This document shows positions 1 to 64,000 of a stretch of DNA of 64,000 nt, in pieces. How positions within the stretch are numbered: the first letter of the stretch is position 1; each line of letters starts with the position of its first letter. Location: assembly GCA_002862095.1 (NCBI GenBank), contig PHSQ01000002.1, forward strand, positions 682,001 through 746,000, written 5' to 3'. The stretch is from Methylocystis sp. KS32. GTDB lineage: Bacteria; Pseudomonadota; Alphaproteobacteria; Rhizobiales; Beijerinckiaceae. Position numbers and translations under genes: made by a program. The notes under the pieces were generated by a model that saw nothing but the letters and a program-made list of their open reading frames with translations, had not been told where the DNA came from and made no database searches.

Positions 1-2
1 TC

Positions 3-326
3 TGGTCGCTCACCGGCGGCGGACCGGGCATTGGCGAAAATCCCGCCATAAGCGGAACAGTGACGCCGCCGGGCTGCGCGCCCTACAGCGTCTCTGGCCT
101 GCGCAATGGCGTGAGCCTTTATCTTTTCGCCGCCAATGGCGCGAAGGACGGCTGCGCCGCCTGGGTGGAGGTGAAGGCCTCCTTCTCCAACTGTAACGCC
201 GCCAGCGGAACCTCGCTGAACTCGAATGGGCAAAGCGCCGCTTGGTCCTGGACCGAGAGTCGGAGGCGAATGACCCCCGCGAGCCTCGCGCAGCGGGCCG
301 CCTCGCCCTGGAGCGGAGGGAACTGA
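3..326 (+). CDS. C-terminal end of an unrecognised, probably secreted protein (5' partial)
   Basis: An open frame enters from the left edge and stops at a TGA ending at 326. The visible part is rich in Gly, Ser, Asn and Ala, with several cysteines that could form disulphides, which suggests an exported protein, but no family is recognisable. The last 25 or so residues turn Arg/Ser-rich and look less protein-like, so the true end may have been changed by a frameshift. The upstream part lies outside the window. Function unknown. Confidence 0.45.
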   Translation, partial: WSLTGGGPGIGENPAISGTVTPPGCAPYSVSGLRNGVSLYLFAANGAKDGCAAWVEVKASFSNCNAASGTSLNSNGQSAAWSWTESRRRMTPASLAQRAASPWSGGN

Positions 327-460
327 GGCGGCGGCGAAATCGCCCCGCGCCCGCCGCTTCTCCCATGCGCCCCTTGCCCACGCGCCCTTTGCCGCCCGCG
401 CGGCCCTTGCCCCCCGCCGCGAGCGGCCTATGATCGCGTTGTAAATTCGGGAAGAGCGAA

Positions 461-1222
461 ATGACCTCTGCGCCGCGGCAAGACCGGGTGACGGCGGCGG
501 TTCTCGTCATTGGCGACGAGATACTCTCCGGCCGCACACAGGACGGCAACAGCCATTACATCGCGAAATATCTGGCGAGGATGGGAATCGACCTTTGCGA
601 AATAAGGGTGGTTCCAGACATCGCGGAGGAGATCGTCGCGGCGGTGAACGCGGTGCGCGCGCGCTATACTTATGTCTTCACCACCGGCGGCATCGGTCCG
701 ACCCACGACGATATCACCGCCGACGCCATCGCCAGGGCCTTCGGCGTCGGCATCGAGGAAAACGCCGAAGCCATCGCGATGCTGCTGGAGCGAATCAGGC
801 CGGATCAGCTCAACGAGGCTCGGCGCCGCATGGCCCGCATCCCGCTCGGCGCGGAGCTGATCGAAAACAAGATTTCCAAGGCGCCGGGCTTCATGATCGG
901 CAATGTGATCGTCATGGCCGGCGTGCCGATGATCATGGAGTCCATGCTCGACGCCATAGCCCCCAAACTGAGGAGCGGCGCGCGCGTGTTGGTCGAGACC
1001 ATCGACGCCGGCTCCATTCCCGAGGGGCGCTACGCCAAGGCGCTCGCCGCCCTCGCCGAGAGCTGGCCTCAGGTCGGCATGGGCTCCTACCCTCATTTCT
1101 CCAGCCAGGGCGTACGCAATCAGATCGTGCTGCGCTGCCGCGAGGCCGGGCCGCTGGCCTTGGCCAAGGAAGCCGTGCTAGCGATGCTTTCGGGTCTAGC
1201 CAACGATCGCGCGCCGGGGTGA
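461..1222 (+). CDS. Molybdopterin-binding (MoaB/Mog, CinA N-terminal type) protein
   Basis: The 253-residue protein carries the MoCF/CinA N-terminal fold: the VLVIGDEILSGRTQD segment near residues 14-28 and the FTTGGIGPTHDD loop near 73-84 that binds the pterin or nucleotide ligand in this family. It lacks the C-terminal nicotinamide-nucleotide amidase domain of full-length CinA (about 410 residues), so it is the short stand-alone form common in alphaproteobacteria; the exact substrate of these short forms is not established. It lies two bases upstream of gpt on the same strand, so the two are probably co-transcribed. Confidence 0.85.
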   Translation: MTSAPRQDRVTAAVLVIGDEILSGRTQDGNSHYIAKYLARMGIDLCEIRVVPDIAEEIVAAVNAVRARYTYVFTTGGIGPTHDDITADAIARAFGVGIEENAEAIAMLLERIRPDQLNEARRRMARIPLGAELIENKISKAPGFMIGNVIVMAGVPMIMESMLDAIAPKLRSGARVLVETIDAGSIPEGRYAKALAALAESWPQVGMGSYPHFSSQGVRNQIVLRCREAGPLALAKEAVLAMLSGLANDRAPG

Positions 1223-1224
1223 CC

Positions 1225-1716
1225 ATGGAAAACCGCAAGATACTCGCCCTCTCCTGGGACGCATTTCACGCCGACACCCGCGCGCTGGCGTCGCGTCTCG
1301 CCAGCCGGGGCGGCTTTTCCGCCATCGCGGCGGTGACGCGCGGCGGTCTCTTTCCCGCGGGCGTCATCGCGCGCGAACTCGGCATCAGGGTGGTCGATAC
1401 GGTCTGCGTCGCGAGCTACCACGAAGAGACCGAGCGCGGCGAGGTCGCGGTGCTGAAATCCCCTTCGCCGGAATTGCTTGCCCGCCCCAGCGCCGAAGTG
1501 CTCGTCATCGACGATCTGGTCGACACCGGCGCGACCGCGAAGCTCGTGCGCGAGCTTTTGCCCGACGCCCATTTCGCCACGGTTTACGCCAAGCCGCAGG
1601 GCCTGCCGCAGGTCGACACTTTCATCCGGCAAGTGGCGCAGGAGACCTGGATTTATTTCCCCTGGGACACGGGGCTGACCTTCCAGACCCCCATCGGCAA
1701 GGCGAAGAAGGCGTAA
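1225..1716 (+). CDS. gpt: Xanthine phosphoribosyltransferase
   Basis: This 163-residue type I phosphoribosyltransferase salvages xanthine and guanine with PRPP to give XMP and GMP. The PRPP-binding motif VLVIDDLVDTGAT lies near residues 92-104, and an early SWDAFHADTRALA segment followed by AAVTRGGLFPAG is typical of the Gpt family, as is the length (150-165). The ATG at 1225 was chosen because it follows the stop of the CinA-like gene (1222) and gives the family's usual N-terminus; the open frame itself continues further upstream inside that gene. Confidence 0.9.
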   Translation: MENRKILALSWDAFHADTRALASRLASRGGFSAIAAVTRGGLFPAGVIARELGIRVVDTVCVASYHEETERGEVAVLKSPSPELLARPSAEVLVIDDLVDTGATAKLVRELLPDAHFATVYAKPQGLPQVDTFIRQVAQETWIYFPWDTGLTFQTPIGKAKKA

Positions 1717-1913
1717 CATCCTCATCGCGCGACGGGCGCAAGCCCCAGCCAGGCGCTGGCCCCGAGGGCGGCGGCGCCCTCCACGCTGGGACCGGCGAGA
1801 CCGCCCGCCGGTCGCGGCGCGGTCGATATCGCAAACGAGCGCATCGACGACGCAATCCAACGGCGATCGGGATCGAACCCCGCGGCAGGTCCAGATCGAC
1901 TTTTTAGGACGTG

Positions 1914-3002
1914 CTATGGCTGCGGGCGCGGCGTCGTCGCCACCATCGGCGGCATCAGCGGCAGCGTCACTTGGGGCTGGCGGCCGGTGAGCGACTTGAG
2001 GAAATCGGCGATTTTGCCGGCCTCGTCGTCGGAGAGCTGAACGCCGAGCTGCGCGTCGGCCATGACCTCGACGGCCTTTTTCAAATCCCAGACGTGGCCG
2101 CTGTGGAAATAGGGCGCGTTCAGCTCCACGTTGCGCAGCTCCTGGACGCGGAACACATATTTGTCGGCGACGTTCTTGGTGACCGCGAAACGGCCCCAGT
2201 CGTCGGTCGGCAGAATGTCCGGTCCCGGATTATGTACGAGGCCAAAGCGGGCGAAGCTCGCGCCGCCGATGTTCACGCCATTGTGGCAGTTGGAGCAGCC
2301 CTTATCCATGAAGAGTTTTAAGCCCTGCTTCTGACTGTCGTCGAGCGCGGCGTCGTCGCCCTTGAGCCAGCGGTCGAAAGGCGCGTCCGGCGTGATGAGG
2401 GTGGTCTCGAACACGGCGATGGCGCGGGCGGCGTTGTCGTAGGTGATGGGATCGGCCTCGTCGGGGAAGGCCTTTTTGAAGGCGTCGACGTAGCCGGGCA
2501 CGCCCTTGAGGAACTCCACGGCGTGGGTTTTGGCGGGGTTGGACTCAGCCGGGTTGAAGATGGTGGGGCCGCCGCGCGTCTTCTGCATGGCGCCGGGGAA
2601 GGCGGTGACGGAGCGCAGCACCTGATCCTTGAGATCGGAGGCGCGGCCGTCGAAGAACAGGGTCTTGTTGAAGACCGCGTTCAGCACCGTCTGCGATTTG
2701 CGGCCGGCGAGCTGCCAGCCGCGCGCGATGGAGGAGGCGCGGCTGTCGCCGCCGCCCATGCCGAGGTCGTGGCAGGCGCTACAGGAAAGCTCGTGGCTCT
2801 CGGATATGCGCGGATCGAAATAGAGCATTTTCCCGAGTTTGAGCTTTGCGGGCGTGGTCGGCTCGCCGGGGAGTTGCGGCGGCGTCTCGGGAATGGGCTG
2901 GAACAGGCCCTTGGCCTGATCGCGAAGCGAATCGGCGGCGACGGCGGGGCCGGCGGCAAGAAGAGCGAGAAGGGACGCAAGCAGCGGAAATCGCATTTTC
3001 AT
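1914..3002 (-). CDS. Di-haem cytochrome c peroxidase
   Basis: The 362-residue protein starts with a Sec signal peptide (hydrophobic core at residues 6-22, AxA cleavage site near 23) and contains two haem c attachment sites, CSACH at 74-78 and CSNCH at 236-240. This is the layout of the CcpA/MauG superfamily, periplasmic enzymes that reduce hydrogen peroxide with electrons from small c-type cytochromes. The proline-rich C-terminal tail is short and probably unstructured. It diverges from acsA across a 237 bp intergenic region. The catalytic class (peroxidase rather than MauG-like) is inferred from overall similarity. Confidence 0.9.
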
Positions 3003-3239
3003 GGGCGCCTCGGTTCGAGTCGGCTTCGCATCGGTTTACTCTATCACAGCGACGCCCTGGCGCGACAAGCGCCATGCGCGACGTGGAGATTTTTGTCGCC
3101 CGCTCCCGTGCGGCAAGGGGTCGCGTGGGCGCGCCCCTCCCCCAAACCAATCGTTTGCCCGGCCCGCGGCGCTGGATTAATCAGAACGCACAAGATCGCC
3201 GCCGCCGCGCGGCCGAAAAAAGCCCAAGGGAGGGCGCGA

Positions 3240-5174
<1,935 letters not shown>

Positions 5175-5315
5175 CGGCGCGCAAAACTCGCCCGAGGTCC
5201 GGCGATGGCGCGACCGGCCGGCGACGCAGGGCTCTCGACCTATTTGGCGCGGAAGAAGTAAAGCAGCCGCTCCGCGCCAGATTCGTGGGCGCCGCTTTCG
5301 AACGGAGAGCAAGCC

Positions 5316-5651
5316 GTGATGACGACAGCTACGAGAAAAACAATGGTGGGCCTTGTCTCGATCGCCCTGCTCGCGCTGGCGGGGTGCGCCACCGAGGCTC
5401 CGCCCCAAAAGGGGGTCGCGGAGAAGACGAAGGTTTACGGGGGTCTCGAAAACTGCACCAAATGGCGGCTGCAAGGCGACCCGTTGCGCTGCTTCGACTG
5501 CATGAAGAAAGTCTGGAACGGCCGCGAGTGGGAGTGGGCCAACATCTGCCCGCCCACCATCACGCCATTTCCCACCTTCGGCAGCGCCCCCGCAGCGACC
5601 GGGCCCGCCATATCGCGCTTGCGATCCGGCGCGGCGGAGGCTAACCCATGA
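5316..5651 (+). CDS. Small putative lipoprotein
   Basis: The 111-residue product has a lipoprotein signal peptide ending in the lipobox LAGC (cysteine about residue 24), so it is probably anchored in an envelope membrane. The mature part has four more cysteines, including a CFDC pair, and a proline-rich tail. The GTG at 5316 is favoured because a GGAG lies eight bases upstream; an ATG follows directly at 5319. No family was recognised. It lies just upstream of tRNA-Leu. Confidence 0.6.
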   Translation: MMTTATRKTMVGLVSIALLALAGCATEAPPQKGVAEKTKVYGGLENCTKWRLQGDPLRCFDCMKKVWNGREWEWANICPPTITPFPTFGSAPAATGPAISRLRSGAAEANP

Positions 5652-5657
5652 TTCCAC

Positions 5658-5743
5658 GCGGACGTGGCGAAACCGGTAGACGCAAGGGACTTAAAATCCC
5701 TCGGCCATTGGCTGTGCGGGTTCGAGTCCCGCCGTCCGCACCA
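5658..5743 (+). tRNA. tRNA-Leu (anticodon TAA)
   Basis: The acceptor stem GCGGACG pairs with CGTCCGC at the 3' end, followed by an encoded ACCA. The anticodon stem AGGGA/TCCCT encloses CTTAAAA, placing TAA at 5692-5694. A long variable arm, as expected for a class II leucine tRNA, and the GGTTCGAGTCC T-arm are present. A short T-run follows the gene and may end transcription. Confidence 0.96.
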
Positions 5744-5858
5744 TTTTTTCCAAGACATGTCTGGAAATCATATTGAGGTAACAATGCTCTGCGATAAACA
5801 CTCGCCTTGAGCGTGAGAGTTCTGGAAACCTCAGGCGTGCATATTTGCTGAAGCTAAA

Positions 5859-6080
5859 ATGTCCCAAGCATTCACGATTGAATTTTTCAAATCGAGCCCG
5901 GCCGGCGTCGTAGAGCAAATCCTCGAAACGAAAGAAATGTCCTTCAAGGAGGAAGCCCTGTTTCGCCAATGGGCGCGAGAGGCCCTCGCGGCGCGGCGTT
6001 GCCCGAATTACCTCGAACAATGGCCGGAGGGCGTGCGGGCCTGTCTCGCGGGCAAGGAAAAATTTCGTCTGACGGCATAG
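5859..6080 (+). CDS. Small hypothetical protein
   Basis: A 73-residue ORF, mostly predicted helical and charged, with no signal peptide and no recognised family. A GAAG stretch six bases before the ATG could serve as ribosome-binding site. The region between tRNA-Leu and this gene has lower GC content than its surroundings. It is supported mainly by protein-like composition and the absence of a better competing frame, so it stays tentative. Confidence 0.45.
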   Translation: MSQAFTIEFFKSSPAGVVEQILETKEMSFKEEALFRQWAREALAARRCPNYLEQWPEGVRACLAGKEKFRLTA

Positions 6081-6114
6081 CGCCTGTCGGATTTCGAGGC
6101 CGCGACCGGGCTGC

Positions 6115-6344
6115 TCATTCGACGCGGGTCCAATTGATGGTCTTGCATATCAACCCGCCCAAAACGCATCCCGAGGTTTTCAGCCGGTCGCCGGAAACTC
6201 TCAACTCCCCCGTATAGGTCTTGCCGTCCTCGGGATTGAACGCGGCCCCTTTCCACACCCCGCCGCCTCCTGCGCATGGAGCGCTCCGCTCGGCGAAAGC
6301 AAGCAAAGCAAAGCGCAAAGAAGGCGGTGTTTCGAGCTTCTCAT
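6115..6344 (-). pseudogene. Internally deleted DUF2147 gene
   Basis: Read on the minus strand, one frame gives a good signal peptide starting MRSSKHRLLC (ATG at 6344) and ending near HAQEA, and another frame gives the C-terminal end of a DUF2147 protein: WKGAAFNPEDGKTY, then SGCVLGGLICK, then the terminal WTRV. DUF2147 proteins are exported and about 130 residues long; here roughly 70-80 residues between signal peptide and C-terminal half are missing and the joint (near 6265-6280) shifts the frame. The simplest reading is an internal deletion that destroyed the gene. Confidence 0.6.
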
Positions 6345-6466
6345 GACGATTCTCATGCGGTGCAATATGAATGCGGGACTTGCCCCAAGGCCGTCGATCA
6401 TATAGCAGGCGTCAAGCATAGCCGGAGCGCCTCCGCTGCTCCGCGAAACCGGGCGGGAACAGCGAT

Positions 6467-6700
6467 ATGAGCCAAAAGCCGATCAATTTCCTTCATCTCT
6501 CCACGCTGATCGCCGTGGCGATCCTTGTCGGCACCGAGCTGGTCGGGGCCTCCTGGGCGGCGGGATGGGCGCTCGGCGGCCTGTTCCAGCTCGATCCCCT
6601 CGTCAGCCGCGCTTTTGAAGTCGTCTTCGCGCTCGCGGGTTTCGTCGGCCTTTATTTTTTCATGCGCACCGCGATCAAGCACGAGCCCATCAGAGGCTAG
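6467..6700 (+). CDS. Small two-helix membrane protein
   Basis: The 77-residue product has two hydrophobic stretches (about residues 10-34 and 46-66) and a basic C-terminus, the pattern of a small inner-membrane protein. A GGGAA sequence lies upstream of the ATG. No family is recognised. It precedes opgD by about 120 bp on the same strand. Confidence 0.6.
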   Translation: MSQKPINFLHLSTLIAVAILVGTELVGASWAAGWALGGLFQLDPLVSRAFEVVFALAGFVGLYFFMRTAIKHEPIRG

Positions 6701-6821
6701 ATCGCGCCGCGAATTCGTTAATATTCTCCGGGCAGACTAGGTCTGGGCGGCAGCGCCGTCTTTTTCAAAAACAACGGGCTGTTGTGTCGCGTCGCCCGCA
6801 TGATCTTCAAGGAAACGCCAA

Positions 6822-8405
6822 ATGACGGACCACCCGGATCGCCGCGCTTTTCTGAAGGCCGCCGCCGCCACGGGCGCGCTCGGCGCCGTTTCGAAAGCGC
6901 AGGCGGAGCCGCAGACCACCGCGAGCGGGATCAAGCTCGGCGAGCCGACGCCCTTTTCATACGATTGGCTGAAGACCGAGGCCGCCCGGCTCGTGAAGGA
7001 GCCTTATCGCGCGCCCTCGATCCCCAATCCCGAGATCACCAGCAAGATCGACTACGAGGCCTGGGGCAAGATCACCTACAACACCGACCACGCGCTGTTC
7101 GCGAACGCCAAGGAACGCTTCCCGGTCGAGTTCTTTCATCTCGGCACGTTCTTCAAGAAGGCTGTCCACGTCCACCAGGTCGAGAGCGGCGAGGCGCGCG
7201 AAATCCTCTACGACGTCAGCTATTTCAACATGCCGGCGGACTCGATCGCGCGCCAACTCGCGCCCGGCGCCGGCTTCGCGGGCTTTCGTATCCAGGAGTC
7301 GAAGGACGGCCCGCTCGACTGGAAGAAAAACGACTGGGTGGCCTTTCTCGGCGCCTCCTATTTCCGCGCCATCGGCGAATTGCGCCAATATGGCCTTTCC
7401 GCCCGGGGAATTGCGCTCGACACCTGGGTCGCCGACCGCTCCGAGGAGTTTCCCGACTTCACCCATGTCTATGTCGGGCCGGAGACGGACGACGGCGTTG
7501 TGCTGCACGCCCTGCTCGAAGGCCCGCATATCGTCGGGGCCTATCGCTTCCTGATGACCAGGGCCAAGGGCGTCGTGATGGACATCGACTGCACGCTCCA
7601 TTTGCGCGGCGATTTCGTGCGTTTCGGCATTGCGCCGCTGACCTCGATGTATTGGTTCTCGGAAACGAGGAAACCCACCGCCGTCGACTGGCGCCCCGAG
7701 GTGCACGATTCCGACGGGCTCTCGATGTGGACCGGAACCGGCGAGCGGCTGTGGCGCCCGCTCAACAATCCCGCCCGCGTGATGGCGTCGGCCTTTGGCG
7801 ACAACAACCCCAAGGGTTGGGGCCTGATGCAGCGCGACCGCAGTTACGATCATTATCTCGACAATGTGTTCTACGACCGTCGCCCGAGCGTCTGGGTCGA
7901 GCCCAAGGGCGACTGGGGCAAGGGCGCGATCCATCTCGTGGAAATTCCGACCGACGACGAAATCCACGACAATATCGTCGTGGTCTGGGTTCCCGAGAAA
8001 CCCGCCGTCCCCGGCGCGCAATTCGACTTCTCCTACCGGCTGCACTGGCTCGCGGACGAGCCCTACCCCACGCCGCTGGCGCGCTGCGTGGCGACGCGGC
8101 TCGGCAATGGCGGCCAGCCCGGCAAGCCGCGCCCCAAGGGCGTGCGCAAATTCATGGTGGAGTTTCTGGGCGGCTCGCTGGAAAAGCTGCCCTTCGGCGT
8201 CAAGCCCGAGCCGGTGCTCTGGGCCTCGCGCGGAAGCTTCTCCTATATCTACACCGAGGCGGTTTTCGACAGCGTGCCGGGCCATTGGCGCGCCCAATTC
8301 GACCTCATGGTCGACGGGACCGATCCCGTCGAGATGCGCCTGTTCCTGAAGGTCGGCGACGATATCGTCTCGGAGAACTGGCTCTACCAGTATCATCCGT
8401 TCTGA
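6822..8405 (+). CDS. opgD: Periplasmic glucan biosynthesis protein, OpgD/MdoD type
   Basis: The 527-residue protein belongs to the OpgG/OpgD family, which shapes osmoregulated periplasmic glucans. A twin-arginine signal (RR at residues 7-8 followed by AFLKAAAATGALG) points to Tat export, which in enterobacteria distinguishes OpgD from the Sec-exported OpgG. The family core is present throughout (for example the FFHLGTFF and FGDNNPKGWGLMQRDR segments) and length is typical. No opgH glucan synthase is next to it, so its partner must be elsewhere in the genome. Confidence 0.92.
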   Translation: MTDHPDRRAFLKAAAATGALGAVSKAQAEPQTTASGIKLGEPTPFSYDWLKTEAARLVKEPYRAPSIPNPEITSKIDYEAWGKITYNTDHALFANAKERFPVEFFHLGTFFKKAVHVHQVESGEAREILYDVSYFNMPADSIARQLAPGAGFAGFRIQESKDGPLDWKKNDWVAFLGASYFRAIGELRQYGLSARGIALDTWVADRSEEFPDFTHVYVGPETDDGVVLHALLEGPHIVGAYRFLMTRAKGVVMDIDCTLHLRGDFVRFGIAPLTSMYWFSETRKPTAVDWRPEVHDSDGLSMWTGTGERLWRPLNNPARVMASAFGDNNPKGWGLMQRDRSYDHYLDNVFYDRRPSVWVEPKGDWGKGAIHLVEIPTDDEIHDNIVVVWVPEKPAVPGAQFDFSYRLHWLADEPYPTPLARCVATRLGNGGQPGKPRPKGVRKFMVEFLGGSLEKLPFGVKPEPVLWASRGSFSYIYTEAVFDSVPGHWRAQFDLMVDGTDPVEMRLFLKVGDDIVSENWLYQYHPF

Positions 8406-8423
8406 CCGCGCCGACGCCGCGCG

Positions 8424-9266
8424 TCAACTCCGCTGCGTCAGCTCGATCAGATGGGTGGCGAGACTAGGCTTGTCATAGACGAGCCCGGAGATGACCGCTT
8501 GCGCCTGAAGCGTTTCCCTGTCGGTGGTTTTCCTGAAATAGACCGCGTCGGCCCAGAGCAGCCGATCGCGGCCCACGACGCCGCGGCTGTTCTCATAGGC
8601 GTATCGGTGCGAGATGATGAGATCGACGAGATAGAAGCCGCGGCTCAATAGCAGCGCCTGCACGTCGTGGAAGAGAGGCTGATCCTTGTAAATCTGGTCG
8701 AACTCGACCTCGCAATGAATGACGGCGGTTCGCTCCAGAACCCGCGTCGCGTTTTGCAAAGCGAGCAATTCCGCCCCCTGAATGTCGAGTTTCAAAAACT
8801 CCACGCTTTCCGGCGGCAGCACGTCGTCGAGTCGCTTGGTCTCGAAGGCCGCCGTGGACGCCAGCTTCAGCGTGTGAAGATGCTCGAAGTCGGCGCATAA
8901 GGGCTCGTTCAGCGGATAGATCGAGGACGTCGCGTCGTCGTTGTTGATATAGAGCATGTGTGCGCCGCCGTCGCCGATCGCGACGGGATAGACGATCGTT
9001 CCCGCATCCTGGTCGGCGTTTCTCTCCCGCGCTTTTTCTTCCAGCGGCTCGAAGCCGATGATCCGGTGCTTTATGGAAGGAACGCAAAGCGGGCTGTAGA
9101 TATGCTTTTCGAAGGAAAGATTCTGCGCTCCGATATCGACGATGGTGAACAGTCTGTCCTTCGGAACGCTCTTGAAAAGCTCAGCGTAATCGAAGGGAGG
9201 CTTCTCCTCGCCCGCGCGCGGTTTCGCCGAAAAGAGCTGCGACAACATTCCTTGAATCAGGCCCAT
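8424..9266 (-). CDS. FkbM-family methyltransferase (first copy)
   Basis: This 280-residue SAM-dependent methyltransferase shows the FkbM signatures: motif I VDIGAQNLSFE near residues 43-53, the acidic GFEPL strand near 70, and FLKLDIQGAELLAL near 158-171. FkbM enzymes typically O-methylate sugars or polyketides; here the neighbouring glycosyltransferases suggest a glycan acceptor. It is the last gene of a four-gene minus-strand run and starts 24 bases after the second FkbM gene ends. The acceptor is unknown. Confidence 0.85.
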   Translation of the reverse strand: MGLIQGMLSQLFSAKPRAGEEKPPFDYAELFKSVPKDRLFTIVDIGAQNLSFEKHIYSPLCVPSIKHRIIGFEPLEEKARERNADQDAGTIVYPVAIGDGGAHMLYINNDDATSSIYPLNEPLCADFEHLHTLKLASTAAFETKRLDDVLPPESVEFLKLDIQGAELLALQNATRVLERTAVIHCEVEFDQIYKDQPLFHDVQALLLSRGFYLVDLIISHRYAYENSRGVVGRDRLLWADAVYFRKTTDRETLQAQAVISGLVYDKPSLATHLIELTQRS

Positions 9267-9290
9267 CGACCCTGTGTCCTTTCCCAGAGC

Positions 9291-10082
9291 CTAGCGCGCA
9301 AAAAAAAGCCGCCGCAGGCGCCGCAGCGCAAGGCAGCCCTCCTCGTCCCGTTTCTTGAGTTCGGTCTGGAGCCTATGCGCTTCAGCGAGGAGCGTAGCAT
9401 GGCTCACATGCGTCCAATTGTCGATCACATTGGCCGGCGCCTTCAGTTTTTCGAGCAACTCCGGCTCCTCGCCACGAACGTACCAGCGGTTCAGTCCGTC
9501 GAACAACGCGGGCTTATAATTGTTGGCAAGCAGGACGTCCTCCCATTCCTCGTGGGTCGGCGCGCCTTCCGCGTCCACCGCCTCGACGATGACGATTCTG
9601 GGGCGGTGGCGCTTCCAGTCGCCGGAGGAGATGACCGCCTTCTCGAAGCCTTCGACGTCGATCTTGAGAAAATCAATTGTCCGCCCCTCGGGCGCATGGG
9701 CGTCGATCAGCGCCGACAGCGGCATCGCGTGAACGCTGTATGATTCGCTCGGCGCGCGATCCTTGGCGATCCCATAGACGAGCGTGCCGTGGCCGCGCGT
9801 GCCGGTAGGATAAAAATGACGCTCTTTTGTGTCCTCGGCGATCGCCGCGCGCACGTTGGCGTCACGCGGACGCGCGGCCAAAAGCTTGGCGTGTAGGGTT
9901 TCGTCCGGCTCTACGTTTACGCCGGTCCAGCCAAGTTGCGAAAAATAATGGGTGACGCTGTCGGCTTCGGGATCGCAGGCGCCGACATCGACCCAGAATC
10001 CGGAAGACTGGCCCAAAAAGGCGCGGCGTAGGACGACATCCTCGCCATTCTGCGCATAGGACACCATGTGCGGGAGCGGCAT
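9291..10082 (-). CDS. FkbM-family methyltransferase (second copy)
   Basis: The 263-residue protein begins with SYAQNGEDVVL, typical of the FkbM subfamily found in polysaccharide clusters, and continues with WVDVGACDPEADSVT (motif I), GVNVEPDE (acidic residue binding the SAM ribose) and FLKIDVEGFEKAV. The C-terminal 60 residues are charged and probably helical. It is clearly divergent from the neighbouring FkbM gene, so the pair is not a recent duplication. The context suggests methylation of a sugar in an exported glycan. Confidence 0.87.
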   Translation of the reverse strand: MPLPHMVSYAQNGEDVVLRRAFLGQSSGFWVDVGACDPEADSVTHYFSQLGWTGVNVEPDETLHAKLLAARPRDANVRAAIAEDTKERHFYPTGTRGHGTLVYGIAKDRAPSESYSVHAMPLSALIDAHAPEGRTIDFLKIDVEGFEKAVISSGDWKRHRPRIVIVEAVDAEGAPTHEEWEDVLLANNYKPALFDGLNRWYVRGEEPELLEKLKAPANVIDNWTHVSHATLLAEAHRLQTELKKRDEEGCLALRRLRRLFFAR

Positions 10083-10118
10083 TGTCGCGACCTTCCTTAG
10101 CGCGCTGGAGAAAAGCGC

Positions 10119-11348
10119 CTAGATGATTTCGATCTCGGGGAACGGAAAGATCATCTTGCCGCCCTTGGCGAGATATTCCTGCTCCCGCTGCAAAATGCCT
10201 TCCTTGAAATGCCACGGCAGCACAAGGAAATAGTCGGGATCGCGCGCCCGCGCTTCTTCCTCCGAAACGATCGGAATCCTCGAGCCGGGGGTAAAGCGGC
10301 CGAATTTGTCGGGATTGACTTCGGCGATCGCCTCGACGAGATCGGGACCGATGCCGCAGAACTGCAACACCACATTGCCCTTGGTCGAAGCGCCGTAGCC
10401 GAGAATGCGCTTGCCGGAGTCGCGAAGCGACTTCAGGAGTCGGCGCAAATCCTCGCGATGGCGGTAAACGCGCGTCTCGAATTCGCGATAGGGCTGCGGC
10501 GTGCCGAGGCCCATGCGCTCCTCCTGCGAAAGCAGCCATTCGACGACGGCGTCATTGGCCTTGCGCGCCGAGGATTTATGCGTGGCGGTGACGGCGAAGC
10601 TGCCGCCGTTGATCGCATTCATCTGCACGTCGAGCACGCGCAAATCCGCCGCGTCGAGAATGCGCTGGATCACTTGCAGCGAATAATATTCGATATGCTC
10701 GTGGCAGATGGTGTCATAGGAGGTCATGCGCAGCATCGACGGCATGTAGCTCTGCTCGAAATGCCACAGACCATCGGGCGCGAGCGATTTCGCGACCTCG
10801 CGCGCAAACCAGATCGGGTCTTCGAGATCGTAGAACATCGCGATCGAGGTGACGATCCGCGCGCGATTGGGCGTAACGCCCGAGAAAGCCGAATGCGAAA
10901 AGAAATCGGGAACGAGACGAATGTCGTCGGTGTAATATTGGCGAAATTTCGCGCCCGTGGGGTCGATGCCGATTCTGGTCAGCGCGCTGGTCTTGTAAGC
11001 CTTGAGCGTGGTCGCGTCGTTGGAGCCGATGTCCAGCACCGCGTCGCCTGGCTTGAGATCGGCGATTCTTTCGAGATGCGCGACCTTCTGCGTCAGATGC
11101 CGCACCATCGATTGATTGAGGCCCGAGCGATAGCCGTAATTTTCGCCATACATCTCGCCGGCGTCGTAGCTGTGCGCGAGTTGCAGCAAGCCGGACTCTG
11201 GACACCAGACGAGTTCGAGCGGCCCCACCGTCACGGGCGCGTCGGCCGATGACGGAAACACGCCGGTCAGCGCCTGATCGCCCAGCGAGAGAACGGTCAC
11301 GAGATTGGTTGAACCGCTGACACGGCACTGCTGAATTCGCTTCGTCAT
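10119..11348 (-). CDS. SAM-dependent C-methyltransferase (NDP-sugar type)
   Basis: The roughly 409-residue protein has the three-part layout of sugar C-methyltransferases (TylC3/CloU-like): an N-terminal putative zinc region, a Rossmann core with DAVLDIGSNDATTLKA, and a C-terminal Methyltransf_14-type domain (GYGASTKGNVVLQF). The N-terminal region keeps only one cysteine of each usual CxxC pair (CRVS and CPES), so zinc binding may be lost. I prefer the ATG at 11348, preceded by a GGAAGG, over the one at 11375. The family methylates keto-sugar nucleotides, pointing to a branched or deoxy sugar in the product. Confidence 0.85.
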   Translation of the reverse strand: MTKRIQQCRVSGSTNLVTVLSLGDQALTGVFPSSADAPVTVGPLELVWCPESGLLQLAHSYDAGEMYGENYGYRSGLNQSMVRHLTQKVAHLERIADLKPGDAVLDIGSNDATTLKAYKTSALTRIGIDPTGAKFRQYYTDDIRLVPDFFSHSAFSGVTPNRARIVTSIAMFYDLEDPIWFAREVAKSLAPDGLWHFEQSYMPSMLRMTSYDTICHEHIEYYSLQVIQRILDAADLRVLDVQMNAINGGSFAVTATHKSSARKANDAVVEWLLSQEERMGLGTPQPYREFETRVYRHREDLRRLLKSLRDSGKRILGYGASTKGNVVLQFCGIGPDLVEAIAEVNPDKFGRFTPGSRIPIVSEEEARARDPDYFLVLPWHFKEGILQREQEYLAKGGKMIFPFPEIEII

Positions 11349-11409
11349 CCGGCTGCGGCCTTCCAATTCTTCCATTAGCCAAAGGTTTAGATACGTCAGT
11401 TCCTATATT

Positions 11410-13953
11410 TTATCGAGCCGGCGTGTCAATTTTGACGGTCTCGCCGAGGGCGAAGCCATAGCGGGCGAAAAGCGCCTCGGGCGGATCGACGTCCGCCGTC
11501 ACGCATCCCGCGTCCCAGGCTTTCCGGTAGACTTCCATGACCTTGAAGATTTCCCGGGTGCGGAAAACTTCAATGTGCTTGCAGCGTTCGATGAGACGCG
11601 CGACCGAGAAGCCCGCGCGGATGGCCTCCTCCGCCTCGAAATAGGTCTCCCGCGCCCATTCCCCCGCGTTCCAGCAATGTTTGAAGCGGTGACGGTCGAT
11701 CCGCGCCGGATCGATCCCCGCAAGCTCGGAAAGATCATGGAGGTCGGGCATTCGCTCTAGATGCCAGAGCAAGGCCCAGCGCATCCAGGAAACGTTCATG
11801 TTCACGACAATAGCGGGAAAGCCGACCCAGTAGGCGGGGCGATCCTGCAACGCCGACAGCGCGTAGACCGACGAAGGCACGCAGGTTGGCAGCGACGAGA
11901 ATGGCGCGCCGCGCGTATCCAGTTGATAGGCGCGCAGCGCGTGGTCGCGGCGGAACACGCAAGCATAAATCGCGGTGAAGAGGTTTTCGTTGAAGGCGGC
12001 GACGTCGGCGAGCCGCTCGACCCGGCGATTGTCGCCGCCAAATCCGATCGGCGTCGCTCTATCGATGATCGGGGTCGCGTCGGAAAGGGTCTCGGGCTCG
12101 TTGAAACGGGTATAACCATAATTGAGATAGGCCATTTCGACGTCGGGATTCTCCTCGAGACCCTTGACGATCGTCTCGAGGCCCTCCGCGACGACGAGAT
12201 CGTCGTCGCCGACGATCCAAACATACGCGCCCTTGCAGTGGCGCGCCGTCGCCCCGAGATTGCCGAGCATTCCGACATTCGCCGGATTGCGAAAATAGCG
12301 GAAAGAGTGGGTCTTCAGAAGTTCTTCCGCGACCTTCGGCGTATCGTCGGTCGAGGCATTGTCGCAAACGACGATCTCGACCGCGCCGCCCCAGGGCGCG
12401 GCGGCGTCGAGCAGCCGTTTCAAACTATGTTTCAGCCAGGGCGCGCGGTTATAGGTGGTTATGGCGCAGGTCAATAGCGGCGTTTCCGCGCCGGCCGTCA
12501 CGGCTTCGAGCGGCCAGCCGGGCGCCGCGGCGACCTTCGCCAGCGCCTCCACCATCGCGCCCGCGTATCGGCTCCAATCCCCCCGATCTCGAGGCATGAC
12601 GCAGGGAATGATCCTGGCGTCGGGCAGTCCGGCGAGCGCAAGCGCGCGGATCAATTCGGCGGCGGCGCGCCAGCTAGCGGGCAGAATCACATCGGCGAGG
12701 CGAAACGCGCGCGAGGCGGAGGATTCGGATCGCGCCGCCCCGCCGCCTTCATAGACCACCGCGACCTTGATTCCACCAGCCTTCGCGCGCTCAAGACAGT
12801 CGATCTGCGCCTTGGAAGGATCGTCGCCAATCAGGAGCCATTGCTTGTCGAAACGCCGGGGCGTCTCCGCGCCGGCGTCGATAACGAGGGGCTCGACCCC
12901 AAGCCCCGGTCTTTCGATCGCGACGAGCAATTCCGCCGCGACCCCGCCGCCGCCGCCAGACGCGAGGACGTAAATTTGCTCGGGCCGCGCCAGCCGGCCG
13001 GAAAGATTGGTTCTCGCCCGGCGGGCGCGTATTTCCGCGAGAGCGGCGCGCGCATCGGCGGCGACGCGCCAGCGCTCGCGTAGAAGGGCGATCTTATCGT
13101 CGCGCGAAAAGGCTTCCGCGAGCATCGCCTCGCGCTGCTCCGCGCGGTCGAACAGAACGAGGTCCGCGCCCGGTAACGTCAGCCGCCCGAACTCGGGATC
13201 GAGTTTCCCCGCGCCCACCGCGATGGCGAGCTTCAATCCGAGGCCCCCGGCTTCGTCGACGATCTCCATCGCTTCCGCGCCGTCGCGGCAGGAAGAGAGC
13301 GTCAACACCGACCATTCGCCGCGCAAATCGCCGCCAAAAATCAGCGCGTCGTCATCAGCCGCGGGATGAAGCGCGCGATCCTCGACGTTCCATCTCAGGC
13401 GCCGCACGAGGACGCCTTCGGCGGCGCAGGCCCGCGCGAATTCGTCGGACGACGAGGCCGAGCCCGAAAGCGCGAGAAGCCGCGAGACCGGCGGCGCGGA
13501 TTTCAGAACCTCGGCAAGACCGGAGACCTCGCGAATGGCGGGCGTCCGGCTCATGTCGAGATCATGCGCGCGCCAGCTTTCCCCCAGCCGCTCCGCCGCG
13601 CTGGCGTCGCCCACCAGCGCAAGATCGAGCGCGTAAGTCTCGGGCCCCGGCGCCGCGCCTCCCGATCGGAACAGCCCCGCCGTGCGCAGCCCATAATAGC
13701 GCGCGTAATCGAGCATCACGGCGAGCGGAGGCGCCGGCGCGCCGGCGAAGGAATCGTCGAGGAAAACGAGCCAGGCGTCTTCTAGCGGCACCTGCGTCCG
13801 GTCGATCATATGCAAGGGCGTTTCGTCATTCGGCGGCGTGAACGCCTCGTGGCGGCTGGACCAGGCGACCTCCACGGCGGCGAGCCCTTGAAAAAGCGGC
13901 GCGATGGGCCGACCGAGCGAAGACGGTCGCCAAAAATATACGCGCTCTGACAC
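11410..13953 (-). CDS. Large GT2-family glycosyltransferase with an uncharacterised N-terminal half
   Basis: With a GTG start at 13953, preceded by GGAG at eight bases, the protein is about 847 residues. The C-terminal half (from about 490) is a GT-A glycosyltransferase: CAITTYNRAPWL, then VVCDNASTDDTP, then WIVGDDDLVVAEGL carrying the DxD-type metal site. The first 490 residues are Ala/Arg-rich with alternating strands and helices and match nothing I recognise; they may hold a second, degenerate nucleotide-binding fold. The frame remains open to an ATG at 14118, but that start would overlap the divergent gene's ATG. It heads the operon of C-methyltransferase and FkbM genes. Confidence 0.83.
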   Translation of the reverse strand: MSERVYFWRPSSLGRPIAPLFQGLAAVEVAWSSRHEAFTPPNDETPLHMIDRTQVPLEDAWLVFLDDSFAGAPAPPLAVMLDYARYYGLRTAGLFRSGGAAPGPETYALDLALVGDASAAERLGESWRAHDLDMSRTPAIREVSGLAEVLKSAPPVSRLLALSGSASSSDEFARACAAEGVLVRRLRWNVEDRALHPAADDDALIFGGDLRGEWSVLTLSSCRDGAEAMEIVDEAGGLGLKLAIAVGAGKLDPEFGRLTLPGADLVLFDRAEQREAMLAEAFSRDDKIALLRERWRVAADARAALAEIRARRARTNLSGRLARPEQIYVLASGGGGGVAAELLVAIERPGLGVEPLVIDAGAETPRRFDKQWLLIGDDPSKAQIDCLERAKAGGIKVAVVYEGGGAARSESSASRAFRLADVILPASWRAAAELIRALALAGLPDARIIPCVMPRDRGDWSRYAGAMVEALAKVAAAPGWPLEAVTAGAETPLLTCAITTYNRAPWLKHSLKRLLDAAAPWGGAVEIVVCDNASTDDTPKVAEELLKTHSFRYFRNPANVGMLGNLGATARHCKGAYVWIVGDDDLVVAEGLETIVKGLEENPDVEMAYLNYGYTRFNEPETLSDATPIIDRATPIGFGGDNRRVERLADVAAFNENLFTAIYACVFRRDHALRAYQLDTRGAPFSSLPTCVPSSVYALSALQDRPAYWVGFPAIVVNMNVSWMRWALLWHLERMPDLHDLSELAGIDPARIDRHRFKHCWNAGEWARETYFEAEEAIRAGFSVARLIERCKHIEVFRTREIFKVMEVYRKAWDAGCVTADVDPPEALFARYGFALGETVKIDTPAR

Positions 13954-14116
13954 CGGCGGGTCTCCGTCGCTCTGGCGATTATGAGTTTCGCTTCGATCCC
14001 CGAATTTTGGGCCAAGCGGCGAGTTCACGCTCTGATTTATATCGGCGCGGCAGGCTTGTCGAATGCGCGGGGATTGCGCTAAATCTGGCGGCGAAGCCTC
14101 GGTCTCAAGGACATTC

Positions 14117-14371
14117 ATGAACGCCGCCCAATCCGACCAAAGCCCGGGTTCCGCCGATGAACTCGATCGCCTTAACGAAAAGCTGCGCGTTCTGACAGCC
14201 GAAAACGCGAGGCTCCGCGCGGCGGCGGCCGCCGCGCTGCGTCGCGAGGAAACGGCGGAAGGCGATGTCGCCTTGCTCGAGGAAAAACTGCTCTATCTGC
14301 GCAGACGTTCTCTCCATTGGTATTTGAGCGTAATCGGTCGATTGCTGCGCATCGGCGCCAAGCGCTCGTAG
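14117..14371 (+). CDS. Small coiled-coil protein with amphipathic C-terminus
   Basis: The 84-residue product has a heptad-like helix from about residue 16 to 60 (LNEKLRVLTAENARLRAA and on) followed by a basic, aromatic C-terminal segment RSLHWYLSVIGRLLRIG that could lie on a membrane. An AAGGA six bases before the ATG supports the start. It ends 29 bases before the preferred start of the GT4 gene, so the two are probably one transcript. A role as an assembly or tethering subunit is only a guess. Confidence 0.6.
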   Translation: MNAAQSDQSPGSADELDRLNEKLRVLTAENARLRAAAAAALRREETAEGDVALLEEKLLYLRRRSLHWYLSVIGRLLRIGAKRS

Positions 14372-14400
14372 CGCCCCCGACCGCGACGACGATTGCGGCA

Positions 14401-15792
14401 ATGGCCGACGAAAACACGAGGCTAAGAAACTATATTTCGACTGTCCTCGGACAGGAGAATAAGGAGCTTTTCGCAAAAGCGCCCGTGGGTCGGTTTGGCG
14501 GCGTCAATGCCGCCGGGAGCTTCCTCGCGCAGAGGTTCATGGAGTTCTACTGGACGCTGACGAGACTCGTCGGCCTCGGCCATTTCCATGACGGTGTCTG
14601 GACTTTCGCCATGTGGAGCCGCGCGCTGCGAAAGTTTCTGGCCGCGCACCCCATGGGCGCGGATGCGCCGGCGCCCGGACGGCGTGTTTTCATCGACGTG
14701 TCCCAACTCCTGCGCGCCGAAAGAATAACCGGCATTCAGCGCGTTTGCTTCGAAATCTGCCGTTCGGCGAGGCGACGAGGCGGCGTTCCCGTCTTCGTGC
14801 ACGACAGCCGCGCCTGGGCCATTCTCGAAAAGGGCGCGCCGCGGCCGGTCGAAATCTCGCCGGGCGACAAATTGATCCTCGCCGGCGCCTGGTGGGCCGC
14901 GCCGGCGCAAACGGCGGCCGTCATCGAGGAATTTTCGCGCAAGGGCGGCTCGACCGTCACCGTCCTGTTCGATCTCTTTCCGCTGCTCTATTATGAAATC
15001 TGCGCCAATGTGGACGAATTCGTCGCCTGGTTCGGCAAGATCGTTCTCGCCTCCGACGCCGTGGTGTGCATCTCTCGCAGCGTCGCCGACGAATTGATCG
15101 AGATGATGTCGCGGGAGCGCCGTCCCTTCAATCCTGAGCTGCGGCTTGGTTGGCGGGGATTGGGCGCCGATTTTTCCATTCGGGCGAACGAGCGGCCATC
15201 GCGACAGGCGCTTGCGATCCGCGAAGGAGGGACGCCGTTTTTCCTGAGCGTGAGCACGCTGGAGCCGCGCAAGGGCTACCCCATCGCGCTCGACGCTTTC
15301 GAAAAACTTTGGCGCGAGGGCGTCGACGTCCGTTATGTCGTCGTCGGGCGCGCGGGCTGGCTGACGACGGCGCTCAAGCGCCGCATTCTCTCGCATTCAG
15401 AATATGGCCGGCGGCTGTTTTGGCTCGACAACGCCGGCGACGCCGATTTGCAGGCGCTCTATCGCGCCGCCCATGGGCTGGTCTTCGCCAGCATCGCCGA
15501 AGGTTTTGGGCTCGCGCTCGCGGAAGCGGCGCATTACGGTCTGCCCGCCATCGTCAGCGACATTCCGGTGTTTCACGAGATCGCCGGCGACGCCGCGCGC
15601 TATTTCGATCTCGGCGACAGCGACATGCTGGCGATGCGTTTGCGCGAGGCGCTCGCCGCGCCCAAAACAGCGCCGAAAATTTCAATCGCGAGCTGGCGCG
15701 AGGCGACGGAATCGCTGCTGGCGATGGTCGAAAACGACGCCTATCAATATGGCGGGCTTGGCGAACGCCTCGCCGAGAAGGCGCAGGGATAG
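14401..15792 (+). CDS. GT4-family glycosyltransferase
   Basis: With the ATG at 14401 the protein is 463 residues. The C-terminal GT-B domain shows the retaining GT4 signatures: STLEPRKGY in the hinge, VVVGRAGW (nucleotide-binding strand) and the E-x7-E region EGFGLALAEAAHYGLP, followed by SDIPVFHEIAGDAA. The N-terminal 80 residues are helical and resemble the adjacent coiled-coil protein in style. A TTG at 14317 in the same frame would extend it into the preceding gene but has no better support. It faces away from the GT2/methyltransferase operon and likely acts on the same glycan. Confidence 0.87.
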   Translation: MADENTRLRNYISTVLGQENKELFAKAPVGRFGGVNAAGSFLAQRFMEFYWTLTRLVGLGHFHDGVWTFAMWSRALRKFLAAHPMGADAPAPGRRVFIDVSQLLRAERITGIQRVCFEICRSARRRGGVPVFVHDSRAWAILEKGAPRPVEISPGDKLILAGAWWAAPAQTAAVIEEFSRKGGSTVTVLFDLFPLLYYEICANVDEFVAWFGKIVLASDAVVCISRSVADELIEMMSRERRPFNPELRLGWRGLGADFSIRANERPSRQALAIREGGTPFFLSVSTLEPRKGYPIALDAFEKLWREGVDVRYVVVGRAGWLTTALKRRILSHSEYGRRLFWLDNAGDADLQALYRAAHGLVFASIAEGFGLALAEAAHYGLPAIVSDIPVFHEIAGDAARYFDLGDSDMLAMRLREALAAPKTAPKISIASWREATESLLAMVENDAYQYGGLGERLAEKAQG

Positions 15793-16443
15793 TCACTCGA
15801 TCGGCGCGTCATAGCCTGGCGGATTTTTCTCCGCCTTGAATGTGAAGTGCCACCACTCGCGCGGATAATTTTCGAAACCGTGGCGGCGCATCAGCGCGAC
15901 GAGCCGACGACGATGCGCGCGCGCCAGGCAAGACGCGGGGGCGCCGGTCCATGAGCGCTTGTCGAAGAAATCAAACGGCGCGCCGAAGTCCCAGCTCCTG
16001 ACGCCGATATCAACGGCGAGGCCGGTCGAATGGGTGGATTGCTCCGCGATATAGCCCTCGACGAACAAAGCGCGCTTTTCGACCTTGGGATAATAGGCGA
16101 GCTTCGTCGTTTCGTCGGGGTTCTTCGACCATTCGACGAAGGCCGCGACCGCGCGTCTTGGCCGATAGCAGTCATAGACCACGAGATCGAAGCCCTTGCG
16201 ATGCGCCTCCGCCTGCGCCCGCGCCAAAGCGCGCGCGGCCTCCGCCCGCAGCCAGCATCGCGCGGCGCCATAGCCGGGCACGGGATGGCCGGTGAAATTA
16301 TCGGCGCCGGCGTAGCGCATGTCCTGAACGACGCCCGGCGCGACATCCGCAAGCCGCGCGAAGCCCGGCGGCGGGCCGCCCGCCAGCGCGGGAGAGCCGA
16401 TGAGGAGAAGCGCGGCGCAGCGGGAGACGAGGGAGACTGACAT
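15793..16443 (-). CDS. D-Ala-D-Ala dipeptidase, VanX/DdpX-like (peptidase M15D)
   Basis: The 216-residue protein has a signal peptide (cleavage near ALA-GG, residue 22) and all M15D catalytic landmarks: the YRP arginine at 94, zinc ligands His138 and Asp145 in STHSTGLAVDIG, the general base Glu196 and the third ligand His199 in EWWHF. Such enzymes hydrolyse D-Ala-D-Ala, in peptidoglycan turnover or, with vanA/vanH, in vancomycin resistance. No van genes are adjacent, so a recycling or nutritional role is more likely. It converges on the GT4 gene with no gap. Confidence 0.9.
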   Translation of the reverse strand: MSVSLVSRCAALLLIGSPALAGGPPPGFARLADVAPGVVQDMRYAGADNFTGHPVPGYGAARCWLRAEAARALARAQAEAHRKGFDLVVYDCYRPRRAVAAFVEWSKNPDETTKLAYYPKVEKRALFVEGYIAEQSTHSTGLAVDIGVRSWDFGAPFDFFDKRSWTGAPASCLARAHRRRLVALMRRHGFENYPREWWHFTFKAEKNPPGYDAPIE

Positions 16444-16617
16444 GGGTTTTTCCGTTGCGGCGCGATCCTAAACCCGCCTCCCTCTCGCCGCGAGGGAGAA
16501 TCGCGGAGCGAACCCAGCCCCGGCCGCAGCGGCTTTCGCCGCAGCTTTGACAACCAATAATTAACCAGGTTTTGAAATTAATTTATTCGATAAAACATAA
16601 ATACAGGAACGGATTAT

Positions 16618-17556
16618 ATGTCAAAACTCATTCATTATACGATGATTAGCGGAATCATCGCTGTTTGCGCCTCCCCGGCGAACGCCGCCACTCTCTACAA
16701 CACCCCTTCCTACAGCCCCCCTTCGACCGCGCCATTCGGCGAAGCGCTGCGACCGACAATTACCCCCGTCTCGGACCTCGCGCCGCCGACATGGAGCGGC
16801 TTTTACATTGGCGCAAATGCTGGCGGAGCCTGGGCCTCGTCGGATGTCGCCAATATCGCCGCGATTCCGACCCGATTTCCTACCGATCCGTCAATCCTCC
16901 AAATTGGAAGCGGCGCCCTGTCGTCGACTGTAGGCGGGTTCATCGGCGGCGTTCAGGGCGGCTATAATTTTCAGTTTCCAAACGGTTTGGTGGCCGGCGT
17001 CGAAGTTGATTTTCAGGGCGTGACAGGCAAAAGCGCCGGCAATCAGAGCCTCGCCCTGCCCGACGCCTATCTGCCTGGCGTCACTGAAATTGGTTCGCTG
17101 ACCGCCGCAAAGCAGCTCGATAATCTCGGCACGGTCCGCGGGCGTCTTGGCTATGCGGTCACGCCCGGCGTCCTGGCCTATGGCACAGCTGGACTTGCTT
17201 ATGGCCACGCCAGTTTCAGCACGACGAGTTCGGGCGTCGCATATGTCCCGGGCCTTGCGATCCTTGCGGGCGCATTCAGCGGCGCCAGCTATTCGGATAC
17301 GCGCACGGGTTGGACCGCGGGCGCGGGTTTCGAATGGATGACCTTTCCTAACTGGAGCGTCAAGGCGGAATATCTCTATTATGATCTCGGCTCGGTCACC
17401 AAGATCATGCCCTATTACAACACGCTGACCGGGTTCAACACGCCGGGAGTGGCTCAGTCGACAGCACATTTCGCCGGTAGCGTCGCCCGTTTTGGCGTGA
17501 GTTACCACTTCAACAATGCGCTCGTCGCCGCCCCTCCTCTAATGGCGAAATATTAA
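16618..17556 (+). CDS. Outer-membrane beta-barrel protein, Omp25/RopB-like
   Basis: The 312-residue protein has a signal peptide (residues 1-22, ending ANA-AT), a Pro-rich linker, and then the WSGFYIGANAGGAW entry motif of alphaproteobacterial porin-like barrels. Repeated alternating strands follow (VKAEYLYYDLG, RFGVSYHF), and the protein ends close to a barrel strand. These proteins are abundant 8-stranded outer-membrane barrels with structural or immune-related roles. The upstream 60 bases are AT-rich and include a TTGAAA element, consistent with a strong promoter. The gene is flanked by genes on the opposite strand and is probably monocistronic. Confidence 0.88.
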   Translation: MSKLIHYTMISGIIAVCASPANAATLYNTPSYSPPSTAPFGEALRPTITPVSDLAPPTWSGFYIGANAGGAWASSDVANIAAIPTRFPTDPSILQIGSGALSSTVGGFIGGVQGGYNFQFPNGLVAGVEVDFQGVTGKSAGNQSLALPDAYLPGVTEIGSLTAAKQLDNLGTVRGRLGYAVTPGVLAYGTAGLAYGHASFSTTSSGVAYVPGLAILAGAFSGASYSDTRTGWTAGAGFEWMTFPNWSVKAEYLYYDLGSVTKIMPYYNTLTGFNTPGVAQSTAHFAGSVARFGVSYHFNNALVAAPPLMAKY

Positions 17557-17804
17557 GAGGCGCGATCTCGGCTCCCTTCCACCGGCCGCCACCGGAAGTC
17601 CTCCCATTCGCAACGAACTCGCCATCTCGGACTCAGCGCCCCAGCGTGGCGTCCGAGGCGCCGCTGTTCCTCAATGGCGGGTCCGCCTGATCCTATACGC
17701 ATCCACTCCGACGCCTCGACGCCTGAAGGCAGGTGGGATCGAAGCTGACGACGGCGTTCAATCAGATTTCATCGAAGCTGGTCTGATAATCGCCGCCAGG
17801 CCGC

Positions 17805-18494
17805 TCACCCCTTGGGCTTGGCGGCGCCGCCATGCGCGGCCGACCACGCCACCGGATCGGCGATGAATTTCTCCACCTCGTTCAGCGCCTCCGCCGGAAA
17901 ATATTGGTGGGCGCGCGCGACCGCCAGCACGTCGCGCCAGGTGGCGAGATAATGCAACTCGACCCCCATCGCGCGCAAGTCCTCGAGCGCGCCCTTAAAA
18001 ATGTCGTAGAAGAAAAACACGAAGACGTGATCGCAGCTTTGCCCGGCTTCGCGCAAGGCGGCTACGAAATCCTTCTTCGAGCCGCCGTCGGTGGCGAGAT
18101 CCTCAACCAAGAGCGCCCGGCCCTGGTCGTGCAGATCGCCCTCGATACGGGCGTTGCGGCCAAAGCCCTTGGGCTTTTTGCGCACATATTGCATCGGCAG
18201 CATCATCGCGTCGGCGATCCAGGCGGCGTAGGGAATGCCCGCCGTCTCCCCGCCGGCCACGACGTCGAACGACTCATAGCCGACATTGCGCTCGATCGAG
18301 GCGACCGCGAAATCGACCAGACGCCGGCGCAGGCGCGGATAGGAAATGATCTTGCGCATGTCGATATAAACCGGCGAGGCCCAGCCCGCCGTGGTGATGA
18401 AGGGTTTTTCGACATTGACCAGCACCGCCCGCACTTCGATCAGGGCCTTGGCGGTCTCGACGGCGGCGAGTTGGCGATCTGCATTCGCGGACAT
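17805..18494 (-). CDS. pyrE: Orotate phosphoribosyltransferase
   Basis: The 229-residue enzyme converts orotate and PRPP to OMP in pyrimidine synthesis. The PRPP motif LLVEDLATDGGSK and the upstream VVAGGETAGIPYA segment are characteristic, and the long form of about 230 residues is usual in alphaproteobacteria. The ATG at 18494 (MSANADRQ) is chosen because an AAGGA lies upstream; the frame stays open to 18551. Confidence 0.93.
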   Translation of the reverse strand: MSANADRQLAAVETAKALIEVRAVLVNVEKPFITTAGWASPVYIDMRKIISYPRLRRRLVDFAVASIERNVGYESFDVVAGGETAGIPYAAWIADAMMLPMQYVRKKPKGFGRNARIEGDLHDQGRALLVEDLATDGGSKKDFVAALREAGQSCDHVFVFFFYDIFKGALEDLRAMGVELHYLATWRDVLAVARAHQYFPAEALNEVEKFIADPVAWSAAHGGAAKPKG

Positions 18495-18752
18495 GGGACG
18501 GCGTCCTTTAAGGGGAATTTCGTGGCTGCTGTCTATAAGCTTTTCGCCCAAAGGTGAAACCCTCGGCGACGATCGTTAACCTCCTTCATGAAAAAACCCC
18601 GATATCCCAGATGGATCGAGAGAGCCTCGGCCCCTCGCCGAAACATTTCGTTTACGTTTAGCAAGCAGCGTGGAGTTACGGCCGCGACAATTGTCCCCCC
18701 AACGGCGGTTTGATTTTGAATTGATCCAGCCGCGCAACAAAACGAGACTTCG

Positions 18753-19049
18753 ATGCCAAAGCTCAGGTCAATTAGCCTTGCGCTCATCGTCGGTCTGTCG
18801 CTTGCCTTCGCGCATGGCGTCCGCGCCAGGCCTATTGTCGTCGTCGACAAGGCGGCGAGCGGGACGGCCGACCTCGTGGGCGCGCCGGCGCCCGAAAACG
18901 GCGAAACCGATAGCATTCGGCGCGAAGCCGGGATGGCGACGATGGTCGCCTCCATCCTCTTCACGGCGAGACGCTGCTGCCGCGTCGCTCTGTCGAAACC
19001 CGACACGGACAAAGATCCACCCAAGGTGAAGCCCCGCGTCGCGCTTTAG
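18753..19049 (+). CDS. Small hypothetical exported protein
   Basis: A 98-residue ORF whose first 26 residues look like a Sec signal peptide (basic start, LALIVGLSLAFAHG core, AR-A cleavage). The rest is charged with a CC pair and shows no known domain. The Shine-Dalgarno is weak and other frames are also open here, so the call is tentative. Confidence 0.4.
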   Translation: MPKLRSISLALIVGLSLAFAHGVRARPIVVVDKAASGTADLVGAPAPENGETDSIRREAGMATMVASILFTARRCCRVALSKPDTDKDPPKVKPRVAL

Positions 19050-19052
19050 GCT

Positions 19053-19253
19053 TCACGCGAAAACATGGCACAGCGCGTTCACCGCGCAGAAGCCCGCGGC
19101 GAAGAGGCCGAGCAACGGCGCAAGCGACGCTACTCCCCGGGACGGCTTCTCTTCCAGGCGGACGCGGCGCAATTGGTTCAACGTCATATGTCCCCGCTTC
19201 GCGCGCGAGAGGATGTGATCGACGTTGCGATCGAGACGAAGGTCGAACTGGCC
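19053..19253 (-). CDS. Small single-helix membrane protein
   Basis: The 66-residue product starts at an ATG (19253) preceded by a strong AGGAGG seven bases upstream, the best ribosome-binding site in this neighbourhood. A basic amphipathic N-terminal half is followed by one transmembrane helix (about residues 43-62) reaching almost to the C-terminus, so it may be tail-anchored. No family is recognised. Confidence 0.55.
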   Translation of the reverse strand, partial: GQFDLRLDRNVDHILSRAKRGHMTLNQLRRVRLEEKPSRGVASLAPLLGLFAAGFCAVNALCHVFA

Positions 19254-19662
19254 CATGGCGGGCCCTCCTGCGTTTCTTATCCGGCGCATTGTTCGCCGGA
19301 AAGGCCAAAGTTAAAAGAAGGGCGATTGGAAAAGCTTTAAACAGACCGCATAATCGGGGTAAATTGGACGGGTTTCCGCACCCCGCCAAGGGCGACGGGA
19401 CACTGGCCTCCAATGCCCGCAAGTGGATCGCGGCGCGAGCCATCGGTAAAAATTCAATTTCCAGGCAGGGCCGCCTCCAACAAAGTCAATGTTGTTCCCG
19501 GTCGCAAGAACCACGACCGCCCGGCCGGAAAACCGGGAGCGAGCGAAGTTTTCGACCCAACATCGTCTCCGACGCCATTGGTGACGTCCATGAAATCATA
19601 TACTAAATACACATTCCGTTCGGCCGGCCCGCGCTGTCCAGAGCCTACCCTTCCGCATTTCT

Positions 19663-19732
19663 GGAACAAAATCCGAAAAAGTTGATAGACTTTTTCGATT
19701 GGATTTTGCTCCGGCTTTCTGAATCTGGAGCG
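19663..19732 (+). repeat. Palindromic repeat, left part of a split copy
   Basis: This contains hairpin 1 (ACAAAATCCGAAAAAGT pairing across GATAG) and hairpin 2 (CTCCGG/CTGGAG-like) of the TAGAGC-bordered repeat family seen intact at 29733-29851 and 61250-61368. It stops at GAATCTGGAGCG (19721-19732), which recurs as GAATCTGGCGCG at 19966-19977 just before the missing right part resumes. Confidence 0.75.
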
Positions 19733-19977
19733 GTAAAGGGCGCCGTCTTTGCAAGCCGAAGGCGTGGCGGGAGGCAATCCGTAAGTCCCGCCAGCCCCCT
19801 CTCCGTCATTGCGAGCGCAGCGACGCAATCCAGTGCCGCGCCAGCCCCCCCTGGACTGCCACGCCTTCGGCTCGCAATGACGGCGTTGCTCAGCCTGCCG
19901 GATTGCTTCGGCACTTCGTTCCTCGCAATGACGAACCCGCCGCCAGACTCCTTTATGACGCAGCAGAATCTGGCGCG
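19733..19977. repeat. CATTGCGAG-type repeat block inserted in another repeat
   Basis: Several units containing CCGTCATTGCGAGC or its complement GCTCGCAATGACGG, each followed by GCAATCC or preceded by GGATTGC, occur head to head. The block separates hairpin 2 from hairpin 3 of the palindromic repeat and is bounded by a 12-base direct repeat (11 of 12 identical), which looks like a target duplication. Confidence 0.6.
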
Positions 19978-20021
19978 ATTTCTTATCGACCGGACGATGC
20001 CGTCTGGTCGGAAAGCGCTCC
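19978..20021 (+). repeat. Palindromic repeat, right part of a split copy
   Basis: This contains the ATTTCTTATCGACC start and the hairpin GACCGGACG/CGTCTGGTC followed by GGAAAGCGCTC, which is the third hairpin and right border of the TAGAGC-bordered repeat family. Confidence 0.7.
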
Positions 20022-20295
20022 AGAGAGCAAGGGCGGCGTCCCGCCTACTGGGCGGGCGAGCCGGCGGAGACCGTCGCCAATAGGCCCGTTCCCGGCCCCA
20101 TTGCCGAAGCCTATATCGCCGACGGCTTTATCGACGCCTTGGTTATTCGGCTGAAGCAGGTATAACGACGGGGCGGATTGTCGCTCCGACGCGTCGCGCG
20201 GCGTCATGACTAAAACTTTCTAAAAAAACTCGCACTATGTCGCCGTTGTTTCATGCTATCGTCGCGCCGATTCACCTCTTCGGAATGATCCACGA

Positions 20296-21096
20296 ATGAT
20301 TTCTCTCCCCCGACGCGGCCCGATCGCCGCCGCCGCTGTTTTCGCCGCACTCCTCGCCGGTTGCGCCAGCACCAAGCCAATACCCCCTGCCAATTCGCTC
20401 GCGCTGGTCACGCCGCCCGCGCCGCACGATCCAGCGCCGCCGCGCGATTCGGTCGCCTCCGCGGCTGTTTCCGGCGCAGGCGCCAGCGCCGGCGACTTCA
20501 AATCCATGTATGGCGAAGTCAAGGACGGCCAATTCAGTGTTCCGGCGGTGAAAACAGGGCAGGTCAACCCGGCTTTCCTGCGCAAGACCGTGACCTATGT
20601 CACCACGGAGGCGCCAGGCTCCATCGTGATCGACCCCGCGAACCACTACCTCTACCATATCGAGGAGGGCGGCAAGGCGACCCGCTACGGCGTCGGCGTT
20701 GGGCGCGAGGGTTTTGTTTGGTCCGGCGAGGCGTCCATCAAAAGCAAGCAGGAATGGCCGGACTGGTATCCGCCGAAAGAAATGATCCAACGCAGACCCG
20801 ACCTCAAGAGCGCCGTGGTGCCATTGCAAAGCGGAGTCGGGATGCACGGCGGCCCCTCCAATCCCCTCGGCGCGCGCGCCATGTATTTGTGGCAGGGCGA
20901 CAAGGACACGCTGTTCCGCATCCACGGCACCAACGAGCCGTCCAGCATCGGTCACAGCGAGTCCTCCGGCTGCATCCGCATGATCAATCAGGATGTGATG
21001 GACCTTTACGAAAAGACGCCCATCGGCGCCCGCGTCGTGGTGCTCGGCTCGCGCGGCGCCCAGCCGCTGATGGCGTCGGCGTCGCGGGGCAACTGA
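20296..21096 (+). CDS. L,D-transpeptidase (YkuD family) lipoprotein
   Basis: The 266-residue protein has a lipobox LLAGC (Cys23) and a Pro/Ala linker, then a YkuD catalytic domain. The active-site set is present: His210 in the HGTNEP segment, His220, and the nucleophile Cys226 in SSGCIRM. Such enzymes form 3-3 peptidoglycan cross-links or attach outer-membrane proteins to peptidoglycan in the periplasm. The GMHGGPSNPLGARAMYLW region matches the family. Envelope anchoring is inferred from the lipobox. Confidence 0.92.
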   Translation: MISLPRRGPIAAAAVFAALLAGCASTKPIPPANSLALVTPPAPHDPAPPRDSVASAAVSGAGASAGDFKSMYGEVKDGQFSVPAVKTGQVNPAFLRKTVTYVTTEAPGSIVIDPANHYLYHIEEGGKATRYGVGVGREGFVWSGEASIKSKQEWPDWYPPKEMIQRRPDLKSAVVPLQSGVGMHGGPSNPLGARAMYLWQGDKDTLFRIHGTNEPSSIGHSESSGCIRMINQDVMDLYEKTPIGARVVVLGSRGAQPLMASASRGN

Positions 21097-21689
21097 GCAC
21101 AGACGGCCACTCGCTTCGCTTCACCCAGAGGGCGGCGTCGAGCGGCTTTCGCCATTGTCGATGCGCCTGAGCGGATGGAACGCGTCCTCGGGCGGATTGG
21201 CCCCAAACGCAAGGTCCGCACGCTCCACCACGTCATAAACGACTCTGACGGCGGGTTCGTCATTGCGAGGAACGAAGTGACGAAGCAATCCAGCGGCGGC
21301 GGGGCGGAGGCTGGATCGTTTCGAGCATGACGAGGCGAAAGGGCCTGGCGGGACTTAAGGATTGCTTCGCTCCGCTCGCAAAGACGGAGGCTGCAATGAC
21401 GGAGAGGGGACTGGCGGGACTTAAGGATTGCTTCCCGCCACGTCTTCGGCTCGCGGTCGCAATGCCGCTCCCCCATGCCGCTCCGGGTTCCGCGTCGCGA
21501 CTCGGCGGAGCCAAGGGGGCCGATGAAATTTCCACGCAGTTGGAGCATTTTTAAATTCCCTCGCCGCCGGAAAGGCCAAAGCGGGGCATGGCGGGCGGCG
21601 ATTGTGGAGCGGATCGAACCCAATCTGGCCATTGCCGTTCAAGCGAAGACGAAGAACAATGGCTCTCGCAACGGAACGCGAGGCGGAAA
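21097..21689. repeat. Gene-poor stretch with CATTGCGAG-type repeats
   Basis: No credible gene is seen in these 593 bases. From about 21255 to 21470 there are three or four degenerate units of the CATTGCGAG repeat: TCGTCATTGCGAGGAACGA, then two copies of GGCGGGACTTAAGGATTGCTTC separated by about 70 bases and each followed by a GCTCGC motif. The remainder shows no recognisable signal apart from the ribosome-binding region of the next gene. Confidence 0.6.
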
Positions 21690-22511
21690 ATGACTCTCAT
21701 ACGCAATGTCGCGGGCACGGCTTTCGTCGTCGCCGAATATCGCGCCGAGGAAAATTTCAAGGAAAAGCCGCTCTATCTCGATCCCATCGTGCATGTGTTT
21801 CTCGACGAGGAAACCAAGCGCGCGGCGGACGAAATTTTTGCCTCCTTCCCGCCGGTGAAAATAAATGTGTGGCTCCGAACGCGCTATCTGGACGAGAGGC
21901 TCGACGCCCAATTGCGCGGCGGTTTTCGTCAGGTCGCGATACTCGGCGCCGGGTTGGACACGCGGGCGCAACGAAAAGCGTCGCCGGGCGTTTCTTACTT
22001 CGAGATCGACGACGGCGCGACGCTCGCATTCAAACAGGCGCGGCTCGAAGCGAGCGGGATCGCACCCGGCGTCGCTTATATCGCCGGCGATTACGTCGCC
22101 GACGATCTCGCCGCGCTTTTGCGCAAGGCCGGTTTTGACTTCACGCTGCCGACGCATTTCATCTGGGAAGGCAACACAATGTATCTCGACGCCGATGCGG
22201 TCGTCCAAGTGCTCGACGGCATTGCGCGAAATCTGCCGCGCTTTTCCATCTCCTTCGATTATCTCGCGCCCGAGGTGATCGAAAATGGAACCGGCGATGC
22301 CGAGATAACCGCCGTCGTCGAAAGATTCGCGGCCATGGGCGCGCCCTGGACTTACGGAATCGACGGCGTCGCCGACCTCGCCGCGCGCATCGGCGCGCGC
22401 CTCGCGGATCACGTCACTATCGCTGATCTTCACCGGCTCTATTGGCCAGGAAAGACGCCGCTGTCCCGCTTGTTCGATTATTATTCGATCTGCACGCTTG
22501 AGGCGGGCTGA
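21690..22511 (+). CDS. Class I SAM methyltransferase, LCM-like family
   Basis: The 273-residue protein resembles the leucine-carboxyl-methyltransferase-like family (PF04072): N-terminal DPIVHVFL, WLRTRYLDERL, motif I VAILGAGLDTRAQR, the acidic FEIDD strand, and HFIWEGNTMYLD. Members act on small molecules or protein carboxyl groups, and the bacterial ones are mostly uncharacterised. The ATG at 21690 follows AGGCGGAA and gives the canonical N-terminus; upstream codons in the same frame are not family-like. Substrate unknown. Confidence 0.85.
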   Translation: MTLIRNVAGTAFVVAEYRAEENFKEKPLYLDPIVHVFLDEETKRAADEIFASFPPVKINVWLRTRYLDERLDAQLRGGFRQVAILGAGLDTRAQRKASPGVSYFEIDDGATLAFKQARLEASGIAPGVAYIAGDYVADDLAALLRKAGFDFTLPTHFIWEGNTMYLDADAVVQVLDGIARNLPRFSISFDYLAPEVIENGTGDAEITAVVERFAAMGAPWTYGIDGVADLAARIGARLADHVTIADLHRLYWPGKTPLSRLFDYYSICTLEAG

Positions 22512-22719
22512 GGCGCGCCGCAGCGGTCGATTGCGCCGAGTCCGTGAAAAGAAAAGACTTTTTTTTGCAATCGCATGGAATTCGCAGCGCATTCGTGTAT
22601 CGCGCGAAAGCTTTTTTTCGCGACGCCGCCAACGATGTTCGGCATGTTAAGATTTCAGTGATGGATTTACGCTTCAAAATGGCTTGTCGACATAATGATC
22701 TTGCGAGCAAAGTCTTGTC

Positions 22720-23370
22720 ATGCCCTCACAGCCTCGCGTTCTACTAAAGCAAGATGGCGAAACGGTTTTGAACAGCGTCAAGGTGAATCTCGAGGGGCGC
22801 TTCATGTCGCCTTCCAGAGCGGAGCATCCCTGTTCGATCGTCGAAATGTCCATCGGAGAGATAGCGATTTCGTCGGCGGAAAAGCCGGCGCCGGGGGACC
22901 ACGTGATCGTTTACGTCGCCGAACTCGGCCGGTTCGAGGGCGTCGTGGCGCGACACGATCCGGCGGGTTTCGCGCTATGCATGACCCTCACCGCCCAGAA
23001 ACAGCGAAAGCTGGCCGAACAACTCGTCTGGTTCGCCAATCGCGACGCACTGCAACTCGATGAACACCGCCGTCACAAGCGCATCGCGCCGCTCGTGCGA
23101 CTGACCTCCGTGCGTCTCGCCAATGGCGCGGAGCATGTCGCGAAAATCAACGATATTTCACGGTCTGGCGTGAGCGTCGAAATTAGCGTTTCGCTGCTTG
23201 GCGTGAGGTTGCTTGTCGGCAGCCGGGTTTTCATGGATTCCAAAGCGGCGACGGTGCTTCGCGTCTATAAGGACGGCTTTGTGGCCGAGTTCGAGGAGTC
23301 CTTCGACCTCGCCGAGATCGACGAAGCATTTGGATCTGAGGAATTTCCGGGCGCCGCCGCCCGACGCTAG
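22720..23370 (+). CDS. PilZ-domain protein
   Basis: The 216-residue protein has a C-terminal PilZ domain with the c-di-GMP-binding RxxxR (RRHKR, about residues 117-121) and the D-x-S-x-x-G motif (DISRSG, near 145-150). The first 100 residues look like a degenerate PilZ-type barrel, giving a two-barrel layout. It probably binds cyclic di-GMP and affects motility, adhesion or the cell cycle. Its TAG stop (23368-23370) coincides with the TAGAGC border of a palindromic repeat. Confidence 0.85.
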   Translation: MPSQPRVLLKQDGETVLNSVKVNLEGRFMSPSRAEHPCSIVEMSIGEIAISSAEKPAPGDHVIVYVAELGRFEGVVARHDPAGFALCMTLTAQKQRKLAEQLVWFANRDALQLDEHRRHKRIAPLVRLTSVRLANGAEHVAKINDISRSGVSVEISVSLLGVRLLVGSRVFMDSKAATVLRVYKDGFVAEFEESFDLAEIDEAFGSEEFPGAAARR

Positions 23371-23409
23371 AGCGCTTATCGACCAGACGGAATCGTCTGA
23401 TCGATTAAG
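23368..23409 (+). repeat. Partial palindromic repeat overlapping a stop codon
   Basis: TAGAGCGCTTATCGACCAG begins at the stop codon of the PilZ gene and forms a near-perfect hairpin (ATCGACCAGACG with CGTCTGATCGAT). This corresponds to hairpin 3 of the TAGAGC-bordered repeat; the other two hairpins are absent. Confidence 0.7.
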
Positions 23410-23580
23410 ACATCGCGCCAGTCCCCTCTCCGTCATTGCGAGCCGAAGGCGAAGCAATCCAGGGGGACTGGCCCGGCACTGGATCGCTTCGCTACGCTCG
23501 CAATGACGGAGGGGGAACTAGCGGGACTTAAGGATCGCCTCCCGCCGCGCCTTTGGCTCGCAATGAACGGCCGCAATCCA
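23410..23580. repeat. CATTGCGAG-type repeat block
   Basis: Head-to-head units: CCGTCATTGCGAGCCGAAG with GCAATCCAGG (from 23432), then its complement-like CGCTCGCAATGACGGAG (near 23496-23512), then GGGACTTAAGGATCGCCTC ending in GGCTCGCAATGA (near 23550-23565). The same units occur at 19.8 kb and 21.3 kb. Confidence 0.65.
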
Positions 23581-23703
23581 GGGGTATCGCGCGACATATG
23601 TGGATGAGATTCTTCGGTCGCGGTGACGAGATGATTGTCGCGGAGCGACAACAAGGCAAGCGGATTTTTAGTGACGTTCGTTTTGATTGACGCGGAGCGA
23701 CAA

Positions 23704-25395
<1,692 letters not shown>

Positions 25396-25418
25396 TATTG
25401 CCATGTATGGATGCCCCC

Positions 25419-25673
25419 GTTCGCGCAAGAAGTTTTTTGAGCGGCTCGACCACGTGATCGGGTGCGGTCATGTATCAGGCCTTTTGATGCGGCCCGATAT
25501 GGCCGCTGGCCGGTATGGAGATACGCGGACCAGGCGCAAATCATTCGAACGAGCTTTGAACTCTATGGCATTAATTGCGTTTCCGGGTCCGGATCTGACC
25601 GATCATTTGACCTTACCGTTCGTCGACCTCGTCACACGCCTGACGTTCCCAAGCCACGGCGTCCGATCATCGA
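25419..25673 (-). ncRNA. Candidate bridge (seek) RNA region of the IS1111-type element
   Basis: IS110-family transposases are guided by an RNA encoded in the noncoding end of the element; in the IS1111 subgroup it lies downstream of the transposase gene. Here the 255 bases between transposase stop and the left inverted repeat are the only noncoding region long enough. I did not derive the guide loops or donor/target matches, so this rests on position and family knowledge alone. Confidence 0.3.
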
Positions 25674-26702
25674 TCAGGACGCCGCAACCACAGGAATTCG
25701 GAAATCTTCTCCCTTCGCCAGCATGGCCCAGACTGAGCGCGCCATTTTGTTGGCGAGCGCAATCGCCACCAGCATCTTTGGTTTGCGCGCCAACATGCGC
25801 TGTAGCCAGCTTCCCTCCGGCGCACCCTTCCGCGATGCCGAGCGAACGACGGCCATCGCGCCGATGATCAGCAGGCGACGAATGTCGCGCTGGCCCATCT
25901 TCGAGATTTTCCCAAGAACCTGTTTGCCTCCGGTCGAATGTTGCCGGGGGACAAGCCCGAGCCAGGCGGCGAAATCGCGACCTCGTTTGAAGACATCCAT
26001 CGGCGGCGCGAAGGTTGCGATCGCCAGGGCCGTGATTGGGCCGACGCCCGGCATCGTCCGCAGACGCCGTGTCGTTTCTCCGCATGCGGCTTGGTGAACC
26101 GTCACCTTCTCAAGTTCGGAGATCCTTTTCGACAGCCCTTCGATCTGATCAAGGAAGACACGCGCCAGTTCCACGACGAGAAGCGGAAGCGATGTCGGTT
26201 GATCCTCGACCGCCTCTTTAAGAACTTTCACATTCGCCGGTCCCTGCGCGGCGACGACGCCGTGCTCCGACAAATGACCGCGGAGCGCGTTAGTCAGTTG
26301 CGTGCGCTGCCGGACCAAAAGATCTCGCGTCCGGAAAAGCATGGCGCGCGCCTGCTGTTCCTCGGTCTTGACCGCAACAAAGCGCATCGTCGGCCGGCTC
26401 GCCGCCTCGGCAATCGCTTCCGAATCAGCCGCGTCGTTCTTTTGGCGCTTGACGAAGGGCTTGACGTATATTGGTGGGATCAATCGAACCTCGTGGCCGA
26501 GGTCGCGGATGGCTCGCCCCCAGTGGCGCGCGCTCCCGCAGGCCTCCATGGCGACGATGCAGCGCGGCTGCTCGGCAAAGAAACCCAGAACTTTTTCTCG
26601 GGAAAGCTTCTTGCGGAACGCCACGCAGCCGTCGGCGAGGGCGCCATGCGCCTGGAAGGACCGCTTTGCAAGATCAAGACCGATGATGCTAACCTTTTCC
26701 AT
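25674..26702 (-). CDS. IS110-family transposase
   Basis: The 342-residue protein has an N-terminal RuvC-like DEDD domain (Asp10 in GLDLAK, Glu53 in MEACGSA, Asp90 and Asp93 in KNDAADSEA) and a C-terminal Transposase_20 domain with PGVGPITALA and the putative catalytic Ser256 in RQHSTGGK. Length and residues are intact, so it should be active. These enzymes recombine DNA without making target duplications, directed by an element-encoded RNA. Confidence 0.93.
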   Translation of the reverse strand: MEKVSIIGLDLAKRSFQAHGALADGCVAFRKKLSREKVLGFFAEQPRCIVAMEACGSARHWGRAIRDLGHEVRLIPPIYVKPFVKRQKNDAADSEAIAEAASRPTMRFVAVKTEEQQARAMLFRTRDLLVRQRTQLTNALRGHLSEHGVVAAQGPANVKVLKEAVEDQPTSLPLLVVELARVFLDQIEGLSKRISELEKVTVHQAACGETTRRLRTMPGVGPITALAIATFAPPMDVFKRGRDFAAWLGLVPRQHSTGGKQVLGKISKMGQRDIRRLLIIGAMAVVRSASRKGAPEGSWLQRMLARKPKMLVAIALANKMARSVWAMLAKGEDFRIPVVAAS

Positions 26703-26780
26703 GGATGCTCTCTCCGTTCGTGGGATGGGAAAACATCACCACTTTGGCACATCGCGATGCCGTCAGGAGGGGGCATCCAC

Positions 26781-27080
26781 TCCATCATTCGACATCGACA
26801 GGGCCAAAAAAGCTGTCGAGATCGACGCCGGCCGCCGGCTCGCTTCCGACAACCAGGGGTTGATCACCCGACGGGTGAGCGGACAAAGCAGAGGAATCGC
26901 GCCTCATGCCCCCCCCCAGAATGAAGGACTCCGCGCCATCCGCAAAATCTCAACTGCGGTTTTTGGGATGAGCAAGATCAATTTCCACGCGGTCGCTGAA
27001 CCGCAATTGCCGCGCCAATCCCGAATGAGCCGGAAATCTCTCCATCAGCGCTTCGACATGCGCCCGTTCGATTTGAATGT
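26781..27080. other. Intergenic stretch right of the IS110-type element
   Basis: Nothing recognisable is seen apart from a run of nine C residues near 26908-26916. Short open frames on both strands lack ribosome-binding sites and resemble no family. Neither the missing istA N-terminus nor more of the RAYT gene could be found here. Confidence 0.5.
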
Positions 27081-28703
27081 TCATCGCCGCATCCGTCGTT
27101 CGTCAGGGTAAGGAGGCAAAGTGAGAATGCGCGGGTCTTCGACGGCCGCGCCGACCGTGAAGTGGTAGACATCCTGAAACGTCCTGCTTCCGGCGGTCAG
27201 GCCAAGCAAGGCGTGAACCTCGTCGTCGAAAAAGCAGCCGATTCCTGTCCCCGAGAATCCATGCGCGGTAGCGCCGAGATAGAGCGCCTGCCCAATCAAG
27301 CCCGCCTCCCAATGCAAGCGACGGTAGCCGAAGCCTCCGTCGGCGCTCAAAGTCCGCTCGAAGTCGGCGATCATGGCGAGACTGAAACAACCTTTTCCGC
27401 CGATAGGCTGAAGGCATGAAAGCCGCGTCGCTTCGCGCTCGACGCTTCCCGACTTCAATCGAACCAGGGGAAAACCGCCAAAATCGATCGGCGTCGGCTT
27501 GTTGGCCGAGGAGCAGACGGACAGCAAATGATCCGCGACAGCCGCATCGCGAGGAAAAAGATAAAGCCCAGGATCGAGCCCTTCCACGCGATGCACGAAT
27601 AAGACGAGCGTGATTGCGGGCGCCCAAGGAAACGCCGCAAGCATCGGCTCCACGCCCGGTGTTGTCGCCGCGAGCATCGCGCAGACTGCTTCCTTGGGAA
27701 GGATCGAGGTACCGTCGAAACGTTGCGCGCTTCTTCTAGCGCGAACGACCTCCGCAATGGGACGACGACACGCGCCCGATGGCGTCGAAGCCTTGGCCGA
27801 AACCTTGCTTGCTAATCCCGCGCCGACGGCTTTGCGGCAGAGCCGGAACGCCAGATCGACGAGCGGCCAGCCGTCGTGATCCTCGCTCAACTGGTTCGCC
27901 GCGCCATGCCAAACCCTGGGGCTGGCGGCCAGAGACGCGACATCGGGAAGATCGCCCGACCTGGCGGAGCCAGCCTCCACCCATGCGAGAAGCTCGGGAT
28001 ATTCCGGTTCGCGGCGATGGCAAGCGTCGGCGCGCTCAAGACCCAGTAGCGCGCTTATTTCATCGTCGGAGGGCGCGGCGAGAACGTGCAGCCTCCAGCC
28101 GAGCGCAGCCGCCGACTGCGCCGCCGCGCCAATGGCGTGCCCGGCGTCGAGCTGACAATAGCGAAAGGCGCGTTCGCCATATTTCCAGGCCTCGCGCCAG
28201 GGGATCGAACTCAAGCCGAGAAGAAAGCCGTTCGATGGAAAGGCCACGGAGTCGGTGAAAGTCGCGCGCAGTTCCAGCGCATGTTCCAGCGGCGCGTAAT
28301 GGAAAATGCCGGCGCTATCCGAAATTCCCCGCGTTGCGCCGAGAACAACCCAGCCTTCGGTCGGATGCAAATTGCCGCTCGAAGGATTGTTTCGCAATGC
28401 CCATGTCGAGCCTTCCGCGCTCTTCCAGGCGCTCAGCCCGAACGCGAGTTCGAGAAACAGCCCCAGCGACGCGCGATCGATTTTTTTGGAACTGGATGCA
28501 GGCCCGGGAAATGGCGGTCCTTGGGCGCCATCCAAAAGCGGCAGATCAAGGCTCGAGCTCCCCTCGAAGCGACTGTATGGCGATGGCTGTGAACTCCAAT
28601 CCAGAAATGCCGGACCCAGGGCGTAGCGGTTCGGAGCATGTTTGGTGCGTTCATGATAGCCGCCCATCTCCGAGGGCAATCCATCGCTTTCACGAATGCT
28701 CAT
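27081..28703 (-). CDS. SagB/ThcOx-type nitroreductase-fold dehydrogenase (tandem domains)
   Basis: The 540-residue protein contains two nitroreductase-fold halves. The first includes LRNNPSSGNLHPTEGW and FHYAPLEHALELR, the signatures of SagB-type FMN dehydrogenases. The second begins near residue 325 with ARRSAQRFDG and includes WEAGLIGQALYLGATAHG. In RiPP clusters SagB enzymes oxidise thiazolines and oxazolines to azoles, but many bacteria carry stand-alone copies of unknown function. No cyclodehydratase or obvious precursor peptide is nearby. It starts 13 bases after the GST gene and is probably co-transcribed with it. Confidence 0.88.
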   Translation of the reverse strand: MSIRESDGLPSEMGGYHERTKHAPNRYALGPAFLDWSSQPSPYSRFEGSSSLDLPLLDGAQGPPFPGPASSSKKIDRASLGLFLELAFGLSAWKSAEGSTWALRNNPSSGNLHPTEGWVVLGATRGISDSAGIFHYAPLEHALELRATFTDSVAFPSNGFLLGLSSIPWREAWKYGERAFRYCQLDAGHAIGAAAQSAAALGWRLHVLAAPSDDEISALLGLERADACHRREPEYPELLAWVEAGSARSGDLPDVASLAASPRVWHGAANQLSEDHDGWPLVDLAFRLCRKAVGAGLASKVSAKASTPSGACRRPIAEVVRARRSAQRFDGTSILPKEAVCAMLAATTPGVEPMLAAFPWAPAITLVLFVHRVEGLDPGLYLFPRDAAVADHLLSVCSSANKPTPIDFGGFPLVRLKSGSVEREATRLSCLQPIGGKGCFSLAMIADFERTLSADGGFGYRRLHWEAGLIGQALYLGATAHGFSGTGIGCFFDDEVHALLGLTAGSRTFQDVYHFTVGAAVEDPRILTLPPYPDERRMRR

Positions 28704-28716
28704 TGGCGCAAAGCTT

Positions 28717-29331
28717 TCACCGATAACCCTCCTCAGCCAGGACCTGACGAACCGCCGGTCGGGTTCGCATCAACTGATAATGCGCCAGACAGTTTGGAGG
28801 CAGTTGCACTCCCGTCTTGTCCGCCCAGAATTCGACGTAAAACAAGGCGGGATCTGCGATGGAGAATTCTCCCGCCACATAGCTGCTTGGCGGAATGCGA
28901 TGGTTCAACTGCGCGAACGCCTCCACGACAATTTCGCGGCCTTCCTTTTTGATCGCCTCAGCGGCGCGCCGCTTCGAAACATATCGTTCCGGCGTGAACA
29001 CGCGGCGAAAGCCTTCGCCATGAATATGGCGGGTGCAATATTCAAGCGTCTCGAACGCCTTTGACGCCGCTTCCGGATCCGCCGGCAACAATTTTCGTCG
29101 GGGATAGGCCTCGGCGAGCCATGTCGCGATTGAGACGAAATCTGTCAGAGCGGAACCGTCGTCACGAACCAGTGTCGGTATTGTTCCATTGGGGTTGATG
29201 GCGAGATACTGAGGTTCGAGATGCTCTCCCTTCGGCAAATTCACGATATAGGCCTCGAAAATCAGGCCGATCTCCTCAAGCAGGATGTGAATGCCCGTCG
29301 AGCACGACCCCGGAGCCATGTAGAATTTCAT
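28717..29331 (-). CDS. Glutathione S-transferase
   Basis: The 204-residue protein has the GST thioredoxin-like N-terminal domain: MKFYMAPGSCSTG with the candidate catalytic SCS near residues 8-10, NPNGTIPTLVRDDG (cis-proline) and TDFVSIATWLAE, followed by a helical C-terminal domain. The ATG at 29331 follows GGGGGAGG, the right spacing; the open frame upstream to 29415 is not family-like. It lies directly upstream of the SagB-type gene, suggesting joint action, for example in detoxification, but no substrate is evident. Confidence 0.92.
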   Translation of the reverse strand: MKFYMAPGSCSTGIHILLEEIGLIFEAYIVNLPKGEHLEPQYLAINPNGTIPTLVRDDGSALTDFVSIATWLAEAYPRRKLLPADPEAASKAFETLEYCTRHIHGEGFRRVFTPERYVSKRRAAEAIKKEGREIVVEAFAQLNHRIPPSSYVAGEFSIADPALFYVEFWADKTGVQLPPNCLAHYQLMRTRPAVRQVLAEEGYR

Positions 29332-29894
29332 CCGCCTCCCCCTCGCCCCGTCATGAAGCAAGGCGTTAATGGCAATTGGGGCGCCAGCGGTCAGTGTTTG
29401 GATCGGCCAGGTCATGGCGCCGGCAGCTCAAATTTCGACCGAGGTTTTTTTTATGTTTTCTCCAGCGATCTTGGTGGAAACGTCGATTTATGAGTTCATG
29501 CAGCAGTTTTTTTGCAGTGCACAGGAATGCATATGAAATATATTCTCGTCTGTTGCAAATATGTAACAACCTACTTTTTTGCTCCAATGGAAAATTATAA
29601 CTACCTATGAAACAATATAAATTTTAAAGCCCATAAGCGTTGGGCAATTTTTTGGCGCCACATCACATTTGATCCATATCAAAGACAGAGAAAATCGGCT
29701 CCATCTCGCCTTTTTTTAATCACACCGTGTCGCTAGAGCAAAATCCGAAAAAGTTGATAGACTTTTTCTATCTGATTTTGCTCCAGCTTTTTCAATCTGG
29801 AGCGATTTCTTAATCGACCAGACGATTCCGTCTGGTCGGAAAGCGCTCTAGCGGAATTAGTGCATCGGCAATCAGAACGAATGCATACCGCCTC
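29332..29894. other. AT-rich intergenic region with one palindromic repeat
   Basis: From about 29430 to 29730 the GC content drops sharply relative to the surrounding genes and no gene is seen; the segment includes several T-runs. It may be a foreign remnant or a regulatory region. A complete TAGAGC-bordered repeat occupies 29733-29851. Confidence 0.6.
29733..29851 (+). repeat. TAGAGC-bordered palindromic repeat, intact copy
   Basis: The 119-base unit begins CTAGAGC and ends GCTCTAG, a 7-base terminal inverted repeat. Inside are three hairpins: GAGCAAAATC...GATTTTGCTC with GAAAAAGT/ACTTTTTC, then CTCCAG/CTGGAG, then GACCAGACG/CGTCTGGTC. The order and length are the same at 61250-61368. Confidence 0.85.
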
Positions 29895-30260
29895 ATGCGC
29901 CTTGCGCTTACTCGGAGACGCAGCTTGAAAAAAACGATTGCCACTGTTGCCGCTTTACTGGTGTCCACCTATTCCGCCCAGTCGGAAAACTGGACCGGCA
30001 AAGCTTCTTATTACAGACTTAAAGGGCGAACTGCCAGCGGCAGCAATGTCGGCGGTCTCACCGCCGCCCATCGCTATCTTCCCTTCGGATCGAAAGCCCG
30101 CGTCACCAACCTGAAAAACAACCGGTCGGTCGTCGTCACGATCAACGATCGCGGCCCTTTCACCGGCGGACGCATCATCGACGTTTCGACCGGAGCAGCC
30201 GACCAGCTTGGCTTCCGCTCGGCGGGCGTCGCCAAGGTAAGAGTCGAGGCGTTACGCTAA
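29895..30260 (+). CDS. rlpA: RlpA-like double-psi beta-barrel protein
   Basis: The 121-residue exported protein carries the RlpA core: GKASYY near residue 35, the ASG-x-LTAAHR-LPFG block, [11 protein letters not shown] and GRIIDVS. RlpA proteins are septal lytic transglycosylases acting on denuded glycan strands, or related wall-binding proteins; this one is minimal and lacks the SPOR domain. An alternative TTG start at 29925, preceded by GGAG at seven bases, would give a cleaner signal peptide and may be the real start. Confidence 0.88.
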
Positions 30261-30404
30261 CCGAGGTTCTCGCCGACGGCAGCAAACCCGCCAAACGCGC
30301 CGATCCATCGAGCGGCATCTCGCGCCTTTCAAAGCCCTTGCGTCGAAGCCGGCGCAAATATTTAATAATGCGTTGAAATGAAGAATAGGTTTGGCGGTCG
30401 GGGT

Positions 30405-30419
30405 TTAGGTAAATCTTAA
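30405..30419 (+). promoter_or_regulatory. CtrA-like binding box upstream of sciP
   Basis: TTAG-GTAAATC-TTAA matches the CtrA consensus TTAA-N7-TTAA with one mismatch. A TATAAA sequence follows at 30431-30436, so the box would cover the -35 region, the position used for CtrA activation. In Caulobacter sciP is a direct CtrA target. Confidence 0.6.
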
Positions 30420-30470
30420 ATTGAGGCGGCTATAAAAGGTTATAACGTGTTCGAGTATGTGAGTAGCGAT

Positions 30471-30746
30471 ATGACAGAGACGTATCGTCCGCGCGCCAAA
30501 TATGTCATCGGCCCCGATGGCAGTCCTTTGACCATCGCCGATCTACCTCCGGTCACCACGCGCCGGTGGGTCATACGGCGGAAGGCGGAGGTGGTCGCCG
30601 CGGTGCGCGGGGGACTTCTCTCTCTCGACGAAGCGTGCAGCCGCTATACACTCACCGTCGACGAATTTCTCAGCTGGCAGATGTCCATAGACCAGCATGG
30701 TCTCGCCGGTCTGCGCACGACGCGATTGCAACAATATCGCGCCTGA
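30471..30746 (+). CDS. sciP: CtrA inhibitor SciP (DUF1153)
   Basis: The 91-residue helix-turn-helix protein is nearly invariant in alphaproteobacteria; RPRAKYVIGPDGSPLTI, RRWVIRRKAEVVAAV and DEACSRYTLTVDEFLSWQ are family hallmarks. SciP binds CtrA and blocks its transcriptional activation in the cell cycle. I chose the ATG at 30471, which gives the family N-terminus and places the start 28 bases after the expected transcript start; a GTG at 30447 with AAAAGG upstream is possible. Confidence 0.93.
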   Translation: MTETYRPRAKYVIGPDGSPLTIADLPPVTTRRWVIRRKAEVVAAVRGGLLSLDEACSRYTLTVDEFLSWQMSIDQHGLAGLRTTRLQQYRA

Positions 30747-30804
30747 CGTTGGAGGAATTGTCGTTCCGCGACAGCCGGCTCTCCGGAAGAGGGCCGGCTG
30801 TAGG

Positions 30805-31800
30805 CTATTCGTGCTCGTCGTTTCTGGCGGCGACGACACGCGCCTCCCGCAGAACCTGCGCCAGTCGCCCGCGTTCGAAGATCACCACCACGACGATGGC
30901 GAAGAACAGCGGAATAATGAGGTAAAAAAGGCGCCAAACCAACAGGGCCGCCAGCACTTTCACGCGGGCGACATCGGGCATCAGCTTAATGAAGAGCAAC
31001 TCGAACACCCCCAGTCCGCCCGGAGCGTGAGAAACCAAAGCCGCGGAGAATGACAGGATGAACGCGCCAAGCACGACGAGATAGCCGGGATTGCCCTGTT
31101 CCGGCAGCGCGAAATAAATGATCGCGGAGGCGCCGATTAGCTCCAGGGGGGCGGCGAAGAGCTGCTGCTTCATCACGTCCGGCCGAGGATACAAAAGTTC
31201 GAAACGGCCAAGTCTCATCGGCTTGAAGTGCATTAACGAGCCGATGATGTATAAAGCGACGCCAGCGAGACAGGTCAGCCCGACCGCGCGTGCGGCATGA
31301 GGATGGGTGAAGACATCGGGCAGGAAACCTGAAAGCCGCTGCATCAACTCGGGATCGTAGGTCAGCAGCAAACCGCCAAGAAAGACATTGCCGAAACCAA
31401 AAGTGTAGGAGCACAGGACAACCAAAATGGCGACCTGCGCAGCCGTCAGGCCCTTGGTGGAGTATGCGCGATAACGAACCATCGCGCCCGAGAACACGCT
31501 TGCGCCTATATTGTGCGACAATGCGTAAGTGGTGAACGAGCACAATGAAACGAAAACCCAGGAAATGTGCTTGACGCCAAGATGCAGCAGCGCGATCCGA
31601 TCATACCAGGCAAGCGCCGCATAGGCGAGCAGCGAGCCCACACCGGCGAATATATAGTTGCGCAGCGACACCGACTTTAGCGCCGCCCACACTTCGGAGC
31701 CTACGGACTCCCCCCGAAACTCGTGGTAGAGCAGATAAAAGGAGCCAACGACCGCGACAAGACCCAGCAGGGGCCAAAGATATTCGAGTTTCTTTTTCAT
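30805..31800 (-). CDS. YbhN/UPF0104-type multi-pass membrane protein
   Basis: The 331-residue protein has about eight transmembrane helices and resembles the flippase-like membrane domain of lysylphosphatidylglycerol synthases (MprF), including YALSHNIGASVFSGAMVRYRAYS and SHAPGGLGVFE. It lacks the cytosolic aminoacyl-transferase domain, so it cannot make lysyl lipids; lipid or polymer transport is a reasonable guess. The ATG at 31800 (MKKKLEYLW) is preferred because the upstream codons look non-coding. Confidence 0.87.
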   Translation of the reverse strand: MKKKLEYLWPLLGLVAVVGSFYLLYHEFRGESVGSEVWAALKSVSLRNYIFAGVGSLLAYAALAWYDRIALLHLGVKHISWVFVSLCSFTTYALSHNIGASVFSGAMVRYRAYSTKGLTAAQVAILVVLCSYTFGFGNVFLGGLLLTYDPELMQRLSGFLPDVFTHPHAARAVGLTCLAGVALYIIGSLMHFKPMRLGRFELLYPRPDVMKQQLFAAPLELIGASAIIYFALPEQGNPGYLVVLGAFILSFSAALVSHAPGGLGVFELLFIKLMPDVARVKVLAALLVWRLFYLIIPLFFAIVVVVIFERGRLAQVLREARVVAARNDEHE

Positions 31801-31976
31801 CCGGCCAACTGCGTTGAGGCGCCAACTCGCGAGCATCAGGCAAGTCGGCCATACATGCGCTTTCCCTCGCACAGCCCTGCCCGCCCCGCAAGCCCCTTGC
31901 GGAAATTGCACCGTCCACTAGGCTCGAATTACAACACTCTCGAGACAGCGCTTCATGGCGCGGCAGGAACTTTGGC

Positions 31977-32561
31977 ATGAATATCGCGCGACGCATCAAA
32001 GGGTTGATTTTGTCTCCCAAGGAAGAGTGGGAAACAATCGAAGCCGAAGATAAGAGCATCGGCGCTCTCTATCGGGAATACGTAATTTACCTCGCATTGA
32101 TCCCGCCTTTTGCAAGTTATCTCGGCGGTTACCTATTCGGTTTTCCAAGAGCCGCGGCGCATATTGGACAATATTCGCTCACGGGTGGTTTGGTGCGCGC
32201 TGCTTTTCAATATCTGCTCAGTCTTCCCATGCTCTACATGGTCGCATTCGTGCTTTCGATGATCGCCCCTCACTTTGACGGCAAGATGGACGACAAACGA
32301 GCGCTTACGCTCGCGGCCTATTCGTATACGCCGGCTTGGCTCGCCGCCATCTTCGGCCTCGTTCCAGGTTTGCGCTGGGTCGATATCTTGGGCTTTTATG
32401 GCCTTTATATTTTTTATTATGGCCTGCCCCGCATGATGAAGTGCCCGAAAGACCATGCGGATATTATGTCGTTAATTGTTTTGGTGCTTTCCGTGGCGAC
32501 CAGCGCCCTTCACGCCTGGATCGTGCGCCTTGCCGTGCCGTGGACGGCGTTTCCCGGTTAG
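31977..32561 (+). CDS. Yip1-family inner-membrane protein
   Basis: The 194-residue protein matches the bacterial Yip1 family: an N-terminal ARRIKGLILSPKEEWETI segment, then five hydrophobic helices, with YSYTPAWLAAIFGLVP in the middle. The function of these proteins is not established. The TAG stop codon (32559-32561) is the first three bases of the TAGAGC border of a palindromic repeat. Confidence 0.87.
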   Translation: MNIARRIKGLILSPKEEWETIEAEDKSIGALYREYVIYLALIPPFASYLGGYLFGFPRAAAHIGQYSLTGGLVRAAFQYLLSLPMLYMVAFVLSMIAPHFDGKMDDKRALTLAAYSYTPAWLAAIFGLVPGLRWVDILGFYGLYIFYYGLPRMMKCPKDHADIMSLIVLVLSVATSALHAWIVRLAVPWTAFPG

Positions 32562-32674
32562 AGCGCTTTCCGCCCAAACGGAATGGCCTCCTCGATAAGA
32601 AATCGCCCCGGATTCAAAAAGTTGGAGCAAAATCTAATCGAAAAAGTCTATCAACTTTTTCGGATTTTGCTCTA
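32559..32674 (-). repeat. TAGAGC-bordered palindromic repeat between convergent genes
   Basis: This 116-base copy lies in reverse orientation. Its left TAGAGC includes the stop of the Yip1 gene; its right GCTCTA, read on the minus strand, includes the stop of moaE. Hairpin 1 (GAGCAAAATC/GATTTTGCTC type) is nearly perfect; hairpins 2 and 3 are degenerate. Confidence 0.8.
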
Positions 32675-33142
32675 AGACGTGTCCTTGCCCCAGCGGCTTG
32701 CGGCGGCGTCGTCGCTGGCCTTCGCCTCGACCCAACCTCCCGCGGCGCCGTCGGATCGATGCTCTTTTTTCCAGAAGGGCGCCCTCGTTTTCAAAAAATC
32801 CATCAAAAATTCCGACGCCTGGAAAGCTTCCCCGCGATGCCGCGCCGCGGCGACGACGAGAACGATTTTTTCTCCCGGCCCAATCAGGCCATAGCGGTGG
32901 ATGACCGTTAGTCCCAATAAGGGCCAGCGCGCGAGCGCCTCGCCGGCGACCGCGGCGATTTCCTGCTCGGCCATTCCCGGAAAGTGTTCGAGCTCCAAGG
33001 CGACGAGCGTTCCAGCTTCGTCGCGGCACAAGCCGGTGAATGTCACCACCGCGCCGATGTCTCGGCACCCCTCGATCAGCAACGCCTCTTCGCGATACGC
33101 GTCGAATGGCTCGTTCGTCACGCGCACATTGGGCGCGATCAT
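32672..33142 (-). CDS. moaE: Molybdopterin synthase catalytic subunit
   Basis: The 156-residue MoaE inserts sulphur from thiocarboxylated MoaD into precursor Z. Recognisable segments are GAVVTFTGLCRDEAG, LELEHFPGMAEQEI, IHRYGLIGPGE and the lysine-containing KTRAPFWKKE loop. It follows moaD by three bases, completing a pgsA-moaD-moaE operon typical of Hyphomicrobiales. The stop codon overlaps a palindromic repeat. Confidence 0.95.
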   Translation of the reverse strand: MIAPNVRVTNEPFDAYREEALLIEGCRDIGAVVTFTGLCRDEAGTLVALELEHFPGMAEQEIAAVAGEALARWPLLGLTVIHRYGLIGPGEKIVLVVAAARHRGEAFQASEFLMDFLKTRAPFWKKEHRSDGAAGGWVEAKASDDAAASRWGKDTS

Positions 33143-33145
33143 TGC

Positions 33146-33400
33146 TCATCCCCCCGTCATGGGCGGAAAGAAAGCGATCTCTCGCGCGGATGCGATGGGA
33201 GCGTCCCGACGCGCATGGTTCTTATCGATCGCCGCCCGAATCGCCGTTCTGTTGGCGAAAGCCTCCGCATAGCCCTCGCCGCGCGACGCCAGCCAGTCGA
33301 TGAGCTGCGCGACGTTGGCGACGCTCTTGGGCGGATCGATCTCTTCTTCCGTGATCCCAACCCTTTCGCGCACCGAAGCGAAATATAAGGCTCGCATCAC
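33146..33400 (-). CDS. moaD: Molybdopterin synthase sulphur carrier subunit
   Basis: The 84-residue ubiquitin-like protein ends in FFPPMTGG; the C-terminal Gly-Gly (83-84) is adenylated and thiocarboxylated to deliver sulphur to MoaE. Its start overlaps the end of pgsA by four bases (ATGA), implying translational coupling. Confidence 0.94.
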   Translation of the reverse strand: MMRALYFASVRERVGITEEEIDPPKSVANVAQLIDWLASRGEGYAEAFANRTAIRAAIDKNHARRDAPIASAREIAFFPPMTGG

Positions 33401-33999
33401 TCATCTTCCCCGAAATGCGGCCAGCCGGCCACAAGATAATCGCCGGCCGTGTAAAGGGTCAGCACCGCGGCGATCCACAAGAGCACGGCCCCGATCGCCA
33501 CCGTTCCGGGCAAAACCACCTCTCCCGCGGGTCCGGCGATAAAGAAACCCAGAGCGAACATTTGCACGGTCGTCTTCCATTTCGCGACCGCGCTCACCGG
33601 CAGAGGCACTTTGAGATCGGCTAGATATTCGCGCAATCCAGAGACGAGAATCTCGCGGCACAAAATAATGATCGCGGCCCAAATGGTCCAACCCGTCAGG
33701 GTCTGGTTGGCCGCCACCGCTAGAAGCGTGGTGGCGACAAGCAACTTGTCGGCGATGGGGTCGAGCATCTGCCCCAAGGGCGACTGCTGCTTCCATATCC
33801 GCGCCAGATATCCGTCAAAGAAATCGGTGATGCAGGCTATGGTGAAGACGGCCAGCGCCGCCCAGCGCATCCAGTGCTCCTGCGGCCATTGCAACAGTAA
33901 GGCGACAACGGGCACTGCAACCAGCCTGCCGTAAGTGAGCAGATTCGGTAGAGCAAGGGCGTGGCGCATGCGGCGCCGAGGGACAGCCGTTTCAGTCAT
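33397..33999 (-). CDS. pgsA: CDP-diacylglycerol-glycerol-3-phosphate 3-phosphatidyltransferase
   Basis: The 200-residue membrane enzyme makes phosphatidylglycerophosphate for anionic phospholipids. The CDP-alcohol phosphotransferase motif DG-x2-AR-x8-G-x3-D-x3-D is visible at D62-G63, A66-R67, G76, D80 and D84. Four to six hydrophobic helices are spread over the sequence. It is first in the pgsA-moaD-moaE operon. The gene often found upstream (uvrC) is absent here. Confidence 0.95.
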   Translation of the reverse strand: MTETAVPRRRMRHALALPNLLTYGRLVAVPVVALLLQWPQEHWMRWAALAVFTIACITDFFDGYLARIWKQQSPLGQMLDPIADKLLVATTLLAVAANQTLTGWTIWAAIIILCREILVSGLREYLADLKVPLPVSAVAKWKTTVQMFALGFFIAGPAGEVVLPGTVAIGAVLLWIAAVLTLYTAGDYLVAGWPHFGEDE

Positions 34000-34085
34000 A
34001 GAGTAAAGGGAATAGGTTCGTCCTTGGCTTTGTCAATAGAAGAAAGCCCTTTCCTGTTCTGTCCGCTCAAATCTTTCGGTTGGCG

Positions 34086-34121
34086 GGTCGCGAGCCTCCC
34101 CCCGCTTCGCGACCTATTTTT
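34086..34121 (+). terminator. Hairpin followed by a T-run
   Basis: GGTCGCGA (34086-34093) pairs with TCGCGACC (34107-34114), followed by TATTTTT. It looks like an intrinsic terminator on the plus strand, but no plus-strand gene precedes it, so it may end an unannotated transcript or simply be a hairpin. Confidence 0.35.
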
Positions 34122-34199
34122 AGGCGAATTCTAGCCCCTGCAAGGGCCAAAAACAGCGCTTTCTCGCCTCATGCGCGCAAGACGCGGGGTTAATCCACC

Positions 34200-34406
34200 T
34201 CACCAGAATTTAAAGGCGGCAATCAACCCCTTCCGCGAGGCCTTGCGCTCAAGCTCTCTCAATTCTTCATAAGCTTGACGGGCGTTTGCGCGAAGCTCGA
34301 GCAGTTTTTCATCAGGAACGCTGAAATCGATCACCGCCTGTCGAACTTCGCGGCGAGCGGCGTCCAGTCGACTTTGCGCAAAAGTGATTATGGCGTTCGC
34401 GGTCAT
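34200..34406 (-). CDS. Small helical hypothetical protein
   Basis: The 68-residue product starts at an ATG preceded by GGGAG at six bases and is almost entirely predicted helix with regular charged heptads (LDAARREVRQAV, ELRANARQAYEELRELER). The frame is open further upstream, but those codons are not protein-like. No family recognised. Confidence 0.6.
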   Translation of the reverse strand: MTANAIITFAQSRLDAARREVRQAVIDFSVPDEKLLELRANARQAYEELRELERKASRKGLIAAFKFW

Positions 34407-34904
34407 GGTTTCTCCCTGAATATAAAGGGCCTGGCGCTTGATCGGGCGGAATCCCGAAGCGCCAAGAAGGCCCTTGGGCTCCTCGCGCCTTGATGGCGCA
34501 TGGAGAAAGCGGTGAAATGGCAGGAACCTCATAAACCAAATCGGCGAGCAAAGAAACGGTCCTTTGGCGCGGTCCTTTGGCGCGAGCCGCGACGACCTTC
34601 CGCGTCTCCAGGCGGCGAGGCCGAAGCGGTAAAGATAATCGGAAAGGCGATTATATCCAGCGTCGCGGGTTGAACGGCAACATGAGGTCGTAGATGAATG
34701 ATAACATCGCCGGCGCCAGTGATAGATCTCGCGCCTGACGCAACTGAAGCGTCAATATAGTTTTGATATTTAGGCTTTTGACGCGACGGAATTTTGTTTC
34801 GCCGGCGCTCGGTCAAGGTTTGAAGAGGTAGTATTCGACTTCCCAAAATTGGAACTTAATCTGTCCGCGTCAAATACACATTTGCGAAAAGCAAGCTTAT
34901 GTTT
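34407..34904. other. Intergenic region without recognised genes
   Basis: The only structure seen is a 13-base perfect tandem duplication, GGTCCTTTGGCGC, at 34558-34570 and 34571-34583. The AT content rises toward 34740-34860. Confidence 0.5.
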
Positions 34905-34978
34905 TGGAGGCCTCGGAGGGAATCGAACCCCCGTACAAGGATTTGCAGTCCTCTGCGTAGCCACTCCGCCACGAGGCC
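34905..34978 (-). tRNA. tRNA-Cys (anticodon GCA)
   Basis: On the minus strand GGCCTCG at the 5' end pairs with CGAGGCC, followed by an encoded TCCA. The anticodon loop CTGCAAA places GCA at 34946-34944. D- and T-arms (GGTTCGATTCC) are normal and the total is 74 bases including CCA. Confidence 0.96.
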
Positions 34979-35304
34979 TTTCGCTGTTTCGATGCAGTCA
35001 ACCGGAACAGCGCTGCGGCTATACAGGAGCCTAAGCCGGGGAGCAAGGCTGTCGCGAACGCAAAATCCAACAGGCGCGAAGATCGCCCTCGCCTCCCTCT
35101 TGCAGCAAGAACCATCACCGGGAAACCGACGACGAAAAAGCCAAAAATTCATCAGCGATCCGATTATGCTCCCCGAGGCTCGGGCCAACCGGCGATTTGA
35201 CACAGGCGGCTCGCTTGACCATTTTCCCGCGCGGCCCCCACGGGGTTCGAAGCTTTGTGACAAAAGCCCCGAGGCTCCAGGCGGACTTGCAAGGATAAGT
35301 TGAA
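34979..35304. other. Intergenic region upstream of topA
   Basis: No gene is seen between tRNA-Cys and topA, which are divergently transcribed. A TTGACA-like sequence (near 35195) could be a -35 element for topA, but no clear -10 was identified. Confidence 0.4.
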
Positions 35305-38178
35305 ATGAACGTCGTCATCGTCGAATCGGCGGCCAAGGCTCAGACGATCAACAAGTACCTCGGGCGAGACTATAATGTGATCGCCTGCTACGGCCATGTC
35401 CGCGATCTTCCACCAAAGGATGGATCCGTCGACCCCGAAGACGACTTCGCGATGGTCTGGGAAATGGACGCGAAAGGGGCCAAGCGGGTCGCCGCCATCG
35501 CGGACGTGGTCAAGAAGGCCGACAAAGTGATTCTGGCCACCGACCCCGACCGCGAAGGCGAGGCCATCTCGTGGCACCTTCTCGACATATTGAACAAGAA
35601 GCGCGCTTTGAAGGACAAAGCCATCGAGCGCGTGGTGTTCAACGCCGTCACCAAGGACGCCATCAAGGAGGCGATGGCGCATCCTCGCCAAATCGATCAA
35701 GCTCTGGTCGACGCCTATCTGGCGCGCCGGGCGCTCGATTATCTGGTCGGCTTCACTTTGTCCCCCGTGTTGTGGAGAAAACTCCCTGGCGCGCGCTCCG
35801 CCGGCCGCGTCCAATCGGTCGCATTGCGCCTCGTGTGCGACCGCGAACTGGAAATCGAAAAATTCGTCGCCAAAGAATATTGGTCCCTTGTCGCCCATCT
35901 GCGGACCAAGGCGGGCGAACCCTTCATCGCGCGCCTTGTCGGCGCCGACGGCAAAAAAATCGCCCGTCTCGACATCGGTCGGGGCGACGAAGCGGCGGCG
36001 TTCAAGCAGGCGCTCGACGCGGCGAGTTTCACTGTCCGCTCGGTAGAGTCGAAACCGGTAAAGCGTCACCCCTATGCGCCCTTCACCACCTCGACCCTGC
36101 AGCAGGAAGCCTCGCGCAAGCTCGGCCTCGCCCCCGCGCAGACGATGCGCATCGCCCAACGCTTGTATGAAGGCGTCGACATCGGCGGGGAAACCGCCGG
36201 CCTCATAACCTACATGCGAACCGACGGCGTCGATATGGCTCCCGAAGCCATATCGAGCGTGCGCCGCGTAATCGCCAAGGAATATGGCGAGCGCTTCGTG
36301 CCCAACGCGCCGCGCAAATATTCGGCCAAGGCCAAAAACGCCCAGGAAGCCCATGAAGCGATCCGCCCCACCGACGCCGCGCGCCTGCCCAAGCAGGTCG
36401 CCAAACATCTCGAACCCGAGCAGGCCAAGCTTTACGAATTGATCTGGATTCGCACGATCGCCAGCCAGATGGAATCCGCCGAGTTGGAGCGCACGACGGT
36501 CGACATCGAAGCCAAGGCCGGATCGCGTATCCTCGACTTGCGCGCCACGGGACAGGTCACGCGATTTGCGGGCTTCCTCGAAGTGTATCAAGAGGGACGG
36601 GACGACGAAGCCGACGAGGACAGCGCGCGCCTCCCGCCGATGGCCGAAGGAGAACCGGCCTCCCGGGACAAGATCGACGCCACGCAGCACTTCACCGAGC
36701 CGCCGCCGCGATACACGGAGGCAACGCTCGTCAAGCGCATGGAGGAACTCGGGATCGGCCGCCCCTCGACCTACGCATCCACGCTCGCGGTGCTGCGCGA
36801 ACGGGATTATGTCCGCCTCGACAAAAAGCGTCTCGTTCCGGAGGACAAGGGGCGGCTGGTGGTCGCCTTCCTCGAAAGCTTCTTCGCGCGATACGTCGAA
36901 TTCGATTTCACGGCGGATCTGGAAGAACAGCTTGACCGCGTCTCGAACAACGAAATCGACTGGAAGTCCGTGCTGCGGGATTTTTGGAAGGACTTTTCCG
37001 CCGCAGTCGACAGCACCAAGGACCTGCGCACGACTCAGGTGCTCGACAGTCTGAACGATCTTCTCGGGCCGCACATCTTTCCGGCCAAGGCGGATGGCGG
37101 CGATCCACGCGCCTGTCCCGCCTGCTCCGCCGGCAAATTGTCGCTCAAACTCGGCAAATACGGCGCCTTCATCGGCTGCTCGAATTATCCCGAGTGCCGC
37201 TACACCCGCACGCTCTCGCCGCCGACGGGGGACGCCACGGAGGCCGCGCGGCCCGGCGTGACAGTGCTTGGTCAGGACCCCGAAACCGGCGCCGAGATCA
37301 CCCTGCGCGTGGGCCGTTTCGGAGCCTATGTGCAGGAAGGCGAACAGGACGACGAGGGCGAAAAGCCGAAGCGCTCCTCCCTACCAAAAAACATCAAGCC
37401 GGACGATCTCACCCTCCAGCAGGCGATCGCGCTTTTGTCTCTTCCGCGCGAGGTGGCCAAGCACCCGACGACGGGCGAACCCATCGTCGCGAGCCTTGGC
37501 CGCTTTGGGCCCTACGTCCAGCACGGAAAGACATACGCCAATATCGGCCGGGACGATGACGTGCTCACGATCGGGGCTAACCGCGCCATCGATCTCATTG
37601 TGCAAAAGGAGTCGGGGGGGGGCGGTTCACGCTTCGGGCGCTCCGGCGATTCTGGCCGAACGCTCGGCGATCATCCCGAGGGGGGGGCGGTGAGCGTGAA
37701 GTCCGGGCGCTTCGGGCCTTATGTGAATTGGAAGAAGGTGAACGCAACGCTTCCGAAAGGAACCGACCCCGCCGCGGTGACTTTGGAGCAGGCGATCGAG
37801 TTTCTCGCCGCGAAAGCGGCGGGCGGCGGAGACGGCCGGTCGCTCGGCGAGCACCCCGAAGGCGGCGCGATCACCGTCCGGGCAGGACGCTTCGGTCCCT
37901 ATGTCAGCCACGGCAAAATCAACGCCACATTGCCCAATGGCATGACCATCGACGAGGTGACGCTCGATGAAGCGATCCGCCTGATCGAGGAGAAGGGCGG
38001 GCCCGTCAAAAAGAAGGCCACGGCCAAAAAGCCAGCGGCGAAAACCGCCACGAAGCCAAAGAAGGCGATCGAAGACAGCGACGAGACGCCTTTCGATGAC
38101 GCGAAGGCCGTAAAAAAGCCCGCCGCGAAAAAGGCGCCCACGAAAAAATCGCCGCCAAAAAAAGCGGCCCGCGCCTGA
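35305..38178 (+). CDS. topA: DNA topoisomerase I
   Basis: The 957-residue type IA enzyme relaxes negative supercoils. The Toprim domain is at the N-terminus (VIVESAAKAQTI, ATDPDREGEAISWH), and catalytic Tyr303 lies in TYMRTDGVDM. A four-cysteine zinc ribbon occupies about 604-632 (CPAC and CSNYPEC). Four GRFGxYV repeats follow, and the tail is Lys/Ala/Pro-rich and probably contacts DNA or RNA polymerase. Two long G runs (nine bases at 37614-37622, eight at 37680-37687) lie between C-terminal repeats, in frame as read here. Confidence 0.97.
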   Translation: MNVVIVESAAKAQTINKYLGRDYNVIACYGHVRDLPPKDGSVDPEDDFAMVWEMDAKGAKRVAAIADVVKKADKVILATDPDREGEAISWHLLDILNKKRALKDKAIERVVFNAVTKDAIKEAMAHPRQIDQALVDAYLARRALDYLVGFTLSPVLWRKLPGARSAGRVQSVALRLVCDRELEIEKFVAKEYWSLVAHLRTKAGEPFIARLVGADGKKIARLDIGRGDEAAAFKQALDAASFTVRSVESKPVKRHPYAPFTTSTLQQEASRKLGLAPAQTMRIAQRLYEGVDIGGETAGLITYMRTDGVDMAPEAISSVRRVIAKEYGERFVPNAPRKYSAKAKNAQEAHEAIRPTDAARLPKQVAKHLEPEQAKLYELIWIRTIASQMESAELERTTVDIEAKAGSRILDLRATGQVTRFAGFLEVYQEGRDDEADEDSARLPPMAEGEPASRDKIDATQHFTEPPPRYTEATLVKRMEELGIGRPSTYASTLAVLRERDYVRLDKKRLVPEDKGRLVVAFLESFFARYVEFDFTADLEEQLDRVSNNEIDWKSVLRDFWKDFSAAVDSTKDLRTTQVLDSLNDLLGPHIFPAKADGGDPRACPACSAGKLSLKLGKYGAFIGCSNYPECRYTRTLSPPTGDATEAARPGVTVLGQDPETGAEITLRVGRFGAYVQEGEQDDEGEKPKRSSLPKNIKPDDLTLQQAIALLSLPREVAKHPTTGEPIVASLGRFGPYVQHGKTYANIGRDDDVLTIGANRAIDLIVQKESGGGGSRFGRSGDSGRTLGDHPEGGAVSVKSGRFGPYVNWKKVNATLPKGTDPAAVTLEQAIEFLAAKAAGGGDGRSLGEHPEGGAITVRAGRFGPYVSHGKINATLPNGMTIDEVTLDEAIRLIEEKGGPVKKKATAKKPAAKTATKPKKAIEDSDETPFDDAKAVKKPAAKKAPTKKSPPKKAARA

Positions 38179-38268
38179 CGGGCGTTTCGCCGCTGCAAGA
38201 AGCCTCAATTTAGGCGGGCGCGGGGATTTCGGGTCCCCTGCCCTTTTCTGGCTCATCGACGCAACGCC

Positions 38269-40356
38269 TCAATGTGCTCCATGATCGTTGGCGGGCGCGC
38301 GCGGCGCCGGCGGCCTTGCAGCCGGAGCGAACGCCGGCCCTCTAGCCGGCGCCCCTCTGAACGCCGGCGGGGCGCCGCCGCCACGTATCGTGGGCATATG
38401 CATGGCCGCCGGGGGCGCCTGCGGGAGCATGCGCGGAGCCTGCGGGAGCATGCGCGGAGCCGGTGGGACCATGCGCGGAGCCGGAGCCGCATGGATCGCG
38501 GGAGGAGCCGCATGAATCGCGCCGGCTGACGGCGGGGCGGCGACGCTGCCGGCGCCAGGCGTAGCTCCATGACTCGCCGCGGCGGGAGATAGCGCGCGCG
38601 GCGGCGCCGCCGTGGCAGGCGAAAGGTGGGGCGCGGGTTGTTTAGCCGGGGAGGCTGCTCCCGGAGCGGCCCCAACCGCGCCCGGCTGGAAATGCGAGCC
38701 GGCGCCCGGAGAAACAACGTGGGCTCCCAGAGCCCCAGCGCCGGGGGTCGGCGTGGGAGGATTGGTCGGAAGCACGTGGCGGGGGGCGAGCCCGGTTCCG
38801 GGGGCGACCGGCGCGGCGGCCGGTTGCTTGCCGAGGAAGTGGGGCAAGGACGCCCCAATGGCCAGTCCCGCCGCGCCGGCGCCGACCGCTGTCAGCGCTC
38901 CGGTAGACAAAATATGGCCCTGCGGATTGCTGACCACGAAATTCTGCGCGACGGGGTTCACGACGACAGCATTGTGGATATTGGCGAAAAAGATGTTGTT
39001 TGGCGGCGGCGGCGCGATGAAGGGCGGCGGCGTCACATAGACTGGCATCGGCACGAACACCGGCACGGGAAGCACGTAAGCGGCCCCGAAAACGACGGGC
39101 GGCGCCAGGACAACGAAGTCCGGCGGCGGCGGCGGAAGAAAATAGATCGGCGCCGGAGGCGGAGGGGCAAAACCGAAGACCGGATCGGCGAAATAGAGAA
39201 CAGGCCGGTCGACATAGATGATTTCTTCCGGCGGCGGAGGCGGATAGCCCATGTCGACGGGTTCGAAACCCTGCGGCGGCTCCATCGCGACCGCGCGATC
39301 TTCCAGACGGCGTCTTGCGTCCCAATAATGAGGGCCATGCGGATAACGTCGCAGATAGGACCAATAGGCGCCGGGCGTATCCATGGTTCGGGCCCGGCGC
39401 CAAAACAAGGCTTCGCGCCGCGCCGCGAGCATGGCGCGAACCCGCTTGGCTTGCGGGTTCGTCGGATAGGCGGCGAGGTAATCCTGATAACCCTGCAAAG
39501 TGTCCCGCTGCACGCAGGCTGTGTAAGCGTCGGCCGGGCTCAACTGAGAGATCGGCTTGGATTGAAGAGCGGCGTCGTAGCCCTGGTTCGGCGCTTGAGC
39601 GGTCCGCTCCAGGAACATAAATGCGCCGCCGGCTTTCGAATTCCATGGAATCTGTCCGCCCTTCGAGACCTCCGAAACGCGCAGCCGGGTCTCTTCGAAA
39701 ACTTGCGTCAAAGGCATACCCCCCGCGCGGATCATCTCCGCGAGAGCGTGCGCATAGGCGCCATAGGGACCAGCCTCCACCGGCGCGATCGTGCCCGGAG
39801 CGGCGTTATAGGCGAGAAGCAGGTTTGGCGGGGGCTCCGAGAGAGCGAGGCCGCCGGCGATCGGCTGACCACTCAGCGCGAACGGATTTTCGCGCGCCGC
39901 GTCCAGCACGACCACGGTCGTCTTCAGATTGAGCGCGGCCAGCGGCTTTAGGAAATCCGAAACCCGCGCCGCGCGCATCGGTATATCGGTGTCGCGCGCG
40001 ATGGAGGCGTCGATCGGGACCAGATAATTTTCGCCTTCGAGTTGCAGTCCGTAACCAGAAAAATAAATGAAGGCGGCCGTCTCCGGTCCCGACGAACTAG
40101 CCTTGTCCAGAAAATCGACAAAAGCCTTGCGCAATGCGTCGCCATCCAGGTCGCGCGCCCCCGTGACGTCGAAACCCGCCGCCTGAAGGGTCTGCGCGAT
40201 CAGACCAGCGTCGTTGGCGGCAGTCGCCAGGGGCTTCGCGCGATAGGAGGCCTCGCCGACGACCAGGGCGATGCGCTTTTCAAGCGCGGAAGCCCCCGAG
40301 GCGCCGAAAAGTCCAAGCAGCCCGATCAAAAGTAAGCTCAAAATCAAATTTTTCAT
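38269..40356 (-). CDS. Caspase-fold (C14) protein with both catalytic residues replaced
   Basis: The 695-residue exported protein (signal peptide 1-25) has an N-terminal p20-like caspase domain: KRIALVVGEASY, FIYFSGYGLQ, ENYLVPIDA and VVVLDAARENPF. Active relatives have SGHG and DACR; here the histidine is Tyr102 and the cysteine Ala154, so no protease dyad remains. Residues about 265-370 resemble the helical repeat region found after such domains. The rest is extremely Pro/Ala-rich and includes a short hydrophobic Gly/Ala segment and near-tandem PRMLPQA repeats. It may act as a scaffold or binding protein. Confidence 0.85.
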   Translation of the reverse strand: MKNLILSLLLIGLLGLFGASGASALEKRIALVVGEASYRAKPLATAANDAGLIAQTLQAAGFDVTGARDLDGDALRKAFVDFLDKASSSGPETAAFIYFSGYGLQLEGENYLVPIDASIARDTDIPMRAARVSDFLKPLAALNLKTTVVVLDAARENPFALSGQPIAGGLALSEPPPNLLLAYNAAPGTIAPVEAGPYGAYAHALAEMIRAGGMPLTQVFEETRLRVSEVSKGGQIPWNSKAGGAFMFLERTAQAPNQGYDAALQSKPISQLSPADAYTACVQRDTLQGYQDYLAAYPTNPQAKRVRAMLAARREALFWRRARTMDTPGAYWSYLRRYPHGPHYWDARRRLEDRAVAMEPPQGFEPVDMGYPPPPPEEIIYVDRPVLYFADPVFGFAPPPPAPIYFLPPPPPDFVVLAPPVVFGAAYVLPVPVFVPMPVYVTPPPFIAPPPPNNIFFANIHNAVVVNPVAQNFVVSNPQGHILSTGALTAVGAGAAGLAIGASLPHFLGKQPAAAPVAPGTGLAPRHVLPTNPPTPTPGAGALGAHVVSPGAGSHFQPGAVGAAPGAASPAKQPAPHLSPATAAPPRALSPAAASHGATPGAGSVAAPPSAGAIHAAPPAIHAAPAPRMVPPAPRMLPQAPRMLPQAPPAAMHMPTIRGGGAPPAFRGAPARGPAFAPAARPPAPRAPANDHGAH

Positions 40357-40999
<643 letters not shown>

Positions 41000-41045
41000 T
41001 CGAGCCGCCGACGCCCCCGCCCTTTCACCTGCACGAGAAAACCCA

Positions 41046-42350
41046 ATGCTCAAAATTATCGCCACGACGCTCGGCGCCGCGCTCTTCGTCACGCCGGCCG
41101 TCGCGCAAGAAGGCGGCAAGATCGACGCCGCCGACACGGGCTTCATGATCGTCGCCACGGCCCTCGTGCTTATGATGACGCTTCCCGGACTGGCGCTGTT
41201 TTACAGCGGCATGGTGCGCAAGAAGAACATTCTCGCCACGATGGCTCAAAGCCTCGTCGCGACGGCGATCGTTTCCATCCTTTGGGGCGCGGTGGGCTAC
41301 AGCCTCGCCTTCACCGAAGGCACGCCTTACATCGGCTCGTTGTCGCGAACGCTGCTCGAAGGCGTCGGCGTCGACACCATAAGCCCGCTCGCCAAGACCA
41401 TTCCCGAAATCCTCTTTGTCGCCTATCAAATGACTTTCGCGGTCATAACCTGCGCCCTGGTCGGCGGCTCGGTCGCCGAACGCATGAAATTCTCGGCCTT
41501 CATGCTTTTCTGCGTCTCGTGGCTGTTCGTCGTCTATATCCCCTCGGCGCATTGGGTCTGGGGCGGCGGCTTCCTGCAAAAGATGGGCCTGCTCGACTTC
41601 GCCGGCGGAACGGTTGTGCATATCAACGCCGGAGTGGCGGGGCTCGTCGCCGCTTTGGTCATGGGCAACCGGCAGGGTTTCGGCCGCGAGAATCTCTCTC
41701 CTTTCGATCTCTCGCTCGCCGTGATCGGCACCGGTCTGCTGTGGGTAGGTTGGTTCGGCTTCAACGGCGGTTCGGCGCTGGGGGCGAACTCCCGCGCCGT
41801 GTTCGCGATCGTCGCGACGCATCTCGCCGCTTGCGCTGGCGCTCTCGTCTGGAGCGGGCTGGAATGGATCGAGCGCGGCAAGCCTTCGGTGCTGGGCGTC
41901 ATCTCCGGCGCCGTCGCGGGACTGGGCGCCATCACCCCAGCTTCCGGCTATATCCTGCCCTGGCACGGCGTCGTGATTGGCGCGCTCGCCGGCGGCGTCT
42001 GTTACTGGTTCTGCACCGTCGTCAAGCACCGTTTCCAATATGACGACACGCTCGACGTTTTCGGGGTTCACGGCGTAGGCGGCATTCTCGGCACTTTGCT
42101 GGCGGGCGTCTTCGCGACCCGCGCCATCACGGCCTCGGCCGACGATCCGGGCGTATCGGGCCTTCTGGAGGGCGACGCGCACCAATTTTTGGTGCAGGCG
42201 ATCGGCGTCGGCGTGACCATCGTCTGGTGCGTCGTCGGCACTTATGTCGTCCTGAAGCTGGTGGCGATGGTCACGCCGCTTCGCGCGAGGAGCGACGAGG
42301 AGCGCGAAGGCCTCGATATCGCCCTGCATGGCGAGGCTCTGCATCAATGA
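41046..42350 (+). CDS. amtB: Ammonium transporter
   Basis: The 434-residue protein has a signal peptide (cleaved near AVAQ) and eleven transmembrane helices. Family hallmarks are DTGFMIVATALVLMMTLPG, AHWVWGGGFL, GGTVVHINAGVAGLVAA and the twin-histidine regions. It conducts ammonium/ammonia across the inner membrane and is gated by GlnK. The ATG at 41046 (MLKIIATT) gives the expected signal peptide; an in-frame ATG at 40983 lies inside glnK and is less likely. Confidence 0.95.
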   Translation: MLKIIATTLGAALFVTPAVAQEGGKIDAADTGFMIVATALVLMMTLPGLALFYSGMVRKKNILATMAQSLVATAIVSILWGAVGYSLAFTEGTPYIGSLSRTLLEGVGVDTISPLAKTIPEILFVAYQMTFAVITCALVGGSVAERMKFSAFMLFCVSWLFVVYIPSAHWVWGGGFLQKMGLLDFAGGTVVHINAGVAGLVAALVMGNRQGFGRENLSPFDLSLAVIGTGLLWVGWFGFNGGSALGANSRAVFAIVATHLAACAGALVWSGLEWIERGKPSVLGVISGAVAGLGAITPASGYILPWHGVVIGALAGGVCYWFCTVVKHRFQYDDTLDVFGVHGVGGILGTLLAGVFATRAITASADDPGVSGLLEGDAHQFLVQAIGVGVTIVWCVVGTYVVLKLVAMVTPLRARSDEEREGLDIALHGEALHQ

Positions 42351-42388
42351 CCGCCCGTTGAGCGGCGGTCATTGCGGCCGCCGTTCAA
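42346..42388 (+). promoter_or_regulatory. Two mutually exclusive hairpins after amtB
   Basis: AATGACCGCC (42346-42355) pairs perfectly with GGCGGTCATT (42364-42373). The overlapping TTGAGCGGCGG (42358-42368) pairs, with one G-U, with CCGCCGTTCAA (42378-42388). Only one can form at a time. No U-tract follows, so a simple intrinsic terminator is unlikely. Confidence 0.5.
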
Positions 42389-42546
42389 CGGTATTATTAT
42401 ACCTCATCCGAAAACAGCAAGGATTCTCGGTGTTTTTAGCGGCAAACAAACCGCGTTCTTGACATCGCATCCACGCTCGCTTATCCAGCGCTCACTTCGC
42501 CGCGAAGATACAGCGACGCAAACGACACGCCTCGGATTTTTCTCCC

Positions 42547-43017
42547 ATGTATGGCAAGACCTATTCGGCGAAGCCCGCCGACATTGAAAAAAAATGGGTG
42601 CTGATCGACGCCAAGGGATTGGTCGTCGGTCGCCTCGCCTCGCTGATCGCCTTGCGTCTGCGCGGAAAGCACAAGGCCACCTACACCCCCCATATGGACG
42701 ATGGCGACAACATCGTCGTCGTCAACGCCGACAAGGTGGTGTTGACCGGCCGCAAGCGCGACCAGAAGGTCTATCACCATCACACCGGTTTTCCGGGCGG
42801 CATCAAGGAGCGGTCCGCGAAGTTCATTCTGGATGGACGCTTCCCCGAGCGCGTCCTGGAAAAGGCTGTGCAGCGCATGCTCCCGCACGGACCGCTTGGT
42901 CGTGTGCAACTTGGCAATCTGCGCGTCTACAAGGGCGCGGAACACCCTCACGCCGCTCAAAATCCGACGCCTCTGGACGTCGCCGCGCTGAACTCCAAGA
43001 ATTCCCGGAGCGCCTGA
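42547..43017 (+). CDS. rplM: Large ribosomal subunit protein uL13
   Basis: The 156-residue protein matches L13: [42 protein letters not shown] and the [10 protein letters not shown] signature. It forms the usual pair with rpsI two bases downstream. The start has no strong Shine-Dalgarno, as often in ribosomal protein genes under leader control. Confidence 0.97.
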
Positions 43018-43019
43018 CC

Positions 43020-43499
43020 ATGGCCGAGACCACACTCTCCTCCCTCGCGGACCTCAACCAGGCGGCGGCCGTCGCTTCCGAGGCACCAAAGCACGTTCAG
43101 AAACTGGACAAATACGGCCGCGCCTACGCGACCGGCAAACGCAAAAACGCCATCGCTCGCGTATGGATCAAGCCCGGCACGGGCAAGATCACCGTCAACG
43201 GCCGCGAATTCGATGTCTATTTCGCCCGCCCGGTGCTGCGCATGATCATTCAGCAGCCGCTGGGGATTTCCAAGCGCACGGGCCAGTACGACCTCGTGGT
43301 GTCCGTCGCTGGCGGCGGCCTTTCCGGACAGGCCGGCGCGGTCAGGCATGGGCTCTCCAAGGCCCTGACCTATTACGAACCGGAGTTGCGCGCCGCGTTG
43401 AAACGCGAGGGCTTCCTGACCCGCGATTCGCGCGTGGTCGAACGCAAGAAATACGGCAAGAGGAAAGCCCGCCGCAGCTTCCAGTTCTCGAAGCGCTAA
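43020..43499 (+). CDS. rpsI: Small ribosomal subunit protein uS9
   Basis: The 159-residue protein has an N-terminal extension of about 30 residues usual in alphaproteobacteria, then the S9 core ([33 protein letters not shown]) and the C-terminal [11 protein letters not shown] tail that reaches the decoding centre. The ATG at 43020 follows the rplM stop by two bases; the frame is open far upstream inside rplM but that is not used. A strong terminator follows. Confidence 0.97.
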
Positions 43500-43521
43500 A
43501 CTTGGCGCCCGGACCAATCGG

Positions 43522-43555
43522 ACGCCGCGCGGATTCGCGCGGCGTTTATGTTTTT
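43522..43555 (+). terminator. Intrinsic terminator of rplM-rpsI
   Basis: ACGCCGCGCG (43522-43531) pairs perfectly with CGCGCGGCGT (43536-43545) across a GATT loop, followed by a T-rich tract to 43555. Confidence 0.9.
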
Positions 43556-43567
43556 GTGCAGCGCACA

Positions 43568-44257
43568 ATGCGCGACTCGAAGAAGACGCCCATAGGCTTG
43601 GCTCTCGCCTGCCTTTTCCTCGGTCAGGCCGCCGCAGGAGAGCACAGGCTCTGGCCGGGCGGCTTTGTTTCGCGCGTGGAATTGCTCGCGTTGATGCAAA
43701 CCTTGAACGCCAACCTTCTCGCCAGCACGAGCGCCACGGCGACGCTGGAGCAATGGTGCGCGGATCATCACATGGCGCCGGACCCGCACATTGTCGCCCG
43801 GCGCGTCGACAATGAGGAAAAAGCGCCGAGCGACGAAACCCGAACGCGCTTGAAAGCGGGCTCCGGCGAGCCGATCAAATATCGGCGCGTTCAACTTGCC
43901 TGCGGAGACCATGTGCTGTCCGAAGCGGACAATTGGTATGTTCCCTCGCGCTTGCCGGAAGACGCCAATCGGGCCCTGGAGACGACCGACACGCCATTCG
44001 GAAAGGCGGTGCGGTCGTTACAGCCTTACCGCCGGACGATCGCGACGAAAGCGCTGTGGTCGCCATTGCCGCGGGGATGGGAGCTCGAAGCAGGCCAATC
44101 GCAGACCTCATCGGCGACGCCTCCGGCAATTCCCCGGTCGATATTCGAAATTCGCGCTATATTGCTCTCCGGCGCCGGCGAAGCTTTTTCGGAAGTTCAC
44201 GAGACCTATACCAACGAAATTTTCGACTTCGGCGCCGGACAGCCGGTGGAACGATGA
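43568..44257 (+). CDS. Exported UbiC-like (chorismate-lyase-fold) protein
   Basis: The 229-residue product has a signal peptide (GLALACLFLGQAAAG) and a domain resembling the chorismate pyruvate-lyase/UTRA fold: KYRRVQLACGDHVLSEADNW, YVPSRL, and DTPFGKAVRSL. UbiC is cytosolic and makes 4-hydroxybenzoate; an exported relative is unlikely to do so and more likely binds or modifies a small molecule. The ATG at 43568 is chosen because upstream codons are rpsI in another frame. Its TGA overlaps the next ATG (ATGA), starting a chain of coupled genes. Confidence 0.6.
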   Translation: MRDSKKTPIGLALACLFLGQAAAGEHRLWPGGFVSRVELLALMQTLNANLLASTSATATLEQWCADHHMAPDPHIVARRVDNEEKAPSDETRTRLKAGSGEPIKYRRVQLACGDHVLSEADNWYVPSRLPEDANRALETTDTPFGKAVRSLQPYRRTIATKALWSPLPRGWELEAGQSQTSSATPPAIPRSIFEIRAILLSGAGEAFSEVHETYTNEIFDFGAGQPVER

Positions 44258-44361
44258 GCTTTATCCAGGCCCCCGACGCAAGCAGCTTCATCCGAGCCTG
44301 GAGTATACTGGCGCGCCGTGTTGACGAGCGATTCGCCGCCGCATTGGAGTTCGCCCCATGA
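44254..44361 (+). CDS. 35-codon ORF coupled at both ends
   Basis: The ATG overlaps the stop of the UbiC-like gene and its own TGA overlaps the ATG of the methyltransferase gene, both as ATGA. The predicted peptide begins MSFIQAPDAS and is helical and basic in its second half. It resembles no family. Its main support is the perfect double coupling; its function might be only to pass ribosomes on to the next gene. Confidence 0.4.
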   Translation: MSFIQAPDASSFIRAWSILARRVDERFAAALEFAP

Positions 44362-45056
44362 ACCATTCCCCGGCCGCCGTTGGATTCTTCCAGGTCTGGG
44401 ACACCTATGCCAAGGTCGTGGCCTCGAATTATATGTTCCATCGGGAGCTTGGCGAAGCGATCAGAGCCGCCTTGCGCGCGCGCTTCGCCGAACGATCCTT
44501 TTCGGTTCTCGACCTCGGCTGCGGCGACGCCGCGACTTTCGCGCCTCTGCTCGAGGGCCTGGCTCTCGAGAGCTATGAAGGGGCCGACCTTTCCGAAGCG
44601 GCGTTGACGCTGGCGATTAAAAATCTTTCTCGCCTCAATTGCCCCGTCGAACTGGTTCGGTCGGATTTCATGAAGGCGCTCGCGGAATCCTCTTTAAAGG
44701 ACGCCATCTATACAAGCTTTGCTCTTCACCATCTCCCGACGGATCAAAAGGCCGAATTTTTCCGATTGGCGGCGGAGAAGCTCGATCGCGCCGGCTTGCT
44801 GCTGCTGGTCGATGTAACGCGCGAGGAAGGTGAGAGTCTGCCCGCCTACCATCGCGATTACTGCGCCTGGCTTCGTTCATCCATGAACGCCCTCAACCAC
44901 GAGGAACAGGACTCAATCTGCGATCATCTCGTCAACAACGACCTGCCGGAGCCCTATTCGCTGCTCGCCGCGCAGGCTGAAGCGGCGGGTCTGAAAACCC
45001 TGCCCGGCCTCGCTCCGCATAAATGGCATCGACTGATGCTCTTTGCGCCTCGATGA
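44358..45056 (+). CDS. Class I SAM-dependent methyltransferase
   Basis: The 232-residue protein shows motif I DLGCGD at 52-57, the YEGADLSEAAL strand with the acidic residue, and YTSFALHHLPTDQKAEF after it, as in small-molecule methyltransferases of the Methyltransf_12/25 group. The end overlaps the MEKHLA gene by four bases. The operon context suggests it works with the neighbouring exported UbiC-like and MEKHLA proteins, but no substrate can be deduced. Confidence 0.85.
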   Translation: MNHSPAAVGFFQVWDTYAKVVASNYMFHRELGEAIRAALRARFAERSFSVLDLGCGDAATFAPLLEGLALESYEGADLSEAALTLAIKNLSRLNCPVELVRSDFMKALAESSLKDAIYTSFALHHLPTDQKAEFFRLAAEKLDRAGLLLLVDVTREEGESLPAYHRDYCAWLRSSMNALNHEEQDSICDHLVNNDLPEPYSLLAAQAEAAGLKTLPGLAPHKWHRLMLFAPR

Positions 45057-45553
45057 CGATCGCGAAAGATTACGCGTCGCTCCCGGTGGAAATAAGAGCG
45101 CGCTGGGCGACGCATTCCCAGGCGCTGCTGAATTCCCACCGTCTCCTGAGCGGCGAGGAACTTCTGGAACGCAGTCACGATCCGCAGGACGAAGCCGAAA
45201 GGCTGTTCCTGGCTCCTTTTGTCGTAGTCTCCCACGGCGTCGAGGCCGACCCTATACTCAACTACGGCAACAAACTCGCGCTGGAATTGTGGGAATTGGA
45301 CGTCGCAACATTGCTCGCCACGCCGTCGCGGCTCACGGCGGAGCCAGCGCTAAGAGCGGCAAGGGAGCATGCGCTTGCGGAAACTCAAATGAGGGGTTTC
45401 GTTACAGGCTATGAAGGAATCCGCGTCAGCGCCACTGGGCGTCGCTTCCGTATCCTCGATACGACGATTTGGAATGTGACCGGGCTATCGGGCGAAGCGC
45501 TGGGTCAGGCCGCGAAATTCGCCCGCTGGGCGGGTTTGAACGACAAAGCATAA
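45053..45553 (+). CDS. MEKHLA-domain protein
   Basis: The 166-residue protein matches the MEKHLA family, a PAS-related domain known from plant HD-ZIP III regulators and free-standing in bacteria: HSQALLNSHRLLSG, NYGNKLALELWELD, RLTAEPALRAAREHAL and the C-terminal IWNVTGLSGEALGQAA. Its bacterial function is unknown, though a ligand or redox sensor role has been suggested for the fold. The ATG overlaps the methyltransferase stop. Confidence 0.85.
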   Translation: MTIAKDYASLPVEIRARWATHSQALLNSHRLLSGEELLERSHDPQDEAERLFLAPFVVVSHGVEADPILNYGNKLALELWELDVATLLATPSRLTAEPALRAAREHALAETQMRGFVTGYEGIRVSATGRRFRILDTTIWNVTGLSGEALGQAAKFARWAGLNDKA

Positions 45554-45596
45554 GCGCCGCCAATTTGGACGGCAATCGCTGTCAAGCTGGATTGAG

Positions 45597-46613
45597 ATGA
45601 AATTCTACACATGCGTCACCGAGCGCAGTCTTGGCGCCTATGTCGATCACTTGCGGGTCGCCATCAATTCCGCGCGTGAAATCGCCAAGCTGGACCCTCA
45701 TATTCTATACGACGGTGCGCCGGAGGTTCTCGTCGCCGCGATCGGGCACGGCCATTTTACCGTGCACACGTGCGAAAGCGCGCTCATTCCCGAAATCCGT
45801 TCGACGCCCGAGCGCGAGGGCTGGAGCCGCATGGCGGCTGAAGGCGCATTGCTTCGCCTTGAAATTCCCCGCATCGAGCGCGAATCCCGTTACGTCCTCT
45901 ATGCCGACTGCGATGTGGTTTTCACGCGACGCTGCGACTTAAACGACTGGCGGCCAGAATATCTTGCCGCCGCTCCAGGAGCGAATCCTCGCGAGTGGCG
46001 GGATATATGCTCGGGCGTGATGCTGATGAATGTCGACGCCTGGCGCGAGGAATATAATGAACTGCTAGCGGTCGTAAAAGAGAATATGGGGACGCCTCAC
46101 TTCTATGATCAGGAGGCGATCAATATACAATTCAGAGGGCGGATAGAGAGGCTTCCACTCGAATATCATTGGAAGGCCTATTGGTATCCAAATCCTCTCG
46201 CGCGCATTGTTCATTTCCACGGCCCCAAGCGGCAGCAGATTGAAATGCTCCGCTCCGGTCAGAACGCCGAATTGCTTAAATCATGGTATCAATTTCTTTT
46301 TATGCAACAGGAAGGGTTAGACTATTATGCCGCGTTGTTCGACGATATGGCGGAGCGAAAAATACGGTCCGCTTACGATATCATGAGGTCGCGACCACGG
46401 GAATTCGTCCGTTTCTTCGTCAAGAAGCTGGAAGGGTCCATTAGGCGTTTTGAAAAAACGTTTGTCTCCGCCGAATTCGACGAAGAATATTATCATGCCG
46501 CAAACCCGGACGTCGCGATTGCGGTCCATTTAGGCTGGATTCCATCCGCCGCGTGGCATTTCGCCAGAATGGGGGCGGCGCAAGGCCGGCTTCCCTGCGC
46601 TCCGCCCCGGTGA
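45597..46613 (+). CDS. GT8-like glycosyltransferase with C-terminal NPDV motif
   Basis: The 338-residue protein resembles GT8-type GT-A enzymes: YVLYADCDVVF with the metal-binding D104-x-D106, CSGVMLMNVDAW, FYDQEAINIQF and HFHGPKRQ, which supplies the HxxGxxK ligand. The C-terminal 45 residues carry a separate motif (FDEEYYHAANPDVAIAV, then AAWHFARMGAAQGR) that is found repeated in other bacterial cell-surface or glycosyltransferase proteins. The acceptor is unknown. Confidence 0.8.
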   Translation: MKFYTCVTERSLGAYVDHLRVAINSAREIAKLDPHILYDGAPEVLVAAIGHGHFTVHTCESALIPEIRSTPEREGWSRMAAEGALLRLEIPRIERESRYVLYADCDVVFTRRCDLNDWRPEYLAAAPGANPREWRDICSGVMLMNVDAWREEYNELLAVVKENMGTPHFYDQEAINIQFRGRIERLPLEYHWKAYWYPNPLARIVHFHGPKRQQIEMLRSGQNAELLKSWYQFLFMQQEGLDYYAALFDDMAERKIRSAYDIMRSRPREFVRFFVKKLEGSIRRFEKTFVSAEFDEEYYHAANPDVAIAVHLGWIPSAAWHFARMGAAQGRLPCAPPR

Positions 46614-46660
46614 CGCGTGGATAGCGCTCGGCCCGCATCCCATATGCTCGACAATGCCCA

Positions 46661-46770
46661 GAGCAAAATCCGAAAAAGTTGATAGACTTTTTCGATTGAA
46701 TTTTGCTCCAGCTTCTGAACCTGGAGCGCTTTCCGACCAGACGTTTCCGTCCGGTCGGAAAGCGGTCTAG
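46661..46770 (+). repeat. TAGAGC-bordered palindromic repeat, slightly shortened copy
   Basis: GAGCAAAATCCGAAAAAGTT starts the unit, hairpins 1 to 3 follow in the standard order, and it ends GCGGTCTAG, one base off the border. It lies between convergently spaced genes rather than over a stop codon. Confidence 0.8.
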
Positions 46771-46905
46771 CGTAATTCGGCTCGTCGAAGCAGCGGCGGG
46801 ACTTCTTCCTGCGTTGACAAAGCCCTCCGCCGCCCTCATGCACGGCGATAGCGATATCCGGGACTGGCGCCTACCCTCGGCGCCCGACCGACAGACGGCG
46901 GCGAC

Positions 46906-47829
46906 ATGGCGGCAAGACTTTTCATCGACGGCGACGCTGGCACGACGGGCCTTGAAATACGCGAGCGACTTTCGGGTCGCGACGATATCGAAATTGTCGC
47001 CATCGCGCCGGAGTTGCGCAAATCCCAGAGCGCGAAAAAGGAAATTCTCGCGAGCGTCGAAATCGCGATACTCTGCCTGCCCGACGAGGCGGCCAAGGAG
47101 ACCGTGGCGCTCTGCGATGCGCTGGGCGCCGGCGCGCCCCGGATTCTCGACGCCTCGACCGCCCACCGCACCACCCCCGGCTGGGTCTATGGATTTCCCG
47201 AACTCTGTTCCGGTCAGGCCGACGCCATAGCAAAAGCTGCGCGCGTGGCGAATGTCGGCTGCTATGCCAGCGGCGCCATCGCGCTGCTGCGGCCGCTGGT
47301 CGACGCCGGCCTCCTTCCCGCCGATCACCCGCTCGCAATCAACGCCATTTCGGGCTATTCGGGCGGCGGGCGACAGATGATCGAGGCTTACGAAAAAGGC
47401 TCCGCGCCAGCCTTCGAACTTTACGCCCTGGGCCTCGAACATAAGCACATCCCCGAAATCATGGCCTATGGGCGGCTTTCGGCGTGGCCTTTATTCGTTC
47501 CCTCGGTCGGGAACTTCCGGCAAGGAATGCTGGTCTCGATTCCCTTGATTCTGGACTCCGTGGCCGGCAAGCCCAAGGCGGCCGACTTCTTTGAGGCCTA
47601 TTCGCGCCACTATCTTGGCGCCCCCCATGTGCGAGTCCGCCCCGCCCCTCAGGGCGGGAAGCTCGATGCCTTGGCCCTCAACGGCGCCGATGATATGGAG
47701 ATTTACGTCTTCGCCAACGAGACGCGCCGTCACGCCGTGTTGGTGGCGCGACTGGACAATCTCGGCAAAGGCGCCTCGGGCGCGGCCGTCCAGAATCTGG
47801 ATTTGATGTTGAGCGGCGGAAGCTTATAG
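46906..47829 (+). CDS. argC: N-acetyl-gamma-glutamyl-phosphate reductase (type 2)
   Basis: The 307-residue enzyme catalyses the NADPH-dependent third step of arginine synthesis. FIDGDAGTTGLEIRERL near the start is the NADP-binding loop of the short type 2 ArgC, and the catalytic Cys119 lies in GCYASG. GYSGGGRQMIEAYE and LEHKHIPEI are also conserved. No other arg genes are adjacent. Confidence 0.94.
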   Translation: MAARLFIDGDAGTTGLEIRERLSGRDDIEIVAIAPELRKSQSAKKEILASVEIAILCLPDEAAKETVALCDALGAGAPRILDASTAHRTTPGWVYGFPELCSGQADAIAKAARVANVGCYASGAIALLRPLVDAGLLPADHPLAINAISGYSGGGRQMIEAYEKGSAPAFELYALGLEHKHIPEIMAYGRLSAWPLFVPSVGNFRQGMLVSIPLILDSVAGKPKAADFFEAYSRHYLGAPHVRVRPAPQGGKLDALALNGADDMEIYVFANETRRHAVLVARLDNLGKGASGAAVQNLDLMLSGGSL

Positions 47830-47834
47830 GCTCC

Positions 47835-48881
47835 CTACCTGTCGGTAGCCGCATAGGCTTGGGCTTCCGGGGGAAGCCTGGCCTCGACATCCTGGAAGCG
47901 ACTGGTGCGCGCTCCCATCATGTGTTCGAAGGCCTCGTGCACCTCTCGAATGCTCCGATCCTTCATCTTGCCGCCCTGGCGCTCGAAAAAGATCGGCTTA
48001 TTGGCTTTCGCCGGCTTCGGCAGCAACTGCGCCGCCGAGGCGTCCGGCGTCTCCTCGAGCTTCGTCATGAAGCGCGTGGCGTCCTCGGGACCGAGGAAAT
48101 GAATCAGATAGGTTTCGCCCGCGGTGAGCCCTCTGCCGATGCGTTCGGCAATCTTCGCGCCGTCCTGTTTGAGCATCTCCGCCGCCATCGCCGCCGAAAG
48201 GTATGGATCGTTTCGAAGATTGAGAATCCGCGCGCGTTTTTGCGGGTCCACCAGGGGATGCTCGTCCTCGCCGCCGATCGCCCTGGCTTCTTCCTCATGC
48301 CCATAGCGCCAGCCGAAGGATCGAACGGCTTTCAGCCAGGTCGTTTCGACAAATTGAAAAAGGCCGCTCGCGGAAGAGGTGTTCGCTTTCGCCGTGGACG
48401 AAAAGCTCGACTCCTTGTCCGCGATGCTCATGAGCAGCGCGGGATCGGAACCCGTATTCTTCGCGGCCTTGACCACTCTCTCGACGATTGAGCGTTGGAC
48501 GCGCTGGACGCCGAAACGGATGACGGAAGGATCACGATCGTTGGGGTTGACCCTGCGCGCCCAGCTTTGCGCGGCTTGCTCCGTGGAGAAATCGGCGTCG
48601 AGCGGAAAATCGTCGCCTTGGGCGAGCGCGACGACGGGCGATGGAACTCGGGCGATCCGTAGCGCCGCCGGCGGCTTGGCGACATCGGGCCGCTCCCCCT
48701 TTGCGGCGAGGACAAAAACTCCCCCAAGCGAGCACGCCACGCACAACGCGCGCATCAATGTCGACAGCCAGATGGTTTTCCATTCCCGCTCCAGACTCTT
48801 TCGCGTGAGGTCCAGATATTTGCGGGACTGGCCAAACTGTCCGCCGTAGGCCCCTGTGGGGAAAGCCTCCGATACGCTCAT
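47835..48881 (-). CDS. Membrane-anchored lytic transglycosylase (SLT domain)
   Basis: The roughly 348-residue protein has one transmembrane helix (about residues 42-60) and a periplasmic SLT domain with IADKESSFSSTAKA (catalytic glutamate), ASGLFQFVETTWL and TAGETYLIHFLGP. It would cleave the glycan strand of peptidoglycan. The ATG at 48881 follows GAGGG; the frame continues to 49109 but that part reads as non-coding. Confidence 0.83.
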   Translation of the reverse strand: MSVSEAFPTGAYGGQFGQSRKYLDLTRKSLEREWKTIWLSTLMRALCVACSLGGVFVLAAKGERPDVAKPPAALRIARVPSPVVALAQGDDFPLDADFSTEQAAQSWARRVNPNDRDPSVIRFGVQRVQRSIVERVVKAAKNTGSDPALLMSIADKESSFSSTAKANTSSASGLFQFVETTWLKAVRSFGWRYGHEEEARAIGGEDEHPLVDPQKRARILNLRNDPYLSAAMAAEMLKQDGAKIAERIGRGLTAGETYLIHFLGPEDATRFMTKLEETPDASAAQLLPKPAKANKPIFFERQGGKMKDRSIREVHEAFEHMMGARTSRFQDVEARLPPEAQAYAATDR

Positions 48882-49119
48882 ACGGAAATCGCCCTCATCT
48901 CTTGCAGCATCGTCTGCAGCATCGTCGCAGCCCGAGAGATTACCTAAGCGGAAGGGCGAAAAATCGACCGCTAGCGCCGCGTCGAAGCCACAATTGCGGA
49001 AGATGCCAACCACCGCCGTCGCCACGAAATTCGAGGACTTTCGCGACGGGAGGAAAATGGCGACGCTCAAGTCGTGGCGCAAAGGCGCCACAATGCGCCA
49101 GCCCCACAATTACAATAGA

Positions 49120-50098
49120 ATCCGATCAAAACCCGTCATTGCCACATGCGGCGAGATAATTCCTGCATTGGTCGGGCGTGACGCTTCGCAGCGCGTCACC
49201 GACGGCCGCCTCCAGCGCATCGACGCTTCGCGCCGCGATACGTCGCAGGACCGACTTGAACTTCGAGAAGAGCTTCTCGATGGGATTGAAGTCGGGCGAA
49301 TAGGTTGAAAGATAGAGCACGCTCGCGCCCTTCGCCTCGATCGCCTCGGCCACGCCAATGACCTTGTGCAGCGCCACATTGTCCAACACCACCATGTCGC
49401 CTGGGGAAAGCGTCGGCGCCAAGACCTGTTCGACATAGGCCAGAAACGACGCGCCGGCGATCGGCGTCTTCGTGTCCCAATGTCCAAAAGGAACGGACAT
49501 CCGGCGACGCTGGCCTTGCGCCGCCCAGCCGAAGCGGCGCGCCATGTTCGTCGAGATCGCCGTTTCGTCAACGAACACGAGTTTCAAAGGATCGAGACCG
49601 AATTGCCCGTCGAACCACAGGCCTCGCGGGCGGACGCGACCGCTTTTCCTTCCTGCTCCGATGCATGGCCTGTCTTTTTCTTGCGCGTGATGTTGCGCCG
49701 CGCGAGAAACCGCCACACCCTCCCTTGGCCGAAGCCCAAGCCGTGGCGCTCCCGGATCTCGTCGCGCAGCTCCATGATCGTCATGTCCGGCATTTCCGCG
49801 ATCCGCGCGAGGTTTAAATCGGCGTGGGCCTCGATCCGCGGTCGCCGCCCATTTTCAAAGGCGCGACCCCTCCCGTTGTCAGGGCGCGCTTCGCCCAGCG
49901 AATGGCGGTCGCCGGACCAATGTCGAACCGCGCCGCCGCCTGGCGACGCGACATCCCGCCCTTGATCGCCTTCATGACTTTCTTGCGAATATCCATCGAC
50001 GGCGCGATGATCCGCCCCCCAATTCCTCGCCGCGCTCCCGCCACAGGAGCGCCACTTCAGATGTGGCCATCCTGGCCAGAATATTGAATCGACAGGAC
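49120..50098 (-). mobile_element. IS630-family insertion sequence (inactive)
   Basis: The element carries a single transposase gene broken by two frameshifts. Its ends are approximate: the left side near 49120-49140 and the right side near 50080-50098 share only a short ATCCG-x-TC similarity in inverted orientation, so terminal repeats could not be fixed. It separates the transglycosylase gene from bamE. Confidence 0.65.
49126..49996 (-). pseudogene. Frameshifted IS630-family transposase
   Basis: Read from 49996, an N-terminal helix-turn-helix part (MKAIKGGMSRRQAAARFDIG) runs to about 49840, then a second frame gives ELRDEIRERHGLGFGQGRVW to about 49620, and a third frame gives the catalytic part. 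At 49614-49620 the GAG-GCC-TG-TGG-TTC order shows an extra TG compared with the REAWFDGQ coding expected. All three DDE residues persist (FVDETAI, VVLDNVALHK, FNPIEKLFSK), so the inactivation is probably recent. Confidence 0.85.
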
Positions 50099-50155
50099 CG
50101 GATCGCGCTCTAACGCGGCAAACCCGCGTGGCGGCGACCGTCTTCCGCGGGGGAG

Positions 50156-50641
50156 TCAGAAGGGCGAAATGCTCGAAACTGTCTTCAGCAATCCCGTCAC
50201 GAGATTGTTTTCGGCGCCAGGGGTCGGGGTCGCCCTGGTTTGGAAATCTATGGCCTTGCCATCCTCGAGGCCATAATCCGCGATGCGCTGGACCTTTTTG
50301 TCCTTGTCGAAATAGATCGCGGTAACGTGCTGATCCGTGATCTTGGGCTGCATAAACGCAAGCTGGCGCTCCGTTCGCTGGCTTACGTAGTACCAGGCGT
50401 CCCCGCCGACCGTGGAGGTTGTCGACGGAACGCCGAGGATCGAGAGCACCTGCGGCGCCGGTAATCCCGTCTTGATCTGAGCCAATTTGCGTTGATCGTA
50501 CACGGCGCCTCGATTGATGACGCCGTCGTAACCAAGACAACCGGTCAATGAACCCGCCGCCAAACTGGCGGCAATCATATTAAAGATCAACTGCTTGCGC
50601 GTTTCGCCACATAAAAAAAAACGCAACCCCGCAGCCGCCAT
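50156..50641 (-). CDS. bamE: Outer membrane protein assembly factor BamE
   Basis: The 161-residue lipoprotein (lipobox LTGC) has the SmpA/OmlA fold: GLPAPQVLSILGVPSTTSTVGGDAWYY is split over the two helices and first strand, and KVQRIADYGLEDGKAIDF follows. BamE supports insertion of outer-membrane barrels by BamA. The start at 50641 has GGAG seven bases upstream. It diverges from the DUF177 gene, the usual alphaproteobacterial arrangement. Confidence 0.9.
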   Translation of the reverse strand: MAAAGLRFFLCGETRKQLIFNMIAASLAAGSLTGCLGYDGVINRGAVYDQRKLAQIKTGLPAPQVLSILGVPSTTSTVGGDAWYYVSQRTERQLAFMQPKITDQHVTAIYFDKDKKVQRIADYGLEDGKAIDFQTRATPTPGAENNLVTGLLKTVSSISPF

Positions 50642-50800
50642 AATGGATCTCCGCTATGATGCCTGCTCTGCGGCTCGCCCGCGCGCGCCGCAGAGCAGGT
50701 TAATCTCCCGCAGATGCGTAGCCTTGGAGGACCCGCAAAGCAAGCAGATCATGAATAAACCATCCCGACCTCGGACCGACTATCAAGGAACCACCCCGCC

Positions 50801-51439
50801 ATGAGCAGAGACCCGGAGCGCAAGGCCGCCGCCTTTCCTTTGTCCCATCAGTTGCAAGCCGCTGCAATTCCGCCCGAAGGGCTAAGGATCAAGATCCGGG
50901 CCAATGACCGGGAGCGCGAGGCTCTGGCCCGGGAAAACGGCCTTGTCGCGGTGATGGATCTCGAAGCGCGGCTGGAGGTTTCGCGCTTTGGCTCGGAGGG
51001 CCTCGAAGTTTCTGGCGAGTTGCACGCCAAAATCGTGCAGACCTGTGTCGTTACGCTCGAGGAATTCATCTCGACGGTCGAGGAACCCGTGCATCTGCGC
51101 TTCGCCCCGAGAGTCGACGCCGAATCATTGCAAAATCATTCGTCCACCCGGCGGTCGAAGGGAAAAGACTGGCGCGACGAATGGGAACGCAGAGTCGAGG
51201 AGCCGCAGGACGACGAAGCCGGAGCGCGCCGAATCGTGGATATCGACGTCGATGCTCCCGATCCCCTCATCGGGGGAGAAATCGACCTGGGAGCGATAGT
51301 TTTTGAATTCCTGGCGCTCAGCCTGGACCCCTACCCACGCAAACCGGGTGCGGTTTTCATGGAACCGGAAAACTCCGATCGGGACGCGAGCCCCTTCGCC
51401 GCATTGCGGCAAATCACGACGAAAAACCGCGATCAATAG
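50801..51439 (+). CDS. DUF177 (YceD-like) protein
   Basis: The 212-residue protein matches the DUF177 family: SGELHAKIVQTCVVTLEEF in the middle and DLGAIVFEFLALSLDPYPRKPGA toward the C-terminus. In many bacteria it precedes rpmF-plsX and is linked to 23S rRNA or ribosome assembly; here it precedes plsX, with rpmF absent. An acidic insert around residues 120-150 is not conserved. Confidence 0.88.
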   Translation: MSRDPERKAAAFPLSHQLQAAAIPPEGLRIKIRANDREREALARENGLVAVMDLEARLEVSRFGSEGLEVSGELHAKIVQTCVVTLEEFISTVEEPVHLRFAPRVDAESLQNHSSTRRSKGKDWRDEWERRVEEPQDDEAGARRIVDIDVDAPDPLIGGEIDLGAIVFEFLALSLDPYPRKPGAVFMEPENSDRDASPFAALRQITTKNRDQ

Positions 51440-51642
51440 CTATTGCGACGATTCAACCGACAATTGTTCTTGCGCTATCGGCTTCCTGATGGCAAGTCAC
51501 GCGCGACAAAATCAAGGCGTTTGCGCCCTAGGGCCTCCACCCTGCGAAAGCGCTGGAATTTGAGAGCGCGCGAGGCTTCGATGGAACGGGGCGCGGAGAC
51601 GCATAGCGCGCAGGGAAGAGTAGTCGGGAGTTGAAAGCAGCC

Positions 51643-52731
51643 ATGGCCCAAGGGGTACGGATCGCGCTGGACGCGATGGGGGGCGATTTTGGCCCTGCCA
51701 TAACTATCGCCGGCGCGGCACTGGCGCTCGAACGGCGTCCGGACTGCGATTTTCTCCTGTTCGGCGACGAAGCCCTGATCCGAAAGGAATTGGCGGGTTT
51801 TCCAGTTCTCTCGGAGCGCTCCGAGGTGCGCCATTCCGCCGTCTCGATTCGGATGGACGAGAAACCCAGCGTCGCCCTGCGCCAGGGACGCCGCGTCTCG
51901 TCGATGTGGATGGCCATCGAAGCGGTAAAGAAGGGAGAAGCGGACGCCGCCGTCTCCGCCGGCAACACCGGCGCGCTGATGGCCATGGCGACGATCTGCC
52001 TGCGCACGCTGCCCGGCATCGACCGCCCCGCTCTGGCGGCCCAGTGGCCGACCCTGCGCGGAAACTCCATCGTGCTCGACCTCGGCGCCTCGGTCGGGGC
52101 CAACGCGAAACATCTGGTCGATCTCGCGATCATGGGCGCGGCCATGGCCCGCGTCATCCTGCGAATCGAGCGCCCGACCGTCGGCCTGCTCAATGTCGGG
52201 ACCGAGGAAATCAAGGGCGTGGAGGAAGTCAAAGCCGCCTCCAAACTGCTGCGCGACGCCGCGCTGCCCGATCTCGACTATATCGGCTTCGTCGAAGGCG
52301 ACGGCATCGGCCATGGGGCCGCCGACGTCGTGGTGACCGAAGGCTTTACCGGCAATATCGCGCTCAAAACCGCAGAGGGCACGGCGAAGCAGGTCACGAC
52401 CATGCTGCGCGCGGCCATGGGCCGCTCCTTGCTGACCAAGCTCGGCGCGCTGATCGCCCGCTCCGCCTTCATCGAGTTCAAGAAAAAAACCGACACCCGC
52501 AACATCAACGGCAGCGTGTTTCTCGGCCTCAACGGCGTCGTCATCAAGAGCCATGGCGGCATGGACGCGATCGGCTTCGCCCGCGCGGTCGAAATCGGCT
52601 ACGAGATGGTGCGCCACGAACTGCTCGCCAAAATCCGCGCCGGTGCGAATGTCGCCCACGAGCAGGATGTCGCCACGGCAACCGCCCAGTCAGGCGAGTT
52701 ATCCGCCCGCGTACAGGAACACGATCAGTGA
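51643..52731 (+). CDS. plsX: Phosphate acyltransferase
   Basis: The 362-residue enzyme makes acyl-phosphate from acyl-ACP, the first step of phospholipid synthesis with Pls[12 protein letters not shown] at the start, [12 protein letters not shown] near residue 105 and [11 protein letters not shown] near 305 are signature segments. The ATG at 51643 gives the family N-terminus; a TTG at 51631 in the same frame is possible. It ends in GTGA shared with fabH. Confidence 0.95.
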
Positions 52732-53717
52732 CGGAAAATCAGAAGTTCATTCGATCGGTCGTGCGGGGAGTAGGCGGCTATCTTCCGGCGTGCGTCCTCA
52801 CAAATGACGACCTCTCCAAGCGCGTCGACACCAGCGACGAATGGATCCAGCAACGCACGGGCATCAAGGAGCGGCATATAGCTGCGGACGGCGAAACGAC
52901 CTCGATGCTGGGCGAGAAGGCGGCGCGCGCGGCGCTAGCAAACGCGGGCCTGACGCCCTCCGACATCGACCTCGTCATCGTCGCGACGTCGACCCCCGAC
53001 TACACCTTCCCGTCGACGGCGACCCAGATCCAGGCGATGCTGGGGATGACCCATGGCGTCGCCTTCGACCTTCAGGCGGTGTGTTCCGGCTTTGTCTTCG
53101 CAATAGCGACAGCGGACAAGTTCTTGCGCAGCGGTTCGCACAAGCGCGCTCTGGTGATTGGCGCGGAAACTTTCTCGCGTATCGTCGACTGGACCGACCG
53201 TACGACATGCGTGCTGTTCGGCGACGGAGCGGGAGCCGTCGTCCTTGAAGCTTCCGAAGGCGTTGGCGACACAACCGACCGGGGCGTGCTGACAACGCAT
53301 TTGCGCTCGGATGGGCGTCATCGCTCCAAGCTTCACGTCGATGGCGGGCCCTCCGCGACGCAGACGGTTGGCCATCTGCGAATGGAAGGCAAGGAGGTGT
53401 TCCGTTTCGCGGTCGGCATGGTCACCGACGTGGTGAATGACGCCTTCGCGGCGACCGGGCTGACCGCCACAGACCTCGACTGGTTCGTGCCGCATCAGGC
53501 GAATCGCCGGATCATCGATATGTCGGCCTCGAAACTGGGAATAGCGCCCGAAAAGGTCATCGTGACGGTGCATTTGCATGGAAATACGTCAGCCGCCTCC
53601 ATTCCATTGGCGCTCTCGGCGGGGGTCGCGGATGGCCGAATCAAGGCCGGCGACCTGGTGATGCTGGAGGCGGTCGGCGGCGGCTTCACCTGGGGCGCTG
53701 CGCTGGTGCGATGGTAA
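52728..53717 (+). CDS. fabH: 3-oxoacyl-ACP synthase III
   Basis: The 329-residue enzyme condenses acetyl-CoA with malonyl-ACP to start fatty acid synthesis. The triad is Cys119 (AVCSGF), His256 (VPHQANRR) and Asn286 (HGNTSAAS). GTG start overlapping the plsX stop means translational coupling; the longer open frame inside plsX is not used. It forms the plsX-fabH-ihfA unit. A second KAS III gene lies at 58072-59082. Confidence 0.95.
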
Positions 53718-53958
53718 GTGCGTAGATCAAAACAACTTTTTTCGCGCAGAAGAGTTTGGCGCGATGATCCGACTCGTCTATGAGATCCACTTGATTTTTT
53801 TGCGCTTTTCTGGAAGGTTAACCATGATGTTGTTTTCGAGCGCCTCGATTTAAAACGCGATTTCCGTCACTCCTTTTGCTTCAAACGCGCCGACGTTTTG
53901 CACCTAGGAGGGGAACTTGCGTGTATCAGGCGCCTCTTTCCGATGCGCGAGCTAATAG

Positions 53959-54324
53959 ATGTCACGGAAAAGTGTTGGAGCCTTGCTTTCAACCTCAATC
54001 GACAGCGATGAGAACTCGGATGGTTCCGAGATTGGCGACGGCACCCTAACGCGCGCGGATTTAGCCAGAGCGATTCAAAACGCCATAGGCGTATCGAGAG
54101 CGGAGGCGACCGAACTCATCGGAAACGTCCTTGAGGAAATTTTTGACCGTTTGGTGGCCGGGGAAGAAGTCAAACTGTCGTCTTTCGGCACGTTCACCAT
54201 CCGGGAAAAACGGGAGCGCACCGGCCGCAATCCCAAAACGGGGGCGGGCGCGAAAATTTCCGCGAGGCTGGTGGTGAGCTTCAAACCATCGAATATTCTG
54301 CGCTCGCGAGTGTGTGGCGGCTAA
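53959..54324 (+). CDS. ihfA: Integration host factor subunit alpha
   Basis: The 121-residue protein has the HU/IHF fold: LTRADLARAIQNAIG, EVKLSSFGTFTIREK and the beta-arm RERTGRNPKTG followed by VVSFKPS. The first 28 residues are an acidic Ser-rich extension not found in the usual 100-residue IhfA; no later start with a good ribosome-binding site was seen. IHF bends DNA for recombination, replication and sigma-54 promoters such as that of glnK. Confidence 0.93.
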   Translation: MSRKSVGALLSTSIDSDENSDGSEIGDGTLTRADLARAIQNAIGVSRAEATELIGNVLEEIFDRLVAGEEVKLSSFGTFTIREKRERTGRNPKTGAGAKISARLVVSFKPSNILRSRVCGG

Positions 54325-54456
54325 AAAAACGGCAAAACACGAGAAGCCGGACTATATTCCCGCTTTCCAGCCTCGTTTCGACGCCCGATCGAAATCGAAC
54401 CGAAGCACTCGGGATTAGCCCTCGACAAGTCCAGGCCATATGTGTTGTTGCAAGGC

Positions 54457-55845
54457 ATGGCCAAATCCCGCCCCATTTTCGTCTGTCAGAATTGCGGTGC
54501 GATAACCAATCGGTGGCAGGGACGCTGCGATTCCTGCCAGGATTGGAACAGCATCGTCGAAGAAAATCCCCGGCTGCCGCCGGGCGTGGCGAAGCCGGGA
54601 CGCGGCCGACCCTTTGATCTTGAAGGGCTGGCGGGGGAAGGCCCCGCCGCTCCGCGTTTACGCACCGGCATCGAGGAATTCGACCGGGTGACGGGCGGCG
54701 GCTTCGTTCATGGGTCGGTCACGCTTTTGGGCGGCGAGCCAGGCATCGGCAAATCGACCTTGCTCATTCAAGCCTGCGCAGAATTAGCGCGGCGCGGCTC
54801 CAGGGTCATTTATATTTCGGGCGAGGAAGCCGTCGCTCAGGTGCGTTTGCGCGCGGGACGTCTCGCGCTCGCCGACGCTCCGGTCGAACTGGCGAGCGCT
54901 ACTCAGGTCGAGGACATTCTCGCCACCTGCTCCAATGGCAAGCGCGCCGCCTTGATCGTCATCGATTCAATCCAGACCATGCACACAGAATCCGTCGACT
55001 CGGCTCCCGGCACGGTGACGCAAGTTCGGGCCAGCGCCCAGGCGCTGCTGCGACACGGAAAAAGCACGGGCTCGTCGATCATGCTTGTGGGGCATGTGAC
55101 AAAGGACGGCCAGGTGGCGGGACCCCGCGTCGTCGAACATATGGTGGACGCCGTGCTGTCCTTCGAGGGCGACGGCGCACATCATTTCCGCATGCTGCGC
55201 GCCTCCAAGAACCGTTTCGGCCCAACGGGAGAAATCGGGGTTTTCGAAATGACGGGGCTTGGGCTCGCACAAGTTCCCAATCCCTCGGCCCTGTTCCTCG
55301 CCGGGCGCGACGCCGACGCGCCCGGCGCGGCGGTGCTCGCCGGGATGGAAGGCCAACGGCCCATGCTGATCGAGATTCAGGCGCTGGTGGCGCCCTCCTC
55401 ACTGGGCACGCCGCGACGGGCCGTGGTCGGCTTCGATTCCAATAGGCTCGCGATGATATTGGCGGTTCTCGAAGCGCATGGCGGCTTGAAGCTGGGCGCG
55501 CATGACGTCTATCTGAACGTCGCCGGCGGCATGAGAGCGGACGAGCCCGCGGCCGATCTCGCCGCAGCCGCAGCCCTGATTTCATCGCTTACCGGAGCCC
55601 CGCTCCCCCCGACACAGGTCTATTTTGGCGAGATCGGTCTGTCGGGCGCCGTGCGTCCCGTGATCCACGCCGGCGCGCGACTGAAGGAAGCCGGAAAACT
55701 TGGTTTCAACCGCGCCGTCCTCTCGCAAGGCCAGCAACTCAACGACGAAGACAAAGGCGCAGGCGTCGCGCCGCATCAAATCGCCGATGTCGCCGCGCTT
55801 GTCGCCGAGATCGCCCAGGCCGCGCCACGACGGCGAGGGAGATAG
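54457..55845 (+). CDS. radA: DNA repair protein RadA
   Basis: The 462-residue protein has an N-terminal zinc finger (Cys10, Cys13, Cys24, Cys27), a RecA-like ATPase with Walker A GEPGIGKST at 93-101, the RadA-specific KNRFG motif, and a C-terminal Lon-like domain (SSLGTPRRAVVGFD, DVYLNVAGG). It promotes branch migration in recombinational repair. The ATG at 54457 gives the family start MAKSR; a TTG at 54442 is unlikely. Confidence 0.95.
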   Translation: MAKSRPIFVCQNCGAITNRWQGRCDSCQDWNSIVEENPRLPPGVAKPGRGRPFDLEGLAGEGPAAPRLRTGIEEFDRVTGGGFVHGSVTLLGGEPGIGKSTLLIQACAELARRGSRVIYISGEEAVAQVRLRAGRLALADAPVELASATQVEDILATCSNGKRAALIVIDSIQTMHTESVDSAPGTVTQVRASAQALLRHGKSTGSSIMLVGHVTKDGQVAGPRVVEHMVDAVLSFEGDGAHHFRMLRASKNRFGPTGEIGVFEMTGLGLAQVPNPSALFLAGRDADAPGAAVLAGMEGQRPMLIEIQALVAPSSLGTPRRAVVGFDSNRLAMILAVLEAHGGLKLGAHDVYLNVAGGMRADEPAADLAAAAALISSLTGAPLPPTQVYFGEIGLSGAVRPVIHAGARLKEAGKLGFNRAVLSQGQQLNDEDKGAGVAPHQIADVAALVAEIAQAAPRRRGR

Positions 55846-55846
55846 G

Positions 55847-56566
55847 TTATTTTCCTTGTTCGCGATTCTGGCCGGGAGCGTAGCCGCAAACCGCCATCGC
55901 CGCCGCCATGTGCGTCGGAGGGGCGGCCTTCGCCTCCACCGGCGGTTTGTTTTCCTGCATCGGGATGATGATCGCGCGCGCATGCAGATGCAGCGGTTCA
56001 GCGCCGGGGCGCCGCCCCCCGCCATAGACGGGATCGCCAAGAATGGGCCAGCCCATCGCCTGACAATGAACCCGCAACTGATGTGTTCGGCCTGTATGGG
56101 GACGAAGCTCCAGCAGGGCGAGATCGCCATAACGCGGATCGACGCCGCGACCTAAAACCCGCCAGCTCGTCCTCGACGGAAGCCCGAGCGGATCGACCTG
56201 CATCCACCATCCGCGATCGGCGTCGAGACGGCCGAGAGCGAGATCGATGTCGCCCTCTTCCTCTGCCGGACGCCCCTCGACCACCGCCCAATAGGTTTTT
56301 TGGATGCGGCCTGACTTGAACAGTTTTCCCAGCCGTTCCAGGGCCTTGCGATGGCGGCCAAGCACGAGACATCCCGAAGTGTCCTTGTCGAGCCGATGCG
56401 CCAGCGCCGGCGCCCGCGGCAAGCCGAATCGCAATTGGTCGAAGTGATCTTCGAGATTGTCGCCGCCCTTGGGGCCGCGATGCACGGGCAAGCCCGCAGG
56501 CTTGTCCACGACAAGCATCAGCCCGTCGCGGTGAAGCAGGCGGGAAAGAAGATCCAGTTCAGGCAT
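55847..56566 (-). CDS. RluA-family pseudouridine synthase
   Basis: The roughly 239-residue enzyme contains the catalytic motif HRLDKDTSG with Asp near residue 76 and the RTHQLRVH and GDPVYG segments of the RluA family. It converts specific rRNA or tRNA uridines to pseudouridine; the site cannot be assigned. No S4 domain is present. The ATG at 56566 (MPELDLL) is preferred over 56602. It converges on radA, one base apart. Confidence 0.9.
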   Translation of the reverse strand: MPELDLLSRLLHRDGLMLVVDKPAGLPVHRGPKGGDNLEDHFDQLRFGLPRAPALAHRLDKDTSGCLVLGRHRKALERLGKLFKSGRIQKTYWAVVEGRPAEEEGDIDLALGRLDADRGWWMQVDPLGLPSRTSWRVLGRGVDPRYGDLALLELRPHTGRTHQLRVHCQAMGWPILGDPVYGGGRRPGAEPLHLHARAIIIPMQENKPPVEAKAAPPTHMAAAMAVCGYAPGQNREQGK

Positions 56567-56677
56567 CAAAGGGGGTTTACGCGCGCCTTGGCAGGCGCGC
56601 AAGCTTGGAGCTGCGCCGCGTTGAAGGGCGGCGCGGAACGCCTATTTGCTGGCGCGAACGAATTCTGGAGCAACGCA

Positions 56678-57769
56678 ATGAAGGCCGATCATTCCCGCCC
56701 GCACTGGCCAGCGGTCGCCTGCGCCGTGGCGCTGCTTTCGCTATGCGAGGCGGACGCCTGCCGTGCTTTCGCGTTTCAGCCTTGCGCGCCTTGCGCTGGG
56801 GCGCCCGGCGCGATCAAGGTCAAGGACCAGCCCGCCGCGCTTCGCGTCGACATTCGCGAATGGCCGACGCCGACGCGCGGAACGCATCCGCATGATCCGC
56901 TGGCGACGCAAGACGGCGCGATCTGGTACACCGGCCAGAAGGCCAATCTGCTCGGGCGGCTCGATCCCGCGACCGGCAAGATACAGGAGTTTCCGCTAAA
57001 GACGCCGGACTCCGGCCCGCATGGCCTCGTCGTCGACAAGGCCGGAGCGATATGGTTCACCGCGCAGGCCAAGGGCTATATCGGCAAGCTCGATCCCGCG
57101 ACCGGGATAGTGCGCGAATATGTTCCAACAGGCGCGACGCGCATCGACCCTCACACGCCCATCTTCGACAGGAATGGCGTGCTGTGGTTTACCGCGCAGC
57201 AGGCCAATCTGATCGGGCGTCTCGACCCCTCGACCGGAGAGATCACGCTGCTCGCTCCGCCGACCAAGGACGCGGCGCCTTACGGCGTCGTATCGGGCGG
57301 GGACGGCGCGCTTTATGTCGCCGAATTCGGCGCCAACAAGATCGCGCGCGTCGATCCGACGACGCTGCGCATTACGGAGTTCACGCTGCCCAGCGAGGAC
57401 GCGCGGCCGCGCCGCATCGCCGCGACGGGTGACGGCTACATCTGGTACACGGATTTTACGCGCGGAAGGCTCGGGCGGCTCGATCCCCGCACCGGCGAGG
57501 TCGAAGACTGGCTCTCGCCCGGCGGCGCGCTGTCCGGCCCCTACGCCATCGCCGCGCTCGGCGACGGCATCTGGTTCGCCGAGACCGGAGAGGAGCAGAA
57601 CATGCTCGTTCGCTTCGATCCAAAGACCCAGAGCTTCGCGAAATGGCCGATCCCCTCGGGCGGCGGCGTCGTGCGCAACATGGCCGCGACGCCATCGGGG
57701 GGCCTCGCGCTCGCCTGCAGCGGCGTCGACAAGATTGGGCTGGCGACGATTACGGATGCGGGGAAGTGA
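56678..57769 (+). CDS. Exported six-bladed propeller protein, streptogramin-lyase-like
   Basis: The 363-residue product has a signal peptide and six repeats of a roughly 45-residue unit with the pattern IWYTG/IWFTAQ...GRLDPATG (for example YIGKLDPATG, LIGRLDPSTG, RLGRLDPRTG), the virginiamycin B lyase/SMP-30-like propeller. Secreted homologues in environmental bacteria are not generally antibiotic-resistance enzymes, and nothing here points to resistance. The ATG at 56678 follows GGAG; the upstream open frame is antisense to the pseudouridine synthase gene. Confidence 0.8.
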   Translation: MKADHSRPHWPAVACAVALLSLCEADACRAFAFQPCAPCAGAPGAIKVKDQPAALRVDIREWPTPTRGTHPHDPLATQDGAIWYTGQKANLLGRLDPATGKIQEFPLKTPDSGPHGLVVDKAGAIWFTAQAKGYIGKLDPATGIVREYVPTGATRIDPHTPIFDRNGVLWFTAQQANLIGRLDPSTGEITLLAPPTKDAAPYGVVSGGDGALYVAEFGANKIARVDPTTLRITEFTLPSEDARPRRIAATGDGYIWYTDFTRGRLGRLDPRTGEVEDWLSPGGALSGPYAIAALGDGIWFAETGEEQNMLVRFDPKTQSFAKWPIPSGGGVVRNMAATPSGGLALACSGVDKIGLATITDAGK

Positions 57770-58071
57770 AGAGGGCTGGTGGCGATAGGGCTGTAGATGT
57801 CGCCAGGGCTGCTCGGTGGGGGCGATTGATGCGGGGATTGGCCTGATACGAAATTCGGGTGATGCAGAATCTGCCCGAACTGTTCGCAAGGACGCATTCC
57901 CTCCCTCTTGCGGGGGGAGAAGAACGCCCAGCGCGAATGGATCAACCGGATTCGGTATCAGACCTTTGGATGGTTTGCGAATTTCGCACAAATTTTAACT
58001 TGGTAGGCGCCCTGTCTTTGCCCGAGTTCAACCTGCGCAAGCACCGCGCTGAGACCGTTCAAACAGCCCGC
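57770..58071. other. Intergenic region between convergent genes
   Basis: No gene or repeat is recognised in these 302 bases; the plus strand upstream of 57910 has no clear terminator hairpin. Both flanking genes end here. Confidence 0.5.
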
Positions 58072-59082
58072 TCACCACCTCCAAATCGCGCTGCCCCAGG
58101 TCATGCCGGCGCCGATCGCCATCATGGCGACAACGTCGCCTTTCTTCAGCTTTCCGGCCCGGTTCGCCTCATCGAGGGTTATGGGCATGGAGGCGCTTGA
58201 GGTGTTGCCGTAGCGGTCGATGTTGATCCAGCATTTTTCCAGAGGAATTCCCAAGGTCTCCATCGCGGATTCGATGATGCGCAAATTGGCCTGATGCGCG
58301 ACGACGTGAGTCACGTCCGCGACTTGCAGCCCCGCCAGCGCCAGCGCCTCCCGCACCGCCTCGGGCAGCAGGCGCGTCGCGACCTTGTAAACTTCCCGGC
58401 CCCGCATTTTAATCTTGTGGCCGTTATCGCTAAGCATCTCCTCGCTGAACGGCCGCCGGCTGCCGCCGCCATAGATGCCCAGAATTTTGGTCATGGAGCC
58501 GTCGGTGCGTAGTTTCGAGGCCAAGAGCCCGCGATAGTCTTCGTCGCTGCGGCCAAGCAATATCGCTCCCGCGGCGTCGCCAAACAGCACGCAGGTCTCG
58601 CGATTGGTCCAGTCGACCACGCGGCTCAGCGTCTCGGCTCCGATCACGAGCGCCCGCTTCACCGTTCCGTTCCGGATGAATTGATCGGCGATGACCAGAC
58701 CATAAAGCGAACCCGCGCAGGCCGCCGAAACGTCGAAGGCGAAGGCGTTAGTCGCGCCGATCTTGGCCTGAACGAAAGCGGCGCAGGAGGGCGTCGGGGT
58801 GTCGCCAGTGACCGTGCAGACGATAATGAGGTCGATCTTGTCGGCCTCGACCTTGGCGAATTCGAGAGCCCGAAGCGCCGCCGCCGCGGCTAGATCGGAC
58901 GTCGCCTCCCCTTCGGCCGCGATTCGCCGCTCCCTGATCCCCGTGCGGCTGACAATCCAAGGGCCGTTGGTCGCCACCATTTTCTCGAGGTGTTCATTCG
59001 TAAGGACCTTCGACGGCGCATAGGCGCCCGTGCCTAGAATGACGGAAGTCGGCAAATTTGGCCCCTTAAGGACATGCGCCAC
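58072..59082 (-). CDS. KAS III-type ketoacyl synthase (second FabH-like gene)
   Basis: The 336-residue protein has the KAS III catalytic triad Cys122 (SAACAGS), His263 (VAHQANLR) and Asn293 (YGNTSSAS), and the GIRERR loop. It is clearly different from the fabH at 52728 and not in a fatty acid operon. Such paralogues often use unusual primers (branched or longer acyl-CoA) or make secondary metabolites. Its role here is open. Confidence 0.88.
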   Translation of the reverse strand: MAHVLKGPNLPTSVILGTGAYAPSKVLTNEHLEKMVATNGPWIVSRTGIRERRIAAEGEATSDLAAAAALRALEFAKVEADKIDLIIVCTVTGDTPTPSCAAFVQAKIGATNAFAFDVSAACAGSLYGLVIADQFIRNGTVKRALVIGAETLSRVVDWTNRETCVLFGDAAGAILLGRSDEDYRGLLASKLRTDGSMTKILGIYGGGSRRPFSEEMLSDNGHKIKMRGREVYKVATRLLPEAVREALALAGLQVADVTHVVAHQANLRIIESAMETLGIPLEKCWINIDRYGNTSSASMPITLDEANRAGKLKKGDVVAMMAIGAGMTWGSAIWRW

Positions 59083-59416
59083 GCGAATGGGCGAAGCCGC
59101 CGGACAGCTCCAGCTAATTTCGGATCAAGGGCCTATATCGAATTTTGAGCAAATAAGCCGATTTTTTTTGTGTCTGAACAGCGCCCAGCTGGAGCGGGGC
59201 AAGCAGGTCTATGATTTATAAAGGCTATACTTGCCCGTGGAAAAACAGGTTTTCGCCCGTGGCCGGTTTGAAGCCCTCGGCGCCGGTCGGATCGGACGCA
59301 TCGGCGTCCTCGCGCGAGCCAAAGATTCGGCCTTGCCATTCGGCTCTTCCAGTCCGGCTCCCGGTCGCCTATCGCCACGATTGCAAAGCGCGCGTCGGCA
59401 TGGCAAGGCCAGTCCC

Positions 59417-60793
59417 ATGCAAGAAAAATCCAGTTCCATTCCTGGCCCGGACGCGCCTTCCTCGAATTTGGCGGCGCCACGCGTTTCCTTTGTTTCGCTC
59501 GGCTGTCCAAAGGCGCTCGTCGACAGCGAGCGCATTATTACGCGCCTGCGCGCCGAGGGATATGAATTCGCGCACAACCAAGCGGCCGCCGATGTGGTCG
59601 TGGTCAACACCTGCGGCTTTCTGGACAGCGCCAAAGAGGAATCATTGCAAGCGATCGGCGCGGCGCTCGGCCAAAACGGCAAGGTGATCGTCACCGGCTG
59701 CATGGGCGCGGAACCGGAGAGCATCGCCGAGAAGTTTCCGGGCGTGTTGGCGATCACCCGGCCTCAGGATTACGAAAGCGTGCTCGACGCCGTCCATCGC
59801 GCGGCGCCGCCGGCTCACGATCCATTCCTCGATCTGGTTCCGCCGCAGGGCGTCAAGCTAACGCCCCGCCATTACGCCTATCTCAAAATCTCGGAGGGAT
59901 GCGACAACAGTTGCTCCTTTTGCATCATTCCCCATCTGCGTGGCCCCTTGGTGTCGCGGCCCGCGGCCGAGGTCTTGCGCGAGGCTGAAAAGCTGGCGCG
60001 AGCCGGCGTCAAGGAGCTTCTCGTTATCTCCCAAGACACCAGCGCCTACGGCCGGGATCTCCGCTATGCCGAGAGCGTGTTTCGGGATCGGACGGTGCGG
60101 GCGCGTTTCTTTGACCTTGCGAGCGAACTGAGCCAACTCGGCGTCTGGGTGCGGTTGCATTACGTCTATCCCTACCCGCATGTCGACGAAGTCCTGGCGC
60201 TGATGACCGAGGGTAAGATCCTGCCCTATCTCGACATTCCTTTCCAGCACGCGGCGCCCTCCGTGCTGAAGGCGATGAAACGTCCAGCCAACGAGGAAAA
60301 GACCCTGGAGCGCATCCAGAACTGGCGGCGCCTCGTTCCAGACCTCGCCCTGCGTTCGACTTTCATCGTCGGTTTTCCGGGCGAAACCGAGGAAGATTTC
60401 GCCTATCTGCTGGAATGGCTCGACGCGGCGCAGATAGACCACGCCGGAGCCTTTAAATATGAGCCGGTCTCGGGCGCCCCCGCCAACGATCTCGGCCTTA
60501 CCCCGGTTGCGGAAGAGATCAAGGAGAGCCGCTGGAAGCGCTTCATGGAGCGACAACAGACGATCAACGCGAAGCTATTGAAGCGCAAGATCGGCAAGAG
60601 GCTGCAGGTGATCATCGACGAGGCCGGCGGCGGCGCGGCGGGCCAAAGGGCCAAAGGACGCAGCAAGGCGGACGCGCCGGAAATCGACGGCGCCGTTCAT
60701 GTCTCGTCGCGCAGACCCTTGCGCGCGGGAGACATAGTGAGCGTCAAAATCGAGGATTCCGACGCCTATGACCTCACGGGATCGGCTGCGTAG
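59417..60793 (+). CDS. rimO: Ribosomal protein uS12 methylthiotransferase
   Basis: The 458-residue radical-SAM enzyme methylthiolates an aspartate of ribosomal protein S12. Three N-terminal cysteines (30, 66, 95) bind one iron-sulphur cluster and CDNSCSFC (Cys162, 166, 169) binds the radical-SAM cluster. The C-terminal TRAM domain contains [11 protein letters not shown]. The ATG at 59417 gives the family length; the frame is open to 59231. The TAG stop lies in the TAGAGC border of an inverted repeat. Confidence 0.96.
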
Positions 60794-60843
60794 AGCGAAT
60801 TCCTTCCCGATCATGCGAGTCCACGCGATCGGGAAGCGCTCTA
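60791..60843 (+). repeat. Short TAGAGC-bordered inverted repeat / likely terminator of rimO
   Basis: TAGAGC (60791-60796, including the rimO stop) pairs with GCTCTA (60838-60843), and TTCCCGATC (60804-60812) pairs with GATCGGGAA (60827-60835). The border matches the large palindromic repeat family but the interior differs. No T-tract follows. Confidence 0.65.
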
Positions 60844-60980
60844 ACGCAGGTCACGCGCTCCTGGCCGTTTTTGGGAAAATCCGCTCAAAATGTTGAGGTT
60901 TGGCGAAAAAGGCGGGTTTGCGCCGCGCCTGTGAGAGATATGTTAGGCGTCGAAGCCGGCTTTCCCGAAAGGACAACCAG

Positions 60981-61253
60981 ATGACCCAGGAACAACCACC
61001 GACCGAGCAGCAAGCGCCGAAACCGCCTCAGTACCGAGTTCCCAATGGTCTCTATTACGTCGCGGCGGGCGCTATCGCTTTGTGGGTTTTCGTCACCTTC
61101 TTTTTCCGCAATCCCTACACTCAGGCGACGTCCGGAGACTACTACGACAAACACCCCTATGACGAGACGTCGACCTGGGTGCTAGTGCTGGTGATTATCC
61201 CCCTGATCGGGCTCGGCGCTTACATTTCCTGGATGCGGCGCAAGAGCAGCTAG
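60981..61253 (+). CDS. Small two-helix membrane protein
   Basis: The 90-residue product has a Gln/Pro-rich cytosolic start and two transmembrane segments (about residues 29-46 and 65-84). AAGGA seven bases upstream supports the ATG at 60981; the frame is open to 60900 without a site. The stop TAG (61251-61253) coincides with the border of the following repeat. No family recognised. Confidence 0.65.
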   Translation: MTQEQPPTEQQAPKPPQYRVPNGLYYVAAGAIALWVFVTFFFRNPYTQATSGDYYDKHPYDETSTWVLVLVIIPLIGLGAYISWMRRKSS

Positions 61254-61368
61254 AGCAAAATCCGAAAAAGTTATTAGACTTTTTCGATTAGATTTTGCTC
61301 CAGCTTTTTGAATCTGGAGCGATTTCTTAATCTACCAGACGATTCCGTCTGGTCGGAAAGCGCTTTAG
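61250..61368 (+). repeat. TAGAGC-bordered palindromic repeat, intact copy
   Basis: This 119-base copy has the same three-hairpin order and length as the one at 29733-29851; the left border CTAGAGC overlaps the preceding gene's stop, and the right border is GCTTTAG, one base changed. Confidence 0.85.
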
Positions 61369-61516
61369 TTGGCGCTTTCCGTTCGAACTATAAGAAATCT
61401 CTCAAAATCAAAATGTTGGAGCGGATTTTCGCGAAAGTATATCAACCTTTGCGAAAATTCTCTCCAAGGCATGGAGCATTGCACCGGCGGAGCGATCGCC
61501 GCAGCCGCCGTTGTTC

Positions 61517-62137
61517 TTATTTCGCGGCGGAAGACGGCGCTTTGGCCGAGCCTTCTTTGAGGTTCGCGAAGCGCACCAGAACATCCGCCCCGCCTTCGGG
61601 GGGCGCTGCCAGGCGGGCGCGGAACGCCACGGTCTCGCCCGCCTCCAGGCGCGCTTTCGGCGCGCGCGCGGTCCAGGAATATTTGCTGATCCCATTGTCC
61701 GAGCGCACAGTCAACGTAACGGGCGGAACCACGTTCGCCTCGCGCCGAATATTTGCGATCTCGCCGTCGATAGCGAGAACCTTTCGCTCGCCTTCCATGG
61801 TTATGCGCGAGCGCACGCCGCGCAACTCCAACCCCCCAAGATTCACCGGCAAGCCAATCGAGGAGTAAACCGCGGCCATCGGCGGGACGAGACTGACGAT
61901 CCTCTCCCGAAGCGCGACCAGCGCCATCGCGCCGAAAAGCGTCGCGACCACGGCCGCGATCGTGGCCATGCGATTGGGTTTTGCTGGCGTCCTTCCAGCG
62001 CGTTCGCCGCTGCGGCGACGATCGGACCAAAGTTCCTCGTATGAGGGCGACCGAGCGTATTCGCTGACCGCCTCGGCCGATATTGAACCTTTGTCGCAAG
62101 CCCTGTGGAGGATACGGTCGTTCGAATCGGCGCGCAT
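61517..62137 (-). CDS. Membrane-anchored DUF3426-like protein lacking an N-terminal zinc ribbon
   Basis: The 206-residue protein has a single transmembrane helix (about 57-75) and a periplasmic domain whose pattern (GLPVNLGGLELRGV, VLAIDGEIANIRRE, ETVAFRARLAAPPEGGADV) resembles DUF3426/FxLYD-type domains. In related genomes such proteins begin with an MJ0042 zinc ribbon and lie next to ftsE; here no cysteine pairs are found at or upstream of the start. Either the ribbon was lost or this is a divergent form. It diverges from ftsE. Confidence 0.7.
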   Translation of the reverse strand: MRADSNDRILHRACDKGSISAEAVSEYARSPSYEELWSDRRRSGERAGRTPAKPNRMATIAAVVATLFGAMALVALRERIVSLVPPMAAVYSSIGLPVNLGGLELRGVRSRITMEGERKVLAIDGEIANIRREANVVPPVTLTVRSDNGISKYSWTARAPKARLEAGETVAFRARLAAPPEGGADVLVRFANLKEGSAKAPSSAAK

Positions 62138-62408
62138 GGCGTTAAGCTGGTTTCACTGGACAAGGAGGTCATTAAGACCGATCACGGTTAACGAAGCGTG
62201 ACCGCCAGCGCTTTCGGGTTCTATCAGCGCGCCGTCGCAACTGGAAAATTTGTTAATTAAATCTATATTTTAGCTTTCTTTTCCAAGGCTGATTAAAAAC
62301 CATTGGCGCCAGCGATTCCCTAAGAGATCGACAATGGTTAATCTCGCCGCCGTACGCGTCGGGTGATTCCCCCCTCGCTGCGACAAACCGGCAGGGTGGC
62401 GGTTTTCG

Positions 62409-63089
62409 ATGCTGGAGAGTAGCCAATTGCTGAGCTTCGAGAATGTGGGCCTACGTTATGGGGTGGGCCCTGAGACGCTTCGCGACCTAACCTTTTCCAT
62501 CGCCCCCAATTCCTTCCAATTCCTCACGGGCCCCTCCGGGGCGGGAAAAACCTCGCTGCTCAAATTGTTCCTGCTTTCGCTTAGGGCGTCGCGGGGCAAA
62601 ATTACGCTGTTTGGCCGGGACTCGGCCACGCTCGACAAGGACGACATCACGCAAATCCGAAGACGCATCGGAGTGGTTTTTCAAGACTTCCGATTGCTCG
62701 ATCACTTGACCCTTTATGAGAACGTCGCTCTTCCGCTTCGCGTTCTGGAACGGGAAGAATCGAGCTACCGCGCCGAAGTGTTCGAGCTTTTGCGCTGGGT
62801 GGGCTTGTTCGAGCGCAAATACAGCCTGCCGAGCGTTCTCTCGGGAGGCGAAAAGCAGCGCACGGCGATCGCCCGCGCCTTGATCGCAAGACCCGAGGTG
62901 CTTCTCGCCGACGAGCCCACCGGCAACGTCGATCCCACGCTTGCCCGCCGTCTGTTGCGGCTCTTTGTCGAATTGCATAAATCCGGCACTTCCGTGGTGA
63001 TCGCCACGCATGATCTCAATCTCATGGATCAATTCGAAAGCGCGCGCCGCCTCGTGCTCGCGGACGGGCGCCTTCATGTTTTCGAGTGA
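62409..63089 (+). CDS. ftsE: Cell division ATP-binding protein FtsE
   Basis: The 226-residue ABC ATPase has Walker A GPSGAGKTS at 41-49, the Q-loop FQDFRLLDHLT typical of FtsE, the LSGGEKQ signature at 144-150 and Walker B LLADEP at 165-170. With FtsX it regulates peptidoglycan hydrolases at the septum. It precedes ftsX by 7 bases. Confidence 0.95.
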   Translation: MLESSQLLSFENVGLRYGVGPETLRDLTFSIAPNSFQFLTGPSGAGKTSLLKLFLLSLRASRGKITLFGRDSATLDKDDITQIRRRIGVVFQDFRLLDHLTLYENVALPLRVLEREESSYRAEVFELLRWVGLFERKYSLPSVLSGGEKQRTAIARALIARPEVLLADEPTGNVDPTLARRLLRLFVELHKSGTSVVIATHDLNLMDQFESARRLVLADGRLHVFE

Positions 63090-63096
63090 GTCTCTC

Positions 63097-64000
63097 ATGT
63101 CGCGACTTCAGCTGCGCAAGGCCTTCAGCTGGACCAATCTCGAACCGCTGGAGACGACCGACGAGGACACGCCGCCACGCGAGCAGCCGCTGGCGCCAAC
63201 GGATTCGGTCGCCGGCCGCTCCGTGGTCATCGTCATCGCCATCATGACTTTTCTCGCCGCTCTCGCCGCCGGGGCGGCGCTGCTCGTGGCGGACGCTAGC
63301 GTCGACTGGCGCAAGGACGTGTCGCGCGAGGCGAGCGTTCAGGTGCGCTCGCTGCCCGGACGCGATATCGACGCGGATGTGCGCGCTGCGGCGAAAATCG
63401 TCGAAGCGACGCCGGGCGTGCGCGAGGCGCGCATTTACACCAAAGCGGAGTCCGAGGCGCTGCTCGCGCCCTGGCTTGGCCAGGGTCTCGATCTGACGGA
63501 ACTGCCGACGCCGCGAATGATTGTGGTCAAACTCAACGCCAACAAACCAGCCGACCTAGCAAAACTGAAGGAAGACCTGGCTGCCGCCGCGCCCTTCGCG
63601 ACCCTGGACGATCACCGGCTCTGGGTTGAGCGGCTCGACGCCATGGCCCAAACCGTCGTGGGCATAGCGGCGCTCATTTTCGCCCTGATCGTCGCCGCAA
63701 TGGCGGTTGCCGTCGCCTCGGCCACGCGGGCCGCGGTCGCCACCAACCGCGAAATTGTCGAGGTTCTTCACATTGTCGGCGCGACCGACGAATTCATCGC
63801 GCGAGAATTCCAACGGCGCTTCCTCGCGCTCGGATTGCGCGGCGCTCTGATTGGCGGAGGGGCGGCGCTAGGCTTTTTCGCCCTCGCCGGATTTTTCGCG
63901 CGCCGATGGACCGCCACCCCCGGCGGCGATCAGATCGAAGCGATGTTCGGCGCGGTTTCGCTCGACGCTCGCGGCGTCGGCGTCATTCTCGCCCTTTCTC
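63097..64000 (+). CDS. ftsX: Cell division membrane protein FtsX (3' partial)
   Basis: The frame starts at an ATG (63097) 7 bases after ftsE and runs off the right edge; about 301 residues are visible. It shows the cytosolic start, the first transmembrane helix (VVIVIAIMTFLAALAAGAALL), an extracellular loop with GVREARIYTKAE, and then the ABC-type permease domain with two further helices (IAALIFALIVAAMAVAVAS) and the VLHIVGATDEFIAREF coupling segment. Expected total is about 310-330 residues. Confidence 0.93.
   Translation, partial: MSRLQLRKAFSWTNLEPLETTDEDTPPREQPLAPTDSVAGRSVVIVIAIMTFLAALAAGAALLVADASVDWRKDVSREASVQVRSLPGRDIDADVRAAAKIVEATPGVREARIYTKAESEALLAPWLGQGLDLTELPTPRMIVVKLNANKPADLAKLKEDLAAAAPFATLDDHRLWVERLDAMAQTVVGIAALIFALIVAAMAVAVASATRAAVATNREIVEVLHIVGATDEFIAREFQRRFLALGLRGALIGGGAALGFFALAGFFARRWTATPGGDQIEAMFGAVSLDARGVGVILALS

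Follow-up and report, generated by a model that had tools for sequence, protein, structure and literature searches.

A caspase-fold protein of Methylocystis that has lost both catalytic residues and may bind where its ancestors cut

What does a caspase-fold protein do once both residues of its catalytic dyad are gone? The question is raised by a gene in a stretch of 64,000 nucleotides of Methylocystis sp. KS32 (contig PHSQ01000002.1, positions 682,001 to 746,000), which we will henceforth refer to as the window; its features are collected in Table 1. The predicted product (the window protein) has a Pfam match to Peptidase_C14 at residues 27-241 (E 9.5e-30; 104.4 bits against a cut-off of 21.4), and scans of the 695-aa protein detected nothing else in Pfam at E 0.1 and no match in NCBIfam at E 0.01. 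Within this domain the motif SGHG reads SGYG (Tyr102) and DACR reads DAAR (Ala154), which agrees with an earlier note on this DNA, made from the sequence alone, that both active-site residues are gone while the fold is kept.

Table 1. Coordinates in the window of the pseudo-orthocaspase gene, its parts and its divergent neighbours.
Feature	Positions	Strand	Remarks
Pseudo-orthocaspase CDS	38269..40356	-	ATG start, 695 aa, stop codon included
Apparent Sec-type signal peptide	40285..40356	-	residues 1-24; cleavage presumed after A-S-A
Caspase domain	39607..40281	-	residues 26-250
Tyr102 codon	40051..40053	-	catalytic His position
Ala154 codon	39895..39897	-	catalytic Cys position
Asp49 codon	40210..40212	-	aligns with first S1-pocket Asp
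Asp152 codon	39901..39903	-	aligns with second S1-pocket Asp
Conserved helical region	39283..39573	-	residues 262-358; helices in structure model; without Pfam match
Poly-proline/aromatic stretch	39001..39282	-	residues 359-452
N-x-HN motif stretch and Gly/Ala-rich, mildly hydrophobic segment	38836..39000	-	residues 453-507
Low-complexity Pro/Ala-rich tail	38272..38835	-	residues 508-695
Nitrogen regulatory protein P-II (glnK-like), divergent neighbour	40661..40999	+	context only
Ammonium transporter (amtB-like)	40983..42350	+	context only

To place the substituted residues we used a profile of 11 relatives, which aligned with the MALT1 paracaspase (sequences taken from solved structures) at E 2e-05, with SGYG lying over AGHG and DAAR over DMCR. 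MALT1 was the best match of the window protein both by sequence and by fold, and the structure model matched the whole MALT1 caspase domain (341-562), from which the window protein may also have a p10-like second half, in a part where model confidence is low (pLDDT about 43-63 at model residues 161-234, which make up the later half of this domain). A first model, built from an 11-row alignment, was too weak (pLDDT 59.6) and was discarded. We also considered whether a shifted alignment might place another His-Cys pair in the active site. Residues 1-260 of the window protein contain one His (His203) and no Cys at all, and the 12 other orthologues in the genus likewise have none in this region except for Cys16 of one of them (L013), which lies in the signal peptide; no shift of the alignment can thus restore the dyad, and a hidden His-Cys pair in the domain is ruled out. 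Judged from its sequence, the window protein is a pseudo-protease that retains the caspase fold and has neither catalytic residue.

Such proteins have been described before. The window protein combines a caspase/p20 domain with substitutions at both the catalytic His and the catalytic Cys, which places it with the pseudo-orthocaspases and sets it apart from active orthocaspases (C14B), defined by the His-Cys dyad. Orthocaspases as a group are told apart from metacaspases by their lack of a p10 domain. Its Tyr-Ala dyad and prolonged C-terminus without identifiable domains are those of the YA-type pseudo-orthocaspases of Rhizobiales described by Klemencic et al. in 2019 (PMC6426788), and frequent substitution by Tyr and Ser had already been noted in 2012 (PMC3501461). 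As a sequence find the protein is therefore ordinary, a member of an already described class. The earlier note had considered the combination of Tyr/Ala and this kind of tail unusual, a view that does not stand given this class and given that runs of at least four consecutive Pro were found in 73 out of 74 complete relatives. In the literature on pseudo-orthocaspases, Rhizobiales orthocaspases and caspase proteins of Methylocystis, Bradyrhizobium and Rhizobium we found no paper on the window protein itself. A regulon table of PMC6710368 lists the Bradyrhizobium gene bll3611 under the name of a caspase family protein, and plasmid records label relatives plainly as "caspase family protein".

We then asked how far the altered dyad is shared. 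With orthologues in the genus defined by E 1e-200 or better, the gene was found in 13 out of 39 genomes; being missing from the other 26, it is dispensable. The Cys position was Ala in all 13 orthologues; at the His position 11 of them have Tyr, whereas L005 has Leu and L013 has Ala. Among named genomes we took the best 80 of 398 relatives, so that conservation there is biased towards near relatives, and found Ala at the Cys position in 80/80 and Tyr at the His position in 78; of the two exceptions, L037 (whose contig is that of L005) has Leu, and L115, from a draft genome of Bosea, has His. Combining genus and named relatives (the latter again the best 80 of 398) and removing four duplicates (L037, L052, L063 and L065) gave 89 rows, some of them still near-identical, with Ala at the Cys position in 89/89 and Tyr at the His position in 86/89. 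A survey of relatives for retained His and Cys therefore turned up His in a single row and Cys in none. A more even draw of the order (121 genomes, 11 carriers at E 1e-60) gave a wider range of dyads, namely YA in 6, YS in 2 and EA, LS and VA in one each. Given that the same Tyr/Ala residues recur in relatives, chance is not an issue.

Purifying selection acts on the caspase domain, in which median dN/dS was 0.17 (77 genus pairs). Together with the invariant Ala in the 89 relatives (the named ones being the best 80 of 398), this bears out the earlier note in its view of a pseudo-protease as opposed to a decayed gene; the conservation of Tyr/Ala and the domain dN/dS also rule out a decayed paralogue. 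In a tree built without the dyad columns, a single branch (support 100/99) separated 53 rows with altered dyads from 17 rows with His and Cys, and 7 changes were needed in the His column and 3 in the Cys column. This fits the view that the branch sampled here lost catalysis a single time, apparently not repeatedly, and that the His slot drifted afterwards, within the limits that long branches set on the trees (both carry long-branch warnings, and 6 homologue rows were dropped because their branches were long or duplicated others). Among the dropped rows is L027, a dyad-altered homologue outside the branch (His-Thr dyad, S1 Asp-Ala), meaning that dyads have been lost elsewhere too.

While the dyad has gone, the residues of the substrate pocket have not. 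In the profile alignment two Asp residues of the window protein, Asp49 and Asp152, fall on their counterparts in MALT1, which line the S1 pocket of that protease. In a trypanosome metacaspase Asp95 and Asp211 take basic substrates, and both are reported as kept in pseudo-orthocaspases (PMC6426788). Asp152 was kept in 89/89 rows of our set of relatives (including the best 80 of 398 named ones) and Asp49 in 88/88, with one gap; both were kept in 11/11 even-draw carriers. Asp was also found at the first position in 22/22 and at the second in 22/23 homologues, i.e., in active ones too, and the pair could for this reason be kept for folding. Besides Ala154, 27 positions (Asn184, Thr189 and Tyr198 among them) are fixed, with one residue shared by at least 97% of the family but by no more than 20% of homologues. 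These positions suggest a remodelled surface still in use, and could in part reflect shared ancestry. From the alignments we infer that the ancestral cleft is used for binding and that its rim has been remodelled.

The place in which such binding would occur may be indicated by the N-terminus. By eye and in a hydropathy window, the window protein begins with a hydrophobic core followed by an Ala-Ser-Ala site (residues 22-24), and the hydropathy window was over threshold in 13/13 genus orthologues and 79/79 tested named loci. The apparent signal peptide points to export by the Sec route and probable residence in the envelope. The explanation as a whole that we favour, with middling confidence, is that of an exported pseudo-orthocaspase whose dyad was lost in a distant ancestor and which has been kept for a non-catalytic binding job in the envelope. 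Specifically, the caspase fold would have been retained for this non-catalytic role, the protein would be exported by the Sec route and then stay in the cell envelope, its Pro-rich tail would act as a spacer or tether, and the former substrate cleft, its S1 pocket still acidic, would bind a stretch of a partner that contains Arg or Lys and leave it uncut. In most carriers of the genus the protein would do so without an active C14 partner. An envelope scaffold or binding role, suggested by the earlier note, is also what we would infer. More tentatively, the whole branch may consist of receptors that bind basic peptides in the envelope, with a cleft frozen for binding (the acidic S1 pocket kept, catalysis given up once and the His slot left to drift) and a Pro-rich arm, working solo and independently of photosynthesis, and with methanotrophs among its carriers.

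The tail invites a different account, namely that the protein is mainly structural, that its function in the envelope falls to the tail and the helical region and that the caspase domain is a stable module only. The signal peptide and Pro/Ala-rich tail of some 300 residues reported by the earlier note were both recovered, the tail as about 340 residues with 24% Pro and 21% Ala. Counted from slightly different points, the tail has 337 residues after residue 358 here and a median of 468 after residue 370 in relatives, and is thus shorter than their median. A 21-base tandem repeat (3.1 copies, 38417-38482) lies inside the Pro-rich tail and is a likely route for changes in its length; the Gly/Ala-rich segment within residues 453-507 reaches a hydropathy of 1.43 over 20 residues. 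Favouring the structural account, an N-x(0-3)-HN motif follows the domain in 72 out of 74 complete relatives (all but L038 and L072), nearly as often as the Pro run, and the helical region has a median dN/dS of 0.22 (77 genus pairs). Yet conservation is highest in the caspase domain, and median dN/dS rises to 0.38 in the poly-Pro stretch (77 genus pairs) and to 0.51 in the far tail, the least conserved part (75 genus pairs, with dS under 1.2 in 11 of these). Moreover, in the even draw the Pro run was found in 11/11 rows but the N-x-HN motif in just 4/11, some rows being cut at the locus end. We regard a mainly structural role as possible but doubtful.

Neighbouring genes did not point to a partner. 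The divergent glnK-amtB pair adjoins the gene in 11 out of 13 genus orthologues (exceptions L005 and L013), while beside the named loci of other genera (flanks of at most 6 kb, and shorter in some cases where the contig ended) there was no match to glnK, amtB or topA; the flanks in Bradyrhizobium differ, one group resembling by eye dnaE and rpsB-tsf-pyrH-frr. With a neighbourhood that differs between genera and no shared partner, an operon partner was ruled out. Anti-phage defence was likewise rejected, as the match to the PADLOC caspase model was weak (E 6.5e-06) and a Pfam scan of 17 window proteins, the neighbours of the gene among them, revealed no defence protein. Two side observations concern this neighbourhood. 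A sigma-54-like site (TGGCAC-N5-TTGCW, one mismatch) lies at 40594-40609 (+), some 50 bases ahead of the glnK-like gene and on the same strand; it is the only one-mismatch match among 21 in the window, a total at chance level. The ribosomal S9 ORF (42594-43499, +) has a long in-frame extension ahead of the likely true start Met-Ala-Glu-Thr, and this extension resembles an out-of-frame reading of the gene upstream.

A partner might instead be an active orthocaspase, with the window protein pairing with and tuning a C14 protease as c-FLIP does with caspase-8. The genome of the window does encode a second Peptidase_C14 protein with intact GHG and DAC motifs (L002; G000 contig C5, 36519-37193), and pseudo-caspases of such a kind exist elsewhere (PMC6426788). 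However, in 10 out of 13 genus carriers (two of the ten, G011 and G034, being many-contig drafts) the genome has no Peptidase_C14 match besides the orthologue of the window protein, and thus this protein cannot in general regulate an active C14. Furthermore, the start of L002 has no obvious signal peptide in the part seen, so that the two proteins may not meet. We therefore consider a regulatory role unlikely.

It is also very unlikely that a new chemistry resides in the Tyr/Ala site or in other fixed residues: the 27 family-specific positions would leave room for one, but the His slot has drifted among Tyr, Leu, Ala, His, Glu and Val, and the Cys slot holds Ala or Ser, unlike a reactive pair.

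Finally, a role in photosynthesis was proposed for pseudo-orthocaspases in 2019 from their distribution over phototrophic orders, with pseudo-variants within Alphaproteobacteria reported only from photosynthetic organisms, an argument made by order (PMC6426788). We searched for the reaction-centre family PF00124 and found it in 10 out of 39 genus genomes, meaning that the search is able to detect reaction centres; this agrees with photosynthesis genes reported in some Methylocystis (PMC7285482). The family was absent from the genome of the window and was present in 2 out of 13 genus carriers compared with 8 out of 26 non-carriers (Fisher p 0.45). It was found in none of 20 named carriers from Afipia, Bradyrhizobium, Labrys, Rhizobium, Phyllobacterium and Bosea (22 were chosen by hand out of 80 loci, and 20 of these were searched). 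The published tie is thus not borne out for this branch, and a photosynthetic role for the window protein is, despite the published distribution, barely tenable. Methylocystis and other non-phototrophic carriers are better places in which to seek the function of pseudo-orthocaspases.

The window protein can be compared with several known systems. MALT1 is an active Arg-specific protease of animals; it differs in having both His and Cys in place, and its matched chains are without a Pro-rich tail. Active (HC) orthocaspases of the same order share the homologous domain, with 27-39% identity among the non-orthologous matches listed, but they keep His and Cys in 22 of the 23 rows examined and fall outside the dyad-altered branch. 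Like the window protein, SyOC of Synechocystis is a p20 protein without the dyad; the genome has no other orthocaspase gene, and deletion of SyOC raises oxidative-stress tolerance (PMC7889975). It differs in being cyanobacterial and in having a Tyr-Gly dyad. Closest are the YA-type pseudo-orthocaspases, whose description in PMC6426788 does not, as far as compared, include the signal peptide and poly-Pro/N-x-HN tail of the subgroup studied here, and whose proposed tie to photosynthesis contrasts with our findings. With them the window protein shares the caspase domain, the Tyr-Ala dyad, the prolonged C-terminus without identifiable domains, the order (Rhizobiales/Hyphomicrobiales) and the retained S1 Asp residues (PMC6426788): in a class of proteins without an assigned function, the substrate pocket has outlived the catalytic residues.
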